Source of the DNA: a virus | IMG/VR virus record: IMGVR_UViG_3300023245_000105 | Span: 1 to 24,817 of that record | DNA length: 24,817 nt | Direction: 5' to 3' (one strand) | Shown: piece by piece, positions 1 through 24,817 of the stretch | Layout of the letters: each line of letters starts with the position of its first letter | Numbering within the stretch: position 1 is the stretch's first letter | The notes under the pieces: generated by a model | Databases searched by the model: none | Told to the model about the DNA's origin: nothing | The model's input: the letters and a program-made list of their open reading frames with translations, nothing else | Program-made: the position numbers and the translations under genes

Positions 1-57
1 TTCGAACCTCCGTAACCAGCTCCAAAAACTGGCGTCCTGCCGCTAGACGATCCGGGA
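1..57 (-). tRNA. tRNA-Gln(UUG), 3' end cut off by the window edge
   Basis: Read on the minus strand, the sequence gives a 5' acceptor strand (TCCCGGA), a D-arm with GTCTAGCGGCAGGAC, and an anticodon stem CCAGT/GCTGG around the 7-nt loop TTTTGGA. It ends in a T-arm beginning GAGGTTCGAA. The anticodon at 23-25 reads TTG, which decodes the glutamine codon CAA. The 3' half of the T-arm and the acceptor lie outside the window, so acceptor pairing cannot be checked. A phage tRNA next to a tmRNA fits a translation-support cluster. Confidence 0.82.
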
Positions 58-64
58 AAATATA

Positions 65-116
65 GGGCGCTTTTCTCGAGCTTCATATTAATTTAGCTGT
101 CGTAGAAGGTGCGCCC
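65..116. other. Long imperfect hairpin of unknown role
   Basis: GGGCGC at 65-70 pairs with GCGCCC at 111-116. The stem continues as TTTTCT (71-76) with AGAAGG (104-109), including two G-U pairs and one bulged T. This gives about 12 base pairs around a 27-nt loop that contains short internal complements (CGA/TCG, GCT/AGC). It lies just upstream of the tRNA on the minus strand. It is too short for a tRNA and has no T-run, so it may be a processing signal or a small structured RNA. Confidence 0.35.
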
Positions 117-185
117 AAAAATACCTGCCTGAACAGAATGTTAAGGACTTTACTTTCATTTTTGGTTTCCAAGATGTCAAAGAAC

Positions 186-207
186 ATATTATCGTTTTAG
201 ATAATAT
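186..207. other. Small AT-rich hairpin
   Basis: A perfect 8-bp inverted repeat, ATATTATC/GATAATAT, encloses the loop GTTTTA. It is AT-rich with no following T-run, so it is at most a weak terminator or processing site in the otherwise gene-free stretch before the tRNA. Confidence 0.2.
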
Positions 208-270
208 CATAAATATACAAATAATTTTCGTTAGTTGTATATTCGTACTGTTAAATTAATATTAACAAAT

Positions 271-310
271 ATAATGGCCTCCTGAATCGTTAAATCCAGG
301 AGGCCATTAT
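271..310. terminator. Strong bidirectional hairpin terminator
   Basis: The perfect 14-bp stem ATAATGGCCTCCTG / CAGGAGGCCATTAT encloses a 12-nt loop. On the minus strand it is followed by ATATTTGTTAATATT, which is T-rich but not a pure T-run. It lies just downstream of the possible small gene at 330-428 and would separate that unit from the tRNA region. Confidence 0.7.
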
Positions 311-329
311 AAAATGTTATAATGTATTG

Positions 330-428
330 TTAACTCTTACCTGGATCTTTTTTACATATTCTCGCCTGCGCCGTATCGTTGCCTGACGGGTTAAAGAGAT
401 TAATATATGTTGTCCAATGTAAGCGCAT
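330..428 (-). CDS. Possible 32-residue protein of unknown function
   Basis: A short reading frame starts with ATG at 428 and ends with TAA at 330-332. The peptide begins MRLHWTTYINLFNPSGND and ends in a lysine-rich tail (KKDPGKS). Its support is context: an AT box resembling the phage late promoter (TATATATAATTC, about 443-454) lies about 20 nt upstream, and a strong terminator hairpin lies 20 nt downstream, so the unit would be self-contained. No family is recognised and there is no Shine-Dalgarno site. The same interval could instead be a short non-coding RNA. Confidence 0.35.
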   Translation of the reverse strand: MRLHWTTYINLFNPSGNDTAQARICKKDPGKS

Positions 429-511
429 GGTTTCTGTTTGTTGAATTATATATAGACTATAACAATAGTTTTTAAAAATGAACCTAAATTACAAAAAATT
501 ATTTTTTCTGT

Positions 512-796
512 TTATTTAGCTTTAATGGCATCTTTAATTGCTGCGTTTGCTAACTGTTTTAAGTGATTCTTATTGATACTACCCTTCTTATCATACAACT
601 TATTGCTAATCTCCTTAGCTGTCTTTGGATCAATGTCAAACTTATCAATTATAGTATCTTCCCATTTCAAGAAGGCCATTAGGGGTTGATATTGTCTCAT
701 CATTGACATTAGCAACTCAGATGCAGCAGAATGAACTGATTCGTCAAGTGGTTGAGAATTTTGTTTAAACTCTTCAAACTCTAAAATATGTTCCAT
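512..796 (-). CDS. Small hypothetical protein, possibly head-packaged
   Basis: This encodes 94 residues, mostly helical and rich in lysine and acidic residues, with no recognised domain. The N-terminus (MEHILEFEEFKQNSQPLDES) loosely resembles the short amphipathic F-x-x-F peptides that open two other proteins in this window and, more distantly, the T4 capsid-targeting sequence MKTYQEFIAE. The gene follows a late-type promoter (TATAAACA, 805-812) by so little that the predicted transcript would have only a few leader bases. There is no Shine-Dalgarno site. Expression late in infection is likely; a role as an internal head protein is speculative. Confidence 0.7.
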   Translation of the reverse strand: MEHILEFEEFKQNSQPLDESVHSAASELLMSMMRQYQPLMAFLKWEDTIIDKFDIDPKTAKEISNKLYDKKGSINKNHLKQLANAAIKDAIKAK

Positions 797-804
797 GCGA
801 TATA

Positions 805-816
805 TGTTTATATATC
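805..816 (-). promoter_or_regulatory. Late-type promoter for the 512-796 gene
   Basis: The minus strand reads GATATATAAACA, one mismatch from the T4 late box TATAAATA. It lies between the tmRNA 3' end and the ATG at 796. By T4 spacing, transcription would start near 799, giving an almost leaderless mRNA. Confidence 0.55.
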
Positions 817-820
817 AATG

Positions 821-1151
821 TGGAGGTGGAGGAAGCGACTCCTCGTCCATACAGATTAGTAAAAAGAATATTTTACAGCTTAGGATAGTCATTTTCTTAT
901 GACTCCAAAAATATGCAGCTTTCGATCAATTCTGCCAAATGATATGTTGTATTAGTTGGGCCAATACTTATGCCGTTCTTACTTCCTTTAATGCCTAACC
1001 TACATACAAGTATACTCTGTAGTATGGCATGCATTAGTACCTAACTATTAGGCGGCAATTGCAAGTTCAGTGTTTCCACTTAGTTTTGATGTAGGTCATC
1101 ACCCATGCTGTACTCTTAGTATTCATCTGCTGTCAAATACTACTCACCCCC
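821..1151 (-). ncRNA. ssrA: Phage-encoded transfer-messenger RNA (tmRNA)
   Basis: tmRNA rescues stalled ribosomes by acting first as an alanine tRNA and then as an mRNA for a degradation tag. The 5' end GGGGGTG (1151-1145) pairs with CACCTCC (828-822) as a 7-bp acceptor stem. Its third pair is G-U, the alanyl-tRNA synthetase identity element. The 5' part continues with the conserved TTTGACAGC motif. The 3' part holds a GGACGAGG...CCTC T-arm-like hairpin. A CAGAT/ATCTG helix can join the two halves. An internal frame ends in the tag GNTELAIAA plus TAA TAG. CCA is not encoded (ACATTG follows), and the T-loop looks one base short of canonical. The 331-nt length is slightly short for the family. 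Confidence 0.9.
1045..1077 (-). other. tmRNA tag-peptide frame
   Basis: From the resume codon GGA at 1077-1075 the frame reads G-N-T-E-L-A-I-A-A, followed by tandem stops TAA and TAG. The A-rich lead-in (CAAAACTAAGT) resembles Bacteroidetes tmRNAs, whose tag (from memory) is GENNYALAA. The L-A-x-A-A ending is the feature recognised by ClpXP-type proteases. The exact resume codon is inferred by analogy. Confidence 0.8.
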
Positions 1152-1160
1152 ATATAATTC

Positions 1161-1172
1161 TATTTATATATC
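1161..1172 (-). promoter_or_regulatory. Late promoter of the tmRNA
   Basis: The minus strand contains TATAAATA at 1168-1161, an exact match to the T4 late-promoter consensus, preceded by GATA. T4 spacing puts the start near 1155, four bases before the mature tmRNA 5' end. The box overlaps the stop codon of the exonuclease gene (TAA, 1166-1164). Confidence 0.75.
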
Positions 1173-1955
1173 TACAAATGATTCTTTTTGCATTCTATCT
1201 ACCAGTTTTTTAGCTATGATTTTAGTCTCCAGTGGGAAGTCACCTTTATTAATCATCCAGTCAATATAACTAGCGTCTTCAGAGAAAACATCTTTAAAAA
1301 CTTTACCTTTGTTCTTACCGAAGTTGAAAACGATTTCTCTCTTACCGTCGATTTCAGCAATCTTAAACCTATTTGCTAAGTCAACTTGATCCTTTCTATT
1401 CTTAATGGAAGATTCTTCTATTTCAGCGTGAGCTACTGGCAGGCCATATTTAGTTTTCTGGCATTCAAATATTTCAATAGTAGCTTCTATGTCTGCCTCA
1501 GCTGCGTGGGCATTTTCAAGAACCTTACCTGTCATACGATTATAAGTGCTTGATAAATCTCTTGGTTCGTATGCAGTTTGAATAAGGAATGGATCAATGA
1601 TCTTTCTACTTCTATGATTGAAAGGAATACCACTTCTAAATAATTCTTGTGTAAGTAGTGGGATGTCAAAATATAAGATATTATAACCTCCTAGATCGCA
1701 ATCTCCAATAAAGTCGTTAACCTTCTTTGCTATTGTTTTAAACGTTGGCTTATCTGCTAACATCTCTGGAGTTATACCATGTTTATCAATAGCCTCAGGT
1801 CTACTTTCCATTCCTTCAGGATTAACATAACTTTGAAATCTCTCAATTTCCTTGCCTAAAGATGTTTTCTTAATCATACAGATTTCAATGACCCGATCTG
1901 TAGCTGTGTTAATTCCAGTTGACTCTAAGTCAAACCAAATGATGTCTTTTTCCAT
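1164..1955 (-). CDS. DnaQ-like DEDDh 3'-5' exonuclease
   Basis: This 263-residue protein carries the three motifs of the DEDDh exonuclease family. Motif I is FDLESTG with D9 and E11. Motif II is GYNILYFDIPLL with D97. Motif III is HAAEAD with H150 and D155. Such enzymes remove nucleotides from DNA or RNA 3' ends using two metal ions. A short C-terminal domain (about 205-250, FNFGKNKGK...YIDWMINKGDFP) resembles the small module attached to exodeoxyribonuclease X-type proteins. The start is the ATG at 1955, with no Shine-Dalgarno site. It lies between the tape-measure gene and the tmRNA. It could act in replication, recombination or nucleotide scavenging; the sequence does not say which. Confidence 0.85.
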   Translation of the reverse strand: MEKDIIWFDLESTGINTATDRVIEICMIKKTSLGKEIERFQSYVNPEGMESRPEAIDKHGITPEMLADKPTFKTIAKKVNDFIGDCDLGGYNILYFDIPLLTQELFRSGIPFNHRSRKIIDPFLIQTAYEPRDLSSTYNRMTGKVLENAHAAEADIEATIEIFECQKTKYGLPVAHAEIEESSIKNRKDQVDLANRFKIAEIDGKREIVFNFGKNKGKVFKDVFSEDASYIDWMINKGDFPLETKIIAKKLVDRMQKESFVDI

Positions 1956-1979
1956 TTTGTAAATTCTAGTTAAACTCTT

Positions 1980-2021
1980 CTTCCTCGTTCAATCATGGAT
2001 GTTATACCACAGTTGAGGAAG
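1980..2021. terminator. Possible hairpin terminator after the tape-measure gene
   Basis: CTTCCTC (1980-1986) pairs with GAGGAAG (2015-2021) around a 28-nt loop that includes a weak TGG/CCA pairing. It falls between the tape-measure stop codon and the exonuclease start. The loop is long and there is no T-run, so the call is tentative. Confidence 0.3.
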
Positions 2022-2026
2022 TTTGT

Positions 2027-5000
2027 TTAATCTCTAGGAAGTTTAATCTCAATTGCTGCTATATCACCAGGAAGATTTGACAAAGTTGCATTAATCTGAT
2101 TTAATGTAAGCTGTAATGTTTTAAATAATTCTGCAGTTGAAGGTTCTGCAGTTGTAGAAGGTTCTACAACTGCTTCTTTAGCATTACCAAATCCTAGCGC
2201 TGTCTTAATGCTATCAATTGCTCCTCCACCACCCTGACTATTAAGTGTATCTTTTACATCCTCTATGGCTTCGACCATCGCCTCTAATGCTGCAAGATTC
2301 CTACCGCTTTCAGTCAATGATGCAGATGCTTCAAATAATCCCCTGAATGCTGCAGCTTTATCAATATCTACAGAGTTGATTGCTTCTGCTATTGCTTCAA
2401 AGCCATCTGCAGCTTTCATCAAACTACCATCTGCACCGACTTTAGCAAGAGATGTTACGAACCCAGCAAAGTTATTAACTCTTGTAGAAAATGTTGGCTT
2501 ATCGTAAAATAAAACAAATGTCCCAGACATGCTTTCTAATAGTGTCTTAATAGTTTCGGCGACTTTATCCGGTTTTTTTATGTTAGAAAAAGCTAATAGC
2601 CCATTAGCAATGTTAGTTAGTTCCTCTCCTGCGCCTTTAACTGCAGCTATGCCTTCTTCTACACTATCGTTATCCCATTTGAGACCTAACCAACCTTCAA
2701 CCTTTGCTCCACCTATAGTAGAAAAAGCACCCATAACAAGCCCTAAGGCGGATTCAATTTTCAGAGTAATTCCTCCAGGATCTTTCAAACCTTCAAATGC
2801 AGATAATGATGCAGCTATTTTAGTTAGTTCGTCGCCTGCACCCTTTACACTTCTAATACCTTCTTCTGTTTTAGTTGATTTAATACCAAGCAAAGAACTA
2901 AAAAATCCACCAGATTCAACATCTGTACCATCATCTGCAAGAGCGCCAAAAGCACTCATAACAGTACTAATGACTGTTTTGATTTTAGGAGCTAATAGTT
3001 CAATGTCAATTTTGCTATCTGCTAATTTTTGGAATTCAATCAAGCCTGTTGTTATACCAGTTAAAGCTTTACCTGTATCCATTACACTTCGTATGCCTTC
3101 TTCTACTGCGGTTGATTTAATCCCAAGCAAAGAACTAAAAAACCCACCAGACTCTACAGTTGCACCACCTTCACCAATTGCAGCAAAGGCAGTTCGTATA
3201 AATCCAAGTGTATTAGTAACATTATATGCGAGTGTTCCTGGCTCTGAGCCATCCTCCTTACCGAACTTAACACCACTATTTGCAAAATTATTAAAGTCAA
3301 CTAAACCCTTAGTGATATTTGTAAGTGCTTTGCCTGCACTCATTACAGAATCAATACCACGCTCTGTTGCGTTTGGGCTGAATGTACTACCGAAAATAGC
3401 ACCAAACACGCCGCCTGGGGAAGATGGCTCACCACCGGCATGTGCAAATGCGCTAGTAATTACACCTAATGTTTCTGTTAGTGCTATAGTATTCGTAGGA
3501 GTCCAATTTACTGCCGTAAACGATGTAAGCCCAACCGATAATTTACTAAGTGCCATTCCAGCTGCAGCGAAGCCAGCGGCAGAGGAAATCATCATTGGTC
3601 CCTTCACTGTACTTGATAGCGCACTACCTACGTTTTTAAAGAACCCATCCACACCTGTTGCGTTGCTATCTGTTCCTAAGAATGCTGCTTTAATGCCAGA
3701 TAAGGCTAATGTTAAATTCATAGAATCAGTTGGAGTGAATGCCACCTTTCTAATTGCATCTAAACCTGGTGCTAATAATAGTAGGGCACCACCGATAGTA
3801 GCGAATGCAACCGCACCAGGAATAATGAAAGCTACACCTAAACCAGCAGCAGCAAACTCTAATCCTAACATTAGTAAGATGGCACCTTGGGTAATAACCT
3901 CTGTTTCTCCAATATCTTTAGTAGCTTCCGCAAACGGAGTATATCCTAAACCGAATACGAATAAACCGATACCCATCAACCCTAATGCAAGAGCACCTAA
4001 TCCTATATATGACCAAGCCATACCCAATAATGCTGTTGCCAAACCTAACCCGAGCAATACCCCAACTTGATCAAAGACGGCACCATCCTTAAGGTCAGCA
4101 CTATGTATTGCTAATGCAAATATCGCATAGCCTATACCAAACGAGGCTAAACCAATGCCTAATAATGTTAGAGCTAGCGCGCCTTTCTTAACTTGTTTGC
4201 TTACTAATCCGATAAGAGCTACAGTTCCACTAATAAGTACTAAAGAAGCTACCATTCCAAGTAAAATCTTAGGTTCCATCATAATGAATAGGGTTGTAAG
4301 TGCAAACACAGCAAGTCCAATTCCAAACGATTTAAGTCCATCTCCTACTTTCTCTAAAGCCTTACCACCTTTGCCGATTTGCTTACTTCGGGTTCCAATT
4401 AAGTACATTACGCTTGACATGATGCCAATAGTAACGATCAGGAATGGTATTGCAATTAAGCCTGGAAGGATTAACAATGCTGAAATGGCAAGAGACTTAG
4501 AGAAATTCATGATACTATCACCCATAAGTATGAGGTTTTCAGCACCTTTTTTAATTTTCTTTTGATCGAATTCATCTAGCTTAGTAAATATGTCAACTAT
4601 AAATGATTGAAACTTTATAATTGACTTCTTTGGCACGAATGTAAATACCATAAGTGCCTTTGCCATTTGCATCGCACTTACACCTAGAAGCAATAATGCT
4701 TCCGCGCCAGCCTTCACTCCACCTTTACTTTTTGTTTTACCTTTTTTACTACTAAGTAAACCCTCATCCGTTTCTGTAGTACTTTCTTTTTTTCTATTCA
4801 TATACGCTAATCTAAACATACTTGTAGAAAGCAGTACCATCCTTGACAACTGCTTACCATGATTAGTAAGTTCAATAAGAATTGCACGATTTAATGATTC
4901 TGCTAAACTTGCAGCACCAGTAATTGTAGAAATTAACTGTTTTTGATGAGGCGTATCAACTGGCTTAGTACCAGATGGTTTTGTATTATTACTAGTTAGA

Positions 5001-5098
5001 ATATCGACTAACGCATCTAACTTATTTGCAGTTTCCCGCGTAGACTGTTCAATTTTAGTCAGCGGGTTCATTAGGTCTGCAAGCTGTACTTTAGCCAT
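2027..5098 (-). CDS. Probable tail tape measure protein
   Basis: This 1023-residue protein is predicted to be a long, mostly helical molecule that sets tail length and fills the tube before DNA ejection. Residues about 125-440 are strongly hydrophobic, with many possible membrane-spanning helices separated by K-Q-x-x-K-G-type linkers. Residues about 560-900 contain four diverged repeats built on GGFFSSLLGIKST, EEGIRSV and AGxELTxIAxGL. The N-terminal 130 residues are polar. Position supports the call: it directly follows the gp26/gp51-like pair, as T4 genes 26-51 precede gene 29. At about 1.5 Å per residue the tail would be roughly 150 nm. There is no lytic domain visible. A phage membrane protein is the main alternative. 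Confidence 0.7.
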   Translation of the reverse strand: MAKVQLADLMNPLTKIEQSTRETANKLDALVDILTSNNTKPSGTKPVDTPHQKQLISTITGAASLAESLNRAILIELTNHGKQLSRMVLLSTSMFRLAYMNRKKESTTETDEGLLSSKKGKTKSKGGVKAGAEALLLLGVSAMQMAKALMVFTFVPKKSIIKFQSFIVDIFTKLDEFDQKKIKKGAENLILMGDSIMNFSKSLAISALLILPGLIAIPFLIVTIGIMSSVMYLIGTRSKQIGKGGKALEKVGDGLKSFGIGLAVFALTTLFIMMEPKILLGMVASLVLISGTVALIGLVSKQVKKGALALTLLGIGLASFGIGYAIFALAIHSADLKDGAVFDQVGVLLGLGLATALLGMAWSYIGLGALALGLMGIGLFVFGLGYTPFAEATKDIGETEVITQGAILLMLGLEFAAAGLGVAFIIPGAVAFATIGGALLLLAPGLDAIRKVAFTPTDSMNLTLALSGIKAAFLGTDSNATGVDGFFKNVGSALSSTVKGPMMISSAAGFAAAGMALSKLSVGLTSFTAVNWTPTNTIALTETLGVITSAFAHAGGEPSSPGGVFGAIFGSTFSPNATERGIDSVMSAGKALTNITKGLVDFNNFANSGVKFGKEDGSEPGTLAYNVTNTLGFIRTAFAAIGEGGATVESGGFFSSLLGIKSTAVEEGIRSVMDTGKALTGITTGLIEFQKLADSKIDIELLAPKIKTVISTVMSAFGALADDGTDVESGGFFSSLLGIKSTKTEEGIRSVKGAGDELTKIAASLSAFEGLKDPGGITLKIESALGLVMGAFSTIGGAKVEGWLGLKWDNDSVEEGIAAVKGAGEELTNIANGLLAFSNIKKPDKVAETIKTLLESMSGTFVLFYDKPTFSTRVNNFAGFVTSLAKVGADGSLMKAADGFEAIAEAINSVDIDKAAAFRGLFEASASLTESGRNLAALEAMVEAIEDVKDTLNSQGGGGAIDSIKTALGFGNAKEAVVEPSTTAEPSTAELFKTLQLTLNQINATLSNLPGDIAAIEIKLPRD
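2874..3151 (-). repeat. Near-identical 41-bp direct repeat inside the tape-measure gene
   Basis: The copies at 2874-2914 and 3111-3151 match at 39 of 41 positions. They encode the repeated peptide SGGFFSSLLGIKST. They are the best-conserved part of a set of four longer protein repeats and suggest recent duplication or ongoing homogenisation. Confidence 0.8.
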
Positions 5099-5105
5099 TC
5101 ATCTA

Positions 5106-5315
5106 CTATAATTTTGGAATCTTGATAGAAGGCATCTTAGGCATTTTCATGCCACTCATTCCCTTCATATTGTATTTATCGCGCTCGGCTTCATAAGAAT
5201 CGGCTTCTTGTCCCTTGCGCTCTTTTAATATGTCGTTATAGATAGAAACAATGTATTCAAATTCAAAGTAAGGAAGAGCATCTAGCTCAGATGGCTGAAT
5301 GTGCAATTTTTCCAT
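5106..5315 (-). CDS. Small gp51-like baseplate hub / tail-assembly protein
   Basis: This is a 69-residue protein if it starts at the ATG at 5315, beginning MEKLHIQPSELDALPYFEFE and ending in a Met/Pro/Lys-rich tail (MKMPKMPSIKIPKL). The 'ELDALPYFEFE' core fits the small partners that accompany gp26-like proteins. It starts 16 nt after the gp26-like stop codon and ends 7 nt before the tape-measure start. Its frame is open upstream and overlaps the gp26-like gene by almost 100 bases. It could therefore also be reached by a +1 frameshift at CTT TAA A, giving a gp26-51 fusion like the lambda G/GT chaperones. No Shine-Dalgarno site precedes the ATG. Confidence 0.6.
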   Translation of the reverse strand: MEKLHIQPSELDALPYFEFEYIVSIYNDILKERKGQEADSYEAERDKYNMKGMSGMKMPKMPSIKIPKL

Positions 5316-5330
5316 AAGTATTACTCTGGC

Positions 5331-5340
5331 TTTAAAGAAG
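5331..5340 (-). promoter_or_regulatory. Candidate +1 programmed frameshift site
   Basis: The last codons of the gp26-like gene read CTT CTT TAA, followed by A. A peptidyl-tRNA on the final CTT can slip +1 onto TTT while the stop codon is slowly decoded. The next codon then becomes AAA, and the ribosome enters the open gp51-like frame. The bacterial prfB gene uses the same logic at CTT TGA. No stimulatory element was identified. Confidence 0.35.
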
Positions 5341-6309
5341 TTCAGAATCGATATCGTGAATAACGAACAGACCTTTGATGCCGCCGGGAAATGTAAGTGG
5401 AACGGTGACCTCGGCACCGCAGCTATCACATGGATATATCATTTCAGGCTTTACAGCCACTGTCATTCTTTCAGCTAATCGGTAAGCGATGCTGTATTTA
5501 GTACTCCCCCAACCCTGCAGGTTAGTAATCTGAGAGAAGATTGCTGTACTAGTAAGTCCTCTCCACTCTCGATGCAAATATGGTAGAATAGCTACTAAAG
5601 ACTTATCCCAGTTTGCACCAGATTCTAACTGCTCTCGGCCATACTCACTTACTATTCGCATTACACCGATGGTCGGTGGTGCCATTGTAAAGTTCCCATT
5701 GTTCTTAGTTTGAATAACATAACCTTTACTTTCGTGATCATAATATTTTCCTAGGGTTTCTACTTCTTCATGAAACTGAAGATTTGCTGTTCTTAGTTCG
5801 ATAGATTCTTGGCTTTCACATCCTGCAGTGTCACATCCAGTTTTAACTGGCATCATTAGTTTAAACTCGCCTTCTTTAAATGTTAACTCTCTGATACTAA
5901 GAATAATATAAATACGATCACCCTCAATAATATCTTTATACGATCCTCGCTGTGTACCGAACATCACTCGTGTACATGACGATAGAATATCATTTAACTT
6001 TGAATCTGCGTCATGTATACTTGCTTCATCCATCATTGAGAAATCTCTAATTTCTCCAGTTCTGGCTGGGCGAATATGAATTTCCAAATCATCTCTATAA
6101 AATCTACCACCAGATGGCATTAAGGCCAAATCTAGTTTTAAATATCCAATAAGCTCATTCAGACGCTTAACTTCCGGATCATCTACTGTTGTTCTTTGGG
6201 TTTTGTGAGGTTGTACTTCCCCAAGATCTACAACCTTGCTAGAAGTTTCGAGTATTCCCTCAGATTCTTCAAATTCTTTTTTAACATTTTCTTCGTGATC
6301 TGTATTCAT
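5332..6309 (-). CDS. gp26-like baseplate hub / tail-assembly protein
   Basis: This encodes 325 residues. After a polar N-terminus (1-55), the stretch LALMPSGGRFY...IHIRPARTGEIRDFSMMDE...LNDILSSCT resembles T4 gp26-type proteins, where a short 'LPS.G' strand is followed by a helical domain ending near a conserved Cys-Thr. Two cysteine pairs, C159/C164 and C294/C297, probably form one zinc site across the chain. It precedes the gp51-like gene and the tape measure, the order expected for the proteins that build the baseplate hub and load the tape measure. It is larger than T4 gp26 (about 208 residues). The start at 6309 lies 2 nt after the endonuclease stop. Assignment rests on pattern and position, not on a search. 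Confidence 0.6.
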   Translation of the reverse strand: MNTDHEENVKKEFEESEGILETSSKVVDLGEVQPHKTQRTTVDDPEVKRLNELIGYLKLDLALMPSGGRFYRDDLEIHIRPARTGEIRDFSMMDEASIHDADSKLNDILSSCTRVMFGTQRGSYKDIIEGDRIYIILSIRELTFKEGEFKLMMPVKTGCDTAGCESQESIELRTANLQFHEEVETLGKYYDHESKGYVIQTKNNGNFTMAPPTIGVMRIVSEYGREQLESGANWDKSLVAILPYLHREWRGLTSTAIFSQITNLQGWGSTKYSIAYRLAERMTVAVKPEMIYPCDSCGAEVTVPLTFPGGIKGLFVIHDIDSELL

Positions 6310-6311
6310 CT

Positions 6312-6770
6312 TTATATTTGTTTTATTATTTCTGTTTCTTTTACGATATGTTCAAGTATCAATTGCCGAACGTACTTTGAAATTGACGCTGGCGTTCTTT
6401 TACTTTCCATAGATTTTTCAATGATTATTGAATTAAGAACTACCTCGTCATGTGGAGATAGCAATACTTGAATTTTCCTTGTTAATTTTTTCTTAGTAGG
6501 AATCAGTTCGGCTATACTTTCGTTATACCCATATGAAGGATTATCAGCTTTAAAATTGTCAATCCAATATTCTAACCTACTCATAATTTCGGATAACTCT
6601 ACACCGTCTTCAAACTTCTCTAGAACCTCTCTATGGAAAGAGTCTCTACCAAAATCTTTCAGTGCCCGAGTAATATAAATACCTGAGCCCATATAAGAAT
6701 CATTATCGTTCATAGAGTAACCTACATAAACCTTCTTGTTTCCCTTATGTTTAACTTTAAATATTACCAT
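6312..6770 (-). CDS. Free-standing GIY-YIG homing endonuclease
   Basis: The 152-residue protein opens with a GIY-YIG-type nuclease fold: strand VIFKVKH (2-8), motif VYVGYS (14-19), the phage-typical YMGSG (26-30), AL.DFGRDSFHREVLEKF (36-53), and a candidate catalytic glutamate E67 in SRLEYWI. The C-terminal part (about 98-143, KIQVLLSPHDE...SISKYVRQLILEHI) looks like a ribbon-helix-helix DNA-binding domain, not the usual NUMOD repeats. It is wedged between the tube gene terminator and the gp26-like gene and has its own late-type promoter. Such genes spread by cutting alleles that lack them. T4 Seg proteins are the closest functional analogues. Confidence 0.82.
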   Translation of the reverse strand: MVIFKVKHKGNKKVYVGYSMNDNDSYMGSGIYITRALKDFGRDSFHREVLEKFEDGVELSEIMSRLEYWIDNFKADNPSYGYNESIAELIPTKKKLTRKIQVLLSPHDEVVLNSIIIEKSMESKRTPASISKYVRQLILEHIVKETEIIKQI

Positions 6771-6796
6771 TTTAGAATATGTATTTCATACTACAT

Positions 6797-6808
6797 AATA
6801 TATATATC
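6797..6808 (-). promoter_or_regulatory. Late-type promoter upstream of the GIY-YIG gene
   Basis: The minus strand reads GATATATATATT, a diverged relative of the GATATATAAA boxes elsewhere in the window. It lies after the tube terminator and 27-38 nt before the ATG at 6770, so it may drive the endonuclease and the downstream baseplate genes. Confidence 0.4.
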
Positions 6809-6823
6809 AAGGACGAAGCATAG

Positions 6824-6844
6824 AAAAAGGTACCGAAGTACCTT
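6824..6844 (-). terminator. Rho-independent terminator of the tail tube gene
   Basis: On the minus strand AAGGTAC, the tetraloop TTCG, and GTACCTT are followed by a short T-run ending at 6824. This is a textbook compact terminator 20 nt after the tube stop codon. Confidence 0.85.
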
Positions 6845-6863
6845 CATCTAAAAATATTAAGTT

Positions 6864-7427
6864 TTAAATTTGTCCGTCTCCTACATTTTCATCTACAAAA
6901 TTATCACAACGGAATGTCATTGTTAATTCTGCTGGATCGTTAGTCTCATAACTAAGTTCATCTATGAAATCAGGTTGCCCAGTTGGAAAGATATCTTTAA
7001 TTGTAATCTTTCTAAAGATACTTCCTGCTCTGTTGTACATAACAATAATACCACTTCCTACATAATCTTTCTTAAGTCCCATCTCACCCGTTGAAGGATT
7101 ATAGATTAACTTATACCAATTCCTCATTGAATTGTAAATGAAGTTTTCATTTGCATCGTTGAGGTTAAGAGTGTAATTAATCGTAAGATCTACAAATGTT
7201 TGCGTTGGCATACCTGCAAAGGACCTATCTGCGAATTTGTACTTCTGGCCAACTGCATCTACAGATGGATTAAAGTTGTTAAGTCCACCTATTGACTTGA
7301 TGTGCTCAAGTGTAAGTTGTGTATCGTCACCATTTGGAGTGAACAAAGTTACCTCAAATAAACTTTGGTAAATTGGTTCGCTCTTATTATTACTGGTACG
7401 ACTCTGTGTATAATGCGGTAAAGCCAT
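6864..7427 (-). CDS. Tail tube protein, gp19-like
   Basis: This 187-residue protein polymerises into the inner tube of the contractile tail. It has the features of the T4 gp19 family: N-terminal MALPHYTQ, the strand SLFEVTLFTP (about 22-31), a middle FVDLTINYTLNLND...FIYNSMRNWYKLIYNP, and C-terminal KITIKDIFPTGQPDFIDELSYETNDPAELTMTFRCD. That last segment matches the usual 'ikd.fP..i....l.w.....l.l.vtf.yd' pattern. Length matches T4 gp19 (163) reasonably. It is separated from the sheath gene by one other gene, has its own late-type promoter and terminator, and so can be made in large amounts. The predicted leader is only about 8 nt. Confidence 0.88.
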   Translation of the reverse strand: MALPHYTQSRTSNNKSEPIYQSLFEVTLFTPNGDDTQLTLEHIKSIGGLNNFNPSVDAVGQKYKFADRSFAGMPTQTFVDLTINYTLNLNDANENFIYNSMRNWYKLIYNPSTGEMGLKKDYVGSGIIVMYNRAGSIFRKITIKDIFPTGQPDFIDELSYETNDPAELTMTFRCDNFVDENVGDGQI

Positions 7428-7440
7428 GTCTTATCTTATT

Positions 7441-7452
7441 TTTTTATATATC
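7441..7452 (-). promoter_or_regulatory. Late-type promoter of the tube gene
   Basis: The minus strand reads GATATATAAAAA, one to two mismatches from the T4 late box. T4 spacing puts the start near 7435, about eight bases before the ATG at 7427. Confidence 0.6.
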
Positions 7453-7507
7453 AAGCTTGTGCAAACTAGATATTTATCTTTTAAATGTTAGTTCCTTCAT
7501 GAGTGGT

Positions 7508-7531
7508 TTAACAGTGCAAAAGCACCATTAA
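7508..7531. terminator. Hairpin after the 7537-8184 gene
   Basis: A 10-bp stem (TTAATGGTGC / GCACTGTTAA on the minus strand, with two G-U pairs) encloses the loop TTTT and begins a few bases after the stop codon. No T-run follows, so termination is likely but not certain. Confidence 0.45.
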
Positions 7532-7536
7532 TCCGT

Positions 7537-8184
7537 TCATTTGTATACTTCTGCAAACTCTTCATATGCATCTTCTGCATTATCATGAGCCTTTAGCATA
7601 CCGTGAATAGTCTTTGTTGTTAACCGTAGACTACGGCCGGGTTTTGATGGGTGCTTTCCACTCATATCACTCAAAGTAGACAAAAACCCCGATAACCGAT
7701 CCCGGGGTATTGCCCCATCATAACATAAACCCAAACCCATCTTTAATCTTTCAGGTAAGCTAGCCATACTAGATATGAAGCCTATATAATCTGCCTTTTC
7801 AGGAGGTCCGGATACCTGCGCGTAATACCAAGCATCGGATGAACTTTCCAATGAAAGTTCATCCGTTATAGGTTCTTTTTTTAAATCAGATTCTTTACCT
7901 TCATTAACTGATTCTAGTAGATCTGACATATCGTAATTATCTAAAATATCTTTAACACGAGTCAATGGAATTTTATCGCCATACGCAACAGCTAAATCCT
8001 CTAAATCATATTTAGCATCAGGAACCATATCGGCTGCCTTTTTAGAAATTTTCAAAATCTCTTTTGTCGTAATATACTTACCTTCATTTAATGACTCGTT
8101 GACAAATGCGGTGAATGTTTTAAAATGTTTCATGTGTTTGCTAGATTCGTTTACAAACTCAGCGTATGTGTTAATGTTCATCAT
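7537..8184 (-). CDS. Hypothetical protein with two capsid-targeting-like N-terminal peptides
   Basis: This encodes 215 residues with no recognised enzyme domain. The N-terminus contains two similar peptides in tandem, INTYAEFVNES (4-14) and FKTFTAFVNES (20-30), each close to the T4 internal-protein targeting sequence MKTYQEFIAE, which the gp21 protease cuts after glutamate. A second methionine at residue 18 could start a form with only one copy. The body is mildly acidic and helical, with a DMSGKHPSKPGRSLRLT patch near the end. It starts 8 nt after the sheath stop and has no Shine-Dalgarno site, so it is probably co-expressed with the sheath. A role as an internal or head-packaged protein is inferred. 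Confidence 0.72.
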   Translation of the reverse strand: MMNINTYAEFVNESSKHMKHFKTFTAFVNESLNEGKYITTKEILKISKKAADMVPDAKYDLEDLAVAYGDKIPLTRVKDILDNYDMSDLLESVNEGKESDLKKEPITDELSLESSSDAWYYAQVSGPPEKADYIGFISSMASLPERLKMGLGLCYDGAIPRDRLSGFLSTLSDMSGKHPSKPGRSLRLTTKTIHGMLKAHDNAEDAYEEFAEVYK

Positions 8185-8192
8185 CGTTTAGT

Positions 8193-11100
8193 TTATTGAA
8201 AGTTTCCTGTACTAATTGCACCGGTCTTAAGGATTGTGGTCCGCTGTACAAGTATTTCCATGCCTCTCACTGGTTCAATATAGCTGTCTAAGATACCGAT
8301 GTTCTGATCGATAATAACTGATGGGTTATTACTTTCATCCATGATGTTTCTGAAGTAATAAATTCCATCGTCATCTTGTACAGTGGTTAGGAAATTATCC
8401 GCTAATGTTTTAATCTCAAGTCTTGTCTGAGCTGTGTTAAATTCAAACAGATAGTTTTTAAGGATTGCCTCAATTCCATCTTGTATGTAAATTACAACTT
8501 CTCTTACGTTAATTGAACTCAATGCAGATTTTGGACTTTGTTGTGCAGTTTTATTTGCAAAGATAGTCGGACCTGTTCCTGCTTGGAATACAATAGGATT
8601 AATTCCGAATGGTTCTAAATATCCTCTGTCTTCTTTGTCAAGATTAATTTCAAGTCCAACAACTCCAGTTCCTCCAACAACCCCTCTTCTAACTCCAGCT
8701 ACCAATGACCACGGTAATGCATTTTCATATTTTGCAATAAAGTTATTAGAAACGTATGCAGCTGGTGGTACGTTTATATTTCGTCCAAGATCTCTTACAG
8801 AAATATATGGGAAGTAAAATGCTCCCCAACTCGCTCCTTCTGTCATTGAAGGAAGTGAATATCGTATTGTAGGATTGAGTGATAAATCACCACCAGTAGA
8901 AATAAATCTTGTTGATAGTGCTCCAGTTAGATCTCTGAACTTTGGATTGTTATTATCCTTAAAGTCTTTTGCAGAAGGCGCATTTATAATTGCGAATGCG
9001 TTCTTTCTATTTTGACATAATTGGGTATAAATTGATTTTGATCCAGACTCAATTCCGTTTCCAAAAGTATCAACGATATATCTGAAGTTAATAACCTCTC
9101 TATCTGTAAGTGCTTTAGACAGATTCGTTCCACCTAATGTACCGTTAAGAATATCATTTTGTCTTTCGTTAGTACCATTTGGAACATGTTTCGTTGGATC
9201 TAAATTAAATCCTTCGAATGTAAAGATATTCAAATAATCTATCCATTCATCAATTGGGTAATATAATTCTACCTTTTTGACAATTGGATTTGGAAGAATT
9301 CCAACCGTATCTACTGAAATTGATGATTGACAAGTTACAAGAACCGCAGTGACACCCAATGGGATCGTAGCGTTAGTAGAGAATGTTTGCCCACCCTGAA
9401 CCTCATTAATACGAGTTAATCGTGAATGTCCAGTTATAGCTCCTTCATTATGTACTAAGTAATTGCCAACAGTAACAGCTCCGATGTTAAGATCTGTAAC
9501 ATCTATAATTACTTGGTTAGGAAACAGTCCAGAGCCAGCAGTTGTAGAATCAGCGATAATATCGAATGTTACGTTGTTAGCACCAGTTAGTGTTTGTGTA
9601 TTTAAACACAGTGGATCTGCATTAGCTCCTGTAGTGGTTAAGAATACACCAAATTCTCCAGTACTACTATTAGTGTTATAGAGACTGAACTTGCTTGTAT
9701 TAGCTACCGGCGTTGTATAAGTATCATCAGTATAAGGTGTTACTCTTACTGCTGGTAGGTTATATGCAGGGTCAGAGATTGGTACAAATGCAGCAAAGCC
9801 AGTATGAATATATCCGTATGTTGTTGCATCAAATATAAGAGATGATACGTACTCATCAGGATTCGTTAAGTTTTCATAAACTGCAATGTCACCATCAGTA
9901 TAAATCCCTGACGTGAATCTGCTATATAATGTACTTGCTGGTCCACCGATAATGTTTGAACTATTATCTGAACCAAGAATATTCTCTTGAACCACTTGGT
10001 CAAGGTCTAAAGGATCAACCCAATAGAAATCATCTGTAGATACCCATGCTAGGTTTAATGATGTAATGCCAAATCCAGAAACTGTTATTGAAACAGAACC
10101 TGCAGTTACATTCACACCAGTTACTGGTATGTAATTTGCTCCAATTGAACCAAGAATGAAACTTCCAACATTCGTTGGAGTATTTGCGGTCATTGCAGCT
10201 AAAGCGTCATATAGTGGATCTCCTGTAGTTCCACTGTATGCAATTTCAAAATCACCAGATGTTAACTGTATAGTGACTGGTGCCTGTGTAGCTATTACTT
10301 CTTGATTGGCAGAAATGAATTTTCTGCAGTCTGCCAAATCAGAAGTAATAGGTCCTTCATATGAAAGGAAGTTTACAGTATCGTGTCCTTGCTTTTCAAT
10401 ATCATGTCCAATTAAATCAATACCTCCCATAACACCATCAATGATTTTGTCACCATCAAATAGATCTTGGTTTACAGCGCAGAACATACCAGTTGAGGCT
10501 GTGTCAGCGTTAATAAGAGTTTCGATAAACAGGTTATTTCCTAATTGATCAATAAAGTTAGGTAGAAGTGAAACAGTGTATTGTGAGATAACATTTACCT
10601 CAGGTTCGTTGAAGAACTGTTCTAGGTAAGTATCTCCAACATCTGCTGAAGTTCTTTTTCTTTCAATACCTCTTGACTTGTCAAAGTATTTTTGATAAGT
10701 TGGATCAGCGTTGAATCTTTCATAAGGATTAACAGCTCCGAAGTCTCCTCCGTAGTTCCCATCAATAAAGAATACGTCTACCATAAAGTCAGACATTAAA
10801 CTATCTTTATTTAGATAGCCAGGAACATTTGCAGGTCCAAACCATTCTTCGGCTGTAACATTAAATCCATTGACGTTCGCTGCGGCTGCTTTTCTAATAA
10901 TAACAGAAACAGGATTTTGACCAAGATTAGTAAAGTCAACTAAATCGTTTGTGATTGATTGCGATGAACTAAATGTATCTGGTGCTCCTACTAATGATAA
11001 GAAGCTTTCATCTTCTGGGTACCAGAATTTATCTTTGTTGTAGAACCCTGCGTACTCTCCGTCTTTAGCTACGTTATTATCCTCATTATATGTCATTGAA

Positions 11101-11429
11101 CTTGCAGAGAACTTACGGTATTGTACTTCATCCTGAGAGTCTAATGATAACAAGTTAAGTGCTAGAATTGGTCCTCTTTCCAAAGCTGATAGACAGCTTC
11201 TATGGAAGTAAGAATCTTTTCTTTCTAATGTACGGTCTATATCACCGAAAACTTGCTTGAAGAATCCAGTATCAGGACAAAACACCGGAGTGTTGAATGG
11301 TCCTGTTCTTGAGAATCCTACTATAAGTCTAATTTGATTTGATGGGATGCCTACTACCTGGCTCTTATCGAATTCAAATCTATAGCTACCAGATGTTTTA
11401 ATAGAGGCGATTTTTGGATCTATTGCCAT
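8193..11429 (-). CDS. Contractile tail sheath protein, gp18-like
   Basis: This is the 1078-residue subunit of the outer sheath that shortens to drive the tube through the host envelope. The N-terminal region has VGFSRTGPFNTPVFCPDT...VFGDID (about 37-67), typical of sheath proteins. The C-terminal region has GLEINLDKEDRGYLEPFGINPI, NVREVVIYIQDGIEAILKNYLFEFN and QTRLEIK...VQDDDGIYYFRNIMDESNN, the conserved core that contacts the tube. T4 gp18 has 659 residues; the extra length is a beta-rich, Thr/Ser/Gly-rich stretch at about 380-720, probably a surface-exposed insertion. A late promoter lies about 30 nt upstream and no Shine-Dalgarno site is seen. The family call is secure. Confidence 0.92.
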   Translation of the reverse strand: MAIDPKIASIKTSGSYRFEFDKSQVVGIPSNQIRLIVGFSRTGPFNTPVFCPDTGFFKQVFGDIDRTLERKDSYFHRSCLSALERGPILALNLLSLDSQDEVQYRKFSASSMTYNEDNNVAKDGEYAGFYNKDKFWYPEDESFLSLVGAPDTFSSSQSITNDLVDFTNLGQNPVSVIIRKAAAANVNGFNVTAEEWFGPANVPGYLNKDSLMSDFMVDVFFIDGNYGGDFGAVNPYERFNADPTYQKYFDKSRGIERKRTSADVGDTYLEQFFNEPEVNVISQYTVSLLPNFIDQLGNNLFIETLINADTASTGMFCAVNQDLFDGDKIIDGVMGGIDLIGHDIEKQGHDTVNFLSYEGPITSDLADCRKFISANQEVIATQAPVTIQLTSGDFEIAYSGTTGDPLYDALAAMTANTPTNVGSFILGSIGANYIPVTGVNVTAGSVSITVSGFGITSLNLAWVSTDDFYWVDPLDLDQVVQENILGSDNSSNIIGGPASTLYSRFTSGIYTDGDIAVYENLTNPDEYVSSLIFDATTYGYIHTGFAAFVPISDPAYNLPAVRVTPYTDDTYTTPVANTSKFSLYNTNSSTGEFGVFLTTTGANADPLCLNTQTLTGANNVTFDIIADSTTAGSGLFPNQVIIDVTDLNIGAVTVGNYLVHNEGAITGHSRLTRINEVQGGQTFSTNATIPLGVTAVLVTCQSSISVDTVGILPNPIVKKVELYYPIDEWIDYLNIFTFEGFNLDPTKHVPNGTNERQNDILNGTLGGTNLSKALTDREVINFRYIVDTFGNGIESGSKSIYTQLCQNRKNAFAIINAPSAKDFKDNNNPKFRDLTGALSTRFISTGGDLSLNPTIRYSLPSMTEGASWGAFYFPYISVRDLGRNINVPPAAYVSNNFIAKYENALPWSLVAGVRRGVVGGTGVVGLEINLDKEDRGYLEPFGINPIVFQAGTGPTIFANKTAQQSPKSALSSINVREVVIYIQDGIEAILKNYLFEFNTAQTRLEIKTLADNFLTTVQDDDGIYYFRNIMDESNNPSVIIDQNIGILDSYIEPVRGMEILVQRTTILKTGAISTGNFQ

Positions 11430-11457
11430 TATATAATATTATTTTGCTTGTGTATTT

Positions 11458-11469
11458 GATTTATATATC
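11458..11469 (-). promoter_or_regulatory. Late promoter of the sheath gene
   Basis: The minus strand reads GATATATAAATC, seven of eight matches to TATAAATA. It lies within a 32-bp block repeated at 11964-11997. T4 spacing gives a leader of about 23 nt. Confidence 0.7.
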
Positions 11470-11495
11470 TACCATCATACAACTAATTATACTTC

Positions 11496-11528
11496 TTGGG
11501 CTGGATCATATAATATGATCCAGCCCAA
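11496..11528. terminator. Perfect 16-bp palindrome, probable terminator
   Basis: TTGGGCTGGATCATAT and its exact reverse complement flank a single central A. It lies between the stop codon of the 100-residue gene and the sheath promoter. It has no T-run on either side, but its perfect stem and position suggest a bidirectional terminator. Confidence 0.65.
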
Positions 11529-11565
11529 AGATTATAACGATACGAATGTTTAGAATAGTATGCTA

Positions 11566-11868
11566 TTAAAATTCCTTCGCGCCTTTAGGTCCTACGAAGA
11601 AATACTCATCAGCTTCGTTGCTAATGTTAAATGCAGGTATACCATGAATATCACCTAATTGTATTGTTCCAAAATACATTTGTTTATCATTCAATTTAGA
11701 AGCTGGCTCTTTTTCATTCCATTCATCTTCCTCTACATACCAATCATCAATGCTAAGCAGATATACTTGGCTTGCGTCTTTAGCTCCAATATGCTTGAAA
11801 TACTTAGCATATGTTTTATTTAGTTTTACCATATCGACACCACCATGTTCTTCTGCAGCGTCAGCCAT
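11566..11868 (-). CDS. Small acidic protein of unknown function
   Basis: From the first ATG (11868) this encodes 100 residues with many Asp, Glu and aromatic residues (SIDDWYVEEDEWNEKEP) and no recognised domain. The same frame stays open upstream for 27 codons, to an ATT at 11949 that lies about 12 nt after the predicted transcription start. That extension contains YIDSFKVFENKS, similar to the FVNES-type N-terminal peptides of the 7537-8184 protein. The true product may therefore be about 127 residues and start at AUU. If the ATG is used instead, the leader would be about 93 nt, much longer than those of neighbouring genes. It lies between TerL and the sheath, bounded by a promoter and a terminator. 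Confidence 0.7.
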   Translation of the reverse strand: MADAAEEHGGVDMVKLNKTYAKYFKHIGAKDASQVYLLSIDDWYVEEDEWNEKEPASKLNDKQMYFGTIQLGDIHGIPAFNISNEADEYFFVGPKGAKEF

Positions 11869-11949
11869 GGTAAAGCTTAGTGTTTCATTAATAGCTTTGT
11901 ATGATTTATTTTCGAATACTTTAAATGAGTCAATATACTTAATGTTAAT
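11869..11949 (-). other. Possible AUU-initiated N-terminal extension
   Basis: Twenty-seven codons in frame with the 11566-11868 gene contain no stop and encode a coherent amphipathic peptide (INIKYIDSFKVFENKSYKAI, continuing NETLSF). There is no ATG, GTG or TTG at its beginning; the candidates are ATT at 11949 and ATT at 11943. No Shine-Dalgarno site is seen. Confidence 0.4.
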
Positions 11950-11966
11950 TTGTTTTTTGTTTATTT

Positions 11967-11978
11967 GATTTATATATC
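11967..11978 (-). promoter_or_regulatory. Late promoter of the 11566-11868 gene
   Basis: The minus strand reads GATATATAAATC, the same box as at the sheath gene, set in the duplicated block just after the TerL stop codon. The predicted start is near 11961. Confidence 0.65.
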
Positions 11979-11993
11979 TCTACCATCATACAA

Positions 11994-13871
11994 CTAAACT
12001 AAATCATAAATATCATAATTAAGATTTTCATCTCTTAAGTCCCGCTCTAAGATATTTTCTATTTCTGCCTGGACTGCTTCATCGATAAAGTCATAAAGCT
12101 CTTCGACATACTCTGTGAAATCCACAGTATTTAAGAATTCAGAAGCATTAACTGCAGTCATAACTAAATCATCATTTCCGTTTTGTCCAGAATATCTGCC
12201 ATTTGCCATCTTCCCAAAGGTAGATGATTCTTTTACAGTATCTTTGTCATTAAGTATAATTCTATTTTGTGCTACACCTTTCTTAAAATTTTGACAGAAG
12301 ATTGGCTTATTATCACTTTTAACTTTAAGGCCATAAGATGAGGTCCTAGCATCAATACGATGTTTGAATTTTGTTACAGATTCCTCATCAAAGTCATTAC
12401 GCTGTGGGAAAACCGTTTCAAGTCTTTTCATTAATTCAGATCCAAATACATTCCACTCAATTAAGAGTTTTACATTCTCCTGGTTAAATACATCGCATAT
12501 TAATACATATAAAACCTTTGCAAAGTCGTCTATACTATGTTCATTGCTTCTGAATCTTCCAACTTGATAAAGCCCAAAGAAGTCTACCATACTACCTGGA
12601 GAAATTACTTTCTTCAAGTCCTTTAGTGCCATGCTATTTACTTGGAAGATATTAATGACAGAGTAATCTCCACCATTACCCTCGGCAATATCAATAGAAA
12701 ATAGCCAGTACTTACTATCTTCTCCGGCTTCATCTTCAATACTGAAATTAGGATGCCATTTTAAATCTGAGTATATTAGAGATTCATCATCAAGTTCTGG
12801 GATGTCTCTATGTACATATTCTATTTGGTTCTGTTGTAATCGCTTTAAGCTATCTGGGCTTAATAATAATGATGAGCTTGAGATGAACTGATTTCCATAC
12901 TGTCTGTTGAAAGCTTCTTCACTTCCAAGATTTTGAATTTCAGCCTCCATCCATTCATCATCTCTACCAGGAACATCCCACCAGTCTATTCTAAATGGTT
13001 TATATTCACTTAGGCCTTTCTCGGCTGCGGTGTATATTTCATAAAACTTATTGAACCCCCATGGAGTACTCGTTATAATTACTTTTGAATTCTTGGATGC
13101 TGATACCGTGGGATAAACGTTTTCATAGAAGACGTCAATAAATTGATGTGGAATATGAGCAAACTCATCCATGAATAATAAGTGAATCGTAAATCCAATC
13201 GCTGCCTTTTTAGTGGTTGTCTGACCGATAATTCTGCAGCCATTGTCAAACTTTGAATTAAATACATCGTATTTTAGAACTCCAGGCTTCATAAAGAACG
13301 GTAGATTCTCAAGTATAGTTTTACCCTTATCTAATATTTCTGTGGTAGTTGCACCTTTGTTCGATAAGATTAGTGCATTCTTATCAAAGTTAAATAATAT
13401 GTACCACGCTATAAAGATCGAGGAACAAATCGTGTTCGATGATAATATACCATTAGAATAAAAGCGATGATTATCATGATCAACCGTAACATCAAACATA
13501 CTTACTTTATGCAATGAGGTTTCAATGTTTGATATTCTACTTAATCCGTTGATAGTCTGTATTAAATCTCCAAGTTTTAAATCTTCTACAAAAACAATAT
13601 TGAAATTTATGTCAAAGACCTTATGCTTATCAGCACACTCTAAGGATAAACCATCATCTGTATCTATCTTCCATATTGTATATGGCTGAGTAATATGTAC
13701 ATGTGATAATGGCTCCCATCCAGTATCAGTCCAAACATTAATATTGTTTAATTCAATAGAGTTTAGTATTTTCTTTGAGACGTCATCTTGGTCAAGATCT
13801 ATATTACGATACTCTATAACTTCAATGAAACTTATTAATAGAAGAATGATATGTTTGAGAGTTTTAATCAT
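11994..13871 (-). CDS. Large terminase, C-terminal half with C-intein
   Basis: Of the 625 residues, 1-146 are a C-terminal split intein ending GILSSN, and 147-625 are the rest of the TerL ATPase and nuclease, starting TICSSIFIAWY. The extein shows the Walker B region LLFMDEFAH, the coupling motif TSTP, and the RNase H-like nuclease beginning WLFSIDIAEGNGGD. After trans-splicing with the N-half at GK|T, the 605-residue product nearly equals T4 gp17 (610). TerL pumps DNA into the prohead and cuts concatemers. Residues 1-33 are an unusual hydrophobic extension (LKHIILLLISFIEVIEY) before the intein fold. The start overlaps the N-half stop by 8 nt (ATGATTAA), which should couple their translation. 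Confidence 0.92.
   Translation of the reverse strand: MIKTLKHIILLLISFIEVIEYRNIDLDQDDVSKKILNSIELNNINVWTDTGWEPLSHVHITQPYTIWKIDTDDGLSLECADKHKVFDINFNIVFVEDLKLGDLIQTINGLSRISNIETSLHKVSMFDVTVDHDNHRFYSNGILSSNTICSSIFIAWYILFNFDKNALILSNKGATTTEILDKGKTILENLPFFMKPGVLKYDVFNSKFDNGCRIIGQTTTKKAAIGFTIHLLFMDEFAHIPHQFIDVFYENVYPTVSASKNSKVIITSTPWGFNKFYEIYTAAEKGLSEYKPFRIDWWDVPGRDDEWMEAEIQNLGSEEAFNRQYGNQFISSSSLLLSPDSLKRLQQNQIEYVHRDIPELDDESLIYSDLKWHPNFSIEDEAGEDSKYWLFSIDIAEGNGGDYSVINIFQVNSMALKDLKKVISPGSMVDFFGLYQVGRFRSNEHSIDDFAKVLYVLICDVFNQENVKLLIEWNVFGSELMKRLETVFPQRNDFDEESVTKFKHRIDARTSSYGLKVKSDNKPIFCQNFKKGVAQNRIILNDKDTVKESSTFGKMANGRYSGQNGNDDLVMTAVNASEFLNTVDFTEYVEELYDFIDEAVQAEIENILERDLRDENLNYDIYDLV
13434..13871 (-). other. 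TerL C-intein (146 residues)
   Basis: Recognisable parts are NVWTDTGWEP, YTIWKIDTDDGLSLECADKH (block B, with Ala where TxxH normally has Thr), DLKLGDLI, and DNHRFYSNGILSSN (blocks F and G). The final Asn is followed by Thr as the +1 nucleophile. The residue before the Asn is Ser, where most inteins have His. The break falls between blocks A and B, as in the AceL-TerL class of atypical split inteins. Confidence 0.85.
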
Positions 13872-13932
13872 TTAAAAACTTGATACATTTTTTTAATGTT
13901 TGTTTTGGATCTTTGTTCCAATCTAATTCCCA
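13864..13932 (-). pseudogene. Remnant of a homing endonuclease fused to the N-intein
   Basis: WELDWN and TLKKCIKFLN in the tail align without gaps to WEHEWN and ALEKCMNFLN at the end of the clamp-loader-associated endonuclease, with 11 of 21 positions identical and the stop codon at nearly the same place. The DNA also matches around the stop (AAGTTTTTAAATGATTAA versus AACTTTTTAAACTAA). The upstream boundary of the remnant is uncertain. Confidence 0.65.
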
Positions 13933-14460
13933 TTCATACAGCTTCCACAGAGAATATTTTGTTCTTTCTAAAAATGTAAGCTTTCGGTGAAGTTTTAATG
14001 ACTCAAAATAAAGTCTACCAAGTGTTGTTTTAATGGCGGTGCCATCTCTTAAAATTAGAACTTCAGTTGAATGTAAAAAACATTTCCCAACTTGCCGGCT
14101 GGCTAGGCAAACAGAAAACCGTTCTGCCGCAAACTGCCTCAGCATCTTCTCTTGGTAATCTCGAAGTTCTATCGTCATAAGACCGTTATCGGTCATTACA
14201 GTACAATAGTTATTAGCAAAATAAATTATGTCTTTTGCACATTTTTTAATTTCTGAAATCTCCATCTGGGTATATTCAAAAACAATGTTGCCTTTGCGCA
14301 AGTTTGGATTGCTGTCGTGAAATGGTGTAGACTTACTCTTGTACCCATCATCAATAGCAATCATAAGCTGCTCTACCTTTTTGGAGGTCCAAATATTGGA
14401 TTCTTGTTGCTTACTAACCTTTAGTTCAAATCCTGCCGGTTCTGCTTGTGGTTTAGCCAT
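13864..14460 (-). CDS. Large terminase, N-terminal half with N-intein
   Basis: Residues 1-126 are the N-extein. They contain the TerL lead-in (FANNYCTVMT...IELRDYQEKMLRQF) and the start of Walker A, ASRQVGK, which stops one residue before its Thr. Cys127 begins a class-1 N-intein block A (CFLHSTEVLILRDGTAIKTT). Residues 177-198 do not belong to an intein: WELDWNKDPKQTLKKCIKFL plus ND resembles the C-terminus of the homing endonuclease at 21539-22666. The product must associate with the downstream half and splice to make an active packaging motor. Start is the ATG at 14460; no Shine-Dalgarno site. The GroES-like gene ends 39 nt upstream. Confidence 0.9.
   Translation of the reverse strand: MAKPQAEPAGFELKVSKQQESNIWTSKKVEQLMIAIDDGYKSKSTPFHDSNPNLRKGNIVFEYTQMEISEIKKCAKDIIYFANNYCTVMTDNGLMTIELRDYQEKMLRQFAAERFSVCLASRQVGKCFLHSTEVLILRDGTAIKTTLGRLYFESLKLHRKLTFLERTKYSLWKLYEWELDWNKDPKQTLKKCIKFLND
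13867..14082 (-). other. TerL N-intein plus fused tail (72 residues)
   Basis: The N-intein starts with the catalytic Cys immediately after GK of Walker A. About 25-31 residues (to LGRLYFESL) are enough for block A, judged against the clamp-loader N-intein (30 residues). The remaining 40 or so are a tail with no intein block in it. Confidence 0.8.
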
Positions 14461-14499
14461 TGTTGTTTTGTGTATAGTGTCTTATGAGATACATTCTTG

Positions 14500-14739
14500 T
14501 CAATCTGATACAGCTATCAGCCAATTCGTGTGTAAAATTTCAAATTCTACCCCATCTAATTCAATGCTAGTTCCTTTACCAACATTTCGTAGAACAATAT
14601 CACCAATACTAACTTGGCACTCTTTTGGTGTAGATATTACTTTACATCTTCTGCCCCATTTGTCTAAAGTAACTATAATACCACCTTTAGTTTGTTCTTC
14701 TTTTGGTAACTCCTTAAGAAGAACAAAATCATTAGTCAT
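14500..14739 (-). CDS. GroES / gp31-like co-chaperonin
   Basis: From the ATG at 14739 this encodes 79 residues with the GroES pattern: NDFVLLKELPKEEQTKGGII (mobile-loop region ending in GGII), CKVIS, SIGDIVLRNVGKGTSIELDG (the GD-x-V strand and roof hairpin), and FEILHTNWLIAVSD. Co-chaperonins cap the host GroEL chamber; T4 gp31 does so to fold the major capsid protein. I chose the ATG at 14739 because it overlaps the TerS stop by 8 nt (ATGACTAA); upstream in-frame starts would extend far into TerS. Position between the two terminase genes suggests late expression and a head or packaging client. It is shorter than GroES (about 97) and lacks part of the mobile loop. Confidence 0.75.
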   Translation of the reverse strand: MTNDFVLLKELPKEEQTKGGIIVTLDKWGRRCKVISTPKECQVSIGDIVLRNVGKGTSIELDGVEFEILHTNWLIAVSD

Positions 14740-15355
14740 TTCCATCATCTTCTTTGCTTTCAACATCTTGGGCATCCTCAGCTGCAATAGTATTCTGGAG
14801 TGCTCTCATGAGATCTTTAGTACCACGTGACTTAGCACCACCCTGTGCTTTTTGAGAATCTGTAGCCGCTGAGCCATTGTTTTGATAGATGTCGATTTCA
14901 CGAGCCATCTTCTTTGCATTTTCTTCAATTGCGACCATATACATAGTTTGACTCTTAATTATGTCTAACATGGTTCTTTGAAGATCACTTAATACTTCGA
15001 ACATCCTTGGAGCAACATCACCTTCAAATATCGTATCCATCAGCTTATTGATGGCACGTTCACTGTTATCCATTTGCTTGATGAGAGCACCTAACGCTTG
15101 ATTATCAAGTTCGGCTTTAGCCTGAATGTATTCTTGTTCTTCTATGATCTCCTCACTTAAGTAGAACCTAAGAAGCTTGTCCATGATTTTCTTGGCTTTC
15201 TTCTTAGCTTTATCTTCTGCTGGAGTAACTTGATGTTCTTCCTTTACTCTGGATAGCTGTGGTGTTTCACTTAAACCTGGGACTTCTGCTGGTAAATCGT
15301 ATCCTAGCAAATCATCCAAACTTGAACGAACCTCTTCCTTGTCTTCTTCCTTCAT
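14732..15355 (-). CDS. Small terminase subunit, gp16-like
   Basis: The 207-residue protein is highly charged and almost entirely helical. It has an acidic N-terminus (MKEEDKEEVRSSLDDLLGYD), a lysine-rich helix (KAKKKAKKIMDKLL, about 49-62), a long central coiled-coil-like region, and a disordered acidic C-terminus. This matches the general build of T4-type small terminases (gp16, 164 residues), which form a ring that binds DNA and stimulates TerL. Its place at the head of the TerS-GroES-TerL run is the main evidence. The start ATG (15355) has AAAGGA five bases upstream, one of the few clear Shine-Dalgarno sites here. Another helical assembly factor is possible. Confidence 0.62.
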   Translation of the reverse strand: MKEEDKEEVRSSLDDLLGYDLPAEVPGLSETPQLSRVKEEHQVTPAEDKAKKKAKKIMDKLLRFYLSEEIIEEQEYIQAKAELDNQALGALIKQMDNSERAINKLMDTIFEGDVAPRMFEVLSDLQRTMLDIIKSQTMYMVAIEENAKKMAREIDIYQNNGSAATDSQKAQGGAKSRGTKDLMRALQNTIAAEDAQDVESKEDDGND

Positions 15356-15409
15356 GCTAATCCTTTGTATTATATATTATGTTAGGAACTAAGTTATATT
15401 CAAAAGTGA

Positions 15410-17356
15410 CTAAGTATTAGTTATCACAGTAGTGAGTAATTCTGGAGAGGCGTTATCTATAAGCTCAGTCAAGTGGGTATCTCTTACAACATACTGGCTT
15501 AAAACTAGATCATGAAGTTCAACTTCAATTGGAGTATTCCAAATTCTGATGTTTGTAATATCAGATTGACAAGCGATAAGCTTCCATTTCTCGTCATTGG
15601 GAAGTATGGTTTGAATGTTTGCAGTTGTCTTAGAATATGCCAATGATAATTCCGCTGTTCTTTCTGGGTTGATTGTACCTGATGTTTCACCACGGCTATA
15701 TATAAATAAGCTAAGCTGTCTTGACTTATTATTAATATTAATAACAAAAGCGTACCATTCGTCTGAAAGGAGCTGAAGCCCCTGAGCAGATAAATCGTAA
15801 CTATGCTGAACACCATCTATAAGAATAATGAACCAATTTAGAGTTTGCGTAATACTAAATAGTCTATCAGAATCAGAATCATATACTAATGAAGTATTAC
15901 CTACTTCTTTGTTGAATTTTGGAGTTCCTAATAAAACTGAACTCGTATAATCTGTTGCTAATGTAATGTCACTTCCAGCTATAGATGTAATTTTATGTAT
16001 ACCGTTATAGTCTTGAGTTCTAGAAATTACAATATAATCACCAATACTTATTAGTGTTCTAGGATCAGTTGGAAGCCCAGCAGTTTGAATAACGGCCTTT
16101 CCGCCAGCATCAATTATTCCAGTAATAAGAATGTTACTTCCAACTGGTGTAAGGTACTTAGGTCTAAACCAAGAAGTGAATGCTCGACTTTCATCTAAGT
16201 CCCATCCTTTCTTATATCTATATTCTATAGTTTCTTCACCCAAATTCATAGACGAAAGGTTGTAATGATATTTAGAAATGATAGTCCAGCGGTTATATAG
16301 ATTCTCTTCTCTAATTAAAAGCTTTCTATCAAGTATACGTCTTACATAGTCATTAGCTAATGTACCAATAGTATTGTACTGATTTGGCTTTCGAGTATCT
16401 TCATATTCAATATCCCTAGCAGCACCTAGCTCAGTTTCTACACTTGAGATTAGTCCGTCAACTTCTAATTCAATATTTTTATCTGGGAACTGAACTGCAG
16501 TCCTTCTTTGGTATGGAACTAGGCTTACTCTCCAATATGAACCACTATATAAAAAATCGTCAGCCTCTGCTATTGCATCTACCTCGTACATCTTATTCAT
16601 GTACTGTTCAAAATAAAGATAATCTCTCATCTCAGGATGCGAACCAATGCCGAATATTTTTTCAAATGCTGATTTAACTATATGAACCTCAAATTGTACT
16701 GGGAAGTCCATCTGCATTGGGTTAAATTGAATTTCCCTCGTAGGTAATTCATTATCAGGAACTAATATCTTTACTTCAGATGCTTGGATCACATCGAATA
16801 GAGTGTACTCTGTTAGGATAACATCTGCCGCTCTTTGATCTGCCTTTGTTTTATAATACTTAACACAAAAACCAAACATATCTGAAACGACAGCACTCAT
16901 TTGATTATAAGTCTGCACTGCTCTTGATACGTCGTACGGGTTCCAAGTTGAACCACAGCAATCTATGACCAAGTTCTGTGCACCTGACTGTGCACCACTA
17001 TCACAACAGTCAATCTGTGGTACCTTACATATTACTCCGCCATCAGTAACTATCTCAAGTGCAATAGAAACGAATTCTAAATCGCAATTTCCGAACTGTT
17101 CATACTTATACTCGATCCAAAACGGTTCAGTTGGATTTAATTGTATGCCTTGCAAATTAAGGTCAGATAACTCTACCCAGTCAGAATACGAAATACCGTC
17201 TGTACCCCACCTGAAAGTTTTGTTATAAAAACAAGAAGTATCCTCACCGAGAACTTCGTCAGTAAATCCAATTACTTCTACTACGTTATTGTAAGGTTCT
17301 TGTAATGAGATTAGTATAGCATCTCCGTTTTCATCTGTCTTTGTGCCCTCTACCAT
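15410..17356 (-). CDS. Large virion structural protein with LamG-like domain
   Basis: This 648-residue protein is probably a neck, baseplate or fibre component. An N-terminal domain of about 110 residues has the aromatic beta pattern FYNKTFRWGTDGISYSDWVEL...PFWIEYKYE, often seen at the start of phage structural proteins. Two paired cysteine motifs follow (DCCDSG and DCCGST, 116-135). The middle (about 140-390) is unassigned. The C-terminal part (about 480-640) resembles a concanavalin/LamG sandwich, with DEWYAFVININNKSRQLSLF and NIRIWNTPIEVE...LVLSQYV. It lies where T4 carries neck genes 13-15, next to TerS. Its start shares one base with the stop of the membrane-protein gene (TAATG). Confidence 0.62.
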   Translation of the reverse strand: MVEGTKTDENGDAILISLQEPYNNVVEVIGFTDEVLGEDTSCFYNKTFRWGTDGISYSDWVELSDLNLQGIQLNPTEPFWIEYKYEQFGNCDLEFVSIALEIVTDGGVICKVPQIDCCDSGAQSGAQNLVIDCCGSTWNPYDVSRAVQTYNQMSAVVSDMFGFCVKYYKTKADQRAADVILTEYTLFDVIQASEVKILVPDNELPTREIQFNPMQMDFPVQFEVHIVKSAFEKIFGIGSHPEMRDYLYFEQYMNKMYEVDAIAEADDFLYSGSYWRVSLVPYQRRTAVQFPDKNIELEVDGLISSVETELGAARDIEYEDTRKPNQYNTIGTLANDYVRRILDRKLLIREENLYNRWTIISKYHYNLSSMNLGEETIEYRYKKGWDLDESRAFTSWFRPKYLTPVGSNILITGIIDAGGKAVIQTAGLPTDPRTLISIGDYIVISRTQDYNGIHKITSIAGSDITLATDYTSSVLLGTPKFNKEVGNTSLVYDSDSDRLFSITQTLNWFIILIDGVQHSYDLSAQGLQLLSDEWYAFVININNKSRQLSLFIYSRGETSGTINPERTAELSLAYSKTTANIQTILPNDEKWKLIACQSDITNIRIWNTPIEVELHDLVLSQYVVRDTHLTELIDNASPELLTTVITNT

Positions 17357-17781
17357 TATGAATTAAGTTGTTGTGAATCTCCAGTACTTCCACCTTCAGA
17401 TTTTACACTATCTGCTATAACATAAGCACCAACGAAAGGCGTAAGTGCTGCGAAGTATGCACTAAGTGCCATAAGATCTTTCGTTTCAATCACACCGTAA
17501 ACTCCAATTGCTGTCCACATTACTATAGTCAGATACATTATTGCTTCACGTTTACTTGTCTTACCACTCGTAAAGATTGAAGAATCTTTACTTTGACGAT
17601 ATGATTCTCCAAACATATAACTCATGATAAAGCCAGTAAGTGAAAGGAAGTACGCAGCTAAGTGTGTATAGTTCGTATCGAAAAAGAAGCCTAAGACTCC
17701 CAGTCCAATCCAAAGTAACATTACTAGGTATGTCATACACTCTCGTTTGGAGTCACAGCATCTTCTAAAAATTCCGGTCAT
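17356..17781 (-). CDS. Four-helix membrane protein with internal duplication
   Basis: The 141-residue protein consists of two similar halves, each with two hydrophobic helices. The pattern SKREC-MTYLVMLLWIGLGVLG ... LAAYFLSLTGFIMSYMFGES is repeated as SKREA-IMYLTIVMWTAIGVYG ... LSAYFAALTPFVGAYVIADS. The N-terminus is basic with two cysteines and the C-terminus is polar. A holin-like role is possible, because late phage membrane proteins of this size often are holins, but nothing specific shows it. A weak late-type box (GATATATACATT) lies just before the ATG. The gene ends in a one-base overlap with the structural gene that follows. Confidence 0.72.
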   Translation of the reverse strand: MTGIFRRCCDSKRECMTYLVMLLWIGLGVLGFFFDTNYTHLAAYFLSLTGFIMSYMFGESYRQSKDSSIFTSGKTSKREAIMYLTIVMWTAIGVYGVIETKDLMALSAYFAALTPFVGAYVIADSVKSEGGSTGDSQQLNS

Positions 17782-17812
17782 TACAATGTATATATCTGAC
17801 TCTAGTGCAAAT

Positions 17813-17843
17813 AAAAACGAGGTGCTAATAGCACCTCGTTTTT
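17813..17843. terminator. Bidirectional rho-independent terminator
   Basis: The 14-bp stem AAAAACGAGGTGCT / AGCACCTCGTTTTT encloses the loop AAT and is followed by more T residues on the plus strand and TTTTTATTTG on the minus strand. It ends the replication-gene unit entering from the right and precedes the promoter of the membrane-protein gene. Confidence 0.9.
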
Positions 17844-17868
17844 TTGTAAAATATATGTACGAATTTAA

Positions 17869-18525
17869 TCAGTATGAACTATAGTCAGTCTTTACTAATA
17901 GAATTGGATTGTCTGATTCAAGTTTTGAGTCAAGCGTTTCAAGCAACATATGTGCGTCTTCTGAACCAGCCAAAGCTGTTGCCTCAACTACATTAAAGAT
18001 TCGAGCAGCTGTTCCATAGAAATATGGTGAGCGATTAAGATAACGATTAGTTAGCATTCCCATCTTGATAGCCTGCTTATTAAATAGATCAAGATCTTCT
18101 CTAAGTAATATCTGTGTCATATCCAAATAACCTTCTTCAATGTAATATATGAAGTTAACAACCTCAGCTGTACCAACTTTAACAACACGAGTAAACTCCT
18201 TTTCTTTAGAAGTATTAAACGATAGGAATTCTATGTTAGGTAAACCTTTAACTATTTGCCAAAGAAAGAACAATGAATTAACAGCAGTCTTATCGCCTGG
18301 ACGGAATGACTCTGCTTTCGTCGCAATCTTTTTAAGTCTTAATGAATTCTTTATTGCGTACTCAAAAGAATTCTTAGTAATCGTATAAACACTATCTTCT
18401 ATAGAAATATTCTCACATTCTCTTGTGAGTGTTGATATTAGAAGACCATCAATATAATCATAACGATATAATGTAAACTTAATGTGTGTTGGAATGCCTA
18501 GTTCAAAATCTTCAGTTTCAATCAT
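17869..18525 (-). CDS. Conserved-looking hypothetical protein
   Basis: This encodes 218 residues with no recognised domain. The sequence is a mix of beta strands at the N-terminus (THIKFTLYRYDYIDG) and helices later (FLWQIVKGLPNIEFLSF...VVNFIYYIEEGYLDMTQIL). The start ATG overlaps the stop of the gp62-like gene by 8 nt (ATGATTGA), implying translational coupling, and a strong terminator follows its stop. It is therefore the last gene of the clamp-loader/RNase H unit and may have a replication-linked role, but this is inference from position only. Confidence 0.7.
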   Translation of the reverse strand: MIETEDFELGIPTHIKFTLYRYDYIDGLLISTLTRECENISIEDSVYTITKNSFEYAIKNSLRLKKIATKAESFRPGDKTAVNSLFFLWQIVKGLPNIEFLSFNTSKEKEFTRVVKVGTAEVVNFIYYIEEGYLDMTQILLREDLDLFNKQAIKMGMLTNRYLNRSPYFYGTAARIFNVVEATALAGSEDAHMLLETLDSKLESDNPILLVKTDYSSY

Positions 18526-18928
18526 AACCCATTTGTTTTTCTAGATTATCTATTGATTTCTTTACTTCTTTAGGATTGAATTTAAGTGCTTCTTGAAATT
18601 CACGATTACCAATTTGATTGAGCTTTAGATATTCATTCACCACTTCTTGATTAGGATCCCATTTCTTCTTAACTGATTTCTTTGATACTTTCGTGTAAAT
18701 AAATCCAGGAACTCTATTAAATTTAGAACCTACTAGTCTCCAACACTCAGCGGTCCCAACAGGATCGGTCTTGAGAGCATTGAACATATTAGCTTGGACT
18801 GGAAACTTACAGCTAAACATTCGGTTTAACATAAATGAGTTTTTGCTTTTGTCGTAAGCAGTTAGTTTATCCCATTGTTCATCGGTACCAAATACGACTT
18901 TTAGATAATCAAATAATTTTAATGCCAT
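18518..18928 (-). CDS. Probable clamp-loader small subunit, gp62-like
   Basis: The 136-residue protein has the shape of gp62 proteins from marine T4-like phages: LKLFDYLKVVF, then a Y-D-K-S-K-N-S-F-M-L-N-R-M-F-S core (25-39), then FPVQANMFNAL (42-52). The C-terminal half is lysine-rich and helical. gp62 joins gp44 to open and load the sliding clamp onto primed DNA. It lies in the same unit as the split gp44 gene, separated by RNase H. T4 gp62 is longer (187). The call rests on this remembered pattern and on context, so an unrelated small replication protein remains possible. Confidence 0.5.
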   Translation of the reverse strand: MALKLFDYLKVVFGTDEQWDKLTAYDKSKNSFMLNRMFSCKFPVQANMFNALKTDPVGTAECWRLVGSKFNRVPGFIYTKVSKKSVKKKWDPNQEVVNEYLKLNQIGNREFQEALKFNPKEVKKSIDNLEKQMGYD

Positions 18929-18939
18929 CTATATAGTTA

Positions 18940-20163
18940 TTAGAATAATGTTCCTTTTTGTTTACGATCTGAGATAAATGACATCCCAGTATCAACATTT
19001 TCTTTTCCGAATACCGATGAAGACATTCCAGGATTATTATCTTTGATCCATTTTGTTCCAGCTAATAGTTTTTGCATAGAAGTTACTTTCTTATGATCTA
19101 TCGTATCTTTACCAATCTGCAACTCAATAGATTTGAACATTTCATCTAAGATTCCTTCAGGAATAGTCTTTGAAGATAAAATCATTAAGTTGATATTACT
19201 TCTGATATTCGTTAAAAGAAGTTCTTTACTTACATCAACTATTTTTAGCTCTCGTATTAGAAGGTCTGCCATGTCATTAAGGCACCCGTCCTCAAACAAG
19301 TACATATAATTGAAAGGTCCGTGTAGAGTTATAAACGATTCGTAAATAGTAGCAGCCATCTTATCACTCACGCCGTAAGTACGTTCCTTGCCACTCTTTG
19401 TTGTCATAATCTTAGAATAAGCTGGAGCTACGTTATCACCCTTATCTCCAGTTAGAACTTTCTTAAACATAAATTCATCTGGGTTCTGTTCTATAACTTC
19501 AAGATTCTTTGTAGTGATTACATTTCGTAATGACTTACACATTTGCCCAGCACCTACTCCATGCGATCTTAGAGCAGAAAAGAAATCAGTTTCAACTTCT
19601 ACAGGTTTTTCTAACCACTGTGTAAATCCTTCATGGACATATAGCTTATTATGCGCTGGAGTATAGAACACTGTATGTGCATTATTCTCATTTTGACCCA
19701 CGAGCTGGATCATATCTCGGTCTCCAGTCAGAATAACTACAGACTTATCATTTGATAGAACCTCTGTATTCCATGCGTATATTAAATCATCACCCTCGGC
19801 ACCATCTACTTTAGATATTGTCACTCCTGCTTTCTGGAGCAATTCACTGAATGTTGCGGTTGCACTTGTAAAGTTCTCCCAGTTGATTAACTTATTCTGT
19901 TTACGTGTTCCTTTGTATTCTTTCTCTGGGTAGAAATCCTTTCTCCAAGATTTTGAATCAAGTGTCCAGATTACTGTATCAATTGCTCCATCAAAAAGAC
20001 GGATTTGATATGTTAGGTCTGTTGCTAATTTTCTGATATATGCTTCAACATCTTCATCTGTACCTAAAATGTCACCACCTTTAAAACTACTTGGGAGAAC
20101 GTGTAATGTTCTAAACAAAAAATAGTTCCCATCTACGATTAATGTGTATTTGTTCTTATTCAT
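18940..20163 (-). CDS. 5'-3' exonuclease / flap nuclease, T4 RNase H-like
   Basis: This 407-residue protein has FEN-type metal-binding motifs: D11 in LIVDGNYFLFR, WRKDFYPEKEYKGTR (73-87), EGDDLIYA (123-130), ILTGDRDMIQL (144-154) and LTGDKGDNVAP (237-247) before a helix-hairpin-helix region. T4 RNase H removes RNA primers and flaps from lagging-strand fragments. At 407 residues it is about 100 longer than the T4 protein; the extra material is mainly C-terminal to residue 300. It lies downstream of the clamp loader. A TATAAATA string overlaps the ATG itself, too close to act as this gene's promoter. Confidence 0.85.
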   Translation of the reverse strand: MNKNKYTLIVDGNYFLFRTLHVLPSSFKGGDILGTDEDVEAYIRKLATDLTYQIRLFDGAIDTVIWTLDSKSWRKDFYPEKEYKGTRKQNKLINWENFTSATATFSELLQKAGVTISKVDGAEGDDLIYAWNTEVLSNDKSVVILTGDRDMIQLVGQNENNAHTVFYTPAHNKLYVHEGFTQWLEKPVEVETDFFSALRSHGVGAGQMCKSLRNVITTKNLEVIEQNPDEFMFKKVLTGDKGDNVAPAYSKIMTTKSGKERTYGVSDKMAATIYESFITLHGPFNYMYLFEDGCLNDMADLLIRELKIVDVSKELLLTNIRSNINLMILSSKTIPEGILDEMFKSIELQIGKDTIDHKKVTSMQKLLAGTKWIKDNNPGMSSSVFGKENVDTGMSFISDRKQKGTLF

Positions 20164-20204
20164 ATTTATATACTTTATTCAATAACAATATAACAAAAAC
20201 AATG

Positions 20205-20366
20205 TTAATTGAAATATTTTGTCATTATTTGTTCCTCAGCTTCTCGGCCTGATTCTCCAGTATTTCCACCTTTTTTTGCTAGGCTATAAAATTCTCTGAA
20301 AACTTTACCTAATTCAGCATCGTTTGGAAATTTAGCTATTGCCCAGTCTAAAAATATTTTTGTCAT
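20205..20366 (-). CDS. Small hypothetical protein after the clamp loader
   Basis: From the ATG at 20366 this is 53 residues (MTKIFLDWAIAKFPNDAELG...), helical, with a Gly/Ser-rich turn and an acidic end. I prefer this start because AAGGA lies five bases upstream, one of the few Shine-Dalgarno sites in the window. An in-frame ATG at 20372 overlaps the clamp-loader stop codon as ATGA and would add two residues. Its position suggests a small replication accessory protein. No family is recognised. Confidence 0.6.
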   Translation of the reverse strand: MTKIFLDWAIAKFPNDAELGKVFREFYSLAKKGGNTGESGREAEEQIMTKYFN

Positions 20367-20368
20367 TT

Positions 20369-21532
20369 TCATCCTTCCTTTATTATAGTTTGCAAGGTGT
20401 AAATACACGCCAACATAGATATAACAGGGTCAATGACCTGTAGGCGTTGTGATTGGTATTTAGATACTGTAACAACTATCTGAGGAATTAATGGAATGGA
20501 CGATTGTCTTTCCTTCTTTATGAAGTCAATAAATTCCCCACCTAAAGATGATAGAATGTCATCACATCGGTTGGAATAGTTCGATACCATATACTCATAG
20601 CTTTTTACTGGGTCAGTCCCATCAATGACAAGATCATACACATCAGAGAATAGTGAACTGAACTTCTTAATATCTTCAACTGTTATAAGTTCTTTACCTT
20701 CTGACTTAAAGCCTTGAAGTGTATTTAGCATGTTACGAAGATCTGGGAATTTTCGTTTCACTAATTCTACTGCTGCGTATTTTTCTATTGTTATATCCTC
20801 AGCTTTACAAATTTCAAGTATTCTAACAATATAGCCTTTCATAATCTCAGTCTCCTCATCTTTACCAAAATCGAAGTCGATCATTTCAAATCTTGACTTA
20901 ATTGGATCAGGAACCTTATTGATGTAATTACACGTTGCTACGAATCTTGCATTCTTTGAGAACATATCCATAGTTGCTCGGAGTGCTTTGAAAAATTGGT
21001 CAGATACTCCGTCTATCTCATCTAATATAATTACTTTCATTTTTCCTGGCTTGTCCATAATACTTCGGTTAGCACAAAAGTCAGTAATTCTGTTTCTTAC
21101 TACATCAACACTAGTGTCAGTTGAAGCGTTGATGTACATATATGGATGTTCGAAGTGTTTCACTAGAGCCTTTGCGGCAGAAGTATTATGTGATAATATG
21201 CTGTCTGTATAATACCTATGATTTGTACCAGCAGGTAGCTCTAAATCATACATTTCCTCAGAAGTACCGTCCTTATAGATATCTTTAATGATAGATCTAC
21301 CTTCGCTTACCACTATGCAATCACCAACGTTCAAATTCTTTATGAAAATTTCATTGTAATTTTCATCAAACAAAATGTGATTATCTGCACCGCTTAGTTT
21401 AAGCCCATCTTCAGTAGTAATAGTCCATACTTCGTATGGTATAGTCTTATGCGAAGTTGCTATATCTTCCCAGCCGCTATCTGATAGTACTTGATAATCA
21501 TTAATTTTTTTACTCTCTATAAATTTTTTCAT
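20369..21532 (-). CDS. Clamp-loader large subunit, C-terminal half with C-intein
   Basis: Residues 1-116 are the C-intein and 117-387 the C-extein, beginning TSAAKALVKHFEHPYMYINAS. The extein shows Walker B (KVIILDEIDG), sensor 1 (FVATCNYINKVPDPIKSRFE, which includes the SRF arginine-finger motif) and the lid and collar of the AAA+ clamp loader. Joined to the 49-residue N-extein it gives 320 residues, almost exactly the size of T4 gp44 (319). Four gp44 and one gp62 open the sliding clamp using ATP. The unspliced half lacks the P-loop lysine and cannot bind ATP properly, so splicing is needed for function. It starts 6 nt after the endonuclease stop codon. Confidence 0.92.
   Translation of the reverse strand: MKKFIESKKINDYQVLSDSGWEDIATSHKTIPYEVWTITTEDGLKLSGADNHILFDENYNEIFIKNLNVGDCIVVSEGRSIIKDIYKDGTSEEMYDLELPAGTNHRYYTDSILSHNTSAAKALVKHFEHPYMYINASTDTSVDVVRNRITDFCANRSIMDKPGKMKVIILDEIDGVSDQFFKALRATMDMFSKNARFVATCNYINKVPDPIKSRFEMIDFDFGKDEETEIMKGYIVRILEICKAEDITIEKYAAVELVKRKFPDLRNMLNTLQGFKSEGKELITVEDIKKFSSLFSDVYDLVIDGTDPVKSYEYMVSNYSNRCDDILSSLGGEFIDFIKKERQSSIPLIPQIVVTVSKYQSQRLQVIDPVISMLACIYTLQTIIKEG
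21185..21532 (-). other. Clamp-loader C-intein (116 residues)
   Basis: Visible elements are QVLSDSGWED, YEVWTITTEDGLKLSGADNH (block B, Ala replacing the usual Thr), NLNVGDCIVV, MYDLELPAGTNHRYYTDSIL (block F) and SHN before the +1 Thr (block G). It aligns along its full length with the TerL C-intein, so the two share ancestry. Confidence 0.88.
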
Positions 21533-21538
21533 ATTATT

Positions 21539-22666
21539 TTAGTTTAAAAAGTTCATGCATTTCTCTAATGCTTCTGTTTTTGAGTCATTCCATTCGTGTT
21601 CCCATATTACAAGGACCTCATAACCTTTATCGTTAGCCAATTTAGCTTTTCTTTTGTCGTAATCCCATACTTCAGTTGCAGTTTTACCGCCTCTAATAAT
21701 GTCAGTTTCATTATACATGGTAGGATTACAGTGCCAATAATCTCCATTAAATTCTATGATCTTTCTCTTTTCTTTATGAGTAAAATCATAAGAACATTTA
21801 ATATCTCCTCCATTTATCCACCTTTCTTTTTTAGGAATGTCCATTTGCAATTCATTACAAATAGATTCTATCATGGAAGAAGCAAACTGACTTGACGGTG
21901 AACGTCCATCTCCATAGTTTTCAAAATTCTTTTGTAATGCGATTTTCCATTTTCTTTGCCGTTCTTCAAAAATTTTAGTACCTTCTACTTCACCGTGTTG
22001 TTTGATGCATTTCTCTAAAGTGAAAGTAGCTTGTCTTTCTTTTACTAATGCTTTAGCCTCAGTTTCAGTGTGTCCTAATTTCATCCAGTATTTAAACTGC
22101 GTAGTACTCATGGCATCATATTTTTCTGGATTTGCTTTACGTTTATCTGCAAATGCTTTACCTGCTTTGCTTTGGTGCTTCTTCACAGCAGCTGTGGCTT
22201 CATCTATAGAATGACCTCGCTTCAACCAAAAATCAACATTATTTGGCAGAAGTCGCATATTATAAATCTCCTCCTCTGAGAACCCACGTGCTAGTAGATT
22301 TTCTTTCGTCCCTTTAAAATGGTTTTTGACTTGTTTTGCAATACCAGATTGGACAATGGACATTTGCTTATACCCATCTTCTTCAGAATAACCTCGCTTC
22401 AACCAATAATGAATTGAATTTGGTCTGTTATACTTAAAGTTTAACTTCATAGCTGCGATATAGCTTTCAACTAATGCGGGTGGTAAAAACGCATTAAATC
22501 TATCTATGCGTTTAACTTCAGGTTTATTAGTAACACAATTATCATTAATACAGTCGATAATAGTATTTCTACTATATCCTCTCTTTATCTGGAGTTCGGC
22601 CTTACATAAGTTACACTTGGGTGTAATGTCTGAAGTAAATGTCTTTGCTTTGTAAAAGTATTTCAT
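21539..22666 (-). CDS. Vsr-like (EDxHD-type) homing endonuclease between split-intein halves
   Basis: The 375-residue protein has three parts. Residues 18-44 carry a C-x2-C...C-x4-C putative zinc site. Residues about 87-204 hold four copies of a YWLKRGxSEEEA-type module (87, 124, 146, 193), probably DNA-binding. Residues about 265-375 form a Vsr-like nuclease with SYDF, KIIEFNGDYWHCNP, VWDYDKRKAKLA and VLVIWEHEW. This matches the endonuclease family described with fractured split-intein genes and the phage enzyme I-Bth0305I. It would cut clamp-loader alleles lacking the insertion and so spread itself. A late-type promoter abuts its ATG. The neighbouring halves must splice in trans because of it. 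Confidence 0.85.
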   Translation of the reverse strand: MKYFYKAKTFTSDITPKCNLCKAELQIKRGYSRNTIIDCINDNCVTNKPEVKRIDRFNAFLPPALVESYIAAMKLNFKYNRPNSIHYWLKRGYSEEDGYKQMSIVQSGIAKQVKNHFKGTKENLLARGFSEEEIYNMRLLPNNVDFWLKRGHSIDEATAAVKKHQSKAGKAFADKRKANPEKYDAMSTTQFKYWMKLGHTETEAKALVKERQATFTLEKCIKQHGEVEGTKIFEERQRKWKIALQKNFENYGDGRSPSSQFASSMIESICNELQMDIPKKERWINGGDIKCSYDFTHKEKRKIIEFNGDYWHCNPTMYNETDIIRGGKTATEVWDYDKRKAKLANDKGYEVLVIWEHEWNDSKTEALEKCMNFLN

Positions 22667-22673
22667 ATGTTTT

Positions 22674-22686
22674 GTTTTATATATTC
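22674..22686 (-). promoter_or_regulatory. Late-type promoter of the homing endonuclease
   Basis: The minus strand reads GAATATATAAAAC, two mismatches from the late box. T4 spacing puts the start near 22668, two bases before the ATG, so the message would be nearly leaderless. It lets the endonuclease, and possibly the C-half, be transcribed separately from the N-half. Confidence 0.5.
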
Positions 22687-22724
22687 AAAACTTCTAATGT
22701 TTTATGGGAAGCCGGGATATTGGC

Positions 22725-22964
22725 CTAAAGCATAGTATGAAAATCCCTAATAGACATTGTTTCAATCTTACCTGTGATTTTGTTTTTTACTTCTATTAGA
22801 CTATCGCCAATGACACATTTCCCTGTTCCTGGACTTCCATGGAGCAATAGATGCTGATATACACCCTGCTCAAGTTTAGCTCTTACTCTTTTTGGAGTAA
22901 CGAGATCATTTATATTTTGTGGGCGGTATTTTTCTGTTAGTAATAAGTTTTCTATGTTCTTCAT
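22725..22964 (-). CDS. Clamp-loader large subunit, N-terminal half with N-intein
   Basis: From the ATG at 22964 the 79-residue product has 49 residues of N-extein: the AAA+ lead-in LLLTEKYRPQNINDLVTP (compare T4 gp44 EQKYRPSTIDE) and Walker A HGSPGTGK, cut off before its Thr. Residues 50-79 are the N-intein, starting CVIGDSLIEVKNKITGKIET and ending at a stop. I prefer this ATG to the upstream TTG at 22982 because it begins where the gp44 family begins. The stop is 58 nt before the endonuclease start. Product and C-half must meet and splice in trans. Confidence 0.9.
   Translation of the reverse strand: MKNIENLLLTEKYRPQNINDLVTPKRVRAKLEQGVYQHLLLHGSPGTGKCVIGDSLIEVKNKITGKIETMSIRDFHTML
22728..22817 (-). 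other. Clamp-loader N-intein (30 residues)
   Basis: It begins with the nucleophile Cys directly after GTGK and contains block A only. Block B lies in the other half, 1.2 kb away. Thirty residues is far shorter than usual split N-inteins (about 90-120) but close to AceL-TerL (25). Confidence 0.85.
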
Positions 22965-23035
22965 TATCAAAGTTATATTCAATAGTTATATAGTAAGTTC
23001 TTATAGTAGTTTTATGACCTAGATAAATACTATAC

Positions 23036-23821
23036 ATGATACCTAATAGAAAGCATAATAAGCTCAAGATACTTCCAACGACTTCTGTTAAATCCAGAGT
23101 TGAACGTTCTACGAAAATATTCAGGAGAGTACCCATTACTCAAAATAAGCACGTGCCAACGATAGAACCTAAGAAAGGTTTATCATTTCCTAAACGTAAC
23201 CCACAAATTCCAGTTACTTCAGTGAAACGAATCTGGAACGGTGAAACGGTGTTCGTAATCGGTGGAGGCCCATCACTTAAAACTGCAGAATGGAATAAGT
23301 TAGCTGGGAAAAAGACCATTGCAATAAATAAATCATTCATTACCTATCCTAATGCTGATGTATTATATTGGACGGATAGCAGATTCTATTCTTGGTACAC
23401 AGAGAAAGTGAACGAATTCAAAGGATTGAAGTACACTATAAGACATAGCAATAATTATACTGGAGATATTAATTTACTAACGCGTGGAAGAAGATATGGA
23501 CTAGAAACTAGGACTGATACATTAGCACATGGTAATAATAGTGGGTATGCTGCTATCAATTTAGCATATCATTTAGGTGCCAAGAAAATAGTTTTACTTG
23601 GATATGATATGGGAATAGTAAAGGGTGAAAGTCATTACCATGATGGCTATCCAATTAAGGCTACTTCACATGACATTTATGAAAAGCAATTTATTCCTGG
23701 GTTTCAACAATTAGCTGATGATCTAAAGAAGGAAAAAATTGAAGTTTGGAATGCTTGCCCAACGAGTAACTTATTCGCCTTTCCAAAAATTAGTCTACAG
23801 CGTGGGCTAAGTTTTACTTGA
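23036..23821 (+). CDS. DUF115 / MptE-like Rossmann protein
   Basis: This is the only plus-strand gene in the window. Residues 70-200 carry the family hallmarks: ETVFVIGGGPSLK (70-82), KTIAINKSF, ADVLYWTDSRFYSWY and KKIVLLGYDMG (183-193). Related proteins include archaeal 6-hydroxymethylpterin diphosphokinase MptE and bacterial proteins in cell-surface glycan modification; phage members may alter sugars or nucleotides, but the substrate is unknown. Start choice is open. The ATG at 23036 would be nearly leaderless behind a GATAAATA box at 23022-23029. An ATT at 23135 has AGGAG seven bases upstream and gives a 228-residue protein without the basic N-terminal 33 residues. It ends overlapping the convergent next gene by 15 nt. 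Confidence 0.8.
   Translation: MIPNRKHNKLKILPTTSVKSRVERSTKIFRRVPITQNKHVPTIEPKKGLSFPKRNPQIPVTSVKRIWNGETVFVIGGGPSLKTAEWNKLAGKKTIAINKSFITYPNADVLYWTDSRFYSWYTEKVNEFKGLKYTIRHSNNYTGDINLLTRGRRYGLETRTDTLAHGNNSGYAAINLAYHLGAKKIVLLGYDMGIVKGESHYHDGYPIKATSHDIYEKQFIPGFQQLADDLKKEKIEVWNACPTSNLFAFPKISLQRGLSFT
23123..23137 (+). promoter_or_regulatory. Shine-Dalgarno site placed for an ATT start
   Basis: AGGAG at 23123-23127 stands seven bases before ATT at 23135, in frame with the DUF115-like protein. Strong Shine-Dalgarno sites are rare in this window, so this one may mark the real start. There is no ATG, GTG or TTG at that spacing. Confidence 0.35.
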
Positions 23822-24352
23822 TTTACTTGCATACTTCATAAACTCCTTCTGTTCTTGAGTCAGAAGTGTTTTCATATGCTTAGTTAGATTCCTAGAAGAA
23901 TCAACAATCTTACGATCTATTATGTTGTTTTTAGAATTGTGTGCTTTAGTGCACTGTATACAAACAAAGTTTTCTACTTTATTTGGAGAATCAACTCTAC
24001 ACTTAATGTCTGATTTGCATACTGCGCATTTCCAATCTATTAGACCAGCGTCAGCTTCCATTTCTCTTAATGTAGAAAAGTCATCTGTATAAGGGTTCCA
24101 ATAAGACTTCTCTCTAACCTTGCCCCAATTATTCATATCCTCAACCATGAATATGATTTCGTATGTTTGTGGATCAGCTTTAATGAATTTCATAAATCCA
24201 TTCTCCTTAAGCAGCTTTTGCTTTTCTCTTGGGAGGTTTTCTAATAGAATGCCGTGTTTACGATTAAACCAACCGAAGTTGATAGCCTGTACGTCATAGA
24301 GGTTAAATTTGCCAGCTGATTTGCGCCAACCTCGGTTTTTCTTTTTAGCCAT
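23807..24352 (-). CDS. Hypothetical zinc-binding protein
   Basis: The 181-residue protein has a basic N-terminus (MAKKKNRGWRKSAGK), a central beta/alpha part with many aromatics, and a zinc-ribbon-like site: C109, C112 (KCAVCKSD), C118, and C131, C134 (VCIQC). The C-terminus is lysine-rich. No family is recognised; binding to nucleic acid is plausible from the charge and zinc site. Its ATG overlaps the upstream gene's stop by 8 nt (ATGGCTAA), indicating a shared transcript. Its last 15 nt overlap the end of the convergent plus-strand gene, and no terminator hairpin separates them. Confidence 0.72.
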   Translation of the reverse strand: MAKKKNRGWRKSAGKFNLYDVQAINFGWFNRKHGILLENLPREKQKLLKENGFMKFIKADPQTYEIIFMVEDMNNWGKVREKSYWNPYTDDFSTLREMEADAGLIDWKCAVCKSDIKCRVDSPNKVENFVCIQCTKAHNSKNNIIDRKIVDSSRNLTKHMKTLLTQEQKEFMKYASKSSKT

Positions 24353-24817
24353 CAGTTGATTCAGCTGACAGCTGCTTCTTTAACTTACCCTCTTGGGCGT
24401 TCAGCTCTTTAATATCTTCATTACTATCTTCAATGTCTTTCTTAATCTTAGCAATCTTCGTATCATAAGTACTTGCATCAGTTGACTTAGCTTGATCCGC
24501 TTCTACTGCTTCTAGTGTTTTCTTCAAAGAAGTGACTCTTGATCTTTCAGATTCAATATTTTTATTGATAGCTGCAATACTTGCTTCTATCTGAGATTCT
24601 TTATCTGTTGGTGTATCTTCGACTTTCTCTTTATTGGCATCACTCTTTGCTGTGTCTTCTGCGTCTGTTTTTACTTTTTTCTCTTTATCAATACTTGCAG
24701 CTGCTTCTTTATCCTCTTTAGGATTAGCTTCTTGTGCTGCTAAATCCTTTGTAGCTTCTTGTTTAGCTTTTTGTAGTTTCTTAACTTGTTTATTAATTGC
24801 TTTTGCCTCTGCCTTAC
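24345..24817 (-). CDS. Lys/Glu/Ala-rich coiled-coil protein, 5' end outside the window
   Basis: The frame is open from the window edge to the stop at 24345, giving at least 157 residues; the first methionine is not in the window. The visible part alternates coiled-coil stretches (KKLQKAKQEATKDLAAQEAN, TKIAKIKKDIEDSNEDIKEL, EGKLKKQLSAE) with an acidic, Thr/Asp-rich linker. It has no cysteine and few aromatics. Composition recalls phage scaffolding or internal core proteins, but replication or structural coiled-coil proteins look the same, so no function is assigned. It overlaps the next gene by 8 nt. Confidence 0.7.
   Translation of the reverse strand, partial: KAEAKAINKQVKKLQKAKQEATKDLAAQEANPKEDKEAAASIDKEKKVKTDAEDTAKSDANKEKVEDTPTDKESQIEASIAAINKNIESERSRVTSLKKTLEAVEADQAKSTDASTYDTKIAKIKKDIEDSNEDIKELNAQEGKLKKQLSAESTDG

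Follow-up and report, generated by a model that had tools for sequence, protein, structure and literature searches.

The DNA analysed here is a partial phage genome of 24,817 bases (IMG/VR virus record IMGVR_UViG_3300023245_000105; hereafter, the window), in which a putative tmRNA gene follows an exonuclease gene on the minus strand. This locus raises the question of whether the RNA is a working phage tmRNA, given that its D-loop and T-loop depart from the canonical form, and whether it would be made late in infection.

Structure of the tmRNA gene

A regional Rfam scan with permissive filters revealed a match to the model RF00023 at 818–1151 (minus strand, model positions 1–374, E 2e-19), scoring 51.6 bits against a gathering cut-off of 47; a covariance-model search of this kind was one of the checks proposed by the earlier note. 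Neither ARAGORN nor Rfam with fast filters called a tmRNA over the whole window, and the first-pass genome search did not do so either. Together with direct reading of the sequence, the match confirms the earlier description of a complete tmRNA with a G3-U pair, a resume frame and a double stop. The complete 7-bp acceptor stem (GGGGGUG/CACCUCC), starting with G1 at 1151, includes the pair G3-U70, kept in all eight members of the tmRNA family, and is followed by the discriminator A821, so that the elements of alanine identity are present; CCA is absent from the gene (CACCUCC-A-CA). The resume context reads AAAA-CUAAGU-GGA, and the tag frame, GGA AAC ACU GAA CUU GCA AUU GCC GCC UAA UAG, encodes GNTELAIAA followed by two stops.

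The alignment of the eight family members contains compensatory double changes in 18 of the 47 predicted pairs; the pseudoknot upstream of the tag was read by eye only, since its sequence is invariant. The tag frame differs from that of the closest relative, L224, by four nucleotides, all in third codon positions (three synonymous changes and one M to I). As the tag changes relative to L224 are confined to third positions and the helices covary, the tmRNA is under selection. The window RNA is a real phage tmRNA. The tRNA reported beside it does exist, but it is partial (57–1, minus strand) and separated from the tmRNA by about 760 nt that include a 94-aa ORF and a terminator. The coordinates are collected in Table 1.

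Table 1. Features of the tmRNA locus, in window coordinates
Feature	Position	Strand	Evidence
One-piece tmRNA, G1 to discriminator A	821..1151	-	RF00023, 51.6 bits; ends from acceptor pairing
Non-canonical T-arm GAGGA-GUCGCU-UCCUC, 6-nt loop, A53-U61	829..844	-	Sequence; recurs in other phage tmRNAs
D-loop region AGUAGUAUUUGAC without GG dinucleotide	1132..1144	-	Sequence; GG in 90/90 Bacteroidota chromosomal tmRNAs
Tag frame GNTELAIAA (1051-1077) and stops UAA UAG (1045-1050)	1045..1077	-	Sequence; homologous to ARAGORN tags GNTELAMAA/GNTSYAMAA of relatives
Compact pseudoknot GGGU[GAUG]ACCU A[CAUC] just upstream of tag	1088..1104	-	Read from sequence; GGGUGAUGACCUAC invariant in 8 family members
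Late-type promoter GATATATAAATA, predicted start near 1155	1161..1172	-	Contains exact TATAAATA (1168-1161) and exonuclease stop (1166-1164)
Second late-type promoter GATATATAAACA, directly after tmRNA, ahead of 94-aa ORF	805..816	-	Motif
RNase_T/DnaQ-like exonuclease, ExoX-like C-terminus, 263 aa	1164..1955	-	PF00929, 4.8e-22; PF20600; phrog_192, DNA polymerase exonuclease subunit
94-aa ORF downstream of tmRNA	512..796	-	ORF call; no Pfam or PHROG match
Hairpin of 19 bp resembling a terminator, at the end of the unit of tmRNA and 94-aa ORF	270..311	-	Sequence
Partial tRNA (Gln, anticodon UUG by eye), cut at contig end	1..57	-	RF00005, 30.1 bits

Two peculiarities of other phage tmRNAs were observed in passing. 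The tmRNAs of L224 (10082–10487) and L234 (10988–11390), both on the minus strand, contain about 70 extra nucleotides after the tag-side pseudoknot region, resembling part of Vibrio phage sequences. Three huge-phage tmRNAs, also on the minus strand (L290, 1711–2078; L031, 1501–1844; L023, 1501–1857), have unusually long tag frames of about 24–33 residues by reading, e.g., GEAHTHIVTSKSTIAVAGTVVETEVSVA in L290.

The non-canonical elbow and its recurrence

The elbow formed by the D-loop and the T-loop is near-universal in tRNA-like molecules, and its canonical form pairs a D-loop GG with a T-loop UUCRA. In the window tmRNA, AGU replaces the D-loop GG, and the T-loop is a 6-nt GUCGCU closed by an A-U pair rather than a 7-nt UUC loop closed by G53-C61. 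The RNA is classed as a variant member of RF00023 because it lacks the canonical elbow, a feature that is conserved in the hosts and lies outside the model cut-off. In tmRNA, both SmpB binding and function have been reported to depend on contacts between the D- and T-loops (PMC3968760), and the altered elbow could therefore impair function. The T-loop of tmRNA contains the modified nucleotides m5U and pseudouridine (PMC3968760); where the methylated U would lie, the variant loop has a G.

The simplest objection is that the gene is decayed or mis-sequenced, the changes in the T-arm and D-loop reflecting loss of function or an assembly error in a phage that uses the host tmRNA. Every other member of the window tmRNA's own family, including the closest relatives, has a canonical elbow, the RF00023 score of the window tmRNA is the lowest in that family (51.6 versus 71–89 bits), and a search with the exact T-arm found it in one contig only, with no second copy of the window virus. 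This explanation is nevertheless unlikely: the T-stem is retained, G53-C61 having become A53-U61 by changes on both sides, the tag has varied in third codon positions only, and unrelated phage tmRNAs show both the GUCG hexaloop and the lack of a D-loop GG.

The tmRNA of the 636-kb phage LR756504, detected by the covariance model without the use of a T-arm pattern, has the T-arm CUCGAU-GUCGUA-AUCGAG and the D-loop ACGUAUAG. T-arm pattern scans revealed GGGGA-GUCGUA-UCCCC in L288/L290, with the D-loop CAUGUUUUGAC, and GGCGA-GUCG(A/C)A-UCGCC in the L299 group (L296, L299, L301/L303/L304, L306 and L308), with the D-loop AUGUAUCGAUUGG in the members where the 5' end is present. The GUCG shared by the pattern matches arises by construction, but their acceptor pairing, altered D-loop and Rfam scores are independent of the pattern, as is the LR756504 case. 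These tmRNAs score 53.8–82 bits with RF00023, and ARAGORN called a tmRNA in none of their contigs. The paired change of the D-loop and T-loop thus occurs in at least three phage tmRNA groups besides the window, and in none of 90 tmRNAs that the covariance model called in Bacteroidota chromosomes, each of these RNAs having GG, a 7-nt UUC loop and G53-C61. BLASTN searches of INPHARED found only LR756504 itself with its own tmRNA, and no relatives of the L299 tmRNA. A group I intron match (RF00028, 52.6 bits) lies at 512–703 (minus strand) in L299, the same contig as the variant tmRNA.

When the variant label was mapped onto a tree of tmRNA bodies with both gene ends removed (a small sample with some long branches), five changes were counted, at least three of them forced by well-supported branches. 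The D-loop and the T-arm, encoded at opposite ends of the gene, switched together at least three times; such joint change is what a tertiary contact would require and speaks against random decay. The pattern might also have arisen by recombination, through the transfer of a whole tRNA-like domain between phages instead of repeated convergence, which is a real possibility, though short of probable. The bodies of L301 (variant) and L220 (canonical) are near-identical while both their ends differ, and LR756504 shares with the L299 group the flanks GUAU(C/A)GAUUGG and AAGAC. The window and L290, however, keep UUGACA/UGGAC flanks, unlike the L299 type, and transfer needs two linked exchanges because the D-loop and T-arm lie at opposite gene ends. 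Transfer is compatible with a functional elbow, as it concerns origin and not function.

The observations lean, with modest confidence, towards a structural class of phage tmRNAs not recognised before, its members having an alternative pair of D-loop and hexaloop that replaces the elbow as a unit, was acquired or exchanged several times, does not occur in Bacteroidota chromosomes and escapes ARAGORN. Literature searches, which covered open-access papers, returned no description of such an elbow. The window RNA is most likely a working tmRNA with this alternative elbow. A dominant-negative decoy, whose tRNA-like domain would bind host SmpB or AlaRS and inhibit host trans-translation, has a precedent in phage DS6A, whose tag-less RNA with a tRNA-like domain has been suggested to act in this way (PMC4131195, PMC11915505), and the altered elbow might shift the affinity for SmpB; such a role is highly improbable here, since the RNA, unlike that of DS6A, keeps a complete mRNA-like domain, pseudoknot, tag and double stop under selection.

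Relatives, genomic context and the late-type promoter

The closest matches to the tail sheath protein of the window come from huge and jumbo phages, namely LR756500 (462 kb, 46% identity), uncultured phages of 635–735 kb, Tenacibaculum phages and Prevotella Lak phages. Scanning viral contigs with a tag pattern revealed tmRNAs tagged GNTELAMAA, GNTKLAMAA, GNTSYAMAA, GNTQLALAA and GNTEFAMAA. Two of the contigs so found, L224 and L238, are true relatives, with identities of 66% and 63% for the sheath and 60% and 57% for the exonuclease. The tmRNAs of L224, L238, L222 and L003/L229 belong to the same family by alignment and, unlike the window tmRNA, have a canonical elbow and are found by ARAGORN. 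The tmRNA lies downstream of the exonuclease also in L003, L224 and L238, and this shared position indicates that it is an old resident of the locus. The 94-aa ORF yielded no relatives when used as a query. SmpB is encoded by six of the nine large relatives (LR756504, LR756501, LR756502, LR745206 and two Lak phages searched) and was not found in LR756500. Two of these SmpB-encoding phages, LR745206 and LR756502 (W02, W04), contain no tmRNA at the RF00023 cut-off; their tmRNA may be too divergent or absent.

Elsewhere in the window, TerL (gp17-like) is spread over two ORFs (11994–14460, minus strand), the ends of which look like N and C halves of a split intein, with a weak PF14890 match in the second; the clamp loader gp44 (20369–22982, minus strand) is split similarly, with a free-standing 375-aa endonuclease-looking ORF without a Pfam match between the halves. 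The sole sizeable plus-strand ORF with a Pfam match (23036–23821) is MptE-like (PF01973).

The earlier note had linked late expression of the tmRNA to an exact octamer, TATAAATA. The octamer, with three of its 5 copies in the window on the non-coding strand, is not enriched (4.15 expected) and was rejected as evidence for a late promoter; the motif GATATATAA was used instead. The late-type promoter itself stands: GATATATAA occurs at five sites versus 0.88 expected, a number reached in none of 100 shuffles, all on the coding strand and preceding the sheath gene, the tube gene, a 100-aa ORF, the 94-aa ORF and the tmRNA; it is also present in every sheath upstream region examined among the relatives. 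The note's remark that the promoter doubles as the exonuclease stop holds, since TAA (1166–1164) falls inside TATAAATA (1168–1161, minus strand). With a weight matrix trained only on the sheath regions of other phages, the site before the tmRNA scores 15.4 bits, which no Markov sample out of 20,000 attained, and is one of only five sites of at least 15 bits in the window. Weaker similar elements precede the tmRNAs of L224, L234 and L238 (p 0.002–0.02).

In T4, a late promoter is an 8-bp TATA box placed roughly one helical turn ahead of the transcription start (PMC2988020). The sites of the window clade resemble them in having a TATA-type box at this distance and no -35 box, and in the gp55-like sigma of the relatives, but their motif is GATATATAA(A/T), a candidate promoter by sequence. 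The gp55-type late sigma factor (phrog_234) was found in seven of the nine large relatives, the window being a genome fragment. The gp55-like genes of two Lak phages (Lak-A2, 153694–153945; Lak-C1, 193359–193610, minus strand) contain three in-frame TAG codons, consistent with TAG recoding.

These comparisons support a promoter of the clade's late type just upstream of the tmRNA, from which late transcription would follow; the predicted start lies about 4 nt ahead of G1, and the 19-bp hairpin (311–270) is a possible end of the transcript. The tmRNA might instead be constitutive or early, the TATA-like motif being a chance product of the C-terminal codons of the exonuclease. The motif does overlap coding sequence, and the relatives carry, besides their weaker TATA-like elements, a different conserved element, TTCTTTGA, before G1. 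The strength and rarity of the site make this improbable, as does the contig L002, in which an exonuclease 91% identical to that of the window has the stop context GATATGTAA in place of the late motif and no tmRNA was found in the remainder of the contig. Elements similar to TTCTTTGA, possibly of a boxA-type leader or promoter kind, lie a few bases before G1 in L224, L238, L222, LR756500 (L007), L290 and LR756501 (L031), and the window lacks one; of 149 host tmRNA calls, only 8 have a TCTTTGA match in front.

Tag, host and significance

The tag had been described as unlike the usual host type and as possibly directing proteins to a different fate. The contigs matched in a scan with GE(N/T)NYALAA-like tags were nearly all from Bacteroidota, chiefly with GENNYALAA, and the host-tag pattern in a TAANTGG context yielded nothing. 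The GNT pattern was found in 12 of 395 Bacteroidota genomes representing a spread of the phylum, in all 12 as GNTQYAMAA, and the eight such genomes tested group with Flavihumibacter (Chitinophagaceae) in an RpoB tree (support 100/100). A tag foreign to the host was thus rejected, as Chitinophagaceae-like Bacteroidota use GNTQYAMAA. Judged by sequence, GNTELAIAA is a variant of this host-lineage tag, i.e., of host type, and keeps the hydrophobic-Ala-Ala end; a different fate of the tagged proteins is therefore unsupported. The host probably belongs to the Chitinophagales lineage of the Bacteroidota, for which tag similarity is a soft clue only.

The window tmRNA shares with RF00023 and the Bacteroidota chromosomal tmRNAs (tagged GENNYALAA or GNTQYAMAA) the G3-U70 acceptor, a pseudoknot before the tag, a nine-residue tag running from Gly to Ala-Ala and an RF00023 score above the cut-off; apart from the elbow, it differs in its length (about 331 nt versus 350–405 in most hosts) and in the lack of an encoded CCA. 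Phage tmRNAs are known already (PMC4131195, PMC9004378, PMC7162821), and the earlier view that they are uncommon agrees with a count of 402 in 18,146 phage genomes (PMC9004378). Complete genes, often near tRNAs, occur in huge phages, which are known to carry both tmRNA and SmpB (PMC7162821), in mycobacteriophages Bxz1 and Wildcat and phage G (PMC4131195), and, in two-piece form, in marine phages such as Melnitz (PMC9004378). The window tmRNA differs from these in combining a one-piece form, a Bacteroidota-type tag, a late-type promoter and an alternative elbow; the two-piece Melnitz tmRNA, by contrast, was described downstream of an early promoter (PMC9004378).

Taken together, the window probably derives from a T4-like jumbo or huge phage of Bacteroidota with a functional, late-transcribed, one-piece tmRNA bearing a host-type degron tag and an alternative elbow. 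Late transcription from the GATATATAA-type promoter would be followed by host processing, with RNase P acting at G1 and CCA being added, and by alanine charging by way of G3-U70; together with SmpB from the host or the phage, the tmRNA would then free ribosomes stalled on broken mRNAs, the products of which would receive the degron GNTELAIAA. In the tRNA-like domain, an (A/U/C)GU D-loop and a GUCGNN hexaloop with an A-U or U-A closing pair take the place of the D-loop GG and T-loop UUCRA. The purpose of this elbow may be a match to phage SmpB, escape from host modification or nucleases, or another one.

ARAGORN served at least to classify the tmRNAs in the survey that gave the 2.3% figure (PMC9004378), and the tmRNA database relied in its main protocol on ARAGORN and BLASTN hits (PMC11915505); a class with the variant elbow would tend to be missed as a result of this reliance on ARAGORN, which suggests that phage tmRNAs are under-counted. 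Given the reported role of the loop contacts in SmpB binding (PMC3968760), a naturally recurring alternative elbow offers a direct test of elbow requirements. Placement of a tmRNA behind a late promoter suggests that ribosomes are rescued while virions are being made, and, if the proposed class is real, its elbow may free phage tmRNA from host T-loop modification, SmpB preferences or RNA-targeting defences.

What the first reader, a model, noticed from the sequence alone, without database searches (positions are those of the whole stretch)
11994..14460. TerL is a trans-spliced split intein that still carries the tail of a deleted homing endonuclease
The N-half ends after an N-intein in a tail (WELDWN...TLKKCIKFLN) that matches the C-terminus of the endonuclease at 21539-22666 at 11 of 21 positions and stops at the same place. 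The simplest reading is that an endonuclease once lay between the halves and was deleted in frame, leaving its last codons on the N-half and bringing the C-half start into an 8-nt overlap. This would be a 'decayed' stage of the fractured-gene cycle. Extein lengths sum to 605, matching T4 gp17. An alternative is a contiguous intein broken by a frameshift.
Basis: partly seen in the sequence, partly recalled or inferred. Interest (0 to 1): 0.92.

Follow-up and report, generated by a model that had tools for sequence, protein, structure and literature searches.

The report
Split terminase keeps deleted endonuclease's tail
A phage DNA-packaging gene is cut in two and has to be rejoined by a split protein-splicing element; it still carries the last 21 codons of the selfish DNA-cutting gene that once sat between its halves, and a near relative still has that gene whole.

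Summary
The window encodes a T4-type terminase large subunit in two overlapping genes, each carrying part of one split intein inserted inside the Walker A motif (GK|T). A relative (L007, extein C-half 92% identical) has the same locus with a complete 359-codon endonuclease between the halves. The window's tail equals the end of that gene: 21/21 residues, 60/63 bases, all three differences synonymous. About 1058 bp were lost, fusing the N-half frame to the endonuclease frame. The 8-nt overlap was not made by the deletion; it is the old endonuclease/C-half overlap. A frameshifted contiguous intein is excluded. Two further contigs share the junction, and a nearly identical intein-free allele exists. 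About 100 homologous loci show a pattern: the endonuclease has been lost many times, and in 14 of 18 split loci that lost it the stretch next to the C-half start remains (9 to 103 codons), against 0 of 4 fused inteins. The likely reason is that the end of the endonuclease gene contains the C-half's translation start region. The kind is known (fractured genes with Vsr-like endonucleases, atypically split TerL inteins); the fossil and stub pattern appear new. Splicing was not tested.

The parts
14083..14460 (-). TerL N-extein, 126 aa, ending ...ASRQVGK (Walker A up to GK)
   Evidence: Translation; intein-free allele L008 reads ...ASRQVGK-TICSS in one frame
13930..14082 (-). N-intein segment, 51 aa from Cys1 (CFLHSTEV...KLYEW)
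   Evidence: 92% identical to L007, 57-69% to L009/L010/L011/L013
13867..13929 (-). Fossil tail: last 21 codons of the deleted Vsr-like endonuclease (ELDWNKDPKQTLKKCIKFLND), in frame with the N-half
   Evidence: 21/21 aa and 60/63 nt identical to the end of the L007 endonuclease; 3 synonymous, 0 nonsynonymous differences; endonuclease-tail profile E 9e-11 in a search of about 300 sequences
13929..13930 (-). Deletion junction (about 1058 bp missing relative to L007)
   Evidence: DNA alignment with L007; 1-nt microhomology on L007, 3 nt (TGG) if the lost gene had the usual W at this place (inference)
13864..13871 (-). 8-nt overlap ATGATTAA: N-half (formerly endonuclease) stop / C-half start
   Evidence: Same overlap in intact loci
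13434..13871 (-). C-half residues 1-146: helical linker (about 1-33) plus C-intein with block B (ADKH), block F and ...SSN
   Evidence: Alignment A1; Pfam Intein_splicing, below cut-off
11994..13433 (-). TerL C-extein, 479 aa plus stop, starting T(+1)ICSS
   Evidence: Pfam Terminase_6N E 1.4e-11; 92% identical to L007
22725..22964 (-). Second fractured gene: gp44-type clamp loader N-half plus N-intein (GSPGTGK|CVIG..., also Walker A)
   Evidence: Translation
21539..22666 (-). Intact Vsr-like endonuclease between the gp44 halves
   Evidence: Aligns with the TerL-locus endonucleases; Pfam MTES_1575/DUF559, weak
20369..21532 (-). gp44 clamp loader C-half with C-intein
   Evidence: Pfam Gp44_lid, AAA; C-intein 40% identical to that of TerL

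Best explanation
The locus is a fractured gene that has lost its homing endonuclease. Ancestral state (shown in L007): three overlapping genes, N-extein/N-intein, then a Vsr-like endonuclease, then C-intein/C-extein. A deletion of about 1.06 kb at little or no microhomology ran from the 3' end of the N-half into the endonuclease codon for the conserved WE.DW motif, joining the N-half frame to the endonuclease frame (shown by alignment). The N-half therefore ends in 21 endonuclease residues and uses the endonuclease's stop, which overlaps the C-half start. The two proteins are then expected to associate, and the intein should splice them in trans into a 605-aa TerL with an intact Walker A motif (inferred from the retained motifs, the essential gene and the close family). 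The tail would hang from the tip of a helical hairpin away from the intein core (predicted model of a fused homologue). The tail probably persists because the end of the endonuclease gene contains the translation start region of the C-half, so deletions that reach it are lethal (inferred from the pattern across about 100 loci; about 0.5-0.6 likely).
For: L007 has the intact gene, identical tail and same overlap. Tail differences are 3 synonymous, 0 nonsynonymous. Two further contigs have the same junction. The intein-free allele L008 differs by 3 of 1567 nt and defines the insertion site. A second independent deletion, L223 against intact L215 (90-91% nt identical on both sides), removed 1064 bp, also fused the N-half in frame to the endonuclease tail, and later gained a stop (GGAA microhomology). 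Stubs of 9 to about 103 codons occur in 14 of 18 split loci that lost the gene and in 0 of 4 fused inteins (Fisher p 0.0096); at least 20 changes of endonuclease presence on the TerL tree. The endonuclease stop overlaps the C-half start by 1-28 nt in 57 of 73 scored loci. The fused L009 intein models with pLDDT 94.9 and helices at 37-49 and 54-68 on either side of the join; its top PDB hits are inteins, VidaL first. The L007 endonuclease model best matches I-Bth0305I and Vsr.
Against: Trans-splicing is not shown. The window's intein has Ser instead of the penultimate His that 103 of 107 loci have, which could slow C-terminal cleavage. The C-intein core is only 45% identical to L007 while both flanks are about 90%, so it was exchanged; compatibility with the N-intein is assumed. 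The translation-start explanation is correlative; L223 shows the N-half need not terminate at the C-half start, and four split loci have no recognisable stub.
Confidence: 0.9

Rival explanations
1. A contiguous intein was recently broken by a frameshift in the overlap, and the tail is ordinary intein linker.
For: Fused inteins of the same family exist at this site (L009, L181, L242, L272), and N- and C-segments abut in the same order.
Against: In L009 the N- and C-segments join directly (KLYEY-TVKHIILF) with nothing like the tail; the tail is the end of an endonuclease in L007; the C-half start and overlap are the same in intact split loci; two other contigs show the same frames.
Confidence: 0.02
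2. The tail was acquired by recombination with another endonuclease gene, such as the gp44-locus one, instead of being left by a deletion at this locus.
For: The L007 TerL endonuclease and the window gp44 endonuclease share a nearly identical middle (77/89 residues) although their N-terminal parts differ (25/147), so these genes seem to exchange segments.
Against: The tail matches the TerL-locus endonuclease 21/21 but the gp44 one only 10/21; identity with L007 continues without break from the tail into the C-half.
Confidence: 0.04
3. The tail has a function of its own, for example helping the two halves associate, and is kept by selection on the protein (compatible with the deletion origin).
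For: All three tail differences from L007 are synonymous; stubs persist in many loci.
Against: The deletion may be young, so the synonymous pattern can date from the intact gene; in L167, L208 and L253 the stub is not fused to the N-half, and in L223 it is cut off by a stop, so the peptide is not generally needed; retention of DNA explains all cases.
Confidence: 0.08
4. The locus is decaying and not functional: the halves no longer splice and the phage population survives through intein-free genomes.
For: Intein-free L008 is otherwise nearly identical (3 of 1567 nt), and contig L088 ends exactly at the insertion site, which suggests both alleles coexist; penultimate His lost.
Against: TerL is essential, both halves are intact open frames, and three contigs carry this allele with almost no differences.
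Confidence: 0.08

Closest known systems
Fractured genes with split inteins and Vsr-like (EDxHD) homing endonucleases (Dassa et al. 2009, NAR 37:2560; cited in PMC10448857 and PMC12350094; the paper itself is not held)
   Same: Essential phage gene broken by a split intein with an independent Vsr-like endonuclease gene between the halves; gp44 in the window and TerL in relatives are of this form (form of the 2009 loci from my own knowledge).
   Different: In the window's TerL the endonuclease is gone except for 21 codons fused to the N-half.
Atypically split TerL inteins AceL-TerL and GOS-TerL, and the engineered Cat intein (PMC11766414; PDB 6dsl)
   Same: Intein in a terminase large subunit, split early so that a short N-intein pairs with a long C-intein; C-intein profile matches CatC (E 8e-9). 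AceL-TerL came from an Antarctic saline lake (PMC11766414); the L007 metagenome is Ace Lake (PMC8542988).
   Different: N-segment of 51 aa plus a 21-aa endonuclease tail, against 25 and 37 aa (PMC11766414); added helical hairpin at the split; whether the insertion site is the same was not established.
VidaL intein (PDB 6vgv)
   Same: Best fold match to the fused L009 intein (Foldseek E 7.8e-10) and a profile match (E 2.5e-7).
   Different: 18% identity; shorter (145 residues against 194 in L009).
Contiguous TerL inteins of Ackermannviridae (Klebsiella phage Magnus, Vibrio phage BX-1)
   Same: Inserted in TerL at the corresponding place, with a homologous C-intein (about 37% identity).
   Different: One continuous gene, no endonuclease found by the profile, no helical linker matched.
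I-Bth0305I and Vsr endonucleases (PDB 3r3p, 1vsr)
   Same: Top fold matches of the L007 endonuclease model.
   Different: Weak scores (E 0.018 and 0.05) from a low-confidence model; matches cover about 100-120 of 359 residues.

Membership tests
Fractured gene with split intein and inserted endonuclease | Host gene split in two, each half carrying one intein part | tested here: met
   insertion site confirmed by intein-free L008
Fractured gene with split intein and inserted endonuclease | Free-standing endonuclease gene between the halves | tested here: not met
   Only its last 21 codons remain in the window; intact in L007, L010, L011, L013, L015. It derives from such a locus but is not a complete one
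Atypically split intein (short N-, long C-part) | Split between block A and block B | tested here: met
   Block A in the N-half; block B (ADKH), F and G in the C-half; intein fold of the fused homologue L009
Atypically split intein (short N-, long C-part) | Splices in trans | not testable with these tools
   Needs co-expression
Canonical (class 1) intein | Cys/Ser at position 1, His in block B, C-terminal Asn, Cys/Ser/Thr at +1 | tested here: met
   Cys1, ADKH, Asn146, Thr+1
Canonical (class 1) intein | Penultimate His (usual, not universal) | tested here: not met
   Ser in the window; His in 103 of 107 loci
Vsr-like (EDxHD) homing endonuclease (source of the tail) | C-terminal Vsr-like PD-(D/E)XK domain | tested here: inconclusive
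   Fold hits 3r3p, 1vsr, 1cw0 rank 1-3 but with E 0.018-0.27 on a low-confidence model; Pfam MTES_1575 in 6 of 7 members, best E 2.5e-5. Points the same way, not proof
Vsr-like (EDxHD) homing endonuclease (source of the tail) | Cuts the intein-free allele and promotes homing | not testable with these tools
   Needs enzyme assay
T4-type terminase large subunit (gp17) | Terminase_6N ATPase domain with Walker A | tested here: met
   Pfam PF03237 E 1.4e-11; GK|T restored by splicing; 605 aa

The most novel reading that the evidence does not exclude
The end of an invading endonuclease gene has become the translation start region of the downstream half of its host gene. When the endonuclease is lost, this segment cannot be removed without killing the host gene, so split inteins without endonuclease carry a recognisable stub, and the main clean escape is fusion of the halves into a contiguous intein. 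This would make endonuclease invasion a ratchet that fixes gene splitting.
Probability: 0.5. Interest if true: 0.78.

Novelty: new variant of a known kind. Interest (0 to 1): 0.64.

Why it matters
How split inteins without endonucleases arise, and whether a split gene can return to one piece, is hard to see in finished examples. Here one orthologous site shows the states side by side: empty (L008), split with endonuclease (L007), split with endonuclease fossil (window) and fused (L009). The stub pattern suggests a specific, testable reason why splitting persists after the selfish gene is lost. The window also supplies a natural atypically split intein with close relatives for comparison, a type used in protein engineering.

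Tried and rejected
Frameshift of a contiguous intein: rejected by L007 and two further contigs. Tail derived from the gp44-locus endonuclease: rejected (10/21 against 21/21). Overlap created by the deletion: rejected. Endonuclease identity by sequence search of solved structures: nothing relevant; only weak Pfam hits, so a fold search was used, on a low-confidence model (pLDDT 62). A search with the window's C-intein alone found only 3 loci; alignments were needed. The 2009 fractured-gene paper is not held, so comparison with it rests on papers that cite it and on my own knowledge. The sampling site of contigs other than L007 could not be found in the paper library. The strict version of the coupling idea (N-half stop must touch the C-half start) is not supported by L223.

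Full report
OBSERVATION. On the minus strand the window carries a terminase large subunit in two genes: 14460-13864 (198 aa) and 13871-11994 (625 aa), overlapping by 8 nt. The N-half has 126 extein residues ending ...ASRQVGK, then an N-intein starting at Cys. The C-half has 146 residues ending ...YSNGILSSN, then 479 extein residues starting TICSS. The sum is 605. An intein-free allele, L008, reads ...ASRQVGK-TICSS... in one frame and differs from the window's exteins at 3 of 1567 nt, so the insertion is exactly within the Walker A motif.

THE TAIL IS THE END OF A DELETED ENDONUCLEASE. Contig L007 (IMGVR 3300035698_007080) has the same locus, with the extein C-half 92% and the N-intein 92% identical. 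It has a full 359-codon endonuclease between the halves, whose stop overlaps the C-half start by the same 8 nt. The DNA alignment is uninterrupted up to ...TATGAATG(G), has one gap of about 1058 bp, and resumes at GGAATTAGATTGG.... From there to the stop the window equals the endonuclease at 60 of 63 bases and 21 of 21 residues; the three differences are synonymous. In L007 the N-half and the endonuclease are in different frames, so the deletion is not a multiple of three; it fused the two frames. The microhomology is 1 nt on the L007 sequence. It would be 3 nt (TGG) if the lost gene had the Trp codon that most relatives have in WE.DW (alignment A2; inference). Two other contigs carry the same junction.

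The overlap is inherited, not produced by the deletion. The endonuclease at 21539-22666 is a relative, not the source: 10 of 21 tail positions match, still far beyond chance (0 of 200,000 shuffles). It belongs to a second fractured gene, a gp44-type clamp loader, whose intein also sits after GK of Walker A.

THE WIDER PATTERN. Profile searches collected about 100 clusters of loci with homologous inteins at the corresponding TerL site. By my classification 66 have an essentially full endonuclease; 15 split loci have a degenerate one or a stub (one of these, L180, is a frameshift); 4 split loci have no recognisable remnant; 10 have other inserts or an unclear layout; 6 are truncated; 6 are contiguous, two of them from isolate phages. 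A 42-column profile of the endonuclease end finds stubs next to the C-half start in L165, L167, L175, L182, L183, L188, L200, L206, L208, L223, L238, L247, L253 and the window; L253 is weak, E 0.009. Retained lengths run from 9 to about 103 codons. Three (L182, L183, L247) also keep the front part; none keeps only the front part. Four fused inteins from metagenomes (L009, L181, L242, L272) have no such stub. Fourteen of 18 against 0 of 4 gives Fisher p 0.0096, with the caveats that loci are related and that I assigned the states. On a tree of the C-extein the presence or absence of the endonuclease changes at least 20 times (quick method, some weak branches, L206 left out), so losses are repeated. 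L223 against L215 is a second clean case: 90-91% nt identity on both sides, 1064 bp missing, GGAA microhomology, N-half again fused in frame to the endonuclease end (...DRNADPN), followed by a later stop codon (reading of the frame is mine).

WHY THE END STAYS. The endonuclease stop and the C-half start overlap by 1-28 nt in 57 of 73 scored loci; the sequence before the start is A/T-rich without a clear Shine-Dalgarno (my reading). Whatever directs C-half initiation must therefore lie inside the last endonuclease codons, by position or by coupling to termination. Deletions that spare it survive; fused inteins need no start there and lose it. This is inference from pattern. L223 shows that strict stop-start contact is not required.

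INTEIN STRUCTURE. The fused L009 intein models with pLDDT 94.9 and pTM 0.88. Helices 37-49 and 54-68 flank the place where L009's N- and C-segments join, which is where the endonuclease sits in split relatives. Its best PDB match is the VidaL intein, and Cat is also found; the C-intein profile matches CatC, gp41-1 and VidaL. A 21-residue tail at this tip would lie outside the core (inference). Motifs Cys1, ADKH, Asn146 and Thr+1 are present; the penultimate residue is Ser, while 103 of 107 loci have His. Splicing is therefore likely but untested.

ENDONUCLEASE. The L007 protein model is of low confidence overall (pLDDT 62), but its three best PDB matches are I-Bth0305I and two Vsr entries; Pfam MTES_1575 is hit in 6 of 7 relatives, best E 2.5e-5.

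RECENT EXCHANGE. Residues 31-146 of the C-half are 45% identical to L007 while both sides are about 90%, which implies replacement of the C-intein core in one lineage. L009 and L013 share 80% in this core although their exteins are 70% identical.

PLACE. The L007 metagenome is Ace Lake, Antarctica (PMC8542988), and AceL-TerL came from an Antarctic saline lake (PMC11766414). Whether the window is from the same lake was not established.

VERDICT. Confirmed fossil of endonuclease loss in a split-intein terminase, with a general stub pattern that I did not find described in the papers I could search. Specialists in inteins would find it notable; it is a variant of a known kind of locus.

Noticed in passing
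L279 2798-5644 (IMGVR 3300022602_000075); also L280, L278: A TerL gene with intein is one open frame of 949 codons, while a complete Vsr-like endonuclease (about 281 codons, 3162-4007) lies inside it in another frame. Synonymous resampling of the endonuclease gives 15.8 stops in the TerL frame on average and 0 of 20,000 without any; 0 are seen. Relatives L384 and L383 are contiguous inteins that keep only the front of this endonuclease. This looks like genuine dual coding and deserves its own study.
   Followed up: partly
window 13434-13781: C-intein core is 45% identical to L007 although flanking parts are about 90% identical: the core appears to have been swapped as a module.
   Followed up: partly
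window 21539-22666 and L007 2929-4008: Endonucleases of two different host genes share a nearly identical middle (77/89 residues) but have very different N-terminal parts (25/147), as if a segment was exchanged.
   Followed up: partly
window 20369-22964: gp44 clamp loader is a second fractured gene with intact endonuclease; its intein too sits after GK in Walker A.
   Followed up: partly
L088 4378 (end of contig 3300025736_000288) and L008: A contig of the same phage ends exactly at the intein insertion site and another contig is intein-free: presence or absence of the intein appears to vary within the population.
   Followed up: partly
L232 2098-3102; L184, L202, L217, L220 between the halves: In some relatives the space between the TerL halves holds another kind of insert: L232 an unrelated ORF that looks like a GIY-YIG-type endonuclease (by eye), others a long stretch without a plus-strand endonuclease, perhaps an opposite-strand ORF.
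   Followed up: no
L003 (LR756501.1 605430-615451): In a 735-kb phage the TerL C-half with C-intein has a radical-SAM-like gene (by eye) directly upstream and no N-half within 4 kb; the halves may be unlinked.
   Followed up: no

What the first reader, a model, noticed from the sequence alone, without database searches (positions are those of the whole stretch)
20369..22964. Fractured clamp-loader gene: split intein halves flank a free-standing endonuclease
The gp44-like ATPase is cut inside Walker A, with a 30-residue N-intein, a separately promoted 375-residue Vsr-like endonuclease, then a 116-residue C-intein. This matches the fractured-gene arrangement first reported from metagenomic data. 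The split lies between blocks A and B, like the atypical AceL-TerL inteins. Exteins sum to 320 residues against 319 in T4 gp44.
Basis: partly seen in the sequence, partly recalled or inferred. Interest (0 to 1): 0.88.

Follow-up and report, generated by a model that had tools for sequence, protein, structure and literature searches.

The report
Clamp-loader gene split by mobile intein
In this uncultured phage, the gene for an essential replication ATPase is broken in two inside its ATP-binding loop, with a DNA-cutting gene between the pieces; the two protein halves carry intein fragments that should join them after translation, and the same kind of element breaks many other phage ATPase genes, including a second one in this same stretch of DNA.

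Summary
gp44, the clamp-loader ATPase, is cut at Walker A (GSPGTGK^TSAAK) into a 79-aa N-half (49 extein + 30 N-intein), a 375-aa Vsr-like endonuclease ORF and a 387-aa C-half (116 C-intein + 271 extein). The exteins sum to 320 aa; 71 of 76 intein-free relatives are exactly 320 aa. The C-intein is a genuine intein (profile hits to gp41-1, VidaL and Cat structures, E 2e-12 to 2.5e-9). Three phage lineages share this fracture. The gp44 endonuclease is a mosaic: its recognition half matches another gp44 endonuclease, while part of its core is 88% identical in DNA to a TerL endonuclease. The elements belong to a phage family of short-N split inteins at GK^T/S in gp44, TerL, ClpB-like, DnaB-like and SbcC-like ATPases. 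Most likely it is a mobile split intein plus homing endonuclease, with gp44 made by protein trans-splicing. It is a new variant of the known 'fractured gene' kind. Splicing and cleavage are inferred, not shown.

The parts
22725..22964 (-). N-half gene of fractured gp44 (79 aa + stop)
   Evidence: ORF; phrog_168 clamp loader, E 1.4e-9
22818..22964 (-). N-extein (49 aa), ends ...GSPGTGK inside Walker A
   Evidence: 75 of 76 intein-free relatives read through as LLHGSPGTGK^TSAAK
22728..22817 (-). N-intein, 30 aa, starts Cys1 (block A)
   Evidence: Aligned with 17 other N-inteins; 55-59% identical to L004 and L088; a contiguous relative (L093) whose first part is the same type matches TIGR01445 intein_Nterm from residue 1
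22676..22683 (-). TATATAAA, late-promoter-like motif 17 nt upstream of the endonuclease start
   Evidence: 12 of 29 endonucleases of this kind have it within 60 nt upstream, 0.9 expected, max 4 in 300 shuffles; same motif before the tail-sheath gene 11429-8193
21539..22666 (-). Free-standing Vsr-like (EDxHD-type) homing endonuclease, 375 aa
   Evidence: Conserved S259, E281, D294, E305, G308, H312; NCBIfam vsr 1.3e-4; PDB Vsr and 3r3p are top profile hits
22535..22615 (-). Zinc-ribbon-like Cys cluster (residues 18-44) of the endonuclease, part of the target-specific N-terminal module
   Evidence: Cys positions in alignment A3; N-terminal part best matches the other gp44 endonuclease, L088
21723..22090 (-). 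Recombinant core tract, 88% DNA identity over 376 nt to the TerL-associated endonuclease of L084
   Evidence: blastn and sliding codon identity
21542..21901 (-). C-terminal nuclease domain (residues 256-375)
   Evidence: Alignment A6
20369..21532 (-). C-half gene of fractured gp44 (387 aa + stop)
   Evidence: ORF; phrog_168 E 3.9e-52
21185..21532 (-). C-intein, 116 aa, blocks B (GADNH), F and G (LSHN)
   Evidence: Family profile hits PDB 6qaz gp41-1 2e-12, 6vgv VidaL 4.2e-12, 6dsl CatC 2.5e-9
20372..21184 (-). C-extein, 271 aa, starts Thr+1
   Evidence: 49 + 271 = 320 aa, equal to 71 of 76 intein-free gp44 ORFs
13864..14460 (-). Second fractured gene: TerL N-half (198 aa); extein ends ASRQVGK, N-intein starts at 14082; last 21 aa (13867-13929) are the in-frame tail of a deleted endonuclease
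   Evidence: tail identical to the L084 endonuclease C-terminus
11994..13871 (-). TerL C-half (625 aa), C-intein 13871-13434 ending LSSN, extein starts TICSSIF
   Evidence: Terminase_6N 1.4e-11; C-intein 40% identical to that of gp44

Best explanation
This is a mobile split-intein element sitting in the Walker A codons of gp44. Step 1 (anatomy shown, reaction inferred): the N-half (GK|Cys1...) and C-half (...His-Asn|Thr+1) are translated separately. The 30-aa N-intein docks into the 116-aa C-intein, and standard class-1 chemistry (Cys1 acyl shift, transesterification to Thr+1, Asn cyclisation) yields an unscarred 320-aa gp44 with its P-loop restored. Without splicing Walker A stays broken, so an essential replication factor protects the element from loss. 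Step 2 (inferred): the ORF between the halves is a Vsr/EDxHD-type homing endonuclease. A zinc-ribbon plus repeat N-terminal module recognises the intein-less gp44 P-loop DNA; the C-terminal domain cuts it, and repair from the fractured copy inserts N-intein, endonuclease and C-intein. Step 3 (motif support only): the endonuclease and the tightly linked C-half also have a late-type promoter, as T4 intron endonucleases do. Step 4 (shown by comparison): the elements lie in a family whose inteins sort by target gene, whose endonuclease recognition modules follow the target, and whose nuclease cores are exchanged between target classes. Loss of the endonuclease leaves a bare split intein, as in L004 gp44 and the window's TerL.
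For: Exact reading frames and junctions. Intein homology: PDB gp41-1, VidaL, CatC. Junction chemistry across 75 non-redundant relatives: last residue Asn in 75, penultimate His in 74, +1 Thr/Ser in 75. Extein sum equals the length of intein-free gp44. Three gp44 lineages share the fracture, two with intact endonuclease and one with a 43-aa remnant. Split parts are under constraint: pS 0.60-0.69, pN 0.23-0.29, no internal stops. The three fractured gp44s lie scattered among intein-free ones in the gp44 tree while their inteins form one clade (SH-aLRT 87), as expected of a mobile element. Endonuclease N-part identity is 0.44 for same-target and 0.18 for different-target pairs. DNA mosaic with the TerL endonuclease. 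Promoter motif enrichment. No second gp44 in a 90.9 kb relative. No Rfam intron in the window. T4 precedent for late-promoter endonucleases inside earlier genes: PMC2988022.
Against: No splicing or cleavage has been measured. The 30-aa N-intein is too short to be recognised alone. DNA around the insertion site is not especially conserved between the window and intein-free relatives (0.76 against a gene mean of 0.735), so the target site is only a presumption. dS is near saturation, so the constraint estimate is rough. All genomes are fragments, so a second gp44 cannot be fully excluded. The gp44 tree is poorly resolved.
Confidence: 0.87

Rival explanations
1. The two halves work as a non-covalent two-subunit ATPase without splicing, as the phage Aeh1 NrdA halves split by mobE do; the intein pieces are degenerate leftovers.
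For: Precedent for functional split phage proteins without splicing (NrdA, gp43) in PMC2988022.
Against: All intein catalytic positions are kept in three diverged gp44 lineages and throughout the family; pS far exceeds pN in both intein pieces. The break separates the Walker A Lys from its Thr, where unspliced halves would carry 30 and 116 extra residues at the active site (inference).
Confidence: 0.06
2. The fractured gp44 is a decayed copy, and an intact gp44 or host clamp loader does the work.
For: The genome is incomplete; the TerL element in the same window has lost its endonuclease and has an unusual penultimate Ser.
Against: Exteins are about 80% identical to intein-free relatives with pN 0.13-0.17 and no stops; no other gp44 in the window or in a 90.9 kb relative with the same fracture.
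Confidence: 0.05
3. The endonuclease is not a homing enzyme for this site but a free-standing nuclease that happens to sit in a pre-existing split gene, acting for example against competing phages elsewhere in their genomes.
For: Endonuclease-free split copies exist (L004 gp44, window TerL), so the split can persist alone; intron endonucleases can act in phage competition (PMC11620839, abstract seen).
Against: The endonuclease recognition part tracks the interrupted gene across gp44, TerL, DnaB and ClpB, and 31 of 75 loci have such an ORF exactly between the halves. Homing and competition are compatible.
Confidence: 0.12
4. Assembly or sequencing artefact.
For: Metagenomic contig.
Against: Same structure in three samples and in two diverged lineages.
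Confidence: 0.01

Closest known systems
'Fractured genes' with split inteins and a new endonuclease family (Dassa et al. 2009, NAR 37:2560; gp41-1, gp41-8, NrdJ-1 and others)
   Same: Host gene in two pieces with intein halves at the break and a free-standing EDxHD/Vsr-type endonuclease between them; the C-intein profile's best PDB hit is gp41-1.
   Different: Those inteins are split at the canonical endonuclease site with long N-parts (my knowledge; the paper is not held). Here the split comes after 30 residues, at Walker A of gp44.
Atypical natural split inteins AceL-TerL, GOS-TerL (and consensus Cat)
   [quoted passage not shown] 30/116 here; CatC is a significant profile hit.
   Different: They have Cys+1 (PMC11766414); here Thr+1 at GK^T. 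Whether their loci hold an endonuclease between the halves could not be checked.
I-Bth0305I and Vsr endonucleases (EDxHD family)
   Same: Top PDB hits of the nuclease-domain profile are Vsr and 3r3p, with the Asp and His columns aligned to Vsr PDF and FWH.
   Different: Only weak sequence similarity; these endonucleases lie in split inteins and have zinc-ribbon and W-K-x-G repeat modules. A related EDxHD/Vsr outgroup is described in phage group II introns (PMC12350094).
Canonical split-intein fracture of gp44 in huge phage LR756500.1
   Same: Same gene, two halves, 443-aa ORF between.
   Different: Different site (Walker B, ILDE^CDGA), canonical split (about 100-aa N-intein, 38-aa C-intein), different endonuclease: an independent fracture.

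Membership tests
Intein (HINT splicing domain) | Homology to known inteins over the splicing blocks | tested here: met
   C-intein profile: 6qaz 2e-12, 6vgv 4.2e-12, 6dsl 2.5e-9; single-sequence Pfam Intein_splicing is below its cut-off
Intein (HINT splicing domain) | Nucleophile at residue 1, C-terminal (His)Asn, Cys/Ser/Thr at +1 | tested here: met
   Cys1, His115-Asn116, Thr+1 in all three gp44 cases
Intein (HINT splicing domain) | Protein splicing activity | not testable with these tools
   Needs co-expression of the halves
Fractured gene (Dassa 2009) | Host gene in two ORFs with split-intein halves at the break | tested here: met
Fractured gene (Dassa 2009) | Free-standing endonuclease ORF between the halves | tested here: met
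   375-aa ORF; 31 of 75 relatives have one
[quoted passage not shown]
   N-intein is 30 aa and block B lies in the C-half
[quoted passage not shown]
   30/116 aa; definition from PMC13014065
Atypical split intein (AceL/GOS-TerL type) | Cys+1 as in AceL-TerL and GOS-TerL | tested here: not met
   Thr+1; in the family 64 Thr and 11 Ser of 75
EDxHD/Vsr homing endonuclease | Homology to the Vsr/I-Bth0305I nuclease domain | tested here: inconclusive
EDxHD/Vsr homing endonuclease | Conserved acidic and His catalytic residues | tested here: met
   D294 and H312 in 29 of 29, E305 28, E281 27; second Asp (D337) in only 19
EDxHD/Vsr homing endonuclease | Site-specific cleavage of the intein-less allele and homing | not testable with these tools
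   Needs cleavage and cross assays
T4-type gp44 clamp loader | AAA+ ATPase of about 319-320 aa with gp44 lid | tested here: met
   phrog_168, Gp44_lid, 320-aa spliced length

The most novel reading that the evidence does not exclude
The window shows one member of an unrecognised phage-wide family of P-loop hunting elements: short-N split inteins inserted at Walker A (GK^T/S) of many unrelated ATPases (gp44, TerL, both AAA modules of ClpB-like proteins, DnaB-like helicases, SbcC-like proteins). Their endonucleases are modular, with a recognition half fixed to the target gene and a nuclease core passed between target classes, which would let the element move from one ATPase gene to another in the same phage. 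Some ClpB-like genes are fractured twice, so the protein would need two orthogonal trans-splicing reactions among three polypeptides.
Probability: 0.5. Interest if true: 0.78.

Novelty: new variant of a known kind. Interest (0 to 1): 0.66.

Why it matters
It joins two things found apart in the accessible literature: the fractured-gene arrangement with its endonuclease, and the short-N atypical split intein. It gives a natural series of states (intein-free, fractured with endonuclease, fractured with remnant, bare split, contiguous intein) across one set of related phages, so the origin and loss of split inteins can be followed directly. The modular endonucleases make a concrete, testable model of how a homing element changes its target gene. 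The 30-aa N-inteins with Cys1 and Thr/Ser+1 are a large new pool for protein labelling, and two split inteins in one phage raise the question of how cross-splicing between a replication ATPase and a packaging ATPase is avoided.

Tried and rejected
The full-length endonuclease profile found nothing in the PDB; only the nuclease domain alone gave weak Vsr and 3r3p hits. The N-intein profile alone finds no intein in the PDB; it is too short. I expected the DNA at the insertion site to be unusually conserved; it is not. The T4 late consensus TATAAATA is not enriched over the window as a whole, and no sigma-70 promoter excess was seen; the related TATATAAA was enriched before endonucleases. The gap between N-half and endonuclease has no significant RNA structure in the window (z -1.4), though some relatives have hairpins. 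No Rfam intron. Bacillus phage 0305phi8-36, source of I-Bth0305I, is not held under the accession tried. Dassa 2009 could not be read. Searches for a gp44 or clamp-loader split intein found none in the papers held, which is not proof of absence.
Full report
What is there. On the minus strand, 22964-22725 encodes a 79-residue protein, 22666-21539 a 375-residue protein and 21532-20369 a 387-residue protein. The first and last are the two parts of a T4-type gp44 clamp loader: the same PHROG (phrog_168) matches the N-half over profile positions 8-63 and the C-half over 56-312, and the gp44 lid is present. The break lies between the Walker A Lys and Thr (GSPGTGK^TSAAK). The N-half carries 30 extra residues starting with Cys, and the C-half begins with 116 extra residues ending in His-Asn. 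Removing them gives 49 + 271 = 320 residues. Of 76 intein-free gp44 ORFs fetched from IMG/VR, 71 are exactly 320 aa, and 75 read LLHGSPGTGK^TSAAK without interruption.

It is an intein. A profile of 45 related C-inteins finds solved inteins: cyanophage-like gp41-1 (6qaz, 2e-12), VidaL (6vgv, 4.2e-12) and the atypical consensus intein CatC (6dsl, 2.5e-9). Block B (ADNH), block F and block G (LSHN) are all in the C-half, so the split is between blocks A and B. A contiguous relative in a ClpB-like gene (L093), with the same kind of start, matches the intein N-terminal splicing region from its first residue (TIGR01445).

The ORF between the halves. Its C-terminal 120 residues match Vsr (NCBIfam 1.3e-4). 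As a family profile its best PDB hits are Vsr endonucleases (0.017), then the I-Bth0305I catalytic domain 3r3p (0.053); the conserved Asp294 and His312 columns align to the Vsr PDF and FWH motifs. S259, D294, G308 and H312 are invariant in 29 relatives; E281 and E305 nearly so. Seventeen nucleotides before its start is TATATAAA. Twelve of 29 such endonucleases have this motif within 60 nt upstream, against 0.9 in shuffles, and it stands before the tail-sheath gene of this window too. The endonuclease stop and the C-half start are 6 nt apart, so the C-half is probably co-translated with it (inference). In T4, endonuclease genes inside earlier genes have late promoters (PMC2988022).

Not an artefact. 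Two other samples hold the same locus with 1-5 SNPs (L002, L003). L004 is a diverged phage (N-intein 55%, C-intein 64%, exteins 81-82%) in which the endonuclease has shrunk to a 43-residue tail. L088, on a 90.9 kb contig, has the same fracture with a 372-residue endonuclease, and that contig has no other gp44. Between these lineages pS is 0.60-0.69 and pN 0.23-0.29 in the intein parts, with no stops; dS is near saturation, so this is only a sign of constraint. On a gp44 tree the three fractured genes are scattered among intein-free ones, while their inteins form one clade. That fits horizontal movement, although the gp44 tree is weakly resolved.

A second fractured gene in the window. TerL is cut at Walker A as well (ASRQVGK^TICSS): N-half 14460-13864, C-half 13871-11994. 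In a relative (L084) the two TerL halves flank a 359-residue endonuclease. In the window that ORF has been deleted, and its last 21 residues, identical to those of L084, are fused in frame to the N-intein. This C-intein ends in LSSN, the only one of 75 without the penultimate His. The gp44 and TerL C-inteins of this one phage are 40% identical.

Mosaic endonuclease. The gp44 endonuclease and the TerL endonuclease of L084 have no significant DNA similarity outside one tract, but are 88% identical over a 376-nt tract covering roughly residues 193-315, with runs of identical codons. The N-terminal part of the gp44 endonuclease is closest to the other gp44 endonuclease, and its C-terminal part is closest to the TerL one. 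Over 29 endonucleases, N-part identity averages 0.44 for the same target and 0.18 for different targets; for the C-part it is 0.47 and 0.35. Several others also pair a recognition part of one target class with a nuclease part of another (L122, L130, L144, L149). Part of this could reflect relatedness of the phages; the DNA tract is harder to explain that way.

The family. The C-intein finds 201 loci in IMG/VR, of which 80 were kept. In 75 non-redundant cases, apart from one second TerL site (L123), the inteins sit at a Walker A GK^T/S where the junction could be read: 36 TerL, 20 ClpB-like D2, 7 ClpB-like D1, 4 DnaB-like, 3 gp44, 2 small AAA, 2 SbcC-like (the SbcC label rests on sequence recall and a weak SMC_N hit). 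The N-junctions were found with a pattern that demands GK and Cys or Ser, so those counts are partly by construction; the +1 residue, penultimate His and final Asn were not. Tally: 31 split with an endonuclease between, 25 split without an intact one, 8 contiguous, 11 unresolved. Inteins cluster by target gene (11 changes on the tree, 35 when shuffled). In three phages a ClpB-like gene is fractured at both Walker A motifs, giving a middle polypeptide with a C-intein in front and an N-intein behind (L095, L101, L119). Contiguous versions occur in TerL of cultured Ackermannviridae.

How it most likely works. Protein trans-splicing restores gp44 (anatomy shown, reaction inferred, about 0.9). The endonuclease cuts intein-less gp44 and the element is copied in (inferred, about 0.75). 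It is expressed late from its own promoter (motif support only, about 0.6). Endonuclease loss leaves a bare split intein (shown by comparison in L004 and in the window's TerL; that it still splices is inferred).

Against the known. It works like a fractured gene in the sense of Dassa 2009 and like an atypical split intein of the AceL/GOS-TerL type. It fails one usual feature of each: the split is not canonical, and the +1 residue is Thr, not Cys (PMC11766414). The papers that could be searched contain no gp44 or clamp-loader split intein, but the original papers are not held. I therefore call it a new variant of a known kind.

Noticed in passing
11994-14460 (-): TerL is also a fractured gene at Walker A; its endonuclease was deleted cleanly and the last 21 residues fused in frame to the N-intein.
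   Followed up: yes
13434-13439 (-): The TerL C-intein ends LSSN: the only one of 75 relatives without the penultimate His. Whether it still splices, and how fast, is open.
   Followed up: partly
L095, L101, L119: ClpB-like genes fractured at both AAA modules: three polypeptides, the middle one flanked by a C-intein and an N-intein. C-inteins of the two sites in one phage are 55-68% identical, so cross-splicing is a risk.
   Followed up: partly
L175 (LR756500.1) 2900-5645: In a 462 kb huge phage gp44 is fractured independently at Walker B (ILDE^CDGA) by a canonical split intein with a 443-aa ORF between the halves. The record carries no annotation.
   Followed up: partly
L123 4003-6705: A TerL gene with two contiguous inteins, one at Walker A and one further downstream.
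   Followed up: no
L160 record (G013, 306 kb): Nine C-intein-like matches in one phage record, some with stops inside; possibly many decaying elements.
   Followed up: no
L084 8494-9228: A free-standing ORF that looks like a GIY-YIG endonuclease between TerL and the tail sheath, a position held by an unrelated 100-aa ORF in the window.
   Followed up: no
23036-23821 (+): A gene on the opposite strand next to the gp44 N-half matches MptE-like (Pfam) and a PHROG named alpha-2,3-sialyltransferase; possibly a glycan-modifying enzyme.
   Followed up: no
1-57 (-): A truncated tRNA-like match at the contig end (Rfam RF00005, 30.1 bits).
   Followed up: no
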